DNA from: Burkholderiales bacterium
GTDB lineage: Bacteria > Pseudomonadota > Gammaproteobacteria > Burkholderiales > Burkholderiaceae_C
DNA: 48,587 nucleotides
Assembly (NCBI GenBank): GCA_028864885.1
Contig: JAGWLR010000017.1
Span: forward strand, 1 to 48,587
Direction of reading: 5' to 3'
The first letter of the stretch is position 1. Each line of letters starts with the position of its first letter. Below are positions 1-48,587 of this stretch, in pieces. The position numbers and the translations under genes are program-made. Under the pieces are notes generated by a model. The model saw only the letters and a list, made by a program, of their open reading frames with translations, searched no databases and was not told the DNA's origin.

Positions 1-456
1 TTGGCCCGGCAATGGCAAGCAACGCGCACGGGCTCGATTGGCGCCCTTCGGCTGCATGAACTGCCTCACCTGCCCCAACGTGAATTCGATTTCCTGCTGT
101 GGTCGTGTGACCTGAACCTGGTGCGGGGAGAAGACTCCGCCGTGCGTGCGCTGTGGGCTGCCCGCCCCCACGTGTGGCAGATCTACGAACAGGACGATGG
201 CGTTCATGCGGACAAGCTTGATGCCTTCATGGCTCGGTGGATGGACCAGTGGCCGAGCGAATTGGCCGAGCAGGCGCGTCGCATCTGGCGCAGCTGGAAT
301 GGCTTGAATTCTGACGCTGCGCCCTTATCTGACCTGCTGAACCTGGCCGTGAAACAGGTCGAATGGGGGCATTTCAGCCGTTTGGCGAGCCAGAAATTGG
401 CAAATCAGGTGGACCTGACCACCCAACTCATCGAATTTGTCACCCGGCCGCGCTAA
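1..456 (+). CDS. earP: EarP, EF-P arginine rhamnosyltransferase (3' part only)
   Basis: This is the C-terminal 151 residues of EarP, cut by the left edge of the window, so the first codon shown is probably not the true start. EarP transfers rhamnose from dTDP-rhamnose to Arg32 of elongation factor P. The visible stretch contains the family hallmark LLWSCDLN followed by RGEDS, which in EarP structures lies in the nucleotide-sugar pocket, and then the VWQIY segment. The next gene downstream on the same strand is efp, the usual neighbour of earP. The stop (TAA) lies at 454-456, 84 bp before efp. Assignment rests on these motifs and on the pairing. Confidence 0.93.
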   Translation: MARQWQATRTGSIGALRLHELPHLPQREFDFLLWSCDLNLVRGEDSAVRALWAARPHVWQIYEQDDGVHADKLDAFMARWMDQWPSELAEQARRIWRSWNGLNSDAAPLSDLLNLAVKQVEWGHFSRLASQKLANQVDLTTQLIEFVTRPR

Positions 457-540
457 AATAAAGGGCTTTGCTCGCATCACATATGCCGGCACCCCGTTTT
501 TGATTCAAGACAATTCAGACCCCATCATCGGGAACCAACC

Positions 541-1095
541 ATGAAACTCGCACAAGAAATCCGCGCTGGCAACGTGATCATGCAGGGCAAGGACCCGATG
601 GTCGTCCTCAAGACCGAATACAGCCGCGGTGGCCGCGGTGCCGCTACCGTCCGCATGAAGATGAAGAACCTGCTGAACGGCTCTGGCGCCGAAGTGGTCT
701 TCAAGGCTGACGACAAGATGGACCAGATCATTCTGGAAAAGAAGGAGTGCACCTACTCCTACTTCGCCGATCCGATGTACGCCTTCATGGACGCCGAATA
801 CAACCAGTTTGAGGTGGAAGCCGAGAACATGGGCGACGCCATCAACTACTTGCAAGACGCCATGCCTGTTGAAGTGGTGTTCTACGAAGGCCGCGCCATC
901 TCGGTGGAATTGCCGACTTCCGTTGTGCGTGAAATCGAGACCGAGCCCGCCGTCAAGGGTGACACCTCTGGCAAGGTCATGAAGCCTGCCCGCATCGTCG
1001 GCACCGGCTTTGAAATCTCGGTGCCTCTGTTCGTCGAATCCGGCGACAAGATCGAAATCGACACCCGTACTCACGAGTACAAGAAGCGCGTCTGA
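541..1095 (+). CDS. efp: Elongation factor P, arginine-32 type
   Basis: EF-P relieves ribosomes stalled at polyproline stretches by binding between the P and E sites. The 184-residue length and the three-domain sequence are typical. The loop that reaches the peptidyl-transferase centre reads SRGGRGA, with Arg at position 32. Arg there, rather than Lys, marks the EarP-rhamnosylated branch, and earP lies directly upstream, so the modification enzyme and its target agree. A purine-rich stretch (CGGGAACC) precedes the ATG. A strong hairpin terminator follows at 1113-1141. Confidence 0.98.
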
Positions 1096-1112
1096 CTCCA
1101 GACTGCCTCAAC

Positions 1113-1141
1113 AAAAAGGACACCAACTGGTGTCCTTTTTT
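1113..1141. terminator. Bidirectional intrinsic terminator between efp and dusA
   Basis: A 7-bp perfect stem, GGACACC (1118-1124) and GGTGTCC (1129-1135), encloses an AACT loop. It is flanked by five A residues on the left and six T residues on the right, so it can end transcription from both strands. It serves the converging efp (plus) and dusA (minus) transcripts. The last T belongs to the dusA stop codon. Confidence 0.9.
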
Positions 1142-2178
1142 CATGGCCGCTGATGTGCCAGTTTCATCACTTCAGAGGGCATGTGGTCCTTCAATTTGTG
1201 ATCGGACCACACTTGCCGCCAGCGACGGGCCCCTGGCAAGCCGTTGTACAAGCCCAGGACATGCCGCATGACCTGGGGCCAACGTACCTCTCCATGTTCC
1301 CAGCCTTTGGTACGCGCCATTTCTTGCTCGGTGTAAGCCACCATGGCCGCTTCGATGGACTCCCGGTTCATCGACTCGGGCTTGGCTGACGCTCCGAACA
1401 GCAACTCGCCCCAATCGGCCATCATCCAGGGGGTGTGATAGGCCGCGCGCCCTACCATCACGCCATCCAGCGTCACCCCATCCAACACCGCGCCAGGGCG
1501 CAGTTGTTCAACGCAACTGGCGTTGTCAGCCAGCCCGCCATTCAAAACAATGGTGATGTGCGGAAAATCCTTTTTGAGCCGATGCACGAACTCGTAACGC
1601 AAAGGCGGAATCTCCCGGTTTTCTTTGGGGCTGAGCCCTTTCAGCCAGGCGTTGCGAGCGTGCACGATGAAGACCTGGCAACCAGCCTGTGCCACCGTCC
1701 CGACGAAATCCCGCACGAAGTCATAGCTTTCAATCTGGTCAATGCCGATCCGATGCTTGACGGTGATCGGGATCCTTGGGTCGCCCCCCACTGCATCAAC
1801 CATGGCCTTGACGCAATCAGCCACCAAGGAGGCTTCGTTCATCAGGCAGGCACCAAAGGCACCACGCTGAACTCGCTCGCTGGGGCAGCCACAGTTCAGA
1901 TTGACCTCGTCGTAACCCCACTTTTGCGCAAGCTTGGCGCAATGAGCCAGATCAGCCGGTTCACTGCCGCCCAGCTGCAACGCAACGGGATGCTCTTGAT
2001 CGCTGTAGTCCAGGAACCGAGTCATCTGACCATGGATCAAGGCCCCCGTGGTCAGCATTTCGGTGTAGAGCCGCGCATCGGGGCTGAGCAAACGATGGAA
2101 GAACCGGCAGTGCCGATCCGTCCAATCGAGCATGGGGGCCACGCAGGCCCGCCAAGGAGACAGATTCGCCTCGCTCAC
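1141..2178 (-). CDS. dusA: tRNA-dihydrouridine(20/20a) synthase DusA
   Basis: This FMN-dependent enzyme reduces uridines 20/20a in the tRNA D-loop. The N-terminus carries the DusA signature APMLDWTDRHCRFF and then YTEMLTTGALIHG. The catalytic cysteine sits in NCGCPSERVQ (about residue 98). An in-frame ATG at 2238 would overlap typA by 38 bp. I instead choose the GTG at 2176-2178, which lies just after the typA stop and has a clear ribosome site (TAGGAG) five bases upstream, giving 345 residues. It is the last gene of the minus-strand translation operon and ends on the bidirectional terminator. Confidence 0.93.
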   Translation of the reverse strand: MSEANLSPWRACVAPMLDWTDRHCRFFHRLLSPDARLYTEMLTTGALIHGQMTRFLDYSDQEHPVALQLGGSEPADLAHCAKLAQKWGYDEVNLNCGCPSERVQRGAFGACLMNEASLVADCVKAMVDAVGGDPRIPITVKHRIGIDQIESYDFVRDFVGTVAQAGCQVFIVHARNAWLKGLSPKENREIPPLRYEFVHRLKKDFPHITIVLNGGLADNASCVEQLRPGAVLDGVTLDGVMVGRAAYHTPWMMADWGELLFGASAKPESMNRESIEAAMVAYTEQEMARTKGWEHGEVRWPQVMRHVLGLYNGLPGARRWRQVWSDHKLKDHMPSEVMKLAHQRP

Positions 2179-2200
2179 ATGCGCTCCTACCACCGAGAGA

Positions 2201-4033
2201 TCAAGCCTTGGATTCGCGATCCGCACGCTTGCGATCATGCTCTTTCAGGAAGCGCTTGCGCAGGCGGATGCTCTTGGGCGTGATTTCGACCAGTTCGTCG
2301 TCGTCGATGAAGTCCACACCGTATTCCAGAGTCAGCTCGATCGGCGGCGTGATCTTGACCGCATCTTCCTTACCCGAGACACGGAAGTTGGTCAGCTGCT
2401 TGGTACGTGTGGCGTTCACCACCAGGTCGTTTTCACGGCTGTGGATACCGACGATCATGCCTTCGTACACGGGGTCGCCAGCCTTCACGAACATGCGACC
2501 ACGGTCGTCCAGCTTGCCCAGGGCGTAGGTGAAGATTTCACCGTCGTCCATGGAGATCAATACACCGTTCTTGCGACCACCGATTTCACCCTTGTGAGCT
2601 TCATAGCCATCGAAGATCGACGAGATCAGGCCGGAACCACGAGTCAGGTTCAGGAATTCGTTGCTGAAACCGATCAGGCCTCGCGCGGGGATACGGTACT
2701 CCAGACGGACGCGTCCGCGCCCATCGGGTTCCATGTTGATCATTTCGCCCTTGCGCATGCCCAAGGCCTGCATCACGCCGCCTTGGTGCTCTTCTTCCAC
2801 GTCAGCCGTCACCAACTCCATGGGTTCGCACTTCACGCCGTCGATGTCCTTGAACATCACGCGAGGCTTGGACACGGCCAGCTCGTAACCTTCACGGCGC
2901 ATGTTCTCGAGCAGGATGGTCAAGTGCAATTCACCGCGACCACACACTTCGAAAATGCCGTCTTCGCTGGTTTCGCTCACACGCAAAGCCACGTTGTGCT
3001 GCAGTTCTTTTTGCAGGCGATCCCAGATTTGACGCGAGGTCACGAACTTGCCTTCGCGCCCGGCCAACGGCGAAGTGTTCACGCAGAAGTTCATGGTCAG
3101 CGTGGGCTCGTCCACCTTCAGCATGGGCAAGGGGCTGGGGTTGTTCGGGTCGGTAACCGTCACGCCAATGCCGATCTCTTCTATGCCGTTGATCAGCACG
3201 ATGTTGCCGGGACCGGCTTCGGTCACCTGGACGCGATCCAGACCTTGGAATGTCAGCACCTGGTTGATACGGCCCTTGATGGTCTTGCCGCCAGGGCCTT
3301 CCATCACGACCACGTCCATGTTGGGCTTGACCTTGCCGGCGTTGACGCGGCCCACGCCGATGCGACCGACAAAGCTGTTGTAGTCGAGCGCCGAGATCTG
3401 CAACTGCAGCGGATCGTCGGGGTTGCCCTTGTGTGGCTCAACGTGCTTGAGGATCGTTTCGAACAGCGCCGACATGTCGGGGCCCCATTGCGCGCCGGGC
3501 TCGCCCTCTTCCAGCGAAGACCAGCCATTGATGCCCGATGCGTACACCACAGGGAAATCCAACTGTTCGTCAGTGGCACCGAGCTTGTCAAACAAATCAA
3601 ACGCAGCATTGATGACTGAGTCTGGCTTGGCACCGGGCTTGTCGACCTTGTTGACTACCACGATGGGCTTCAAGCCCAACGCCAAGGCCTTCTTGGTCAC
3701 GAAGCGCGTCTGAGGCATGGGGCCTTCTTGCGCGTCGATCAGCAACACCACGCCATCGACCATCGACAACGCGCGCTCCACTTCACCGCCGAAGTCCGCG
3801 TGCCCCGGGGTGTCAACGATGTTGATGTGGGTGCCCTTCCAGCTCACGGCGCAGTTCTTGGCGAGGATGGTGATGCCGCGCTCCCGTTCGATCGCATTGC
3901 TGTCCATGACGGTATCGACGACCTTTTCATGTTCAGCGAAGGTGCCGGATTGGCGCAGCAGCTGGTCAACCATGGTCGTTTTGCCATGGTCAACGTGGGC
4001 GATGATCGCAATGTTACGAATTTGAGTGCTCAT
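2201..4033 (-). CDS. typA: Ribosome-associated GTPase TypA/BipA
   Basis: TypA/BipA is an EF-G-like translational GTPase that helps 50S assembly and stress or cold adaptation. Its 610 residues are the family length. The P-loop AHVDHGKTT lies near residues 11-20, the switch I segment ERERGITI follows, and [14 protein letters not shown] and NKVDKPGA are the G3 and G4 motifs. The C-terminal BipA-specific region ends in KRADRESKA. It sits between truB and dusA on the same strand with short gaps, so it is probably cotranscribed. Confidence 0.97.
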
Positions 4034-4066
4034 GCAAAGCTCACAGTTCTGGAAATCAAAAAATCT

Positions 4067-5092
4067 TCAAACAACAGGTACCGAGCGCTCACCAACCTCC
4101 GGCTGAGCCGATGGGGTCGCGCTGGATGAAACTTGGATCAGCAGGGATTGCACCTCGTCTGGGCTGAGCAGACGGGTGGGGATCAATTCACCACCCTTGA
4201 TATGGGCGCTTCCGAGCAACACCCTCTCACCCGCTTCGAGTGGCTGCCCCGGATGTGGGCCGTAAACCCGAACCTGAGGCTGATCAGGCAACGCAACGCG
4301 TCGCCGCAAGCCGGTCAAGAAGCGAGCGGCTTCCGATTCAGACAAGGTGACCTCAGGCCACTCGGCCAACAACACATCAACCGGAGCCAGGATGGCATCT
4401 CGCTGTACCTCGGTCATGTTTTGCAATGCATCGAACGTGACAGCGCCAGCGATCGACAGACCACCGCTTGCGGTTCTCCGCAACCCCGTGAGATGAGCCC
4501 CGACCCCCAGCAGCTCACCCAAATCTTGAGCCAGTGTCCGGATGTAGGTGCCCTTGCTGCAACGCACATCGACGATCAGTTCATCATCGTGCCAGCTGAC
4601 GATGTCAATGCCATGAATGGTGACGCGACGCGGCTCGCGCTCGATTTCTATCCCCTCGCGGGCATATTCGTACAAGGCCCGCCCCGCGTGCTTCAAGGCC
4701 GAATACATGGGCGGCACTTGATCGATGTCGCCTGTAAGCTGGCGGCATGCGCTCTTGATCGAGTCAGGATTGACCCGCTCCGATGTCACGGGCCGAGTGT
4801 CCAGCACAGTGCCCTCGGCATCGCCTGTGGTGGTCGTTTGCCCCAGTTTCAAGGTGGCACGGTAGGCCTTGTCGGCGTCCAGTGAAACCTGCGAAAACTT
4901 CGTCGCAGCACCAAAGCAAAGCGGAAGCAAACCGGTTGCCAAGGGATCGAGCGTTCCGGTATGCCCAGCCTTTTCCGCCCGCATCAGACGACGCACTTTC
5001 TGCAATGCATCATTGCTGGACAAACCCAGAGGCTTGTCCAGAAGAATGACGCCATGCAAGGCGCGACGGGGCTGGCGAACAGGACGATTCAT
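4067..5092 (-). CDS. truB: tRNA pseudouridine(55) synthase TruB
   Basis: TruB isomerises U55 in the T-loop of tRNAs and acts as a tRNA chaperone. The protein has 341 residues. The catalytic Asp49 is in the conserved AGHTGTLDPLATGLLP block, and LLDKPLGLSSNDAL (residues 17-30) is the usual N-terminal motif. A GTYIRTLAQDLGE block follows in the second half, and a short C-terminal PUA-like part carries a divergent tail. It lies 11 bp after rbfA, in the classic rbfA-truB order. Confidence 0.97.
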   Translation of the reverse strand: MNRPVRQPRRALHGVILLDKPLGLSSNDALQKVRRLMRAEKAGHTGTLDPLATGLLPLCFGAATKFSQVSLDADKAYRATLKLGQTTTTGDAEGTVLDTRPVTSERVNPDSIKSACRQLTGDIDQVPPMYSALKHAGRALYEYAREGIEIEREPRRVTIHGIDIVSWHDDELIVDVRCSKGTYIRTLAQDLGELLGVGAHLTGLRRTASGGLSIAGAVTFDALQNMTEVQRDAILAPVDVLLAEWPEVTLSESEAARFLTGLRRRVALPDQPQVRVYGPHPGQPLEAGERVLLGSAHIKGGELIPTRLLSPDEVQSLLIQVSSSATPSAQPEVGERSVPVV

Positions 5093-5103
5093 GCTTGGTC
5101 AGA

Positions 5104-5490
5104 TCAATCCTCAGCGTTGGACTCGTCGGCGTCTTTGGCCTTGTCCGCCACGGCTCGGTTGATCAAAGCGTTGAGTTCAGCCGCACGCTCAGTGGTGCGA
5201 TCGAAATGGAAATGCAAGGTCGGCACGGTATGGATCTGCAAGCGCTTGAACAAGCCATTGCGGATGTACCCTGCCGCCTCGTTCAAGCCAGCTTCGCACT
5301 CATCCGGATTGCCGATCAACACCGAAAAGAACACTTTGGCGTGAGCATAGTCCGGCGTCACATCGACGGAATTGATTGTGACCATGCCAACACGGGGGTC
5401 TTTCAATTCACGAATCAGTTCGGATACGTCGCGCTGAATCTGGTCGGCCACACGCAGACCGCGGTTGGGGGTGGATCGTTTATGGCGCAT
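5104..5490 (-). CDS. rbfA: 30S ribosome-binding factor RbfA
   Basis: RbfA binds the 30S subunit during late maturation of the 16S rRNA 5' end and matters at low temperature. The 128-residue KH-like protein has the family blocks [42 protein letters not shown] and [19 protein letters not shown]. It lies between infB and truB on the minus strand. A GC-rich hairpin in the gap to infB may separate its level of expression from that of the upstream genes. Confidence 0.97.
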
Positions 5491-5532
5491 GGTGAATTCC
5501 TGCTGTCAATTCAGACTGCCCTTTCAAGTACA

Positions 5533-5558
5533 AACCCCGCCTGGGCACAGGCGGGGTT
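5533..5558 (-). terminator. Hairpin between infB and rbfA (partial terminator or processing site)
   Basis: A 9-bp perfect stem, AACCCCGCC (5533-5541) and GGCGGGGTT (5550-5558), has an 8-nt loop. Read on the minus strand it is followed by TTGTACTT, a weak T-tract. It falls in the infB-rbfA gap, so it more likely attenuates transcription or guides mRNA processing than fully stops transcription. Confidence 0.55.
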
Positions 5559-5584
5559 GTGGGTTGGGCAACCTGTGCGATTGT

Positions 5585-8500
5585 TTACAGCGTACGGGCC
5601 ACTTCCTTGATTTCAAAGAATTCGAGGATGTCGCCTTCCTTGATGTCGTTGTAGCCCTTGATGTTGAGACCACACTCGAAACCTTCGCGCACTTCCTTGA
5701 CATCGTCCTTGAAGCGCTTGAGACCTTCCAGCTCGCCGGTGTAGATGACCACGTTGTCGCGCAGCAGGCGCAGACGCGCACTGCGGCGAACCACACCGTT
5801 GGTGACCATACAGCCGGCAATGGTGCCGATCTTGGAGGCGACGAACACCTGACGAATCTCGGCGGAACCGATGATCTCTTCACGCTGTTCGGGCGCCAGC
5901 ATGCCACCCATCGCGGCCTTCACGTCATCCACAGCGTCGTAGATGATGTTGTAGTAGCGAATGTCAACGCCGTTGTGCTCGGCCAGCTTACGGGCACCCG
6001 CGTCCGCACGGACGTTAAACCCGATGATGACCGCCTTGGAAGCGATGCTGAGGTTGACGTCCGACTCGCTGATGCCACCCACGGCGGCGTGAACGATCTG
6101 AACCTTGACCTCGGGCGTCGACAGTTTGAGCAACGACGTCGCCAACGCTTCTTGCGAACCTTGCACGTCGGCCTTGATGATCAAAGCCAATGTCTGAACC
6201 TCGCCCTGGCCCATGTTCTCGAACATGTTCTCGAGCTTGGCAGCTTGCTGCTTGGCCAGCTTGACGTCGCGATACTTGCCTTGACGGAAGGTGGCGATTT
6301 CACGGGCACGACGCTCATCAGCCAGAACCATGAATTCGTCGCCGGCACCAGGCACCTCGGTGAGGCCCTGGATTTCGACGGGAATAGAGGGGCCGGCTTC
6401 GTTGGCACTCTTGCCGTTTTCGTCCAGCATGGCGCGAACACGGCCGTAGCTAGAACCGGCCAGCACCACGTCACCACGCTTGAGTGTGCCAGACTGCACC
6501 AGCACAGTGGCCACGGGGCCACGCCCCTTGTCCAGGCGCGCTTCGATCACGAGGCCCTTGGCCATAGAGGCCACAGGCGCATTGAGCTCGAGCACTTCGG
6601 CCTGCAGCAACACTTGCTCCAGCAGGTCGTCGATACCGGTCCCGACCTTGGCCGACACCGGCACAAAGGGGGAGTCACCACCGTACTCTTCGGGCACAAC
6701 CTCTTCGGCAATCAACTCCTGCTTGACGCGCTCAAGGTTGGCACCGGGTTTGTCAATCTTGTTGATGGCCACGACGATGGGCACACCCGCCGCCTTGGCA
6801 TGGTGGATGGCTTCCTTCGTCTGAGGCATGACGCCGTCATCTGCAGCCACCACCAGAATCACCAAGTCAGTGGCCTTGGCACCACGGGCACGCATGGCCG
6901 TGAAGGCCTCGTGACCCGGGGTATCGAGGAAGGTGATCATGCCGCGAGGCGTATCCACGTGGTAAGCGCCGATGTGCTGCGTGATGCCACCAGCTTCACC
7001 CGATGCCACGCGAGTGGTGCGGATGTAGTCCAGCAGCGACGTCTTACCGTGGTCGACGTGACCCATCACGGTGACGACCGGCGCACGAGGCAACGATTCG
7101 GCTGCTTGATCTTCGTATTCTTCTTCCAGGAAGGCATCCGGATCATCCAGCTTGGCGGCAAATGCCTTGTGGCCCATTTCTTCCACCAAAATCATGGCGG
7201 TTTCCTGGTCCAACTGCTGGTTGATGGTGACCATCTGACCCAGCTTCATCATCTGTTTGATCACCTCAGATGCCTTCACCGACATCTTGTGAGCCAGATC
7301 GGCCACCGAGATGGTTTCGGGAATGTGCACTTCGATGATTTGTGGCTCGGTCGGTGCCACGAAGGTCGATTGCGATTCCGAACGATCGCCGCGACGACCC
7401 GATCGGCCACCAGGTGCCTTCCATGCGTTGCGACCACCGCCTGCAGCGGCTCCGGCATCTGGTCCGCGGCCCTTGCCAGCCGGCGCGCCACGCTTCTTGG
7501 CGTCGTCGGCCCAACTGGAGGACAGCTTTTCGGACTTCACCGATTTCTTCTCACCAGGCTTGGCGCCTGCGCCCGCTCCAGCGGCTCCGGCTTGGCCTGG
7601 AGCACCCTTCGGCTTGTGAATCGTGCCCTTGATGCCTTCCTTGCCTGCAGCTTCGGCCGGCTTGGGTTCTTCTGGCTTTTTGGCCGTCAACACCTTCTTG
7701 GGGGCGCTCATCATGGCGCGAATGGCGGCGGCTTCGGCTTCAGCAGCCTTGCGTCGATTGGCCAAATCCGCCAAACGTTGCTTTTCCTCGGCTTCGCGAT
7801 CAGCTGCCTTCACCACACGGACAGGGGCCTTGGGCGCTTCGACCGGGGCTGCCGGCACGGGCTCGGCAGCGGCTGGCTCTGCTGCCGCTTCAACTTTGGC
7901 GGGCTCCGCCACTGGCGCTTCGACGACCTCAGGCGAGGCCTTCTTGGCACTGCTGGCTTTAGCTGAACGCTGGGCGGCTGCGGTCAAGGCTGCGGCCTCT
8001 GCACGGCCGGCCTCTTGCGCTGCCGCGCGGCGGGCCGCGGCAGCCTCGCGCTCGGCCTGTTCTTGTTCGGCGGCTTTGGCTTCAGCCGCTGCTGCAGCCT
8101 TGGACGACTTGGTCGAAGCAGATGCTTGCGCCTCAGCCAGCTCACGGGCTGCGCGCTCAGCAGCTTCGGCCGCACGGCGCTCAGCCTCTTCGCGAGCCAG
8201 ACGGTCTTGCTCTTCGCGCTGACGACGTTGCTCAGCCAAAGCCTCTTCCTGCTGACGCAGGGCCTCGGCCTGGGCATTGGCTTCTTCTTCGCGACGCTTC
8301 AGCTCGGCTTCTTCATGGGCTGCTTGCGCCGCCTCATCGACTCCGGACTCGTCACGCTTGACGAAGACGCGCTTTTTCTTGACTTCGACTTGAATCGTGC
8401 GTGCTTTGCCAGAGGCATCGGCCTGCTTGATTTCGGTGGTCGACTTGCGGGTCAGCGTGATCTTCTTGCGGTCGCCACCGGCCGAGCCGTGGGCGTGACG

Positions 8501-8650
8501 GAGATGGTCAAGCAGACGTTCCTTGTCGGCTTCCGTGAGCGCATCTTCAGGCGATGCCTTAGGCACGCCTGCCGACTGCAGCTGTTCCAGCAGTGTCGCA
8601 GCCGGGCGATTGAGCTCCGCGGCGAGTTGTGCGACGGTGGTCACGGCCAT
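5585..8650 (-). CDS. infB: Translation initiation factor IF-2
   Basis: IF-2 brings fMet-tRNA to the 30S subunit and promotes subunit joining with GTP hydrolysis. The 1021-residue protein starts with a small IF2_N domain ([20 protein letters not shown]). A long Ala/Glu/Lys-rich linker (roughly residues 60-430), typical of proteobacterial IF-2, follows. The G domain contains [23 protein letters not shown] and NKIDKPGAN, and the C-terminal IF2 domains end in [11 protein letters not shown]. It stands between nusA and rbfA. The linker is long and highly charged and is probably disordered. Confidence 0.98.
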
Positions 8651-8714
8651 TGTGTAATCCTTGCGATGAGCTTGCTATTGATGAGAAGATTTCGAATGTT
8701 GTCCTGGTGTCAAA

Positions 8715-10193
8715 TCAATTGGCAAACCAGTGCTCACGGGCCTTGAGAATCAAGTCACGAGCCTGTTCGTCAGACACGTCGGTGATCTCGGTGAGCTCGT
8801 CCACAGCTAGGTCAGCCAGGTCATCACGGGTGTGAATTCCTGCTTCAGCCAGCTTGGCAATCAGCTCAGGGGTCAAGCCTTCCAACCCCTTGAGATTTTC
8901 CGACAAAGCTTCGACTTCTTCTTCCTTGGCGATTTCCATGGTCAGCAAAGCATCTTTGGCGCGGTTGCGCAGCTCATTGACCGTGTCTTCGTCAAACGAT
9001 TCGATTTCCAGCATTTCCTGCAATGGCACATAAGCCACTTCTTCGAGGCTGGTGAAACCTTCTGCGATCAGGATCTCGGCCACTTCCTCGTCCACATCGA
9101 GCTTCTCAACGAAGAGCTTGCGGATGCTGTCAGATTCGACGGCCTGCTTCTGCGCCGATTCCTCGGCGGTCATGATGTTGATGCGCCAGCCGGTCAGCTC
9201 AGAGGCCAAACGAACGTTCTGGCCACCCCGACCAATGGCGATGGCGAGGTTTTCCTCGTCGACCACGACATCCATGGCATGTTGCTCTTCATCCACAAAA
9301 ATGGACTGCACATTGGCCGGCGCCAAAGCACCGATCACGAATTGTGCGGGATCTTCCGACCACAACACGATGTCGACACGCTCGCCTGCCAGTTCATTAG
9401 TCACGGCCGTGACCCGAGAGCCACGAACACCCACGCAGGTTCCGATGGGGTCGACGCGCTTGTCATGCGACTGAACGGCGATCTTGGCGCGCGAACCGGA
9501 ATCACGAGCGCAGCTCTTGATGTCCAGCAGGCCCTGCTCGATTTCTGGCACTTCCTGGCGGAACAGCTCGATCATGAAATCAGGCGCACTGCGTGAGAGC
9601 ATGATCTGAGGGCCGCGGGCGTTGGTATCCACACCGAGGATGTACGCACGGACACGATCGCCCGAACGCAGGTTTTCCTTGGGGATCATTTCGGTGCGCT
9701 TGAGACGCCCTTCAACACGGCCCGACTCGACAATGATGTCGCCCTTGTCCAAGCGTTTGACGGTGCCTACAAAAATCCTTTCGCCACGCGACAGGAAGTC
9801 GTTGAGCAACTGCTCACGCTCAGCATCGCGGATTTTCTGCAAGATGACCTGCTTGGCTGCCTGGGCCCCGATGCGCCCAATGGGCACGGATTCGATCGAC
9901 TCTTCGATGTAATCACCGACCTCGATGTCTTCAATGCGGTCGCGTGCATCCGACAGGATTTCTTCAGCGTCAGGGTTTTGCAGCCCGGCTTCATCGGGCA
10001 CAACCAACCAGCGACGGAAGGTCTCGTATTCGCCACTTTCACGGTCGATGGAGACGCGAATGTCTACCTCGCCGGCATACAGCTTTTTAGTAGCAGAGGC
10101 CAGGGCCAACTCAACGGCACCAAACACGACGTCGCGCTCCACGCTCTTTTCGCGCGAAATGGCATCGACCAACATCAATAGTTCACGGTTCAT
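8715..10193 (-). CDS. nusA: Transcription termination/antitermination factor NusA
   Basis: NusA binds RNA polymerase and modulates pausing, intrinsic termination and antitermination. The order is an N-terminal polymerase-binding domain ([21 protein letters not shown]), an S1 domain, KH1 and KH2 ([10 protein letters not shown] and [10 protein letters not shown]), and two C-terminal helix-hairpin-helix acidic repeats such as [23 protein letters not shown], ending in EHWFAN. The 492 residues fit proteobacterial NusA with both acidic repeats. Its ATG overlaps the rimP stop by 4 bp, which implies translational coupling. Confidence 0.98.
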
Positions 10194-10852
10194 TTTTTCT
10201 GACCTCCGAGTTCTTGCGCCTCATCCACGGTGACTCCACCGGTAGCCGGGGTTGCCGCCCGACTGCCTCGCCCCTTGAAACTCACGATCGGCACCAGACG
10301 TGCCTCACGGATTTCGTCGAGCGTGAAACCCAATGCCTGTTGCACTTCAGGCTCTGCTGCCTTTTTGGCTGCAGCTTTCTTTTGTGCCGTTTTCGAGAGG
10401 GGCTTGTTGCCCCCCTTGGAATTTGTCTGATCGTCCCCCTCGGGCGACAGAATCAACTGCCAACCTGGGGCCTCACCCTCACTTTGAGCGGGCACCGCAT
10501 CCAGCACACCACGGTATTTTTTGCGCCCCTGAAACGGGACTTTGAGCGAGATTTCCACCAACTCACCCAGGAAACGCTCGAAATGCGCGGGCGTCTTCAG
10601 CGGACGATCCACGCCCGGAGACGACACTTCAAGCCGGCTGTAGTCGCAATTGACTACTTCCAGGGCGTACTGCAGCTGTCGGGTGACTTTTTCGCAGTCA
10701 TCGACCGTGACCAAATCACCGGGCAAATCGTACGACTGACCAGGCAAACGGTCGATGTACACGCGCAACAAGCCGTGCGAACTGCGCTCGCAGTCCACCA
10801 GTTCATAACCCAAACCGGTTACGGTGTTTTCAACTACGTTCTGCCAAGTCAT
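10190..10852 (-). CDS. rimP: Ribosome maturation factor RimP
   Basis: RimP is needed for efficient 30S maturation and is the usual first gene of the nusA-infB operon. It starts with [22 protein letters not shown], contains the [18 protein letters not shown] block and ends in a C-terminal SH3-like domain. At 220 residues it is longer than most RimP proteins (about 150-180). The extra length is a Lys/Ala-rich insert around residues 140-165 and a C-terminal tail. The start codon lies downstream of a hairpin followed by eight U on the minus strand (10874-10902). Confidence 0.95.
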
Positions 10853-10873
10853 CCAATAAAAAAATTCTCAAGC

Positions 10874-10902
10874 AAAAAAAATGGGCAGGAAAATCCGCCC
10901 AT
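10874..10902 (-). terminator. Intrinsic terminator/attenuator in the rimP operon leader
   Basis: On the minus strand a hairpin (ATGGGC at 10897-10902 pairing with GCCCAT at 10881-10886, extended by three GGA/TCC pairs past a one-base bulge) is followed directly by a run of eight T. It sits about 20 bp before the rimP start and downstream of the putative promoter, inside the mRNA leader. No minus-strand gene lies upstream to be terminated, so attenuation of the rimP-nusA-infB operon is the natural reading. Enterobacteria have a structured rimP leader that ends in a terminator. Homology to it is not claimed. Confidence 0.65.
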
Positions 10903-10952
10903 TCGTGTCTGACACGTGACGTGCTGCCCAACATTTGGACAGCCAATCCCAT

Positions 10953-10982
10953 ATTTTAGCCTCAGGAACAGGGTCGGATCAA
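10953..10982 (-). promoter_or_regulatory. Candidate sigma-70 promoter for the rimP operon
   Basis: Read on the minus strand, TTGATC (10977-10982) and TAAAAT (10953-10958) are spaced by 18 nt. This would start the transcript about 100 nt upstream of rimP and place the leader hairpin within the RNA. It is a pattern-based call only. Confidence 0.4.
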
Positions 10983-11064
10983 GGCAATGCCCTCAATTTC
11001 TCTGAAATCGAGCCGCCACATGCGAAAATCCTGCCCTCGTTAGTTCAACTAGTCTGGAGACCTC

Positions 11065-11853
11065 ATGGGATTTCTCGCCGGCAAACGCCTGTTGATCACG
11101 GGCCTGCTGTCCAACCGGTCGATTGCCTACGGCATCGCCAAGGCGTGCAAGCGCGAGGGTGCCGAACTGGCATTCAGCTACGTCGGGGAGCGCTTCAAAG
11201 ATCGGATCACCGAGTTCGCCAAGGAGTTTGACTCGGACCTGATTTTTGACTGCGACGTCAGCAGCGACGAGCAAATCGACGGCATGTTTGCCGAATTGGC
11301 CAAGACGTGGCCGAAGATCGACGGTTTCGTCCATTCGATCGGTTTTGCGCCTCGCGAAGCCATCGCGGGCGACTTTTTGGATGGGCTGTCGCGCGAGGCC
11401 TTCCGGATTGCACACGACATTTCGGCCTACAGCTTCCCGGCAATGGCCAAAGCCGCCCTGCCGTACCTCAATGAGAACGCCTCGCTCGTGACGCTGACCT
11501 ACCTTGGTGCCGAGCGTATCGTGCCGGCATACAACACCATGGGCTTGGCCAAGGCATCGCTGGAAGCCAGCGTGCGCTACACCGCCGCGAGCCTCGGCCC
11601 CAAGGGCATCCGTGCCAATGGGATTTCGGCTGGCCCGATCAAGACCCTGGCCGCATCCGGCATCAAGGGCTTCAGCAAGATCCTCGACGTCGTGGAGCAA
11701 AACGCCCCGCTGCGCCGTAACGTCACCATTGAAGACGTGGGCAATGTTGCTGCCTTCTTGTTGTCCGATCTGGCATCTGGCGTGACGGCAGAAATCACCT
11801 ACGTGGACGGCGGCTTCAGCCACGTGATGGGTGGAGCTGGCGACATCGCCTGA
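11065..11853 (+). CDS. fabI: Enoyl-[acyl-carrier-protein] reductase (NADH) FabI
   Basis: FabI performs the last reduction in each cycle of type II fatty-acid elongation. The 262-residue short-chain dehydrogenase has the FabI start [24 protein letters not shown]. The catalytic set matches the E. coli numbering: Tyr146, Tyr156 and Lys163 in the [17 protein letters not shown] region. A GGAG ribosome site sits five to six bases before the ATG. It is transcribed divergently from the rimP operon. It is expected to be the triclosan-sensitive enzyme type. Confidence 0.97.
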
Positions 11854-11864
11854 GCCCCCCTCGC

Positions 11865-11888
11865 CTTCAGGCCCCATTAGGCCTGAAG
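11865..11888. terminator. Hairpin at the fabI-rdgC convergence
   Basis: A perfect 9-bp stem, CTTCAGGCC (11865-11873) and GGCCTGAAG (11880-11888), has a CCATTA loop. It lies between the converging stop codons and overlaps the 3' end of rdgC. It lacks a T-tract, so it may be a 3'-end stabiliser or a weak terminator. Confidence 0.45.
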
Positions 11889-12776
11889 CGCCAGTTCACC
11901 GCCCAATGCATCAACCAGATCCGGAATGAGCTTGCTCATTTCGCTGGTCGCGATGGCTGCGTCGGCGTCAAATGCCTCGTCATTGCCAGGCTTGCGACCC
12001 TCAAAAACGACATCCAGAAAGTCGATCTTCTTGAGTTGCATCGATTCGGTCAGTACAAAAGACACGCGGCCTTCCCATGTCATGGCGAGCCGAGTTGGCA
12101 TCTTGCCGCTGACGATGTGCGACTTGACCTCTTCTGTATCCAGCAGATGCCGCGCGTAACGCACGACCGACTTTATCTCGTCCATCGACTTGAGTTCACA
12201 ATCGCGGTCGATGGTGAAGCAGGCTGGAGGTTCGCCGCTGGCCAGCCACTCTTTCATCGCGACCGAGGCTGACTCTTTGGTTTGAAGCAAGGCCATGGAG
12301 AAGCCATCCAAGGACTTGACCAGGTAAGTGATGACATCTTCAGCCCGAGCCGAACTGGAGGTATCGAGCATCAAAAGATGCCGCTCAGGATTGATCCAGA
12401 CGTTGATGGAAGACTGCTTGGTGAAGGCCATGGGAAGCAATTCAAGCTCGGCTTGCTCTTTCAGCTCCTTGGTTTGCTTCTTGCCCGGCTTACGACCGGT
12501 GCTCTCCTCAACCTGACGGGCCATCTCTTCAGTCCGCCGCTTGACCACCGCCCCGGGAAGCACACGTTGCTCAACCTGGAGTTTGAGCAAGTACTGACCG
12601 CCAATCGACTCCACCAAGGGGGCATGCTTGAGGCCACGCGGCTCGACCCAACCCAGGGACTGCTTTTGTGTGGCCCCACAGGGCACGAAACGCATCTTCT
12701 GCAGACTCGACTCAATGACCATCAACGAAGCCTGCCACTCAGGGCCAATTCGATAAACCACCAAATTCTTAAACAC
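11877..12776 (-). CDS. rdgC: Recombination-associated protein RdgC
   Basis: RdgC is a ring-shaped double-stranded-DNA-binding protein that restrains RecA and is nucleoid associated. The 299-residue sequence starts MFKNLVVYRIGPEW, as in the family, and contains FVPCGATQKQSLGWVEPRG and a conserved IDFLDVVFEG block near the C-terminus. It is convergent with fabI. Downstream on the same strand (83 bp from the upstream end of rdgC) lies the integrase gene, so rdgC marks the left border of the accessory block. Confidence 0.95.
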   Translation of the reverse strand: MFKNLVVYRIGPEWQASLMVIESSLQKMRFVPCGATQKQSLGWVEPRGLKHAPLVESIGGQYLLKLQVEQRVLPGAVVKRRTEEMARQVEESTGRKPGKKQTKELKEQAELELLPMAFTKQSSINVWINPERHLLMLDTSSSARAEDVITYLVKSLDGFSMALLQTKESASVAMKEWLASGEPPACFTIDRDCELKSMDEIKSVVRYARHLLDTEEVKSHIVSGKMPTRLAMTWEGRVSFVLTESMQLKKIDFLDVVFEGRKPGNDEAFDADAAIATSEMSKLIPDLVDALGGELALQA

Positions 12777-12859
12777 TGCTGTCCTTTGTCTGTCACGTCA
12801 CGCGACAGCTGATCGCGGCAAAGCGTGGGAGTGTAAGCCCATGCTGTCCTAACTGAAGC

Positions 12860-13846
12860 TCATACGGTCATCATGTCGAGCGGGCTACGCACACCTCCTC
12901 CACCAATTTTCAAGACATGCGTGTAGATCATGGTGGTGCTGACATCGGCATGCCCCAACAACTCCTGCACCGTGCGAATGTCATACCCGTTCTGTAGCAA
13001 ATGCGTCGCAAAACTGTGGCGCAAGGTATGAGGAGTGGCGGGCTTGGCAATTGCGGCCAGTTGCAGTGCCTGTTTGAAGTGCCGCTGAAACTGCTGATCC
13101 TGCATATGGTGCCTCCGGGTCATGCCACCCCTCGGGTCTTGCGACAAGGTTGCCTGAGGAAACACCCAAAACCACTGCCAGGTCATCCCCGCATGAGGAT
13201 TTTTGCGTTCAAGGGCATCTGGCATCCAAACTGGCCCGACATTCGATCGCCTGTCTTTTGACCACAAATCGCGCACGTTGGCTAGGTGGATTTTGAGTGG
13301 ACGCATGACTGCCTCTGGGAGCATGAGGGCGCGGTCTTTGGCGCCCTTTCCCTCTCGAACGATCAAGGTTCGATGGCCAAAATCGATGTCTTTGATACGT
13401 AACCTCAGGGTCTCATTGATGCGCATGCCCGTGCCATACAGGAGCTTGCCAATCAACTGTTGTGTGCCTTCCAGCTGGGCTAGAACGAGCTGCACCTCTT
13501 GAGGAGTTAGCACGGCTGGGAGTTTTCGTTCAGCCTTGGGGCGAACCATGTCTGACATCCATGGAAGCTCTTGCCTGAGCACGACCCGGTATAAAAATGC
13601 TAATGCCGACAGCGCTTGCTTGTGTGTGGAGACGGCGACCCGCTTGTCAGTGGCGAGGTGCTCAAGAAACGCACCGACTTCACGCGCCCCCATGTCTCGC
13701 GGATGGCGCTTGCAATGAAACAGGATAAATTGCCGGACCCAGTATAGGTATTGCTCTTCAGTGCGCAGGCTGTAATGCCTCAATCGAATCTGACGCTTGA
13801 GTTCGTCGAGCAATTTTGGCGATTGTGTGCTGGGCAGTGGAGACAT
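12860..13846 (-). CDS. intI: Integron-type integrase (tyrosine recombinase, IntI family)
   Basis: The 328-residue tyrosine recombinase has an N-terminal SAM-like core-binding domain (about 10-100) and a catalytic domain with Arg142, His273, Arg276, His299 and the nucleophile Tyr308. This spacing is close to class 1 IntI. The extra segment between the second and third catalytic boxes ([23 protein letters not shown] and RRHH, residues 207-247) is the patch specific to integron integrases and separates it from XerC/D. The frame is intact and full length. No cassette array, attC or recognisable attI is visible. An IS1595 element sits 33 bp upstream of the start, where an attI/promoter region would be expected. 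Integron-remnant status is inference. Confidence 0.9.
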
Positions 13847-13872
13847 GGGGCAACCTTTTCCATGACTGTATT

Positions 13873-13902
13873 TTTATAAGGGCTATCCAGTTAGCTCCAC
13901 AA
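13873..13902 (-). promoter_or_regulatory. Possible hybrid promoter: IS end plus flank, towards intI
   Basis: On the minus strand TTGTGG (13897-13902, inside the IS end) and TATAAA (13873-13878, in the flanking DNA) are 18 nt apart and point at intI. Such hybrid promoters are common at IS ends. The call is pattern only. Confidence 0.3.
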
Positions 13903-13927
13903 AAGCCAAAATACTGGATGTATATCC
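13880..13927 (+). repeat. Left terminal inverted repeat of the IS1595 element
   Basis: This 48-bp repeat is inverted relative to 14917-14964, with about four fifths of positions matching. Shared blocks are GTTAGCTCCA and ATACTGGATG. The outer end is GGGCTATCC. Confidence 0.85.
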
Positions 13928-13933
13928 AGCACT

Positions 13934-14926
13934 TTACACCTTGTCCGGCAACTTGGGTGAGGACTCGATGATGTCGCTGTAGGTGTAAGGGGCGGTTTGC
14001 ATGGCCTGCTGAAGCAACCGATAAAACAGCAAGCCGCGAGAGCTTGAGGTTCGTCGGTTGAAGCGAAAGACGAACTCGTTGAGATAGGCATCCAGATGAG
14101 TTGGCTGAACAGCCCCGTGATGGGTGCCCAGCATCCAGCGCTGCAGTAAAGCAGCCACGCGATGGACTCCGGCCATGGAGACATGGGCTGGTTGTTCGGC
14201 GCCCAGCATCACCGTGCGCTGGTGGTCGTAACCCAGTTCCTTGAGTGTGCGGTATGCGGCTGAGCCGTCGGTGTGTAAGACAGAGTCCGGCTCTACACAG
14301 TTCTGAATGAAGGGAATGACGCTGGCAGCGGAGTCATCGGGGATGCGTTGCAGACGGATGCGTCCGAATCCTTTTGGCTCGATCATTTCCACTGCAATCG
14401 CGACTAAGACCTTGTCAGTATTGCTTTTTCGCTTCTTCGTCGTGGTCGGTGCCTGTCGATCCGTGATGGCCACATAGGTCTCATCGACCTCCACCAACCC
14501 TTTGAGTCGTTCACGGCCGGGCCTGACCATCGCCTGGCGAAACCGATGGAGCATTGTCCAGGCCGTCTGGTAACTACCAAGCCCCAGAACTCTTTGCAAC
14601 CCCAGCGCATTGACGCCTTGCTTCTGGTTCGTCACGTACCAAGCGCCAGCTAACCAGACCCGAAGCGGTGTACGTGTCTTGTCAAAAATTGTCCCCGCAA
14701 TCACTGTCCCTTGGTAAGCCCAGCTACGGCACATGAGTCGCGAGCGGCTGGATCGGTAAGGCTCATCGGCTACGCCGCAATTCCGGCACACAAACCCGTT
14801 CGGCCAACGAAGCCTCTCCAAGTACGCCGAGCAGGCATCTTCGGAGCTGAACCAATCGAGGAAATCATTCCAGTTGGACGGGTAGTCTTTACCTGCTTCT
14901 GGGCTTGCGATATGCTGGATATCCAT
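13934..14926 (-). CDS. IS1595-family transposase (DDE, ISXO2-like)
   Basis: The 330-residue transposase has an N-terminal zinc-ribbon region (residues about 48-85) leading to AGTIFDKTRTPL, then the DDE-type catalytic core. VEVDETYVA and LHTDGSAAY hold the first two aspartates, and VHRVAALLQRWMLGTH with YLNEFVFRFNRR forms the C-terminal signature. The ribbon looks damaged: the first pair is intact (CRNC) but the second reads CRSW, with Trp where Cys is expected. The reading frame is otherwise complete, so it may be inactive or a natural variant. The start at 14926 lies 38 bp inside the right end of the element. Confidence 0.88.
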   Translation of the reverse strand: MDIQHIASPEAGKDYPSNWNDFLDWFSSEDACSAYLERLRWPNGFVCRNCGVADEPYRSSRSRLMCRSWAYQGTVIAGTIFDKTRTPLRVWLAGAWYVTNQKQGVNALGLQRVLGLGSYQTAWTMLHRFRQAMVRPGRERLKGLVEVDETYVAITDRQAPTTTKKRKSNTDKVLVAIAVEMIEPKGFGRIRLQRIPDDSAASVIPFIQNCVEPDSVLHTDGSAAYRTLKELGYDHQRTVMLGAEQPAHVSMAGVHRVAALLQRWMLGTHHGAVQPTHLDAYLNEFVFRFNRRTSSSRGLLFYRLLQQAMQTAPYTYSDIIESSPKLPDKV

Positions 14927-14964
14927 CCAGTATCTTCAGCTTTATGGAGCTAACAGGATACCCC
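14917..14964 (-). repeat. Right terminal inverted repeat of the IS1595 element
   Basis: This is the partner of 13880-13927. The outer end reads GGGGTATCC on the minus strand, and the inner block ends GGATGGATATCC. Confidence 0.85.
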
Positions 14965-15011
14965 TTGTTGTATACAGCATTTGTGAAAATCCCCCTTTTT
15001 GAGGAGTCCGG

Positions 15012-15170
15012 TGTCCAGGCCAAGATCTGAGCCAGTTCACCAGTTATGCCTTCACTCAAATGCTCAAGGAGCACGACATTGCAATCTTGATGAACGGCAA
15101 GGGTTGCTGGAGGCTACGCCAGCGTGACCGAGGCCGGCCAAAACCTGAGCACCTACATGCTTGGCTCAGC
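15012..15170 (+). pseudogene. Remnant of an IS3-family transposase (orfB 3' part)
   Basis: Frame +3 from about 15024 encodes SQFTSYAFTQMLKEHDIA and then NGKGCW, which matches the region before the third catalytic residue in IS3-family OrfB (GSQFTS...ISMDGKGCW). The expected DNVFVERLWRS block is missing. In another frame, YASVTEAGQNLSTYM (15128-15172) resembles the following AYDSVSEAR...YL segment. An internal deletion plus a frameshift explains both. No ends of this element are recognisable. The rest of the 272-bp stretch 14965-15236 shows no other feature apart from the ribosome site of the PepSY gene. Confidence 0.6.
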
Positions 15171-15236
15171 GCCACCTAAGTCTGCCTGCGTACCTTCTCC
15201 ACTGTGCAAATTCCCGCACTCTTCTGGAGAAGCATC

Positions 15237-15572
15237 ATGTACCGTTACAGCAAACTTTCCCTTCTGGCCGTCGCCATTGCTACGACTGCCGCTGTCGCCT
15301 ATGCCGCCAAGGGCGGGATGGAAAACGACGCCCTGGCGATCACCAAAGCCAAAGTTCCGCTCACGCAGGCTGTCGCCGTTGCCGAGCAGCACGCCAATGG
15401 CAAGGCATCTCGGGCCGAGTACGAGAACTCGAGGCAAGGCTGGATCTATGACGTGGAAGTCGTCAGCGGGGCCAAGGTCTTCGATGTCCGGGTCGATGCC
15501 GACAAAGGCACGGTGATCTCGTCCGCCGAGGACAAGGCGGATCACGATGACGACCACGACAAACAAGACTGA
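15237..15572 (+). CDS. Small secreted PepSY-domain protein with His/Asp-rich tail
   Basis: The 111-residue protein has a signal peptide (YRYSKLSLLAVAIATTAAVAYA) cleaved after AYA. A single PepSY-type unit follows, with the pattern ITKAKVPLTQAVAVAEQ, then GWIYDVEVVSG and VFDVRVDADKGTVIS. The tail is rich in Asp and His (DHDDDHD) and could bind metal ions. The ATG at 15237 has a GGAGAAG ribosome site, so I prefer it over the upstream ATG at 15204. It is the first gene of a same-strand run ending in a two-component system. PepSY proteins often sit beside such systems and modulate periplasmic signalling. The exact role here is unknown. Confidence 0.8.
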   Translation: MYRYSKLSLLAVAIATTAAVAYAAKGGMENDALAITKAKVPLTQAVAVAEQHANGKASRAEYENSRQGWIYDVEVVSGAKVFDVRVDADKGTVISSAEDKADHDDDHDKQD

Positions 15573-15628
15573 CCGACCACGACTGTGGCTGGATCGCGGG
15601 TGATGCAGCGATCCAGCCCGGAGACTTC

Positions 15629-16225
15629 ATGGAAAACCTCAACCAAATAATCTTCCTGTGGCTCAACGCGCCTGAACATCCGAATGCTCTGGCGGTGACT
15701 CTGGCCACCTTCGTTGCGGAATGGCTCATCTGGGCCGTCCCGATCCTGATCGGCATCGGCTGGCTGCGGGGCAACGAGAACACCCGCAAAGCGCTGCTGA
15801 TCGCTACCGCATCCGGCCTGCTTGGGCTGCTGACCAACCAAATCATTGGCCTGGCTTGGTCGCACCCCCGGCCTTTCATGATCGGGTTGGGGCATACGCT
15901 GATTCCCCATGTTGCCGACTCGTCATTTCCAAGCGATCACCTGACGCTGTGGTGGTCAGTTGCCTTCAGCTTTCTGCTTCAGCGAGGAATACTAAGGGCT
16001 GGCGTCGCTTGGGCACTGTTTGGCCTCCCCATCGCCTGGTCACGCATCTACCTGGGGGTTCACTTTCCGCTCGACATGCTTGGCGCCATCGCGGTCGCGG
16101 CGCTCAGTGCCGTGCTGACGTTGCACGAAGCCCGGTGGTATCTGGGGCCGATTTACCGGCTGGCGACCCGTGTCCATTGCCTGTTGTTCGGCAGGCTGAT
16201 CACGCTGGGATGGGTGCGCGAGTGA
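15629..16225 (+). CDS. PAP2-family phosphatase, BcrC-like (undecaprenyl-diphosphatase)
   Basis: The 198-residue integral membrane protein has the three phosphatase motifs of the PAP2 superfamily: SHPRPF near residue 80, SFPSDH near residue 101, and SRIYLGVHFPLD near residue 138. The last two contain the catalytic histidines. BcrC-type members dephosphorylate undecaprenyl pyrophosphate and can confer bacitracin tolerance or remodel lipid A and other lipid phosphates. A GGAG site precedes the ATG. Together with the PepSY and sensor-kinase genes it suggests an envelope-stress module. Substrate is not settled by sequence. Confidence 0.85.
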   Translation: MENLNQIIFLWLNAPEHPNALAVTLATFVAEWLIWAVPILIGIGWLRGNENTRKALLIATASGLLGLLTNQIIGLAWSHPRPFMIGLGHTLIPHVADSSFPSDHLTLWWSVAFSFLLQRGILRAGVAWALFGLPIAWSRIYLGVHFPLDMLGAIAVAALSAVLTLHEARWYLGPIYRLATRVHCLLFGRLITLGWVRE

Positions 16226-16294
16226 GCCTATGGATGGGCTAAGTCTGCCTGGTCAGACTGGCGGCAATCCCTTTCACCTCGGCAGGAGAACACC

Positions 16295-17077
16295 ATGAAC
16301 AATTTGCCCAAGGTCAGAGCAAACGACTTGCTCAACAAAGTCCCTGAAGTCACGCTGTCGTTCTGGATCATCAAGATCATGTCCACGACGGTGGGCGAGA
16401 CGGGGGCTGACTTCCTGGCGGTCAACGCGGGTTTTGGCCAAGGCTTGACGCGCACCGTCATGGGTGCGTTGCTGGCAGTCGCCCTGTTCATGCAACTGCG
16501 CACCCGCCGCTACACCCCTTGGATTTACTGGCTAACAGTCGTGTTGGTCAGCGTGGTCGGCACCCAGATCACCGATTTGTTGACCGACGGCCTGGGCGTC
16601 AGCTTGTACATCAGCACTTCGGCGTTCGCCGTGGCGCTCGCCGCGATCTTCTTTGTCTGGTATCGGGTCGAACGTACCTTGTCTATCCACGACATCGTGA
16701 CGCGCAGCAGGGAGCTGTTCTATTGGTCAGCCATCCTCTGCACTTTTGCGCTGGGCACCGCTGCCGGCGATCTGGCGACCGAAGCATTGGGCTTGGGCTT
16801 TACCTGGGGCGCAGTCGCCTTCGGCGCGCTGATCGGCATGACCTATGCCGCCTGGCGCATGGGTGGCAACGCCGTGCTGACCTTCTGGATCGGCTACATC
16901 CTGACCCGACCCTTCGGCGCTGCGCTCGGCGACCTGCTGACTCAAGCCAAGACTTACGGTGGCCTCGGCATGGGGGCCATGTGGACCAGCGCCCTGTTCC
17001 TCTCAGTCATCGTCATACTGGTGGCCGTTGCGCAGATCGGCATGAGCGCAGGCCGCTCCACCCAGGCCGCCGAGTAA
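16295..17077 (+). CDS. COG4705-type polytopic membrane protein, fourfold repeat
   Basis: The 260-residue protein has about eight predicted membrane segments. Its opening [27 protein letters not shown] is typical of COG4705, a family of unknown function. I see four similar units, each with a Gly-x4-Asp core: [24 protein letters not shown] and GAALGDLL. A broken paralogue lies at 17575-17985, so the gene was duplicated in tandem. A GGAGAA ribosome site lies six bases upstream of the ATG. No enzymatic function can be assigned. Buried repeated Asp residues would suit ion handling, but that is inference. Confidence 0.8.
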
Positions 17078-17105
17078 ACATCTTCCCAATTTCCAAGGAG
17101 AAATC

Positions 17106-17558
17106 ATGCCCAATCAGCACTCTATCGCCCGCCTTGTCTCCACCGTGTCGGCGCTGGCGCTCGTGGTTCTGTCCACTGGCTGCTCGAAGCATGCCGACCA
17201 AGGCGGTACGAGCGCCGTGCCTGCCCCCACGACCAACGCCAGCACGACATCGCCGAGCAAAACCGCTTCCAAGCTGGGCGACTTGACCGCATTTCGCAGC
17301 ATCGCCACTGACGTAGCCGCCATCGTGGACAAGGGTGATCTGCCCGCCGCCAAGACCCGCATCAAGGATTTGGAGGTAGCCTGGGATTCGGCCGAGGCCG
17401 GACTGAAACCGCGCGCGGCCGACGACTGGCATGTGCTAGACAAAGCCATCGACAAGGCGTTGTCTGCATTGCGTGCCGATACGCCAAGCCAAGCGGACTG
17501 CAAGGCTGCGATGGGTGCTTTGCTAAAAACCTTCGACACGCTCGAAGGCAAAGCCTGA
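17106..17558 (+). CDS. Small lipoprotein of unknown function
   Basis: The 150-residue protein has a lipoprotein signal with lipobox LSTGC (Cys near residue 27), followed by a Thr/Ser/Ala-rich linker and a helical domain. That domain contains [23 protein letters not shown] and [13 protein letters not shown]. The helical region resembles small periplasmic helical-bundle proteins, but I cannot place it in a named family. It sits between the intact and the broken COG4705 genes, with an AGGAG site before the ATG, so it likely belongs to the same transcript. Confidence 0.75.
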
Positions 17559-17574
17559 TCCGTGAGCCTGCGCG

Positions 17575-17985
17575 ATGAGAACATCCATTGAACACGCCTT
17601 GACCAAGGTGCCCGAAGTCACGCTGGATTTCTGGCTCATCAAGATTGCCGCCAAAACGCTTGGCGAAACCAGCGGCGATGCTGTCTCGATGTCCATGAAT
17701 TTGGATTACCTAATCGGCACAGGTATCTTCGCCGTGATCTTCCTGGCTGCCGTCATCGCGCAAGTCAAGGGCAAGGCCTTCTATCCTTTTCTGTACTAGA
17801 CCACCACCACGGTCGGGACGACGTTGGCCGACTTTTGCGGATCGTTCGCTCGGAATCGGGTACGCTGGTGGTTCGAGCTTGCTGCTGGCCTTGTTGCTCG
17901 GCTCGCTCTTCGTCTGGCATCGCAGGCCTTCATGCTGACCGCGATCCTATTGTTCAAGCAGCGGGCAGCCCAGACTGCGCATTAA
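17575..17985 (+). pseudogene. Broken COG4705 paralogue
   Basis: The start MRTSIEHALTKVPEVTLDFWLIKIAAKTLGET matches the upstream COG4705 protein. At 17797-17799 a TAG stands where the family has Trp (FLYW). Just beyond, one extra T in ACTTTTGCGG shifts the frame: GTTLADF is in the old frame and ADRSLGIGYAGGSSLLLALLLGS continues in the new one. A further deletion leads to the tail ILLFKQRAAQTAH, stopping at 17985. With one nonsense change, one frameshift and a deletion, only a 74-residue peptide could be made. Confidence 0.8.
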
Positions 17986-18023
17986 AAAAATGCAGTCATC
18001 CTAGCCAATAGGGACGAAACACC

Positions 18024-18578
18024 ATGATGAGAAAAAGTCCTGATCAATATGACAAAGTAAGCAAAGCCTTTCATTGGATTACGGCGACGATTGTTGTCAC
18101 CGCATTCGTCTTGGGGCCTGGCGACTTTGGGCGAATAGTCGATGGTGGGGTCGATCCAGCCACACGAATTGACATCGTTTGGCATGAATCTTTGGGTGTC
18201 TCCGTATTTGTGCTCACATTCTTGCGCTTGATTTGGGTGGCAGTACGTCCTGGAGCTCCGCGACATCAGATGCCTACCTGGATGCTTGGCCTTTCTCGAT
18301 TGGTGCATTTTGTTTTGTGGGCACTACTTTTCTCGTTGCCTCTATCTGCTTTGCTTGCTCTGGGAAGCGAATCTCATCCATTGACCTTATTAGGCGGAAT
18401 GCGAATTAACGTGTTCCCCTTTGTTGGTAACTCCTATTTTTCCAACCTTGCAGATTGGGGCGAGATTCACAAACTGCTTGGTGATGTCATCATATGGTTG
18501 GCAGGCATTCATGCGCTGGCTGCCGTATATCACCACATCAGACTAAAAGACGAAGTTCTTGTCTCAATGTTGCCGTAA
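18024..18578 (+). CDS. Cytochrome b561 family protein
   Basis: This di-haem, four-helix membrane protein (184 residues) of the bacterial b561 group transfers electrons from quinol to periplasmic acceptors, including superoxide in E. coli CybB. The opening DQYDKVSKAFHWITA, then WHESLGVSVFVLTFLRL, and EIHKLLGDVIIWLAGIHALAAVYHH near the end supply the expected haem-ligand histidines. The start could be either ATG of the tandem pair at 18024/18027. Its base composition is visibly richer in A and T than its neighbours, hinting at separate acquisition. Confidence 0.88.
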   Translation: MMRKSPDQYDKVSKAFHWITATIVVTAFVLGPGDFGRIVDGGVDPATRIDIVWHESLGVSVFVLTFLRLIWVAVRPGAPRHQMPTWMLGLSRLVHFVLWALLFSLPLSALLALGSESHPLTLLGGMRINVFPFVGNSYFSNLADWGEIHKLLGDVIIWLAGIHALAAVYHHIRLKDEVLVSMLP

Positions 18579-18609
18579 TGTGGGGGCAATAATTTCGATA
18601 GGAGGGGGA

Positions 18610-19275
18610 ATGCGGGTATTGCTGGTCGAAGACGACCCCATGATAGGCGAAGCGATCCAGGGCGCATTGAAGGATGCGTCTTATGCCACCGACTGGGTGA
18701 AGGACGGACTGACCGCCCTCACGACACTGGGTTGCCAGCACTATGACCTGGTTCTGCTTGACCTGGGCCTGCCAGGCAAGGATGGGCTGGAAGTGCTGGC
18801 CAGTATCCGCGCCAAGGACAACCCGATCCCCTTGCTCATCATCACGGCACGTGATGGCCTGGATGATCGTCTGTGCGGCCTGGACAGCGGAGCCGACGAC
18901 TACGTGTCCAAACCCTTTCAGATGGCAGAACTGTTGGCCCGGATGCGCGCCGTTTTGCGACGCAAGGGCGGCAACGCTGCGCCCGTGCTCAGCAATGGTG
19001 TGGTGTCGCTCGATCCGGCCACTAAAGAGGCCAGCGTTAGCTGCGGCCCCTCGGTGCAACTCTCCAACCGAGAGTTCTCACTGCTGCAAGCCTTGCTGGT
19101 TCGACCTGGGGCCATTCTCTCACGCAGCGAACTGGAAGATCGCATTTACGGCTGGGGGGAAGAGGTCGAAAGCAATGCCGTCGAATATCTGATCCATGCG
19201 TTGCGGCGCAAGCTGGGCAGCGATGTCATCAAGAACATCAGGGGGGTCGGATGGATGGTTTCAAAAGGCGCCTGA
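18610..19275 (+). CDS. OmpR-family response regulator (QseB/PmrA-like)
   Basis: The 221-residue regulator has a receiver domain (MRVLLVEDDPMIGEAIQ, phospho-acceptor Asp51 in LLDLGLPG, Lys101 in SKPF) and a C-terminal winged-helix DNA-binding domain ending in LRRKLGSDVIKNIRGVGWMV. The ATG at 18610 has a strong AGGAGG ribosome site, so earlier in-frame codons are not used. It overlaps the kinase gene by 25 bp. By position it probably controls the PepSY-PAP2-COG4705-b561 genes upstream. Confidence 0.93.
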   Translation: MRVLLVEDDPMIGEAIQGALKDASYATDWVKDGLTALTTLGCQHYDLVLLDLGLPGKDGLEVLASIRAKDNPIPLLIITARDGLDDRLCGLDSGADDYVSKPFQMAELLARMRAVLRRKGGNAAPVLSNGVVSLDPATKEASVSCGPSVQLSNREFSLLQALLVRPGAILSRSELEDRIYGWGEEVESNAVEYLIHALRRKLGSDVIKNIRGVGWMVSKGA

Positions 19276-20603
19276 ACGAATCGGTTCAGCTTAGGCTGTC
19301 CTTCACCCTGTCGCTGGCCATCCTCGTGGTAGCCATCGTGGCCGGCGTCTTCTCGTTCCTGTCGGCTTTCGACGAAGCCCATGAGCTACAGGACGATGTT
19401 CTACGCCAAGTGGCGCAGCTCATGGATCGGCAGCGCCTGTCACCGGCTCCGCCGACAACTGATGTTCGCCCCAAAGATGCCGATGAAGAATCGCACGTGA
19501 TCGTGCAGCGCTTGGGCGAAGCCAATCCATCTGAGGCCAGCGTGGATGCAGGTGGCACGCTTCCCCTGCCGACGACACTGGCTGATGGGCTGCATACGCT
19601 AGAGGTCGGCGGCGAGACATTCCGTGTAATGGTCAAGACCACGGCTGCCGGTGAACGCATCGCCGTAGCACAGGAAGCAGGTTTTCGCAATGAAATCGCC
19701 CGAGATGGAGCGCTACGCACCGTGATGCCGTTCCTAATCCTCGTGCCGGTACTGCTATTGATCGTCGCCGACCTTGTGCGCAAGATGTTTCGCCCCATTG
19801 CGGCACTTTCCAAAGAAATCGACCTGCGCGCCGAGCAGGAACTACACCCCGTCGAAGACCGTTACCTTCCGGTCGAGGTTCGCCCATTCGCCGTTGCGAT
19901 CAACCGATTGCTCGTCCGTGTTGGCCAGTCTATGGAATCTCAACGCCGCTTTGTAGCCGATGCCGCGCACGAACTGCGCTCGCCGTTGACCGCCCTTTCG
20001 CTGCAAGCGGAGAGACTGGCGGAGGCAGAAATGCCCGGCTTGGCGCGCGAACGATTGACCGTGTTGCGCCAAGGAATCGAGCGCGGCCGGAGCCTGCTGG
20101 ATCAACTCTTGACCTTGGCCAAGGCGCAGTCGACCGCCGAATCGCCGAAGTCACCGATATCCGTTCAGGCCATCTACCGTCGCGTGCTGGAAGACCTCAT
20201 GCCGCTGGCCGAGGCCAAACACATCGACATCGGGGTCGAAGGCACGCAAGACGCCGAGTTATTGGTGAGCGAGCTGGACATGATTGCCTTGGTCAAGAAC
20301 CTGGTCGATAACGCCATACGCTACACGCCAGAGGGAGGGCGTGTTGATCTTTCTGTGGGTATGTCGGCAGAAAAAGCCGTACTGCACATTCAGGACAGTG
20401 GGCCTGGCATTCCGTTGACTGAACGGGTTCGGGTTTTTGATCCCTTCTATCGCATGCTTGGCACTGAGCAGATCGGTTCAGGTCTAGGGCTTTCCATCGT
20501 CCAAACGATTGCCCAGCGCATCGGCGCGGAGATTCACCTCAGCTTCGTGGACGAGCCTCAGCAAACCGGCCTAAACGTTACCGTTTCCGTTCCAACTAAG
20601 TAA
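19251..20603 (+). CDS. Membrane sensor histidine kinase (QseC-like)
   Basis: The 450-residue partner of the preceding regulator has one membrane helix at residues 15-38 and a periplasmic sensor loop (about 40-155). The second helix lies near 157-173, then a HAMP-like linker, the HisKA domain with His240 in ADAAHELRSPLT, and an HATPase domain (NLVDNAIRYTPEGG, DSGPGIP, GSGLGLSIV). All catalytic boxes are intact. The two genes overlap and are translated together. The periplasmic loop gives no clear ligand hint. Confidence 0.93.
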   Translation: MDGFKRRLNESVQLRLSFTLSLAILVVAIVAGVFSFLSAFDEAHELQDDVLRQVAQLMDRQRLSPAPPTTDVRPKDADEESHVIVQRLGEANPSEASVDAGGTLPLPTTLADGLHTLEVGGETFRVMVKTTAAGERIAVAQEAGFRNEIARDGALRTVMPFLILVPVLLLIVADLVRKMFRPIAALSKEIDLRAEQELHPVEDRYLPVEVRPFAVAINRLLVRVGQSMESQRRFVADAAHELRSPLTALSLQAERLAEAEMPGLARERLTVLRQGIERGRSLLDQLLTLAKAQSTAESPKSPISVQAIYRRVLEDLMPLAEAKHIDIGVEGTQDAELLVSELDMIALVKNLVDNAIRYTPEGGRVDLSVGMSAEKAVLHIQDSGPGIPLTERVRVFDPFYRMLGTEQIGSGLGLSIVQTIAQRIGAEIHLSFVDEPQQTGLNVTVSVPTK

Positions 20604-22641
<2,038 letters not shown>

Positions 22642-22643
22642 TC

Positions 22644-22919
22644 ATGCAACCCGACGACCGTCATCTCAGTGAACAGATGAGCAAGCAAATCAAGCGCTTG
22701 AAATCTGCCCGCAAGGCTGGCGTGCTGGGCCTGTTGGTCACGGGTGGCACGGTGGGGCTGTTGCTGACGGTGCCGCTGATCCTGGGGGCCTACCTGGGGC
22801 GCTGGCTGGACGAACAATCGCCAGGGTATTCAGTGCGCTGGACCGTTAACTTGATCCTGCTGGGCTTGGCCGTCGGCATCTACAACGTCTACCGATTCTT
22901 GAAGGAGCACGGCCAATGA
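22644..22919 (+). CDS. atpQ: N-type ATPase accessory membrane subunit AtpQ (AtpI/AtpZ-like)
   Basis: The 91-residue protein has two membrane helices (residues about 25-50 and 65-85) and the AtpI/AtpZ pattern LGRWLDEQ and GLAVGIYNVYRFLKE. In N-ATPase operons AtpQ is thought to help assemble the membrane sector or transport Mg/Ca. It begins 3 bp after atpC and overlaps atpB by 4 bp, leaving no room for atpR, which normally stands between atpQ and atpB. Confidence 0.82.
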   Translation: MQPDDRHLSEQMSKQIKRLKSARKAGVLGLLVTGGTVGLLLTVPLILGAYLGRWLDEQSPGYSVRWTVNLILLGLAVGIYNVYRFLKEHGQ

Positions 22920-23647
22920 ATGGCATGGGGTCGAGCATCTGGTGGCAGTGGCATGGGCTGGCGCTGCACGAATCAGCGGGCTTGTCTATGTTGATCACCC
23001 TGGTGATCGGCTTGTTTGGCTGGAGCTTGTCGAGCCGATTGCGAGGCTCGCCTTCACGCCTGCCGCCTTTGGCCGAGGCACTTTACCAACTGATGCACGA
23101 TGCGGTGGCCGAGGTGCTGCCCCCCAAGTACACCGCAGCCGTTTTTCCGTTCATCGCCACGCTGTGGGTGTACATCCTGGTGGCGAACCTGATTGGCCTG
23201 GTGCCGGGGCTGTCATCGCCTACTCGGGATTTGTCCATCACCAGCGCGCTGGCGGTGCTGGTGTTTGTTGCGGTCCATGGCTATGGCATCCATGCCGCGG
23301 GCTGGCGACTGTATCTGAGTCACTACCTCAAGCCGAGTCCGATCCTGCTGCCCTTCCACTTGATCAGCGAGGTCACCCGAACCCTGGCCCTGGCGATCCG
23401 CCTGTTCGGCAACATGATGAGCCTGGAGATGGCCGCTGTGCTGGTGCTGCTGGTGGCCGGATTGCTGGTGCCCATTCCCTTACTGTTGCTGCACGTGGTC
23501 GAGGCGCTGGTTCAGGCTTACATCTTCGGCATGCTCGCCTTGATCTACATCGCCAGTGCCCTTGAAGTGGCCGATCAACACACAGCCATGGCTCAAGCCA
23601 TCGATGCTTCCCCATCTTCATCCGATCAGGAGTCTTCACATGAATGA
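22916..23647 (+). CDS. atpB: N-type ATPase Fo subunit a
   Basis: The 243-residue subunit a forms the ion half-channels next to the c-ring. The essential Arg is in the helix TRTLALAIRLFGNMMSLE (around residue 162). LWVYILVANLIGLVPGLSSPTRDL is the conserved cytoplasmic-side motif. The 3' end overlaps atpE by 8 bp. The C-terminal tail after residue 220 is Ser/Gln-rich and divergent. Confidence 0.94.
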   Translation: MNGMGSSIWWQWHGLALHESAGLSMLITLVIGLFGWSLSSRLRGSPSRLPPLAEALYQLMHDAVAEVLPPKYTAAVFPFIATLWVYILVANLIGLVPGLSSPTRDLSITSALAVLVFVAVHGYGIHAAGWRLYLSHYLKPSPILLPFHLISEVTRTLALAIRLFGNMMSLEMAAVLVLLVAGLLVPIPLLLLHVVEALVQAYIFGMLALIYIASALEVADQHTAMAQAIDASPSSSDQESSHE

Positions 23648-23906
23648 TCTGCATCTTTTCAGTCTGGCCTCGACGGTCGTGGCCGGCCTGGTCATTGCAC
23701 TGGGCGTGTTCTTCCCGGCGGTCGCCATGGGCAAGGCAATCTCTGCCGCGCTCGACGCCTTGGCCCGGCAACCCGAAGCCGAAAAATCCATCAGCCGCAC
23801 CTTGTTCATCGGGCTGGCAATGATCGAATCGCTGGCGATTTATTGCCTGGTGATTGCCTTGATCATCCTGTTCCGCAACCCGCTGCTGGGATACTTCCTG
23901 AAATAA
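23640..23906 (+). CDS. atpE: N-type ATPase Fo subunit c
   Basis: The 88-residue hairpin proteolipid has two helices joined by the polar loop ARQPEAEKS. The ion-binding carboxylate is Glu63 in MIESLAIY, with Ser64 and Tyr68 in the spacing of Na-binding rings. In helix 1 the usual P-x3-Q pattern reads Pro26-A-V-A-Met30, so the Gln ligand is replaced by Met. The ATG at 23640 has an AGGAG site eight bases upstream; an in-frame ATG further upstream inside atpB is not used. Confidence 0.95.
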   Translation: MNDLHLFSLASTVVAGLVIALGVFFPAVAMGKAISAALDALARQPEAEKSISRTLFIGLAMIESLAIYCLVIALIILFRNPLLGYFLK

Positions 23907-23919
23907 CCGGACCCTCGCG

Positions 23920-24681
23920 ATGGACCTCGACGGCACCACCTTCGCGCTACAGATCGTCAACTTCCTGACCCTGCTGTGGCTGTTGAATCGATTTGTGTTT
24001 CGCCCCATCCGAGCGGCTCTGCAAGCCAAGGCTGAGGCAGAGGCTGCGCAACGTCAAGCCCTGCTCAAGCAGGCAGCCGATCTGGAAGCCCAGAGGGCGC
24101 AACTGGCTCAGCAACTGGCCGAAGGGGCTGCACAGCGCGCCAAGGCGCAGGCTGCCTTGAACGACGAGATTCAGGCTCTGCGCAAAAAGCAGATGCAAAG
24201 CCTGCACGAGGAGTTGCAAGACGAAAGAGACAAGGCCCGTGCCCGCCTACAGCAGGAAGAAAAACGCCTGCTTGAATCGATGGAAGCCCGACAACAGCAA
24301 TGTGCCTCGGACTACATCGCGGCCTACCTCAGCCGCCTGGCCAGCCCTGAGCTGGAAGCGCGCATCATTGCGCTCTTTCTGACCGATCTGGATGATCACG
24401 CCTCTGCTGCGGCACAGGCCTTGGCGAACCCGTGGCAGGATGACCCCCAAGCGCCAGCCCCAGTAGAGGTGAGCACCTGTTTTCAAGTCGATGCTGTCAC
24501 CCGCGCACAGATTGAAGATCGGCTGCATCGTTTGTGCACTCAACCTTGTCTGGTGAGCTGGCGACAAAACCCCGCGTTGCTCGCTGGCATCTGTGTGCAT
24601 GTGCCAGGCTTTCAACTTGAAGCCAGCTTGCGTGCGGGTGTTCGCGCCGCACCCTCATCTACAGCGCGTGCCCCCTCATGA
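23920..24681 (+). CDS. atpF: N-type ATPase b subunit with delta-like C-terminal domain
   Basis: The 253-residue peripheral stalk subunit has an N-terminal membrane helix (ALQIVNFLTLLWLLNRFVF) and a long coiled coil rich in Gln, Ala and Glu (residues about 30-140). The C-terminal part contains TRAQIEDRLHRLCTQ and LLAGICVHVPGFQLEASLRAGV, resembling the end of F1 delta (LIGG...D.S...). This fits N-ATPases, which lack a separate delta gene. It overlaps atpA by 4 bp. Confidence 0.9.
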   Translation: MDLDGTTFALQIVNFLTLLWLLNRFVFRPIRAALQAKAEAEAAQRQALLKQAADLEAQRAQLAQQLAEGAAQRAKAQAALNDEIQALRKKQMQSLHEELQDERDKARARLQQEEKRLLESMEARQQQCASDYIAAYLSRLASPELEARIIALFLTDLDDHASAAAQALANPWQDDPQAPAPVEVSTCFQVDAVTRAQIEDRLHRLCTQPCLVSWRQNPALLAGICVHVPGFQLEASLRAGVRAAPSSTARAPS

Positions 24682-26090
24682 ACCAGATTGGCCTGTTGAT
24701 TGAAGAAGTGGGCACGGTCATCTGCCTGGCCGATGGCATCGCATGGGTGCAGGGTCTGCCCTCGGTCCCGATGGGTGAGGTAATCGAATCGGCAGAAGGC
24801 AGTCGTGCCTGGGTGTTTCAGCTGGACGAACGTCTGGCCGGCTGCATCTTGCTGGAACAACAAGACGACATGGCCGCCGGGGTGCGCATGCGCCGCAGCG
24901 GGCATCGGCTGACCATGCCCTGCAGCGATGAGCTGTTGGGGCGTGTGATTGATCCCTTGGGGCGGCCCCTCGATGGGCTCGCGCCTGTTTCGTCGGCCCA
25001 GCGACGCGCCTTAGAGGCCGGTTCGCCAGCCATTGTTGAGCGTGATCCCGTCCAACGCCCTTTGCATACGGGCAACACCATCATCGACACCCTGCTGCCA
25101 ATCGGCCGCGGCCAGCGCGAACTGTTGATTGGCGACGAAGGAACCGGTAAAAGCGCCCTGGCCCTAGACGCCATCATCAATCAGCAAGGGCAGAACGTGC
25201 GGTGCGTGCTGGTGCTGATTGGGCAACGGCGGGCCGAGGTGGCCGAAACCATCCGCACCCTGCAAGAGCGTGGCGCCATGGCCCATACCACCATCGTGGT
25301 TGCCGAGGCTGGCGCCCTGCCCGGCTTGCAATACCTGGCCCCCTTCGCTGGCTGTGCCCTGGCCGAATCGTGGATGCACGCCGGACACGACACCCTCATT
25401 GTTTACGACGACCTAGGCAAACACGCCCAGGCCTATCGAGAGCTGTCCTTGCTGCTGCGGCGCCCCCCAGGGCGCGAAGCCTACCCCGGCGACATCTTTT
25501 ATCTGCATTCGCGCCTGTTGGAGCGCTCGACCCAACTGAGCACGGCCTTGGGCGGCGGCAGCATGACGGCCATTCCCATCGTGCCCACGCAGTTAGGTGA
25601 GGTATCGAGCTACATCCCCACCAATCTGATCTCCATCACCGACGGACAGGTGTACTTGAGCAGCAAGCTGGTGGCCTCAGGCATGTTCCCAGCCATTGAT
25701 GTGGGGACGTCGGTCTCTCGCATCGGGGGCAAAGCTCAGGATCGGGCCATCGCTCGTGAATGCAAGCGATTGCGGCTGGACTACCTTCAGTTTCTGGAGC
25801 TGGAGTTGTTCACCCGATTCGGCACACATCTGGATGAAGACACAGCCGCGAAGATGAAGCGCGGGCGCCTGCTGCAAGCCCTGTTCCGCCAAGGCCGATT
25901 GGCCCCCCGCTCGCATCTGTACAACATGGCGTGGCTGGTGGCCTTCAACGAGGGGCTGCTGCAAGAGTCATCAGCCACCGACCTGGCCGAATCATTGCGC
26001 AGGCTGAACCAACAATCGTCGCAAGCCCCGCACATCGACGCGCCACGCGACGAATGGGTGGCATGGGTGCGCTTGGCGCTCGGGGGCTGA
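24678..26090 (+). CDS. atpA: N-type ATPase F1 subunit alpha
   Basis: The 470-residue non-catalytic nucleotide-binding subunit has the P-loop GDEGTGKSALALDAIINQ, then the alpha signature VYDDLGKHAQAYRELSLLLRRPPGREAYPGDIFYLHSRLLERS, and SITDGQVYLSSKL. It is shorter than housekeeping alpha (about 510), as expected for the N-type. It is followed one base later by atpG. Confidence 0.96.
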   Translation: MNQIGLLIEEVGTVICLADGIAWVQGLPSVPMGEVIESAEGSRAWVFQLDERLAGCILLEQQDDMAAGVRMRRSGHRLTMPCSDELLGRVIDPLGRPLDGLAPVSSAQRRALEAGSPAIVERDPVQRPLHTGNTIIDTLLPIGRGQRELLIGDEGTGKSALALDAIINQQGQNVRCVLVLIGQRRAEVAETIRTLQERGAMAHTTIVVAEAGALPGLQYLAPFAGCALAESWMHAGHDTLIVYDDLGKHAQAYRELSLLLRRPPGREAYPGDIFYLHSRLLERSTQLSTALGGGSMTAIPIVPTQLGEVSSYIPTNLISITDGQVYLSSKLVASGMFPAIDVGTSVSRIGGKAQDRAIARECKRLRLDYLQFLELELFTRFGTHLDEDTAAKMKRGRLLQALFRQGRLAPRSHLYNMAWLVAFNEGLLQESSATDLAESLRRLNQQSSQAPHIDAPRDEWVAWVRLALGG

Positions 26091-26091
26091 C

Positions 26092-26889
26092 ATGGCCGGT
26101 GACAAGGCGCTCAGGGAACGCAGCCATTTGCTCGATGAGCTGCGTCAGATCGTTCAATCGATGAAGAATCTGGCGTTTGCCGAACTGCAGCGCGTCAGCC
26201 GCATCCGCGAGGCCCAGTCCGAAGCAGCATCGACATTGAATCAGGCACTCATGCGGCTGGGGTCGATGCCCTCACCGGCCTCGTCTGCTGCCCCAGATCA
26301 AGACCGGATGTGGCTGGTCATCGGAGCGGAGCGTGGCTTTTGTGGCGCATTCAACGCCCGCCTGGCAGACACCCTTGACGAGCTGAAATTGGCCGAGTCG
26401 AAACAGCCCGTGCTGGTGGCCAGCACACGCATGAAAGAATCCTCGCCATCGCCCGCGTTCGCCTTTCTCAAAGGGTGCGCCTCGTCTGACGAAGTCGACA
26501 TGACGGTGGACGATTGGCTGGCCGCCATCGAGCAGAACCGAGGCTCGGCGACACACCTACAGGTGATTCGACACGACGAGCATCAAGTCATTCAGACCAT
26601 GCTGCCCCTGCATGCGCCGCCGTGCGCGGATCGGGTCTCCATTGCCCACCAGCTTCCCTTGCCAGGATTGCGAAGTGCGATCCACCGACAGCATCTGCGT
26701 TTCATGATTCAAGATGCCATCACGGCGTCGCTGCTACAAGAAAACCACTGGCGTCTGAATCAAATGCAACGTGCACAGGATCACCTTGACGAGTTGTCGG
26801 CGCAACTGCGGCGGCAATATGCGGCGAATCGGCAGGCCAGCATCACCAATGAGCTGGAAACGCTCATGTCAGGTCCGTTCTCGGTATAA
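26092..26889 (+). CDS. atpG: N-type ATPase F1 subunit gamma
   Basis: The 265-residue central-stalk subunit has an N-terminal coiled-coil strand (LRQIVQSMKNLAFAELQRVSR), the central GAERGFCGAFNARLAD block matching GSDRGLCGGFN of canonical gamma, and a C-terminal helix rich in Gln/Arg. It is the last gene of the operon. The divergent middle region is typical for N-type gamma subunits. Confidence 0.9.
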   Translation: MAGDKALRERSHLLDELRQIVQSMKNLAFAELQRVSRIREAQSEAASTLNQALMRLGSMPSPASSAAPDQDRMWLVIGAERGFCGAFNARLADTLDELKLAESKQPVLVASTRMKESSPSPAFAFLKGCASSDEVDMTVDDWLAAIEQNRGSATHLQVIRHDEHQVIQTMLPLHAPPCADRVSIAHQLPLPGLRSAIHRQHLRFMIQDAITASLLQENHWRLNQMQRAQDHLDELSAQLRRQYAANRQASITNELETLMSGPFSV

Positions 26890-26984
26890 ATCCTCCCCAC
26901 AGTTCAGGTCTTTCTGCCACGCGCCTTTCATGCGCGGGTGATAAGCTGGAATCCAATAGACCTACAGCTTGATGAGGAAGAACC

Positions 26985-28118
26985 ATGCCTGGCCTGTTGC
27001 CTGATGTCGATCCCGAAGGCCTGCTTGAATACTCGGTGGTGTTCACGGATCGTTCGCTGAACCAGATGTCGCAAAAATTTCAGCGCGTGATGCGGGATTT
27101 GTCTGACGTGCTGAAAGAGGTCTACCACGCCCGATCAGTGGCGCTGGTTCCAGGTGGGGGCACCTTCGGCATGGAAGCCGTTGCACGGCAGTTTGCAACG
27201 GGTAAAAAGGCGCTGGTCATTCGCAATGGCTGGTTCAGCTTCCGCTGGTCTCAGATCTTCGAGATGGGGCACATCCCAGCCGAAGAGACCGTGTTGAAGG
27301 CTCGCCAAGCCGCGCCCGGCCCTCAGCAGCCCTATTCACCCCCGCCGATTGCCGAGGTGGTCGACACCATTCGTGCCAAACGCCCAGATCTGGTGTTTGC
27401 GCCGCATGTGGAAACGGCATCCGGCATCATCCTGCCCGATGACTACCTGAAGGCTGTGGCTGATGCAGTTCATGAGGCAGGCGGCCTGTTCGTACTCGAC
27501 TGTGTCGCTTCAGGCGCCGCGTGGGTCGACATGCAAGCCACCGGGGTCGACGTGTTGATCAGCGCGCCCCAAAAGGGCTGGAGCGGCTCGCCAGGCTGCG
27601 CTTTCGTGATGCTGAGCGAGCGGGCTCGCCAAGCCATCGAGCACACCACCAGCACCAGCTTTGCTGCCGACTTGAAGAAGTGGCTGCAGATCATGGAAAC
27701 CTATGAGGGCGGCAGCCATGCCTACCATGCCACCCTGCCGACCGATGCGATCACCAAGACGTGCCAGATGATGCTCGAAACCCGCGAGTACGGCTTTGAA
27801 AAGGTTCGTGCCGAGCAGTGGGAGCTGGGCCGCCGGGTCCGTGCTCTGCTTGAATCCAAGGATATCCGCAGCGTGGCGGCAGAGGGCTTCAAGGCGCCCG
27901 GTGTGGTGGTGAGCTACACCGACCACGACGGCATGCACACGGGCAAAGCCTTCATAGCCAATGGCCTGCAAACCGCCGCGGGCGTGCCTTTGCGCTGTGA
28001 TGAATCCGCTGATTTCAAAACCTTCCGCGTCGGATTGTTCGGCTTGGACAAGCTGCACAACATCGAGCGGACGGTCGCCCACCTGGAAACAGCGCTCAGC
28101 CAGGTTCTTCCTGACTGA
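26985..28118 (+). CDS. Class V PLP-dependent aminotransferase
   Basis: The 377-residue fold-type I aminotransferase belongs to the serine-pyruvate / alanine-glyoxylate group. The PLP-binding lysine is Lys197 in SAPQKGWSG, and VPGGGTFGMEAVAR (near residue 55) is the phosphate-binding region. A GAGGAAG ribosome site precedes the ATG. Class V covers alanine-glyoxylate, phosphoserine and isopenicillin epimerase-like enzymes, so the substrate is not known from sequence. The gene stands between the N-ATPase operon and the convergent signalling operon. Confidence 0.85.
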   Translation: MPGLLPDVDPEGLLEYSVVFTDRSLNQMSQKFQRVMRDLSDVLKEVYHARSVALVPGGGTFGMEAVARQFATGKKALVIRNGWFSFRWSQIFEMGHIPAEETVLKARQAAPGPQQPYSPPPIAEVVDTIRAKRPDLVFAPHVETASGIILPDDYLKAVADAVHEAGGLFVLDCVASGAAWVDMQATGVDVLISAPQKGWSGSPGCAFVMLSERARQAIEHTTSTSFAADLKKWLQIMETYEGGSHAYHATLPTDAITKTCQMMLETREYGFEKVRAEQWELGRRVRALLESKDIRSVAAEGFKAPGVVVSYTDHDGMHTGKAFIANGLQTAAGVPLRCDESADFKTFRVGLFGLDKLHNIERTVAHLETALSQVLPD

Positions 28119-28123
28119 GCAGG

Positions 28124-28495
28124 TCAAGCTGGACTGAGCAGACCTTCCAAGGTTTCAATCAGCTCCAGCGGGCTGAATGGCTTGACCAGATAAGAGTCGG
28201 CGCCTGCGTCCTTGCCAGCCTGCCTGTCTGCAACTTGGCCCCGCGCCGTCAAGAGAACGACTCGAATGTGCTTCAGGTTGGGATCTGACTTGATCTGCCT
28301 GCAAGCTTGTAGACCGTCGATTTCCCCGGGCATCATGATGTCCAGCAACATCAGGTCAGGCTTGAATTCGCGGGCCACTCGCAGGCCCTCGGCTCCGTCG
28401 GGGGCTTCGCGGATTTCATAATCCTCGAACTCCAAAGTCATGTGGATAAGCTTGCGTATGTCAGCTTGGTCTTCGGTGATCAGGACGCGTTTCAT
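28124..28495 (-). CDS. Single-domain response regulator (CheY-like receiver)
   Basis: The 123-residue stand-alone receiver has the acidic pair at residues 8-9 (TEDQ), phospho-acceptor Asp52 in MLLDIMMPG, Thr83 and Lys105 in VKPF. There is no output domain. The ATG at 28495 is chosen because a GGAGGG ribosome site lies seven bases upstream, while the ATG at 28510 lacks one. It is the last gene of the three-gene minus-strand signalling operon and lies 21 bp after the kinase-like gene. It could act as a phosphate sink or shuttle or bind a protein partner. Confidence 0.92.
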   Translation of the reverse strand: MKRVLITEDQADIRKLIHMTLEFEDYEIREAPDGAEGLRVAREFKPDLMLLDIMMPGEIDGLQACRQIKSDPNLKHIRVVLLTARGQVADRQAGKDAGADSYLVKPFSPLELIETLEGLLSPA

Positions 28496-28516
28496 GATGG
28501 AACCCTCCATTGAATA

Positions 28517-29638
28517 TCAGGCAGCCTTCTGGCGCCGTCGCGACATCAGTACTGCCAGGTCGGCGGCATAACGCTGTGCCTGGGCAGCATCCATGGATTG
28601 ATCCATGGATCGATAGGGAGCCCCAGTGGGCAAATCGATCAAAAAATTCCGTAAACCATCTTCATCTTCTTCACGCAGTTGCCCACCATGCAGCCCGACG
28701 ATGCATTGGCACAGGTGCAATCCGATCAGATCCTTGGCGTTAGGCGGAGGCGGGGCCGGTGGGCGGGCTGCGCTCTTGCTTCGATCGCTCGTCTGGGGCA
28801 GAGCATTGGGGTCTGCCAGCAAAGTGGCATCATCTTGCCGCATTGGCCACATGCCGCTGTTGCGAAACACGATGAGCACGCGTGGCCCCATCTGACGGAG
28901 TTCAATGTCAAGGGTTCCCCCTGTAGGGACGGCACGTAATGCGGCGCCCAGACTTTCGGTCACGATGCGAGTCAGCCAGAACTCACTAGCGTAAACAATC
29001 GGTGCCTCGCTTTCTGCGAATCGACTGACGAGCCGCACCGTGATCTTTTTAGCCAGGGCCTGATGCTCTTGCTGAAGCCAGCAACATTTCAACAGCGGCC
29101 ATAACTCGAGGCGATCGCTAGCAAGCAGATCCTGGTGCCCCCATAACTGAGCCAGTTCGGTCAGTCGGATGACGGTGTCAGTGACCTCGGACACCTTTTG
29201 TAAGCCTTCCTTGCTAGCCTCGAGGCTGTCGGACTCAATCGCACTTTTGATGACGCTGGTCAGCCGCTTGAGTGGAGTTGCCAGGTCAGATCGAATCACA
29301 GTCATCAGATTGTTCAAGGATAAAGCTTCACCATACGGTGCAGGCGACTTGAGGTAGATCCAAGCTTCACCCTGTGCCATTCCAGGCCCGACTTCTGCCA
29401 CCAGCAATTGCTTACATCCAGCTTGTGGTTCAAACTCAAGTCGAACCTGCGACTTCAGCTTTCCCGAGGCGATGACCGCAACGGCTCGCGCCATGGGAGA
29501 GTCGGGCAATCGATCACCTGACTTCATGCCGCAATAGGTTTGCGCCTTTTGATTGGCGAAGGTCACTTCACCATTCGCATTTGCCCACAACAAACCATCA
29601 GAGACGTTGTCCAAAAGGGTTTGCAAGACCGGATTCAT
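28517..29638 (-). CDS. Degenerate histidine-kinase-like protein (pseudokinase)
   Basis: The 373-residue protein has an N-terminal PAS-like region (LLDNVSDGLLWANANGEVTFANQKA), a HisKA-like helix pair and a degenerate HATPase fold. The phosphoacceptor position reads SDLATPL, with Ser117 where HELRTPL has His. The N-box Asn is missing (TESLGAALRAV), and the G1 DxGxG is replaced by FRNSGMWP. A relic of the G2 box remains as GLHLCQCIVGLHGG. The start at 29638 has GGAG upstream and does not overlap the preceding gene. It is flanked by a functional-looking kinase and a receiver, so a scaffolding or inhibitory role is likely. Confidence 0.78.
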   Translation of the reverse strand: MNPVLQTLLDNVSDGLLWANANGEVTFANQKAQTYCGMKSGDRLPDSPMARAVAVIASGKLKSQVRLEFEPQAGCKQLLVAEVGPGMAQGEAWIYLKSPAPYGEALSLNNLMTVIRSDLATPLKRLTSVIKSAIESDSLEASKEGLQKVSEVTDTVIRLTELAQLWGHQDLLASDRLELWPLLKCCWLQQEHQALAKKITVRLVSRFAESEAPIVYASEFWLTRIVTESLGAALRAVPTGGTLDIELRQMGPRVLIVFRNSGMWPMRQDDATLLADPNALPQTSDRSKSAARPPAPPPPNAKDLIGLHLCQCIVGLHGGQLREEDEDGLRNFLIDLPTGAPYRSMDQSMDAAQAQRYAADLAVLMSRRRQKAA

Positions 29639-29658
29639 GATTGACTCCACTTTGGTGG

Positions 29659-31728
29659 CTAGCGGACTGAAGCGAATTGGTCCTGATGGACCACTCTCAG
29701 CCAAAGGGTGACTTCGGTGCCCTTGCCCGCTTCGCTATGCACTTCAACTTCACCACCCAGGATGGTCATGATCTCCTTGACAAGGGACATACCTAAGCCG
29801 GTACCCGGGATGTTGCCAGACGGGTCAGCTCTGTAAAACCGTTCACAGACCCGGGCCAACTGATCAGGTGACATGCCAATCCCTTCATCGGCGACTCTGA
29901 TGCCAACTTGCGGTCCCATATCCAGTCCACGCTCGACCACATCCAACACGATGCGTCCACCTTTTGGCGAATATTTGTAGGCATTTGAGAGGATGTTGGT
30001 CAAGGCTCTGACCAGATGTTCATCATCGGCAAACACCATCGGCACGCTCTCAGGCAAAAGCAATTCAACCCTACGCTTATCCCCGGGGAACAGCAAGCCA
30101 TGCACCGCCGACTCTATAACCGGCAAGACATTCAAAGGCCGAATATTGAAATCTTTGCCTGCGCGGGACTCAATGCGAGCAAGGTCTAACAATTCAGTGA
30201 CCATATTGACCAGCAATGTCGACTGCCGATAGATGGTCTCGTACACATCCCGGCGCTTTTCCTCTGAGAAGTTGCGCTTCAGCAGCAGTTCGGTGAAGCC
30301 GTGAACACTGGCCATTGGGGTGCGAAGTTCATGGGCAGCCGTTGACAGGAATTCGCTTTTCATCCGGTCCACTTCAATCTCGTGGGTGATGTCACGCAGG
30401 TAGATGGCCCTGCCAATGAAGCGTCCCCAGGTGTCGTACATGTCGCGAACTGAACGCTGCAGGACTCCAGGTCGAGGCAGAACCAATTGCAGTCGGTCGC
30501 CTTCGCCGGAAGCCGCTACCTCAGCGATAGACTTTGGCCTTGATTCAGGAGAACACAGACTGGATAAGATGACATCGAACTCAGACTCCGTGACTCCATC
30601 AAGACGCTCACGCGGCAGGCCTGTCATGGCATAAAAGGCTGGGTTGCCATAAGAGCGAATGCCCTCGGCGTTAAACACCACAAATCCGTCCGGGGACAGC
30701 TTGAAGAGGGAGTCGAACTCCGTCATGAATTGGCGAACCCGAAGTTCGTCCCGCTTGCGATCTATGAAGTGCGACACCTGAAGCGCGATCCCCTCAAGCA
30801 ACTGGATCAGGTCTGCATCGAGCGGCTGTGCTGTCGGCCCCGCAAACTCGAGCAGATAGGTCACCTTTTCTCCTGAGAGGATGGGCAGGACGAATACCGA
30901 TCTCACCGACTCTTTTTCAGCCACGGCGCCGCGCCCCGGGTCATCAACTGTTCGCAGATCCTGAACAAAGGTCGTTTTGCGTGTCTGCCAGATGTGCCCT
31001 AACCACCCTTCTGATTTGCGCCAAACCAAGGTCTCACTCGCCGCCAAATAACCTGCGTAACGTAACTCATTGGCGGACCACAGAGCACTGCACCGCAAGT
31101 TCTGGTCGCCTACCCATCGCTTGCTTTTGACCTCCCAAGCCACCCCAATCGGCCAGTCGATAAACGAGCCAATCATCTTCATGACAGTAGGGAGGAAACC
31201 TCCAACGTCGCTCGCCTCAGACAAAGCCTGAATGACCGCGTGATGCAAGGCAAGGCGGGAGTCGGTCTGCCGCCGAGAAGTCACATCGCGCTGCACCGCC
31301 ATGTATCGATGGACCTCGCCAAGCTCGTTACGTAATGGCTTGGCCTCGATCCGAACCCAGTACAGGTGGCCGTTCTTCGCCCGATTGAGCACCTCTGCCT
31401 GAAATGGCAGCTGCAGTGCAATTTGCTCACGCATGTAAGCGATGACTGCAGGATCTGTCTCGATGCTCTGCAACAACTCGCTGGGCTTTTTGCCCATCAA
31501 CTCAGCCAATGTGTAGCCACTGATTCGCGTGAAGCTGTCATTGACCCATTCGATTTCGCCATGCGAATTGGTCACCACCACGGCGTTGTCCGCATTTTGC
31601 GCAACCTGCGCCATCAGGCTACATGCCTCCACCTGGCGATTGAGGCGTTGGACCTGCTGGACCAAATCCGTCAGGCTCGAAACGCTGCCATCGAGCTCAG
31701 GGGAGGAGCGAATCGCTGCGGTGTTCAT
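29659..31728 (-). CDS. PAS-GAF-PAS hybrid-input sensor histidine kinase
   Basis: The 689-residue soluble kinase has a PAS domain at about 40-150 (VVTNSHGEIEWVNDSFTRISGYT), a GAF domain at about 160-323, and a second PAS at about 335-450. The HisKA domain has His466 in STAAHELRTPMASVHGF, and the HATPase domain contains NILSNAYKYSPKGG, DEGIGM and GTGLGMSLV. No membrane helices are seen, so the signal is probably cytoplasmic. It is the first gene of the operon and most likely phosphorylates the stand-alone receiver. Its ligand is unknown. Confidence 0.9.
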   Translation of the reverse strand: MNTAAIRSSPELDGSVSSLTDLVQQVQRLNRQVEACSLMAQVAQNADNAVVVTNSHGEIEWVNDSFTRISGYTLAELMGKKPSELLQSIETDPAVIAYMREQIALQLPFQAEVLNRAKNGHLYWVRIEAKPLRNELGEVHRYMAVQRDVTSRRQTDSRLALHHAVIQALSEASDVGGFLPTVMKMIGSFIDWPIGVAWEVKSKRWVGDQNLRCSALWSANELRYAGYLAASETLVWRKSEGWLGHIWQTRKTTFVQDLRTVDDPGRGAVAEKESVRSVFVLPILSGEKVTYLLEFAGPTAQPLDADLIQLLEGIALQVSHFIDRKRDELRVRQFMTEFDSLFKLSPDGFVVFNAEGIRSYGNPAFYAMTGLPRERLDGVTESEFDVILSSLCSPESRPKSIAEVAASGEGDRLQLVLPRPGVLQRSVRDMYDTWGRFIGRAIYLRDITHEIEVDRMKSEFLSTAAHELRTPMASVHGFTELLLKRNFSEEKRRDVYETIYRQSTLLVNMVTELLDLARIESRAGKDFNIRPLNVLPVIESAVHGLLFPGDKRRVELLLPESVPMVFADDEHLVRALTNILSNAYKYSPKGGRIVLDVVERGLDMGPQVGIRVADEGIGMSPDQLARVCERFYRADPSGNIPGTGLGMSLVKEIMTILGGEVEVHSEAGKGTEVTLWLRVVHQDQFASVR

Positions 31729-31989
31729 GGGGCCTCCTCTTGCGCCGAAAGGCTTGAGGTGATTTCATATTTTTCATTCTAGGAACCTACAAGCCACCCA
31801 ACGCATTACCTTCCGATAAATGCGTCAATAACTCACGCGCAAGTAGGATTTACCTTAATTTGATCGCGTGGTCTGGCCCCCTCATCCCAGGGTGGATGGT
31901 GAACTCTCATCGGTTCAGAGCATCACAACACAACTGCATCGTGCTAATTTCAGCGCCTCAAATGCCCTCGCCTTGTTTGGAGGAAACCC
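31729..31989. other. Divergent intergenic region
   Basis: The 261 bp between the sensor kinase (minus) and the secreted-protein gene (plus) contain the promoters of both. An A/T-rich stretch at 31760-31785 upstream of the kinase is the most promoter-like part. No gene, hairpin or repeat stands out. Confidence 0.4.
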
Positions 31990-32463
31990 ATGCACCACCC
32001 ATCGCGCATTCACTTGCTCTTCATGGCCGCTGGTATGGTCTGCACCCTGGCAGCTCGCGCTGCCGTGCCAGCCGGCACCCAATTGCCCTTGAAGGCCCTC
32101 GACCGAGAGTATTTCAAGATCGGTGAATCCAAGAAGGTCAAGTTTTTGGTTGCTGCCCCGGATGACCCCAATGACACCTCCGTGGTTGCCAAACTGGCAG
32201 GCTGCACCGTCGAGGGAGACGCCGCGTACAACCCCAAAACGGCTCGCCTTTACCTCAAGCATCCCACGCTGAACTGCCCATCTGATGCGGCTGCGGGTTC
32301 TTCTCTGCCGCCGGAAACCGACCTGACTGGACAACTGAGTGACTCTGGCGTTGACGGCATCCGCCTCGATTGCGGCCAAGACAAGGAATGCACCGTAGGT
32401 CATCTGAAGAAGGACGCAGATGCGGCTTTCACCCTGACTGATGGCTTTGGCGGGGCCGATTAA
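31990..32463 (+). CDS. Small secreted protein of unknown function
   Basis: The 157-residue protein has a signal peptide (about residues 1-24, ending ARA before AVPAG). The mature part has four cysteines in LAGCTVEGD, LNCPSD and LDCGQDKECTVG, well placed for two disulfides. The segment GCTVEGDAAYNPKTARLYLK has a faint resemblance to the GDltaeRvyv beta hairpin of VirB10/TraB proteins, not enough to assign it. A GGAGG site lies before the ATG. Its stop codon overlaps the stop of the convergent SulP gene, so little or no spacer separates the two 3' ends. Confidence 0.7.
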   Translation: MHHPSRIHLLFMAAGMVCTLAARAAVPAGTQLPLKALDREYFKIGESKKVKFLVAAPDDPNDTSVVAKLAGCTVEGDAAYNPKTARLYLKHPTLNCPSDAAAGSSLPPETDLTGQLSDSGVDGIRLDCGQDKECTVGHLKKDADAAFTLTDGFGGAD

Positions 32464-34100
32464 GCAAACTGCTTGCGCGCCAGTGCCACGGCTTCGTCGA
32501 TGCTCAACACCGTGAGCACGGCACCGGGCAAGTGCGCGCGCTGCAACACCGCGTAGGACTTGCTTTTCAGGCGCGCGATGACGAGATACTGCCCGGATCG
32601 GATCAGTTGCAAACTGAGCTCGCGTAGAGCCTCGATGCATGAGCCGTCCAGATCCGGCGATTCCTCCAAGCTGAGCACGACTGCCTTGACTTGGGGCTGT
32701 TGACTGAGTCGACGCTGCAACAGGGTCATCAGTCGTTCGGCGTTCCAGAAGAACATGGGGGCCTCAGGACGCACAACCAGAATGTCGGGCTCGGGGTGTA
32801 CGTCTGGGTAAAGGTCTTGTTCGACGAAATCGTGACTGTCTTTCAAGCGCCCCAGGACTGCCAGCCGCACATCGGCCAGCTCTTTCAAGGTCAGAAACAG
32901 GCTCAACCCAATCGACACCAACAGGCCATCCAGCACCCCTAGCACCAGCACGGCCAACACGGCCGCAGCCACCACCAGGCGATCGCGCTGCCAAACAAAA
33001 TACGGGGCCAGCACCTCCCAGCGCAGCGTATGGCTGACCGCCCAGACCACCACGGCCGCCAAAACCGGCACTGGCGTTTGCGCCACCCAAGGCAAGAGCA
33101 GCCAGATCATGACGGCCACGGTGGCCGCCGCCACCAGCCCTGCCCATCGGGAGCGGGCGCCCGCCGCCTCGTTGGCCACGCTGGCTGAATACCCTGCCCC
33201 GACCGGCATGCCCTGAAACACGCTGCTGAGCAGGTTGGCAGCTCCCAATGCCAGCAGATCGCGATCTGGGGCCACAGGATCTCCATGCCGCAGCGCCAGA
33301 CTGCGGATCGACGTGTACGACTCGGCATAGAGGATCAGCACCATGGCAAAGGCCAGTTCCCCCAGACGCAACCACTGCGCCCAAGCCAGCTGTGGCACCC
33401 CCGGTGAAATCTGATCAAAGGCAATCAATCCAATGGGATGCACGCCATGTTGCGCAAGCCCCCAGCCCATCTGGGCAGCGATGCCCGCCCCCATGACGAT
33501 CAAGCCGGCAGGCAGCCAACGCATGCGGCGCCCCAATCCAAACAAGGCGACCAGAGCGAGCAGACCGACCAGCAGGCTGGGCAGATGCCAGCTAGAGCGG
33601 GCAGCCACCAATTGCCGAATCACAGACAACGGATCGCTGCCCACGGTGGACACGGCCAGCCAACTGGGCAACTGCCGGATGATGATGACCAGGGCCAAGC
33701 CAAAGGTGTAGCCGCGCACCACGGGTTTGGCCACGAAAGCCGAAGCCACGCCCAGTCGTGCCAGCGCCCCGAGCACGAACATCGCGCCAGTTAAGCCGAC
33801 CAGCCCCGCCGATAGGCTCATGCGCCAATCGAGGTGCCCCAAAGACAGGCTCCCCACAGCTGCAGCGAGCAGAGCTGCCGACGACGAGGTAGCCGACACA
33901 ACCGCAAATCGACTCGCCCCCAACAACCCATAGGCCAGCAGGCCCGCAAACAGGGCAACCAGCCCCGCCTGTGGCGGCATGTTGCCGATGCCCGCATAAG
34001 CCACCGCCTCCGGCAACAACAAACCGGCCAGTGACAACCCAGCCAACACGTCACGGCCCGTGGGGCGCTCCAATGCCCAGTCTGCTGGCCACTTCATCAA
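32460..34100 (-). CDS. SulP-family anion transporter with STAS domain
   Basis: The 546-residue transporter has about twelve membrane segments. The opening LAGLSLAGLLLPEAVAYAGIGNMPPQAGL is the SulP hallmark, and a cytoplasmic STAS domain lies at about 430-546 (VVLSLEESPDLDGSCIEAL). Family members carry sulfate, bicarbonate, molybdate or organic anions, and sequence alone does not choose. It overlaps the exonuclease gene by 4 bp and is the last of three coupled genes. Confidence 0.9.
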   Translation of the reverse strand: MMKWPADWALERPTGRDVLAGLSLAGLLLPEAVAYAGIGNMPPQAGLVALFAGLLAYGLLGASRFAVVSATSSSAALLAAAVGSLSLGHLDWRMSLSAGLVGLTGAMFVLGALARLGVASAFVAKPVVRGYTFGLALVIIIRQLPSWLAVSTVGSDPLSVIRQLVAARSSWHLPSLLVGLLALVALFGLGRRMRWLPAGLIVMGAGIAAQMGWGLAQHGVHPIGLIAFDQISPGVPQLAWAQWLRLGELAFAMVLILYAESYTSIRSLALRHGDPVAPDRDLLALGAANLLSSVFQGMPVGAGYSASVANEAAGARSRWAGLVAAATVAVMIWLLLPWVAQTPVPVLAAVVVWAVSHTLRWEVLAPYFVWQRDRLVVAAAVLAVLVLGVLDGLLVSIGLSLFLTLKELADVRLAVLGRLKDSHDFVEQDLYPDVHPEPDILVVRPEAPMFFWNAERLMTLLQRRLSQQPQVKAVVLSLEESPDLDGSCIEALRELSLQLIRSGQYLVIARLKSKSYAVLQRAHLPGAVLTVLSIDEAVALARKQFA

Positions 34101-35041
34101 AGCACGCGCTGCACCAGTTGGCCCGAACGCACGGAGAAGCGTTCCAGGGCGGTCAGCGCCTCCAGATCAATGCTGGCTGAGCGGCCCTTGTAGACGGCAT
34201 CTTTCAGCCACGCAGCTTCGGCGTCGACTGCCTCGGGGCTGTCAAGCTGGGTGTGCCATACCTTTCGATCTGCATCCCAACGGTACCCCCGGCTTTTGAG
34301 CGCATCTTTGCTGTCGAATGGAGACCCGGTGGCAAATACGCGGTAGCGCGTCTGTTGCGCCCCATCGAGCAGGCGCTTCAACCCCGTCACGCCAGACACA
34401 GGCAGCGGTTGACTCAACACGGCCAGCAAAGCGTGGCAGTCCATCTCGGCGCGGTGGGCATCGTAGAACCAACCCAGCTCGTGGGCCAGAAACTCCAGTT
34501 TGGCGGAGCCGCGGCCCTCGGCCCCCCAGTTGATCTCGGTCACCGAGCAGGCCCAGGGCAAGGCCGTAAATGCGGGCAAACGGCGCTCGACAAACCCACG
34601 ATCGAAGCGCGCGTTGTGCGCAATGACCAGACCAACGCCCGAAATGAGATCGGCTATCAGCTCGTCATTGAGTCGCTTGCCGGCCACCATGTCGTCAGTG
34701 ATCCCGGTCACCTTCACTGCTTCAGCGGGAATGGGACGACCAGGGTCTTCCAGTTCGTCGTACACATGGGTCACTTTGATGGGCTGCCCCGATTGGGCAT
34801 CGACGTCCACCAAAATCAAAGCCAATTCGATGATTTGGTCACGTGTGGCATCCAGCCCGGTGGTCTCGGTATCCAGAATGGCCACCTTGATGACGTCCGC
34901 GCCCTTGGCTTTGCGCCCGAAGTCCGTCTTGGGCTGCAGCCGGCGCAGCACACGATAGTCGCGATGGGCCTCCAGCACGCGGGCCAGCGCTTCGGGCTCG
35001 TCAAAACTGGGGTCGAGCAAGGCCGTGGTGTCGGGCGTCAT
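34097..35041 (-). CDS. DEDDh 3'-5' exonuclease (DnaQ-like)
   Basis: The 314-residue nuclease has an exonuclease core at about 50-215: AILDTETTGLD (ExoI), IAHNARFDRGFVE (ExoII) and HRAEMDCHALL (ExoIII-h). This fits the DEDDh class to which DNA polymerase III epsilon belongs. The C-terminal third (VTGLKRLLDGAQQTRYRVFATGSPFDSKDALKSRGYRWD) looks like a separate domain found in stand-alone exonucleases. It sits between yfbR and SulP with 4-bp overlaps on both sides. A role in nucleotide or nucleic-acid cleanup is probable. Confidence 0.88.
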   Translation of the reverse strand: MTPDTTALLDPSFDEPEALARVLEAHRDYRVLRRLQPKTDFGRKAKGADVIKVAILDTETTGLDATRDQIIELALILVDVDAQSGQPIKVTHVYDELEDPGRPIPAEAVKVTGITDDMVAGKRLNDELIADLISGVGLVIAHNARFDRGFVERRLPAFTALPWACSVTEINWGAEGRGSAKLEFLAHELGWFYDAHRAEMDCHALLAVLSQPLPVSGVTGLKRLLDGAQQTRYRVFATGSPFDSKDALKSRGYRWDADRKVWHTQLDSPEAVDAEAAWLKDAVYKGRSASIDLEALTALERFSVRSGQLVQRVL

Positions 35042-35646
35042 GCTTCACCTTGCATCAAAGAGTCGAGCGTGAGTTCGTAAGCCGGCGCGAAGTGCTCCAG
35101 AAAGTACGCCACTTCTGGCGTCAGGTTCTGGTCAATCTTGACCTTGACCTGCAAAGCCGCCTGTTCGAACTCGCGGTTGCCGTAGCGCAACTCGGCACGG
35201 CACTTGAGCCAGGCCGCCAGGCGGTCGGCCTGCTTCACCAGCAAGGCCTCGTCCTTGGGCCATTCGTGGTGATCCAACAGGGGGCTCAACGCTGGCCGCA
35301 AGGCATCGGGCAGCAAGCGGCTCATTTCCTGGCTGACTTCGTCTTCCAGATTCGCGGTGGCGTGGCGCATGGCTGGCGAATATTTAACCGGGGTGGGCAG
35401 ATCGCCTGTGATGGCCTCGGTGGCGTCATGAAACAAGGCCCGGGTGGCCACGGCGTTGGGGTCGATCGGCTTGCCCAGCACATCCCGCCGGATCACGGCC
35501 AAGGCATGGGCGAGCACGGCCACCTCCCAACTGTGCTGGGCCACGTCTTCTTCAACGGCGTTGCGCATCAATCCCCAGCGCTTGATGAAGCGCAGGCGCG
35601 ACAGATGGGCGTAAAACGGGCTATGCGAGGCGAAACGATCAGACAT
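35038..35646 (-). CDS. yfbR: HD-domain 5'-deoxynucleotidase, YfbR-like
   Basis: The 202-residue HD-superfamily phosphohydrolase has the metal-site residues in AQHSWEVAVLAH, the HD pair in LFHDATEAITGDLPTPVKY, and a further conserved LDHHEW. YfbR hydrolyses deoxyribonucleoside 5'-monophosphates. It leads the three-gene operon with the exonuclease downstream. Its ATG overlaps the palindromic CATG that also provides an unused ATG on the opposite strand. Confidence 0.9.
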   Translation of the reverse strand: MSDRFASHSPFYAHLSRLRFIKRWGLMRNAVEEDVAQHSWEVAVLAHALAVIRRDVLGKPIDPNAVATRALFHDATEAITGDLPTPVKYSPAMRHATANLEDEVSQEMSRLLPDALRPALSPLLDHHEWPKDEALLVKQADRLAAWLKCRAELRYGNREFEQAALQVKVKIDQNLTPEVAYFLEHFAPAYELTLDSLMQGEA

Positions 35647-35722
35647 GGAGAAAATCAGAACAGTGCTTTATCGTGCAGGGGTTGTTATCTTCGCGCAAAT
35701 CGCACCCCGATCGCGCCCCCGC

Positions 35723-36106
35723 ATGATGTTTGAAGACCTGGGCAAATACCTGTTGATCGCCTTCTTTGTGTTTTTCGGCGTTCTGGCCTGGCGCGCCTGG
35801 CAAATCCGGCAGGCCAGCCCCGAATGGCCCTCGGTACAGGGTGAAATGGTGTCCAGCCGCGTGTTTGCTCAGAATCAAACAGGTGGCGAACAGGGCGTGT
35901 CGACGCATGAATGGTTCACTGAAGTGCATTACCGTTACACCGTGCAAGGGCAAACGTACGAGGGAAACCGGCTCAGGGCTTTTGGGCGACACCACTTTTT
36001 CAAAGAACAAGCGGAAGCCGAACTGGCCCCCTTTCCTGTGGGGCAAGCCGTACGGGTGTACTACAACCCCGCCAAACCGTCCGAGAGCGTTCTGATTCCG
36101 GGCTGA
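35723..36106 (+). CDS. DUF3592 membrane protein
   Basis: The 127-residue protein has one N-terminal membrane helix (LGKYLLIAFFVFFGVLAWRAW) followed by a beta-rich domain with the DUF3592 pattern WPSVQGEMVSSRV, HYRYTVQGQTYEGNR, and VRVYYNPAKPSESVL. I take one of the tandem ATGs at 35723/35726 because the longer frame from 35645 overlaps the yfbR start. No ribosome site is obvious. Function is unknown. Confidence 0.72.
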   Translation: MMFEDLGKYLLIAFFVFFGVLAWRAWQIRQASPEWPSVQGEMVSSRVFAQNQTGGEQGVSTHEWFTEVHYRYTVQGQTYEGNRLRAFGRHHFFKEQAEAELAPFPVGQAVRVYYNPAKPSESVLIPG

Positions 36107-36126
36107 ATTTTCTCTACCGCCGCCAG

Positions 36127-36155
36127 TTGCATACCCTTAGGGGTATATGTATACT
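36127..36155 (+). promoter_or_regulatory. RND-operon promoter with embedded CsoR/CstR-type operator
   Basis: TTGCAT (36127-36132) and TATACT (36150-36155) are spaced by exactly 17 nt, a good sigma-70 promoter. The inverted repeat ATACCC-TTAG-GGGTAT (36131-36146) fills the spacer, so a bound repressor would block polymerase. The half-sites are the same as those 5 kb downstream before sqr. CsoR-family repressors typically bind such TACC/GGTA inverted repeats. Confidence 0.75.
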
Positions 36156-36185
36156 CCCTACCGTATTGAGACATGGGGATGTGAG

Positions 36186-37256
36186 ATGACACACAAACTG
36201 GCGGCGATCACGATCGCGACACTGTTGAGTCAGGGGGCGTGGGCGCAAGGCAACGCAGCCCAGACGGGTGCCATCTCGGTGCCCACCGTGACCTTGGCTG
36301 CGGCTCAGTCTGGCGCCAGCACGCAGTTCGATGGCGTGATTGAGGCAGTGCGCCAAAGTACAGTCGCAGCGCAGGTACCGGGCAACATCGTCGAGCGACT
36401 GGTCAAGGCTGGTGATGCGGTCAAGGCGGGTCAGGTCATGATGCGCATCGACAGTCGAGACACCCAAGCCGCGCTGGAAGTTCGCCAGGCCGAAGTGGCC
36501 CAGGCTCAGGCCCAACTCGAAAACGCTCGCCAGCAATGGGAGCGCAGCCAGGCGCTGCGAGCTCAAGGCTTTATCAGTGCCGCCGCACTGGATTCTGCCC
36601 AGGCGCAATGGAAGGCGGCCCAAGCCACTGTGGCGGCAGCCCAAGCCGGTCGCAATCAAGCTGCCCTGGCCAAGGGCTACACCAACATCGTGGCCCCGTT
36701 CGATGGCCTGGTGCTGTCCACCATGGCCGAAGTCGGTGATCTGGCTGGCCCGGGTCGCCCGGTCCTGACGCTCTACTCTCCGCAGGCGATGCGCGCCGTG
36801 GTGCAGGTTCCGGCATCGCAATCTGACGCCCTGAAATCTGCCAAGCAAGTGAGCGTCGAAACGGCTCAAGGTTGGGTGTTGCCGGCCAAGGTCGTCTCGC
36901 TGCCCGGCACTGATCCGGTGTCGCAAACCGTGGAGTGGCGCCTTGACCTCCCCAAAGAGGTCAAAGGCATGCTGCCAGGTCAGACAGTTCGCGTTCGCTG
37001 GACTGGCGTCGATGCGGCCACTGGGGCCACCACCTCGCAACCCATCACGGTGCCCGCCTCGGCCATCTTGCGGCGTGGCGAGTTGAGCGCTGTCTATGTG
37101 GTGCGCGATGGTCGGTTCGTGCTGCAATCGGTGCGCACCGGCCCGGCATCGGGTAGCGCCCCTGTGACGGTGTGGTCAGGCATCCAAGCGGGCGACCGCA
37201 TTGCTGCTGATGCGGTGAGGGCGGGTCTGGCTGGCGCCACCCCGCAAGCCCAATGA
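36186..37256 (+). CDS. RND efflux periplasmic adaptor (membrane fusion protein)
   Basis: The 356-residue HlyD-type adaptor has a signal peptide (MTHKLAAITIATLLSQGAWAQ). A barrel-sandwich domain follows (VAAQVPGNIVERLVKAGDAVKAGQ), then an Ala/Gln-rich coiled-coil hairpin at about 95-160, the returning lipoyl half (IVAPFDGLVLSTMAEVGD) and beta-barrel domains. I choose the ATG at 36186 over that at 36147, which lies at the -10. It overlaps the pump gene by 4 bp. No outer-membrane factor gene is present, so a TolC-type channel must be supplied from elsewhere. Confidence 0.92.
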   Translation: MTHKLAAITIATLLSQGAWAQGNAAQTGAISVPTVTLAAAQSGASTQFDGVIEAVRQSTVAAQVPGNIVERLVKAGDAVKAGQVMMRIDSRDTQAALEVRQAEVAQAQAQLENARQQWERSQALRAQGFISAAALDSAQAQWKAAQATVAAAQAGRNQAALAKGYTNIVAPFDGLVLSTMAEVGDLAGPGRPVLTLYSPQAMRAVVQVPASQSDALKSAKQVSVETAQGWVLPAKVVSLPGTDPVSQTVEWRLDLPKEVKGMLPGQTVRVRWTGVDAATGATTSQPITVPASAILRRGELSAVYVVRDGRFVLQSVRTGPASGSAPVTVWSGIQAGDRIAADAVRAGLAGATPQAQ

Positions 37257-40200
37257 AAGCGCTGGGTGTATCCGGGCGCCTGGCCCGAGCTTTCCAGGAC
37301 AACGCCCTGACCCCTCTGCTGGCCATCGTGGCCATGCTGCTGGGTTTGTTTGCCGTGCTCGTCACCCCGCGTGAAGAAGAGCCGCAAATCAATGTGACCA
37401 TGGCCAACGTGCTGATCCCCTTCCCTGGGGCCTCGAGCACGGATGTGCAAAACATGATCGCCAAGCCTGCCGAGCAGGTGCTGTCTCAGATCGCAGACAT
37501 TGAACACACCTACTCGGTGGCCCGCCCAGGCATGGCCGTGTTGACGGTGCAATTCAAGGTGGGCGTCCCCCGTACCGACGCGCTGGTGCGCCTGTATGAC
37601 GTACTCAATGCCAACCAGGACTGGCTGCCGCGCAACCTGGGTGCCCTGCCCCCCATCGTCAAGCCCAAGGGCATTGACGACGTGCCGGTGTTGGGTGTGA
37701 CTCTGTGGTCGAAGAACAGCCAGTCTGGCCTGGAGCTGGAGCGCGTGGCTCGCAGCCTGGAGATGGAACTCAAGCGGGTGCCCGGCACACGCGAGGTTCA
37801 AACCATCGGTGGCCCCGGACAAGCCGTACAGGTGCTGCTGGACCCCACCCGCTTGCGTGAACGCGGCATCGACGTTCAATCCCTGATCCAGATCGTGGGG
37901 GCGGCCAACCTGGGCATGCCCTCTGGATCGGTGCTCAATACCGATGGCCAAGGCCACCAGATGCTGGCCGTAGAAACCGGCGAATTCTTGCGCAGTGCTG
38001 ACGATGTCGGTCAACTGGTCGTGGGCGTGAACCAGGGCAAGCCGGTTTACCTGCGTGAGGTGGCCCGCATCGAAGCGGGCGCACAGCAAGCCCAACGCCA
38101 TGTCTGGTTCACTCAGGGGGCGGCTGATGCCAACCCGACCGCACCGGCTGGCGAAACCTATCCTGCGGTGACCTTGACGGTCACCAAAAAGCCGGGTCAG
38201 AACGCGGTGGACGTCGCCAGCGCGGCCCGCAACCGCCTGGAAGAGCTGCGCAACACCGTGCTGCCGGCTGATGTCGAGATGACCGTCACCCGTGATTACG
38301 GCGTGACGGCTGCCGAGAAGGCCAACAAGTTGATCCAGAAGCTGGCCTTTGCCACCGGTTCGGTGATCTTACTGGTGGGCTTTGCGCTGGGCCGCCGTGA
38401 GGCCGTGATTGTCGGCTCGGCCGTGATCCTGACCTTGACAGCCACCCTGTTTGCCTCGTGGGCCTGGGGCTTCACGCTCAACCGCGTGTCGCTGTTTGCC
38501 TTGATCTTCTCGATCGGCATCCTGGTCGATGACGCGATCGTGGTGGTGGAAAACATCCACCGTCACCAGCAATTGCATCCGGGCATGCCGCTGCGCGAGA
38601 TCATCCCCAGCGCGGTGGACGAAGTGGGCGGCCCCACGATCCTGGCTACCTTGACGGTGATTGCGGCCCTGCTGCCGATGGCCTTCGTGTCAGGCCTGAT
38701 GGGCCCCTACATGAGCCCGATCCCCATCAACTCCAGCCTGGGCATGGCCATCTCCTTGGCGATTGCCTTCACGGTGACGCCCTGGTTGGCCCTCAAACTG
38801 ATGAAGCCCCACCACGCCATGGTGGATGATCTGGAGCCCGGTGGCAGCAGCCTGGCCACCCGCTTGCAAGGCTTCTTCAACCGCGTGCTGATGCCGCTGC
38901 TGGTTCACCGTCGCAAGCGTTGGATCATGGGCCTGAGCATCGTGGCGGCCATGATGATTTCGGTTGGCCTGGCCACCGTGCCCTCGTCATGGGTGGGCGT
39001 GGTCATGAAGATGCTGCCCTTTGACAACAAGAGCGAGTTCCAGGTCGTGGTGGACATGCCTGCGGGTACGCCACTGGAAGACACGGAAGCCGCCTTGCAT
39101 GACATGGGTGCCTATCTGGCCAAGCAACCTGAGGTGCAGAACATCCAGGGCTATGCCGGCACCGCTTCCCCCATCACCTTCAATGGCCTGGTGCGCCAAT
39201 ACTACCTGCGCGCCGACGCCGACCAAGGCGACCTGCAGGTGAACCTGGTTGACAAGCACCACCGCCATGACAAGAGCCATGCCATCGCGCAAAGGCTGCG
39301 CCCCGGACTGGAAGCCATCGCCGCCAAGCACGGTGCGCGCATCAAGGTGGTGGAGGTGCCCCCTGGGCCGCCCGTGATGTCACCCCTGGTGGCCGAGGTG
39401 TACGGCCCCGATGAAGCCGGCCGCCAACAACTGGCCAGCAACATCGCCAAGGCTTTCCATGATTCGCCAGACATCGTCGCCATCGACACCACGCTGAAAG
39501 AAGACGCACCGCGCACCTTCTTGCACGTGCGTCGTCAACGCGCCGAATCGCTGGGAATCCCTGTGGCGGCCGTGGCGCAAACCGTGCAAGCCGCCTTGTC
39601 GGGCGCTGACGCTGCTTACCTGCACGATGAGCAGTCCAAGATCCCAGTCCCCGTTCGCCTGCAACTGCCGCGCGAATCACAGATCGGCCTGGATGCCCTG
39701 CTGGCCCTGCCCCTGCGCGCGGCAAACGGCAAACTGGTGCCTTTGTCCGAACTGGTATCGGTTGAAAAAGGCGTGATCGACAAGCCGCTGTACACCAAGG
39801 ATCTGTTGCCGGTGAGCTATGTGTTTGGCGACATGGCCGGCAAGCTTGACTCGCCCTTGTATGGCCTGTTTGAGATCCGCAAGCAGCTGGCCCAGGCCAC
39901 CCTGCCCGGCACGGGCAAGCTGGAAGAGTTCTGGATCAAGCAACCCAGCGATCCCTATCGGGCCTACTCGATCAAGTGGGACGGCGAATGGCAAATCACC
40001 TATGAAACCTTCCGCGACATGGGCGCTGCTTACGGCGTGGGCCTGATCCTGATCTACCTGCTGGTGGTGGCTCAGTTCAAGTCCTACCGCACGCCGCTGA
40101 TCATCATGGCGCCGATCCCACTGACCATCATCGGCGTCATGCCTGGGCACGCCCTGCTGGGGGCCCAGTTCACGGCCACCTCGATGATCGGGATGATTGC

Positions 40201-40519
40201 TCTGGCCGGCATCATCGTGCGCAACTCCATCCTGCTGGTGGACTTCATTGAGCTACAGGTGGCCCAAGGCGTGGAGTTCAAACAGGCGGTGGTTCAGTCG
40301 GCCGCCGTGCGAGCCCAGCCCATTGCCCTGACCGGCATTGCCGCGATGGTGGGGGCCTTTTTCATCCTGGACGACCCGATCTTCAACGGCCTGGCCGTGT
40401 CCCTGATCTTTGGCATTGCCGTGTCGACTTTGTTGACGCTGGTTGTCATCCCCGTTCTGTACTACGCGGCTTACCGCCGCCATCACGATGCCCAGGCATC
40501 GATTGCTTCGAAGGAGTAA
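37253..40519 (+). CDS. RND-family inner-membrane efflux pump
   Basis: The 1088-residue pump has twelve membrane segments and two large periplasmic loops. The proton-relay pair Asp426-Asp427 is in TM4 (GILVDDAIVVVENI). In TM10 the position of AcrB Lys940 is Arg990 (GIIVRNSILLVDF). It lacks the methionine-rich metal site of CusA, so a heavy-metal exporter is less likely, and the substrate is unknown. It is coupled to the adaptor upstream, and 5 bp downstream is a DUF2892 gene, then a CsoR-family regulator and sqr. That context ties it to reactive-sulfur or thiol stress. Confidence 0.93.
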   Translation: MKALGVSGRLARAFQDNALTPLLAIVAMLLGLFAVLVTPREEEPQINVTMANVLIPFPGASSTDVQNMIAKPAEQVLSQIADIEHTYSVARPGMAVLTVQFKVGVPRTDALVRLYDVLNANQDWLPRNLGALPPIVKPKGIDDVPVLGVTLWSKNSQSGLELERVARSLEMELKRVPGTREVQTIGGPGQAVQVLLDPTRLRERGIDVQSLIQIVGAANLGMPSGSVLNTDGQGHQMLAVETGEFLRSADDVGQLVVGVNQGKPVYLREVARIEAGAQQAQRHVWFTQGAADANPTAPAGETYPAVTLTVTKKPGQNAVDVASAARNRLEELRNTVLPADVEMTVTRDYGVTAAEKANKLIQKLAFATGSVILLVGFALGRREAVIVGSAVILTLTATLFASWAWGFTLNRVSLFALIFSIGILVDDAIVVVENIHRHQQLHPGMPLREIIPSAVDEVGGPTILATLTVIAALLPMAFVSGLMGPYMSPIPINSSLGMAISLAIAFTVTPWLALKLMKPHHAMVDDLEPGGSSLATRLQGFFNRVLMPLLVHRRKRWIMGLSIVAAMMISVGLATVPSSWVGVVMKMLPFDNKSEFQVVVDMPAGTPLEDTEAALHDMGAYLAKQPEVQNIQGYAGTASPITFNGLVRQYYLRADADQGDLQVNLVDKHHRHDKSHAIAQRLRPGLEAIAAKHGARIKVVEVPPGPPVMSPLVAEVYGPDEAGRQQLASNIAKAFHDSPDIVAIDTTLKEDAPRTFLHVRRQRAESLGIPVAAVAQTVQAALSGADAAYLHDEQSKIPVPVRLQLPRESQIGLDALLALPLRAANGKLVPLSELVSVEKGVIDKPLYTKDLLPVSYVFGDMAGKLDSPLYGLFEIRKQLAQATLPGTGKLEEFWIKQPSDPYRAYSIKWDGEWQITYETFRDMGAAYGVGLILIYLLVVAQFKSYRTPLIIMAPIPLTIIGVMPGHALLGAQFTATSMIGMIALAGIIVRNSILLVDFIELQVAQGVEFKQAVVQSAAVRAQPIALTGIAAMVGAFFILDDPIFNGLAVSLIFGIAVSTLLTLVVIPVLYYAAYRRHHDAQASIASKE

Positions 40520-40524
40520 ACACC

Positions 40525-40746
40525 ATGACCACCGAACGCTACATCCGCATCATCGCCGGCTTGTTCATCATGATTTCGCTGGCGCTGGGCGTCGAAGGCT
40601 CACCGCTGTTCGTATCCAAATGGGCCCTGGCCTTCACGGCCTTCGTCGGCGCCAACTTGTTCCAATTTGGCTTCACCAATGTCTGCCCCTTGGCCTTTTT
40701 CTTGCACAAGTTGGGCGTGAAAGACGCACCCAGCTGCGCTCGTTGA
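40525..40746 (+). CDS. DUF2892 (YgaP-like) small membrane protein
   Basis: The 73-residue protein has two membrane helices (YIRIIAGLFIMISLALG and ALAFTAFVGANLFQFGFT) and the conserved CP motif in NVCPLAFFLHKLG, plus a C-terminal Cys. The family corresponds to the membrane part of YgaP, whose rhodanese domain handles sulfane sulfur. A second member is encoded in the right arm at 42626-42820. A GAAGGAG site precedes the ATG, overlapping the end of the pump gene. Confidence 0.85.
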   Translation: MTTERYIRIIAGLFIMISLALGVEGSPLFVSKWALAFTAFVGANLFQFGFTNVCPLAFFLHKLGVKDAPSCAR

Positions 40747-40824
40747 GCGTTTTGACAAGTATTCGCGGCGTTTCCACACGAACATAGGGCCCATTGGTCG
40801 CCCATCTCCATCGGGAGTTGCAAA

Positions 40825-41160
40825 ATGAAGTCCTCACCAACGCTCCCGAACAATCCGGACGACTGCAAGATGGCCGCCCTTGACGACGAAAAAAGCCGCA
40901 CCGATATCCTGAATCGACTCAAGCGGGCCGAAGGCCAGTTGCGCGGCATTCAGCGCATGATCGAAGAAGGTGACGCCTGCCTGGACATCGCCACGCAGAT
41001 GGCAGCCGTGCGCAAAGCGCTCGACAGCACCTATGTGCGCATGACCATGTGCTTCATGGAACAACAACTGCAAGCCCGGGCCCAAGCCGACGCCAGCAGC
41101 GTGCAGCCGGTAGACGATCTGATGCACCAGATGGAAACCTTGCTGGGCAAGATCCGCTGA
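40825..41160 (+). CDS. CsoR/RcnR-family regulator with non-canonical cysteines
   Basis: The 111-residue all-helical repressor (DUF156) has the conserved RLKRAEGQLRGIQRMIEEGDACLDIATQMAAVRKAL core. In CsoR and CstR the second sensing Cys lies 29 residues after the first, and CsoR also has His at +25. Here the first Cys is Cys52, position +25 is Phe77 and +29 is Gln81. Another Cys, Cys76, lies at +24. A further Cys14 lies near the N-terminus. The copper site is therefore absent and the persulfide pair is shifted. It probably binds the ATACCC-N4-GGGTAT operators at 36131 and 41275. Thiol sensing is inference. Confidence 0.88.
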   Translation: MKSSPTLPNNPDDCKMAALDDEKSRTDILNRLKRAEGQLRGIQRMIEEGDACLDIATQMAAVRKALDSTYVRMTMCFMEQQLQARAQADASSVQPVDDLMHQMETLLGKIR

Positions 41161-41190
41161 CCCCACCTCGACTTTTTAATCCACATCAAC

Positions 41191-41225
41191 AATTGGCGCC
41201 CTTCTGCGAAGAAGCGGCGCCAATT
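41191..41225. repeat. Large stem-loop between the CsoR-family gene and sqr
   Basis: The arms AATTGGCGCC (41191-41200) and GGCGCCAATT (41216-41225) are perfect, and CTTC/GAAG extends the stem inward past one bulged C. There is no T-tract. It may end or stabilise the regulator transcript, separating it from the sqr promoter. Confidence 0.55.
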
Positions 41226-41274
41226 CAGTATTTACCCCCATCACATCTCAGGATGAAAGGCGCATCATCACAAT

Positions 41275-41290
41275 ATACCCATACGGGTAT
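41275..41290 (+). promoter_or_regulatory. CsoR/CstR-type operator upstream of sqr
   Basis: The inverted repeat ATACCC-ATAC-GGGTAT (16 bp) has the same half-sites and the same 4-bp spacer as the site in the RND promoter at 36131-36146. An extra GGGTA follows directly. It ends 17 bp before the sqr ATG, so a bound repressor would cover the start region. Confidence 0.75.
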
Positions 41291-41307
41291 GGGTAAAGGA
41301 GAGTGAC

Positions 41308-42582
41308 ATGGCTGAGATTGTGATTCTGGGAGCCGGTATCGGCGGGTTGCCGATGGCGTTTGAGATGAAGGAAAACGCCCGATCGCAGGATCGAATCACC
41401 GTCATCTCGAACACGCCCACCTTCCACTTCGTTCCATCCAACCCGTGGGTGGCAGTGGACTGGCGTGATCGCGATGAGATCGAGCTGCCGATCGCCCCAA
41501 TTCTGGAAAAGAAGGGGGTCAACTTCATCGCCGTGGGGGCCAAACGGGTCCACCCCGAACGCAACGTCGTCGAACTGACCGACGGTCGCGAAATCAAATA
41601 CGACTTTCTGGTCATCGCCACCGGTCCCAAACTGGCCTTTGACGAGATCGAAGGTTTCGGCCCCGCAGGGCATACTCAATCGGTCTGCCACGTCGACCAC
41701 GCCGAGGAAGCCAAAGCCGCGTGGATGGAATTCGTCAAGGATCCAGGCCCCATCGTGGTGGGCGCAGTTCAAGGCGCCTCCTGCTTCGGCCCGGCTTATG
41801 AGTTCGCCATGATTATGGAGACCGATCTGCGCAAGCGCAAGATCCGCGACAAGGTACCGATGACCTTCGTGACCTCGGAGCCCTACATCGGCCACCTCGG
41901 GCTCAACGGCGTGGGTGACTCAAAGGGATTGATGGAATCGATCTTCCGCGACAAATCCATCCGCTGGATCTGCAACGCCAAAGTCACCAAGGTTGAAAAG
42001 GGCTCGATGTACGTCACCGAGCACGACGACGAGGGCAAGCCCAAGAAGGACCACGTCCTGCCCTTCAAGTATTCCATGATGCTGCCCGCGTTCAAGGGTG
42101 TGGACGCCGTGTTTGGCATCGAAGGGCTGGTCAACCCGCGTGGCTTCGTGCTGATCGACGAGCACCAACGCAACCCGAAGTACCCCAACATTTTCTCGGT
42201 GGGCGTTTGTGTGGCCATTGCGCCCACCGAGCCCACGCCCATCCCCACCGGGGTACCGAAAACCGGCTACATGATCGAATCGATGGTCACCGCCACCGCG
42301 CACAACATCCGCGCCATTCTGGACGGCAAAGAGCCCACAGAAAAGGCCACCTGGAACGCCGTGTGCCTGGCCGACTTTGGCGACCGCGGGGCGGCCTTCG
42401 TGGCGCTGCCTCAGATCCCTCCACGCAATGTGAATTGGTTTGGCGAAGGCTACTGGGTGCACTTGGCCAAGATCGCCTTTGAAAAGTACTTCCTGCGCAA
42501 GATGAAGAAGGGCACTTCAGAGCCCATCTACGAGAAGATCGTGATGCAGGCCATGGGCATCATGAAGCTCAAGAACAAGTAA
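41308..42582 (+). CDS. sqr: Sulfide:quinone oxidoreductase
   Basis: The 424-residue flavoprotein oxidises sulfide to sulfane sulfur and passes electrons to quinone at the membrane. The N-terminal FAD motif is ILGAGIGGLPMAFEM. The cysteine triad Cys127 (SVCHVDHA), Cys159 (GASCFGPAYEF) and Cys353 (NAVCLADFGDRG) matches the spacing of the Acidithiobacillus enzyme (128/160/356). The FAD-binding block near 295 contains IFSVGVCVAI. AAAGGAGAGTGAC before the ATG is a strong ribosome site. It has its own operator-controlled promoter and ends at a terminator shared with the right arm. Confidence 0.93.
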   Translation: MAEIVILGAGIGGLPMAFEMKENARSQDRITVISNTPTFHFVPSNPWVAVDWRDRDEIELPIAPILEKKGVNFIAVGAKRVHPERNVVELTDGREIKYDFLVIATGPKLAFDEIEGFGPAGHTQSVCHVDHAEEAKAAWMEFVKDPGPIVVGAVQGASCFGPAYEFAMIMETDLRKRKIRDKVPMTFVTSEPYIGHLGLNGVGDSKGLMESIFRDKSIRWICNAKVTKVEKGSMYVTEHDDEGKPKKDHVLPFKYSMMLPAFKGVDAVFGIEGLVNPRGFVLIDEHQRNPKYPNIFSVGVCVAIAPTEPTPIPTGVPKTGYMIESMVTATAHNIRAILDGKEPTEKATWNAVCLADFGDRGAAFVALPQIPPRNVNWFGEGYWVHLAKIAFEKYFLRKMKKGTSEPIYEKIVMQAMGIMKLKNK

Positions 42583-42600
42583 GCCAAGCGGCTCATGAAG

Positions 42601-42623
42601 AAGGGGGACACGGAGTCCCCCTT
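42601..42623. terminator. Terminator shared by sqr and the BigR operon
   Basis: A 9-bp perfect stem, AAGGGGGAC (42601-42609) and GTCCCCCTT (42615-42623), has an ACGGA loop and a T-tract on the plus strand. It serves sqr directly and probably also the converging minus-strand operon. Confidence 0.85.
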
Positions 42624-42625
42624 TT

Positions 42626-42820
42626 TTATTCCTGCTTCATCTTGCAGGTGCTGATACCAAAAGGCAGGTACGCCGGACACCAGCCCGACAGCCCCGTCAT
42701 CAAGGGCACCACGCCCAACCACCCCCAGACGCCAACCGTGCCGGTTGCAGCCAAGGCAATCAAGACCGCCCCCACCGTGATGCGAGCAATGCGATCGATT
42801 CCGCCAACGTTCACTTTCAT
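42626..42820 (-). CDS. DUF2892 (YgaP-like) small membrane protein, second copy
   Basis: The 64-residue protein has two membrane helices and the CP motif in LSGWCPAYLPFGISTC. I choose the ATG at 42820 because GAAGGAG lies upstream of it. It is the last gene of the leftward BigR operon and 20 bp after the SulP stop. Its pairing with a similar gene at 40525 links both arms of the regulon. Confidence 0.82.
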   Translation of the reverse strand: MKVNVGGIDRIARITVGAVLIALAATGTVGVWGWLGVVPLMTGLSGWCPAYLPFGISTCKMKQE

Positions 42821-42840
42821 GCTTTTCTCCTTCAAAAAAA

Positions 42841-44613
42841 TCAAGCCAGAGCATCCCAGGCATGCTGAGCGCTGAGAAAAATGCGCCCCTCAAACAGAGC
42901 ATCCATGCGGCTGTGTTTGAGTCGATCCATCAATGGCCCCTTCACTTCGGCCAGGTAGAGGCAACGCCCCTGATCTGACAGATTGCGATCCAGCTCAAGC
43001 AAAGTCTGCATCGCCGAGTGATCGATGTGATTGACCGCCGACAACAAGAGCACGATCCGTTCAATGCGCTCACGGCCATGCACCAACTCGCACAGCCGCA
43101 ACTCCACCCTTTGGATGTTGGTGAAATCCAGGCTTTCGTCAACCCGCACCATCAGCACCCCGTTCAGTTGCTCGACGCGGTGCCGGTTCACGTTGCGAAA
43201 GTGGTGGGTACCGGGCACCCGCCCTACTTCGGCCATGTGCGGCTGGCTGTGGCGCCAGATGAGGGTGCCAAGTGACCAGGCAATGCCAATCAGAATGCCA
43301 GTTTCAAACCCGACCAGCAACACACCGAGGGCTGTGGCCACGAAAGCCCAGGCATCGGCGCGATCGTAAACCCAAGCCTGCCGTAGCGGCCGAAAATCAA
43401 TCAACCCGACCACCGCCATCACGATCACTGCGGCCAGCGCCGACTTCGGCAGATACGACAGCCACGGTAAAAACAAGGCCATCATGATGCCCAGAATCAG
43501 CGCGGTGATGACGCCCGCCAAGGGGCTGCGGGCGCCGGCCGCATCGTTGACCACCGACCTGGACAAGCCCCCGGTCACCGCCATGCCGCCCAGCACGGTG
43601 CTACCCAGGTTGGCCACCCCCAGGCCGATCAACTCGCGGTCGGCATCAACACGTAGCCCCTGTCGCAAAGCGAAGTTCTGGGCCACCGACATGCTGCTCA
43701 CAAAGTTCACCAGGGCCACCAGCAGCACCGGCATAGCCAAGGGTTGCCACACGGCGGGCAGCGATTCACCCAACTGGAGCAGTGAATCCCGAGCCGCAGC
43801 GACGTTCAGCTTCACCTCGCCCACCAAACTGATCGGCCCAGCGCCAGTTGACAGCAGGTGTTGGGCGATCCATGCGGCTGACAACAACACCCCCAGGGGC
43901 CACAAACGCACGCCGATCTGAACCCGCGCCGCAGACAAGCCCACGGCTCGGCCCACACGATTCAAGAGCTTGGGCCCAGCCCACAGCAAGGCCACCGACG
44001 CCAGGCCAACCTGGGCATTGCCATTGACGGCACCCGCAGGCCATGTGAGCACATGCTGCATCAACTGCTCAAGCATGTCAGGCAAGGTGGATCCGAGCGA
44101 CTTCCACCCCATCAACGAAGCCACTTGCCCCAGCATGATCAACAGCGCCGACGCCACCGTGAAGCCCTGCACCACCGGCCGGCTCAGCAACTGCGACAGA
44201 AAACCCAGGCGCAGCCCCCCCATCAGCATCAGCAGCAGGCCTGAGCCCAACGCCAATGCTGCCGACAAGACACCATACGAAATGCCCCCCGGTACCGCCA
44301 GCGGCGAGAGCGCTTGAAACACCATCAGCGAGGTGATGGCGCCGGGCCCCACCGACAGCGCCCCGCTGGTGCCAAACGCGGCATACCCCAGCAACGGCAG
44401 CAAGCTGGCCATCAGCCCGACCTGCGCAGGCAGGCCAGCCAACATCGCATAGGCCAGACTTTGGGGCACCAGCATGATCGCCACGACCACGCCGGCACTC
44501 AGGTCACCTGCCAGCCAATCCTGGCGCCAAGCCCTGACCCAGGGGGGTGGAAAACTCCACGGTGCCCCCGAGTTGAGAGGCTGCCGCCCTGCCCGCCGAG
44601 CGGCAGCAGTCAT
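42841..44613 (-). CDS. SulP-family transporter with STAS domain (BigR operon)
   Basis: The 590-residue transporter has the SulP signature LAGDLSAGVVVAIMLVPQSLAYAMLAGLPAQVGL and a C-terminal STAS domain (about 455-585, NHIDHSAMQTLLELDRNL). The ATG at 44613 overlaps the stop of the upstream sulfurtransferase by 4 bp; longer versions of the frame would run into that gene. BigR operons in other bacteria carry a TauE-type sulfite/sulfur exporter at this place. A SulP protein could do the same job. Substrate is not settled. Confidence 0.9.
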   Translation of the reverse strand: MTAAARRAGRQPLNSGAPWSFPPPWVRAWRQDWLAGDLSAGVVVAIMLVPQSLAYAMLAGLPAQVGLMASLLPLLGYAAFGTSGALSVGPGAITSLMVFQALSPLAVPGGISYGVLSAALALGSGLLLMLMGGLRLGFLSQLLSRPVVQGFTVASALLIMLGQVASLMGWKSLGSTLPDMLEQLMQHVLTWPAGAVNGNAQVGLASVALLWAGPKLLNRVGRAVGLSAARVQIGVRLWPLGVLLSAAWIAQHLLSTGAGPISLVGEVKLNVAAARDSLLQLGESLPAVWQPLAMPVLLVALVNFVSSMSVAQNFALRQGLRVDADRELIGLGVANLGSTVLGGMAVTGGLSRSVVNDAAGARSPLAGVITALILGIMMALFLPWLSYLPKSALAAVIVMAVVGLIDFRPLRQAWVYDRADAWAFVATALGVLLVGFETGILIGIAWSLGTLIWRHSQPHMAEVGRVPGTHHFRNVNRHRVEQLNGVLMVRVDESLDFTNIQRVELRLCELVHGRERIERIVLLLSAVNHIDHSAMQTLLELDRNLSDQGRCLYLAEVKGPLMDRLKHSRMDALFEGRIFLSAQHAWDALA

Positions 44614-44972
44614 GCAGGCCGCCCGACCTGACACCCCACTGCTTGAAACAGGGCATTGGCACGCCCACCGGATTTGCAGAAGGCCACGATCGGATGCGGC
44701 AGATCGGCACACAGCGCGTGGTAGCGGGTAACCTGTTCAGGCGAGATCATCAGGCTGGCCACTGGAAAGTGCACATACGACATGCCAGCAGCTTTGGCCG
44801 CCGCCTCGATCTGGGCACTGGTGGGCTGGCCCGGGCCACCCTCGCCATCTGGGCGATTGTTGATGATGCTGCGATAGCCCTGCGTGGCCAGCTTGGCCAC
44901 ATCTTCAACCGAAATCTGACCGCAAACAGCGAACTCAGGGCACAGGGGATTGATGGGGACGCTCAGCGACAT
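44610..44972 (-). CDS. DUF442 / TIGR01244-type sulfurtransferase-phosphatase domain protein
   Basis: The 120-residue stand-alone domain is the one fused to the N-terminus of Blh proteins in other bacteria. The active-site loop reads AFCKSGGRAN, with Cys99 and Arg104 (C-x4-R), intermediate between dual-specificity phosphatases and rhodaneses. An AAGGAAG site lies upstream of the ATG at 44972. With bigR upstream and SulP coupled downstream it probably handles sulfane sulfur. The enzymatic activity is inferred from the family. Confidence 0.88.
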   Translation of the reverse strand: MSLSVPINPLCPEFAVCGQISVEDVAKLATQGYRSIINNRPDGEGGPGQPTSAQIEAAAKAAGMSYVHFPVASLMISPEQVTRYHALCADLPHPIVAFCKSGGRANALFQAVGCQVGRPA

Positions 44973-44995
44973 GGCGCTTCCTTTCGTGGATGAAC

Positions 44996-45364
44996 TCAAC
45001 AAGCGCCGCCGGTCATGGCGGCACCACAGATACGGCTGTGCAACACCTCCATCACCGCCGCGGCATCTGCGCTGACCAGGCGGTAATAGATGTGCTTGCC
45101 CTCACGGCGAGTGTCGACCAGGCCCTCCTGCCTCAACACCCCCAATTGCTGTGACAAGGTCGGCTGGCGGATGCCAAGATCCCGCTCCAGCTCACTGACA
45201 CAGAACTCGCCCTGCGCCAGCCGGCACAGCAGCACCAGTCGATCCGTGTGCGCCAGCACCTTCAACAAGGCACACGCTTTTTGCGCTGAGGCCTGAAGGG
45301 CTTGCAGATCAGGCGCAGGCAAACCGACACGGTCACACGGCTCTTCAATGTCTGTCACTTTCAT
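44996..45364 (-). CDS. bigR: BigR/SqrR-type ArsR-family persulfide sensor
   Basis: The 122-residue winged-helix repressor has RQPTLSQQLGVLRQEGLV as its recognition helix region. Cys47 (LLCRLAQGE) and Cys113 (SRICGAAM) are 66 residues apart, the same as Cys42 and Cys108 of Xylella BigR. In that protein they form the disulfide or tetrasulfide that releases DNA. Two further Cys (Cys55, Cys122) are present. The start is either 45364 or the ATG three codons earlier at 45373; neither has a clear ribosome site, and leaderless translation is possible. It is divergent from the dioxygenase. Confidence 0.92.
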   Translation of the reverse strand: MKVTDIEEPCDRVGLPAPDLQALQASAQKACALLKVLAHTDRLVLLCRLAQGEFCVSELERDLGIRQPTLSQQLGVLRQEGLVDTRREGKHIYYRLVSADAAAVMEVLHSRICGAAMTGGAC

Positions 45365-45377
45365 GATAAACATTATG

Positions 45378-45400
45378 TTGACAGATATATTGTTTGTCAA
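45378..45400. promoter_or_regulatory. Candidate BigR operator in the divergent promoter region
   Basis: The inverted repeat TTGACA (45378-45383) and TGTCAA (45395-45400) flanks an A/T-rich 11-bp core. It lies in the 48-bp space between bigR and the dioxygenase gene. ArsR-family sensors bind A/T-rich inverted repeats in this position. TTGACA may also be a -35 for the plus strand. Confidence 0.55.
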
Positions 45401-45412
45401 TAAAGTGAAGTC

Positions 45413-46294
45413 ATGAAGACGACCACCCCACTGATCCAATCCTTCATCCAATCCTTCTTTGATGCCCAGACCGGCACCTACACCCACGTGGTGTACGACC
45501 ACGAAGGCGGGCACGCCGCAGTCATTGATCCCGTTCTGGATTTCGATGCCAAGAGTGGGCGCACTGGCCATGCACGTGCCGATGAGGTGATTGCCTTTGT
45601 TCGTCAACAGCAGTTGCACGTGGACTGGATTCTCGAAACCCATGCTCACGCCGATCACCTTTCAGCGGCCCCCTACATCCAGCAGGCCGTGGGCGGCCGC
45701 ATCGCCATTGGGGCTGCCATTCAGAAAGTGCAGACGGTGTTCAAGGGGCTGTTTCACCTCGAGCCTGAGTTCCCGACCGATGGCTCGCAGTTCGATCACC
45801 TCTTTGAAGATGACGAGGCTTTTTCCATTGGCGAGTTGCAAGCGGTGGCATGGCATGTGCCAGGCCACACTCCCGCTGACATGGCCTATGTGGTGGGCGA
45901 TGCGGTCTTTGTGGGCGACACCCTGTTCATGCCCGATGTGGGCAGTGCGCGCTGCGATTTCCCTGGGGGCAACGCACACCAGCTTTATCAATCGGTCCGC
46001 CGGATACTGGCCTTGCCTGACGCGACCCGCCTGTTTATGTGCCACGACTATCCGCCGAATGGCCGCGCCCCTGAGGCCATGTGCACCGTGGCTCAGCAAC
46101 GTGCGCACAACATCCACATGCACGACGGCATCACCGAAGCCGAGTTTGTGCAGATGAGGCAAACGCGCGATGCCACACTGGCCATGCCCAACCTGATCCT
46201 GCCTTCCGTGCAAGTGAACATTCGGGCGGGGCATCTACCTCCGGCAGAATCCGACGGTCGGCATTACCTCAAGCTGCCTGTCAACGTCTTCTAA
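45413..46294 (+). CDS. Persulfide dioxygenase (Blh/ETHE1-like metallo-beta-lactamase fold)
   Basis: The 293-residue enzyme oxidises glutathione persulfide to sulfite and glutathione. The iron-binding motif THAHADH holds His77, His79, Asp81 and His82, followed by HVPGHTPADMAYVVGDAVFVGDTLF and later MCHDYPPNGR. The 293 residues and the neighbours (BigR, DUF442) fit the Blh group rather than short ETHE1. A weak GTGAAG site precedes the ATG. It is cotranscribed with the OsmC gene 14 bp downstream. Confidence 0.92.
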   Translation: MKTTTPLIQSFIQSFFDAQTGTYTHVVYDHEGGHAAVIDPVLDFDAKSGRTGHARADEVIAFVRQQQLHVDWILETHAHADHLSAAPYIQQAVGGRIAIGAAIQKVQTVFKGLFHLEPEFPTDGSQFDHLFEDDEAFSIGELQAVAWHVPGHTPADMAYVVGDAVFVGDTLFMPDVGSARCDFPGGNAHQLYQSVRRILALPDATRLFMCHDYPPNGRAPEAMCTVAQQRAHNIHMHDGITEAEFVQMRQTRDATLAMPNLILPSVQVNIRAGHLPPAESDGRHYLKLPVNVF

Positions 46295-46308
46295 CAAGGG
46301 ATTCCCAC

Positions 46309-46755
46309 ATGTCTGACCAAACCGTCGTCATCACGCTCACCCAAAAGCAGGACTATCAATTCGTGGCTGATTTTGGCGCGGGCGTGCCTTCTTTGCAGTG
46401 CGACGAACCTGCTCCGCTGGGCCAAGGCACGGGCCCGTCGCCGGTGCAGCTGCTGACGGCTGCCGTGGGCAACTGTCTGTCTGACTCGCTGCTGTTTGCC
46501 CTGCGTAAGTTCAAGCAAGCGCCAGAGCCCATTCATACCGAAGTGCAAGCCGAAGTCGGGCGCAATGCCGAAGGCCGCCTGCGCGTGCTGTCGATGACGG
46601 CGCATTTGAAGCTGGGCGTACCTGCGGCCAGCCTTCAACATCTGGATCGCGTGCTCGACCAATTTGAGGCCTTCTGCACCGTGACCCAAAGCGTGGGACA
46701 AGGCATCCCCGTGAAGGTGATGGTCAGTGACAGCGAAGGCAAGCAGCTGAAATAA
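46309..46755 (+). CDS. OsmC/Ohr-family protein
   Basis: The 148-residue protein has the OsmC pattern LGQGTGPSPVQLLTAAVGNCLSDSLLFAL with Cys56 and a second Cys123 in FCTVTQSV, the pair used to reduce hydroperoxides. OsmC/Ohr proteins also react with persulfides in some bacteria. It follows the persulfide dioxygenase by 14 bp, so the same trigger likely induces both. A third Cys31 lies before the active site. Confidence 0.88.
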   Translation: MSDQTVVITLTQKQDYQFVADFGAGVPSLQCDEPAPLGQGTGPSPVQLLTAAVGNCLSDSLLFALRKFKQAPEPIHTEVQAEVGRNAEGRLRVLSMTAHLKLGVPAASLQHLDRVLDQFEAFCTVTQSVGQGIPVKVMVSDSEGKQLK

Positions 46756-46776
46756 ACGAAGATGGCGGCCGCAGCG

Positions 46777-47397
46777 TCAACCCGCGGCCTGCCAGATCCA
46801 ACGGGTCACTTGTGCGCGCCCCTGGTGAAACGGGCCTTCGTCGAGGTCAACTTCGCCCTCCCAACCCAGTAACTCTGCTCCTGCCACATCGCTGCGGATT
46901 GCATCGTCACGCAAAGCCTGCAAGGTGTAGAGCAAATCGACATCTTTGGGCCCGCCGCTCGTCAGGCCCAACTGATTCGGATGAAAGGCCTCGAGGATCA
47001 ACAGGCCACCGGGCTTGAGCGCCTGCAACAGGTTGGCCATCACAGCAGGCCGCTGGCTGGACGGCAAATGCAGATAGCACACCACAACGGCATCAAAGGC
47101 CTGGCGCGCAGGACGCCATTCGGTCAAATCTGCTAAACGCGTCTGGACTTGCCGTTCGACCCCGCGCCGCCGCGCCAGATCTTGCGCTTTCGCCAATCCC
47201 ACATCTGAGCAATCGACCGACCACACCTGATGCCCTTGCTCAGCCAACCACACACCGTTGCGGCCCTCTCCATCGCCGGGCACAAGAACGCTCGCATGGG
47301 GGCGAATGCGCCCGGCTTCCTGTTTCAAAAAGGCATTGGGTTGCTCGCCGTACTTGTAGGCGTCGCCTTCAAACTTCTGGTTCCAGAATTCACGCAT
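46777..47397 (-). CDS. Class I SAM-dependent methyltransferase
   Basis: The 206-residue methyltransferase has the SAM-binding loop VLVPGDGEGRNGVWLAEQGH (motif I), then VDCSDVGLAKA, and DAVVVCYLHLP. The N-terminus MREFWNQKFEGDAYKYGEQPN resembles the group that includes TehB/thiopurine S-methyltransferase-like proteins. I use the ATG at 47397; a GTG lies three codons upstream. It converges on osmC. The substrate is unknown, but thiol or chalcogen methylation would suit the location. Confidence 0.82.
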   Translation of the reverse strand: MREFWNQKFEGDAYKYGEQPNAFLKQEAGRIRPHASVLVPGDGEGRNGVWLAEQGHQVWSVDCSDVGLAKAQDLARRRGVERQVQTRLADLTEWRPARQAFDAVVVCYLHLPSSQRPAVMANLLQALKPGGLLILEAFHPNQLGLTSGGPKDVDLLYTLQALRDDAIRSDVAGAELLGWEGEVDLDEGPFHQGRAQVTRWIWQAAG

Positions 47398-47474
47398 GGG
47401 ATTCACTCGACTTTCAATCTCGTCATTTGATCAGGCTCAGTGACCGACCTTGATCCAGTTTATAGAATAGAGGA

Positions 47475-47861
47475 ATGTTGTCCTTGACCCAGTCCACCCG
47501 ACGCGCACGCCTGACCGCCTGGTTAGGCTTGTTCGTGATGTGTGTGCAACTGTGGGCAAGTGGCCTGAGTGATCGCCATCAAATCGAAGCCCAGGCGCAA
47601 TCCTGGCTGACAGGTGAGATCTGTTCTGCGTCCGCCAGCGGGCGCAGCGTGCCGAGCAAGCCGATCCATCACGGCTTGCTGCATCAGCATTGCCCGGTCT
47701 GTCATGCAGCCGGCGCCACACCAGTTCCCTCCAGTCATCCTGACGTCGTCTTCGCCGCCATGGCGAACGACACCCTGCCCTCCATGGCAGGCATGGGCAT
47801 CCTGCCGCGTGCGCCTGACCTGAGCCACGCGCCGCCACGGGCCCCGCCCTTCTTCAGCTGA
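47475..47861 (+). CDS. DUF2946 protein, copper-associated
   Basis: The 128-residue protein has an N-terminal hydrophobic segment (TAWLGLFVMCVQLWASG), a Cys/His cluster in HHGLLHQHCPVCHAAG and a Pro-rich tail. DUF2946 genes are often found directly before a TonB-dependent copper receptor, as here. The AGAGGA sequence is almost adjacent to the ATG at 47475, so translation may begin at a downstream TTG codon instead. Confidence 0.72.
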   Translation: MLSLTQSTRRARLTAWLGLFVMCVQLWASGLSDRHQIEAQAQSWLTGEICSASASGRSVPSKPIHHGLLHQHCPVCHAAGATPVPSSHPDVVFAAMANDTLPSMAGMGILPRAPDLSHAPPRAPPFFS

Positions 47862-47944
47862 CCCACTTTTCTCTTGTTACCCTCGCGATCAGGCTGTAGC
47901 GGTCTGGTCGCGTGGCTGTGTTTGTCTGAAGAAGAAAGCCTCTC

Positions 47945-48587
47945 ATGTCGACCTTTCACCGTCCGACAGCCCTCGCGCTGTCCTTCACTGCTGCCTTGCC
48001 TTGGCTGGCGACCCCGACTTCTGCCTGGAGCCAGACCACCGAATCGCTCGAACCCATCGTGGTGACGGCCCCTGCCATGCAGACACCACTGGTCACCCGC
48101 GTCGATCCACGTGCCCCACAGCAACCCCTGCCCGCGAACGACGGCGCCAGCCTACTCAAGTCCATTCCAGGCATGAGCGTCATCCGCAAGGGCGGCACCG
48201 ATGGCGATCCCGTGTTTCGCGGCATGGCCGCCTCACGATTGATCATCCTGATTGATGGGGAACAGATCATGGGTGGCTGCGGCATGCGCATGGATCCGCC
48301 CACGGCTTATGTGTTTCCCGACTCGTTTGACCAACTCACCTTGATCAAAGGGCCGCAGACCGTGCTGTACGGTCCTGGCAACTCGGCCGGCACGGTTCTT
48401 TTTGAACGTCAACCCACTCGATACACCCAGCCGGGCTACAGCGCGCAAGGCGCCCTCACCGCCGCCAGTTACGGGCGACTCGATGGTTATCTGGATGCCC
48501 GAGCCGGCACCGAAAAGGGCTACGTACAAGCCATCGCCACCGACGCCAGGTCAGATGACTACCGAGATGGCCACGACGATCTCGTGC
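47945..48587 (+). CDS. TonB-dependent copper receptor (5' part, cut by window edge)
   Basis: About 214 codons are present and the gene continues beyond the right edge. A signal peptide (about 1-29) and the TonB-box-like stretch LEPIVVTAP start the protein. The plug domain contains GASLLKSIPGMSVIRKGGTDGDPVFRGM. GGCGMRMDPPTAYVFPDSFD is the marker of the OprC/NosA copper receptor group. A purine-rich GAAGAAGAAAG lies upstream of the ATG. With DUF2946 it forms a copper-uptake pair. Confidence 0.9.
   Translation, partial: MSTFHRPTALALSFTAALPWLATPTSAWSQTTESLEPIVVTAPAMQTPLVTRVDPRAPQQPLPANDGASLLKSIPGMSVIRKGGTDGDPVFRGMAASRLIILIDGEQIMGGCGMRMDPPTAYVFPDSFDQLTLIKGPQTVLYGPGNSAGTVLFERQPTRYTQPGYSAQGALTAASYGRLDGYLDARAGTEKGYVQAIATDARSDDYRDGHDDLV

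Follow-up and report, generated by a model that had tools for sequence, protein, structure and literature searches.

We find that an RND efflux pump encoded in DNA from a Burkholderiales bacterium is linked to sulfide genes in many bacteria, and therefore that its cargo is probably something produced when sulfide is detoxified, not drugs or metals. In the 48,587-nt stretch that we analyzed (hereafter the window), the gene order is adaptor, RND pump, DUF2892 protein, CsoR-family gene, and type I sulfide:quinone oxidoreductase gene (sqr) (Table 1). Our preferred reading, which we hold with moderate confidence, is that the pump represents an RND subfamily that is induced by sulfane sulfur and exports a polar compound formed in sulfide oxidation, a substrate that we infer. 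Gene order, operator sequences, linkage, co-occurrence with sqr, substrate pocket, and cysteine pattern are direct observations.

Table 1. Features of the locus, with positions in the window.
Feature	Position	Strand	Evidence
Putative operator ATACCC-TTAG-GGGTAT upstream of the adaptor start	36131..36146	+	Motif match
RND periplasmic adaptor subunit (HlyD/MFP)	36186..37256	+	HlyD_3, HlyD_D23, TIGR01730
RND permease (pump), unnamed subfamily, AcrB fold, cysteine-free	37253..40519	+	
DUF2892/YgaP-like transmembrane protein	40525..40746	+	PF11127; invariant Cys54
CsoR-family predicted repressor, Cys pair 24 residues apart	40825..41160	+	PF02583, 78 bits
Putative operator ATACCC-ATAC-GGGTAT upstream of sqr	41275..41290	+	Motif match and inverted-repeat detection
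Type I sulfide:quinone oxidoreductase (sqr)	41308..42582	+	570 bits to 3sz0

The original prediction described the adaptor, pump, and DUF2892 genes as an overlapping unit directly ahead of a CsoR-family gene and sqr. We confirmed the order, the position ahead of these two genes, and an overlap of 4 bases between the adaptor and pump genes; a 5-base gap separates the pump and DUF2892 genes, however, so the unit is not strictly overlapping. Two ATG codons could start the adaptor gene (36147 and 36186), and we preferred the latter because the ATG at 36147 touches the operator. A DUF3592 gene upstream (35645-36106) was rejected as a member of the unit, since no homologue of at least 25 bits was found in 213 loci from five locus sets. 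The adaptor scores 205 bits with NCBIfam TIGR01730 (cut-off 94.9), also matches Pfam HlyD_3 and HlyD_D23, and contains no cysteines. The cysteines of the sqr product in QSVC, GASC, and NAVC, which we take to be catalytic, all align to cysteines of the solved sulfide-quinone reductase 3sz0, and the protein has the characteristics of a type I SQR.

We sampled the order evenly and compared 65 orthologue loci in 64 genomes with 50 control RND loci (10 from the window's own genome and 40 selected from the full-length matches of eight genomes, with L224 and L225 overlapping). At thresholds of 30 bits for DUF2892, 150 for SQR, 40 for CsoR, and 25 for ArsR, DUF2892 occurred at 60/65 orthologue loci against 0/50 controls, sqr at 16/65 against 0/50, and an ArsR-family gene at 39/65 against 2/50, counts that are less independent than Fisher p values imply because the sampled genomes share kinship. 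Since 25 bits takes in distant ArsR proteins, we also give the stricter count at 40 bits (29/65 orthologue, 8/18 sister, and 0/50 control loci). The original prediction named a finding that would refute it, namely that most homologues accompany drug or metal genes instead of sqr; these numbers speak against that. Loci shorter than 15 kb and cut by a contig end account for 8/65, 4/18, 27/80, 4/10, and 1/40 across the five sets, and the order sample and the genome-contig set have four pumps in common. The DUF2892 gene lies in one operon with the pump (same strand, gaps below 300 bases) at 59 of the 65 orthologue loci. Where sqr is inside the operon, it stands in one of three places, separating the adaptor from the pump, separating the pump from DUF2892, or following DUF2892. 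At the genome level, 56 of the 60 genomes that matched sqr carried the pump or its sister (about 40% identical to it), versus 25 of 139 without such a match. An sqr match was absent from 24 of the 64 orthologue genomes. Replacement of sqr by flavocytochrome c (FCSD) was not convincing: FCSD occurred in 16 of these 24 genomes versus 11 of 24 genomes lacking both pump and sqr (from 114: 20 already listed or at the head of the list, and the next four by number). On plasmids of Paracoccus denitrificans and Pseudanabaena, the pump lies among rhodanese/sulfurtransferase, ArsR, DUF2892, and FAD/NAD(P)-binding oxidoreductase genes; a Shinella plasmid relative lies beside TetR and ABC-transporter genes, without DUF2892. 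An outer-membrane partner gene is missing nearby, as originally claimed, since none of the genome's 28 OEP-family matches is on the window's contig. This is ordinary in the pump group: an outer-membrane factor gene lies within 8 kb at 10/65 orthologue loci, compared with 29/40 RND loci of other genomes and 6/10 of the window's own genome.

The pump itself has an AcrB-like fold (with a second look by VIA-align) and an ACR_tran domain, and is about 22% identical to AcrB. At AcrB positions D407, D408, K940, R971, and T978, which we take to form the proton relay, it carries D, D, R, R, and T; four are identical, and Lys940 is Arg throughout the pump group. Sister pumps have Ala at position 408 in 14 of 17 cases. 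The phenylalanine-rich site of AcrB, presumably its deep binding pocket, is gone (F136P, F178I, F610Q, F615T, F617S, and F628Q), and Y327 is Arg in the window's pump and in all 155 aligned group members (residues were compared in pumps longer than 950 aa). The claim that the pump has no CusA-like methionine site also held, with V, Q, and a gap at CusA M573, M623, and M672; Arg stands at the position of CusA Glu939. We take these methionines and Glu939 to have roles in HME-type RND permeases (CusA/CzcA), and their loss led us to reject a metal pump. TIGR00914 (NCBIfam) gives 224 bits, below its cut-off of 701, and none of the named NCBIfam RND permease families exceeded its curated cut-off, RND_permease_2 coming closest (456.3 versus 1250). 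The aligned part is cysteine-free in 55/62 order-sample and 62/76 genome-contig pumps, compared with 6/55 control pumps.

Cysteines are conserved in the DUF2892 and CsoR-family proteins. The DUF2892 protein (45.3 bits with PF11127, cut-off 25.3) has its Cys54 near the end of the second helix; this residue is invariant in 15 aligned members and aligns with YgaP Cys159. Among CsoR-family matches above 60 bits, the first cysteine is present in all 31 aligned members and the second in 30 of 31, the window's protein included. Compared with 4m1p, the first Cys is kept, the His is replaced by Phe, and the distal Cys by Gln; the protein lacks the Cys-His-Cys metal site of copper-sensing CsoR, and on these residues we rejected a metal-sensing CsoR. 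Its second cysteine is at +24, a spacing that differs from copper CsoR and from CstR, whose two cysteines are presumably 29 residues apart. The protein may possibly sense persulfide as CstR does despite this spacing, and the CsoR and ArsR families belong to the known persulfide-sensor families (PMC10509353).

The two putative operators add to what the original prediction described. The window has no further copy of ATACCC-N4-GGGTAT, and 100 shuffles yielded none; the pump and sqr thus appear to share one switch. With at most one mismatch, an operator-like site lies near the adaptor at 13 of 25 CsoR-bearing loci of the genome-contig set and at 7 of 44 loci of that set without a detected CsoR; none was scored at the other 12 CsoR-bearing loci, at any of 60 order-sample orthologue loci, or in the order sample's three cases of a CsoR-like gene. 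These 25, 44, and 60 loci are those with an adaptor above 90 bits and enough upstream sequence, and two sites at L065 were left uncounted because the adaptor start there was called too early. A promoter scan gave no sigma-70-like hit at the two operators. Other operator copies in the genome were found in five places. One falls within a long open frame that by eye is rne and is likely due to chance; others are beside a TetR-like gene and between cytochrome-oxidase-like genes (both named by eye).

We propose that SQR oxidizes sulfide and that persulfide or polysulfide would then accumulate and modify the conserved cysteine pair in the predicted CsoR-family repressor. As the operators and cysteines suggest, the modified repressor would leave both operators, and the adaptor-pump-DUF2892-CsoR operon and sqr would be turned on together. 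The cysteine-free pump and its adaptor would expel the substrate from the periplasm or inner membrane, driven by the proton gradient and presumably in the outward direction, with an outer-membrane channel encoded elsewhere as the outlet. The substrate would arise from sulfide oxidation and be polar or anionic, most likely polysulfide, a low-molecular-weight persulfide, or thiosulfate, and DUF2892, the constant partner, probably binds or hands over sulfur species. A bolder version, possible but rather doubtful, is that adaptor, pump, and DUF2892 form a dedicated sulfane-sulfur exporter that moves SQR-made polysulfide or persulfide across the whole envelope, the DUF2892 cysteine loading the cysteine-free pump. 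If true, this would be a missing step that places zero-valent sulfur outside sulfide-oxidizing bacteria, and the CsoR family would have a new cysteine spacing for sulfur sensing.

Several of these features bear on other explanations. RND substrates come from the membrane and periplasm, and SQR works at the quinone pool; together with the AcrB-like fold, this would suit a broad-range hydrophobic pump under sulfide control that clears membrane-dissolved S8, organic polysulfanes, and sulfide-modified quinones or lipids. We consider this unlikely, because most of the residues that stand in for the phenylalanines of the deep pocket are polar or small, and an invariant Arg is present as well, which makes a poor fit for hydrophobic substrates. 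Less likely again is the export of metal-sulfide complexes, or of soft metals mobilized when sulfide meets metal ions. Metal sensors do occur within the CsoR and ArsR families. The Azospira authors, moreover, proposed metal export for sulfide-induced efflux pumps (PMC5358917), but neither the methionine site of CusA nor its Glu939 is kept in the pump, copper CsoR's His and distal Cys are replaced, no metal-resistance genes were seen by eye among the 28 most frequent neighbor clusters, and the partners are instead sqr, ArsR, DUF2892, and sometimes a rhodanese-like gene.

YgaP Cys159, with which DUF2892 Cys54 aligns, is close to a reported thiocyanate site (PMC4730233), as would be expected if DUF2892 bound thiocyanate, a role suggested for the membrane domain of YgaP, and handed it to the pump for export in thiocyanate or cyanide detoxification. 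With sqr as the genome-level partner, we find such an exporter improbable. An ordinary drug pump might also be a chance neighbor of sqr in the window's genome, and relatives in annotated plasmid records are named no more specifically than efflux RND transporter permease subunit. The linkage counts already contradict this explanation, and the co-occurrence relative to controls and the operators common to the pump operon and sqr leave it scarcely credible. RND pumps have been studied mainly for drug and metal export. That this subfamily, counted with its sister, occurs in 56 of the 60 genomes sampled in the order that bear sqr suggests a physiological function in detoxifying sulfide. DUF2892 gains a constant partner, the exit of zero-valent sulfur from the bacterial cell becomes a testable question, and genes of this pump subfamily should not be annotated as multidrug resistance.

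Among known systems, the locus resembles the CstR (cst), FisR, and BigR sulfide-detoxification operons, in which a sulfur-responsive regulator stands with sqr, a persulfide dioxygenase, and an exporter. The window differs in its CsoR cysteine spacing and in having an RND pump as exporter, which in the Acinetobacter FisR operon is TauE (PMC7315123). With the AcrAB-TolC type (HAE1) it shares the fold, proton-relay residues, adaptor-pump pair, and an outer-membrane channel gene located elsewhere, but its pump is cysteine-free and without the Phe pocket, and DUF2892 and sulfur-type regulators lie nearby. The original prediction called the system undescribed, which is only partly right, as two relevant reports are in print. 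These were the only ones on the pump's function found in the open-licence literature, judged mostly by title and the start of the abstract, and the available portions of PMC8399692, PMC8269239, PMC10509353, and PMC7315123 do not mention the pump unit. One is a 2025 survey that lists RND pumps among the genes next to sulfane-sulfur ArsR regulators, and shares the general notion that persulfide-responsive regulators govern RND pumps; its section 2.1 gives this one sentence and names neither a subfamily nor a link to DUF2892, a version with CsoR, controls, or an analysis of the pocket (PMC12423496). The other concerns Dsui_3440-3443 of Azospira suillum PS, a sulfide-induced operon flagged by Bar-seq that comprises a gene of unknown function, a cation/multidrug efflux pump, SQR, and an RND adaptor; deletion of the whole operon left the sulfide-oxidation rate unaltered, and the pump is therefore dispensable there for oxidation itself (PMC5358917). 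We liken it to the window by its gene descriptions, which in the available text do not mention CsoR, and infer that Dsui_3440 is a DUF2892 protein. The order adaptor, SQR, pump, DUF2892, which recalls the Azospira operon, was found at 8 of the 65 order-sample loci.

We found that the adaptor, pump, DUF2892, CsoR-family and sqr genes on which the original prediction was built are real genes of the window, and that the sqr product matches the solved sulfide-quinone reductase 3sz0 at 570 bits with all three cysteines conserved. A second sulfur unit adjoins them (42635-46294), with a SulP permease, a BLH-type sulfurtransferase and a BigR-like ArsR regulator on the minus strand and a Blh-like persulfide dioxygenase on the plus strand.

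Genes and sites in and around the pump unit (window positions)
Feature	Position	Strand	Remarks
Another SulP-permease-like protein	32460-34100	minus	upstream; by eye
Operator copy 1	36131-36146		directly upstream of adaptor
RND adaptor	likely start 36186		same direction as pump, DUF2892, CsoR-family gene
RND permease	37253-40519		same direction as adaptor
DUF2892/YgaP-like membrane protein	40525-40746		same direction as pump
CsoR-family gene	40825-41160		same direction as adaptor, pump, DUF2892
Operator copy 2	41275-41290		directly upstream of sqr
Type I sqr	41308-42582		3' of CsoR-family gene; similarity to 3sz0
DUF2892 (second copy)	42635-42820	minus	part of second sulfur unit
Imperfect inverted repeat	45371-45407		between bigR and blh of second sulfur unit

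The neighbourhood survey proposed as a check was run on an even sampling of the order (200 genomes, with that of the window counted among them), taking 8 kb on each side of the pump (within contig ends) at every orthologue locus (58-67% identity; 65 loci in 64 other genomes) and sister locus (39-43% identity; 18 loci in 17 genomes). DUF2892, ArsR-family and sqr genes occurred at 60, 39 and 16 of the 65 orthologue loci, versus 0, 2 and 0 of 50 control RND loci (10 others of the window's genome and 40 from 8 orthologue-bearing genomes); at 40 bits or more, the ArsR counts were 29 and 0. CsoR was found at 3/65 orthologue loci, and the sister loci carried DUF2892 (13/18), ArsR (8/18) and sqr (2/18). 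Among the 80 closest named loci of a separate collection of genome contigs, which were selected by similarity and share 4 pumps with the order sample, the counts were 71 for DUF2892, 27 for sqr, 29 for CsoR and 22 for ArsR. An outer-membrane factor gene lay near 10/65 orthologue pumps, unlike the sister pumps (L129-L143, L209-L211; ~40% identity), where 16/18 had one nearby. A neighbour count over 142 pooled loci placed a rhodanese-like protein near the pump in 17 and relatives of an OsmC-like protein (L036:11762-12208, named by eye from sequence) in 8.

At 59 of the 65 order-sample loci, DUF2892 lay within the pump operon (a same-strand run with gaps <300 bases). Across loci, sqr occupies three different positions inside this operon, so the linkage seems to have arisen repeatedly. 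The ArsR alignment separated two kinds near the pump, one with an LCDLVC-like motif and one BigR-type with cysteines at both sensor columns, the latter making up 17/26 order-sample and 6/14 collection rows. Thus, the regulator varies between loci (CsoR or either ArsR kind) while adaptor, pump and DUF2892 remain together.

Among the 199 other genomes of the order sample, the pump or its sister was present in 56 of the 60 with an SQR match (E 1e-60 or better) and in 25 of the 139 without, counted without kinship correction. Flavocytochrome c (FCSD) was found in 16/24 orthologue genomes lacking an SQR match, compared to 11/24 pump-free, SQR-free genomes, so that in a subset of pump carriers neither the SQR nor the FCSD search detected a sulfide oxidase. 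Phylum-wide, 155/398 genomes matched at E 1e-200; among the matches listed, about 42 had at least 52% identity and the others 39-44%. Pump relatives also occur in 52 plasmid records, all <60% identical. Four of five plasmid neighbourhoods inspected contained DUF2892 (Vibrio HDW18, Pseudanabaena ABRG5-3, Paracoccus denitrificans PD1222 and Azospirillum argentinense), the last three also with rhodanese or sulfurtransferase and ArsR genes; the fifth, Shinella WSC3-e, had none of these, its neighbours including TetR and ABC-transporter genes instead. On PD1222 plasmid 1 (L293), a compact sulfide island around adaptor and pump also holds an MBL hydrolase, two DUF2892 genes, a YeeE/YedE transporter, a sulfurtransferase, ArsR, cytochromes and an FAD/NAD(P)-binding oxidoreductase. 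Overall, we consider it very likely that the pump system serves sulfide or sulfane-sulfur stress, and a polar product of sulfide oxidation is somewhat favored as its substrate.

The invariant DUF2892 cysteine aligns to Cys159 of E. coli YgaP, a membrane sulfurtransferase with a reported thiocyanate site near that residue (PMC4730233). DUF2892 may serve the pump by carrying sulfur or by gating anions; that it passes sulfur to the pump is rather doubtful.

ATACCC-N(2-8)-GGGTAT occurred twice in the 48.6 kb window versus 0 times in 100 shuffles, and at five places in the entire genome. Two exact, intergenic ATACCC-N4-GGGTAT sites outside the window lie between cytochrome-oxidase-like genes (G000:C180:18982-18997) and beside a TetR-like gene (G000:C83:2730-2745), both named by eye; these genes are possible further regulon members. 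Allowing one mismatch, the operator lay close to the adaptor start at 13/25 collection loci with a CsoR gene, 7/44 without a detected one and 0/60 order-sample orthologue loci. Its absence near the adaptor at all three order-sample loci with a CsoR-like gene and at 12/25 CsoR-bearing collection loci counts against a universal CsoR-operator rule. Compared to a solved copper CsoR, the window protein conserves the first cysteine and replaces the histidine by Phe and the distal cysteine by Gln; a second cysteine lies 24 residues past the first in 30/31 aligned rows (window counted). Judging from these residues, the regulator may sense sulfane sulfur through a dithiol whose cysteine spacing would be new, as the CstR pair is 29 apart.

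The original prediction of an undescribed system holds only in part, since the pump-sulfide linkage has been glimpsed in print, whereas the subfamily, controls, shared operator, CsoR spacing and pocket do not appear in the accessible parts of PMC5358917 and PMC12423496. The latter lists RND pumps among the neighbors of sulfane-sulfur ArsR regulators (section 2.1). The former describes an Azospira suillum PS operon, the single operon pointed to by Bar-seq and strongly expressed upon sulfide exposure, for which its authors propose metal-sulfide export; deleting sqr or the full operon left the sulfide-oxidation rate the same (operon: 0.49 versus 0.50 mM per hour). Expression of a separate DUF2892 gene rose ~tenfold. 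Like the window, the A. suillum operon, which also includes an unknown gene, brings efflux pump, SQR and RND adaptor genes together (PMC5358917).
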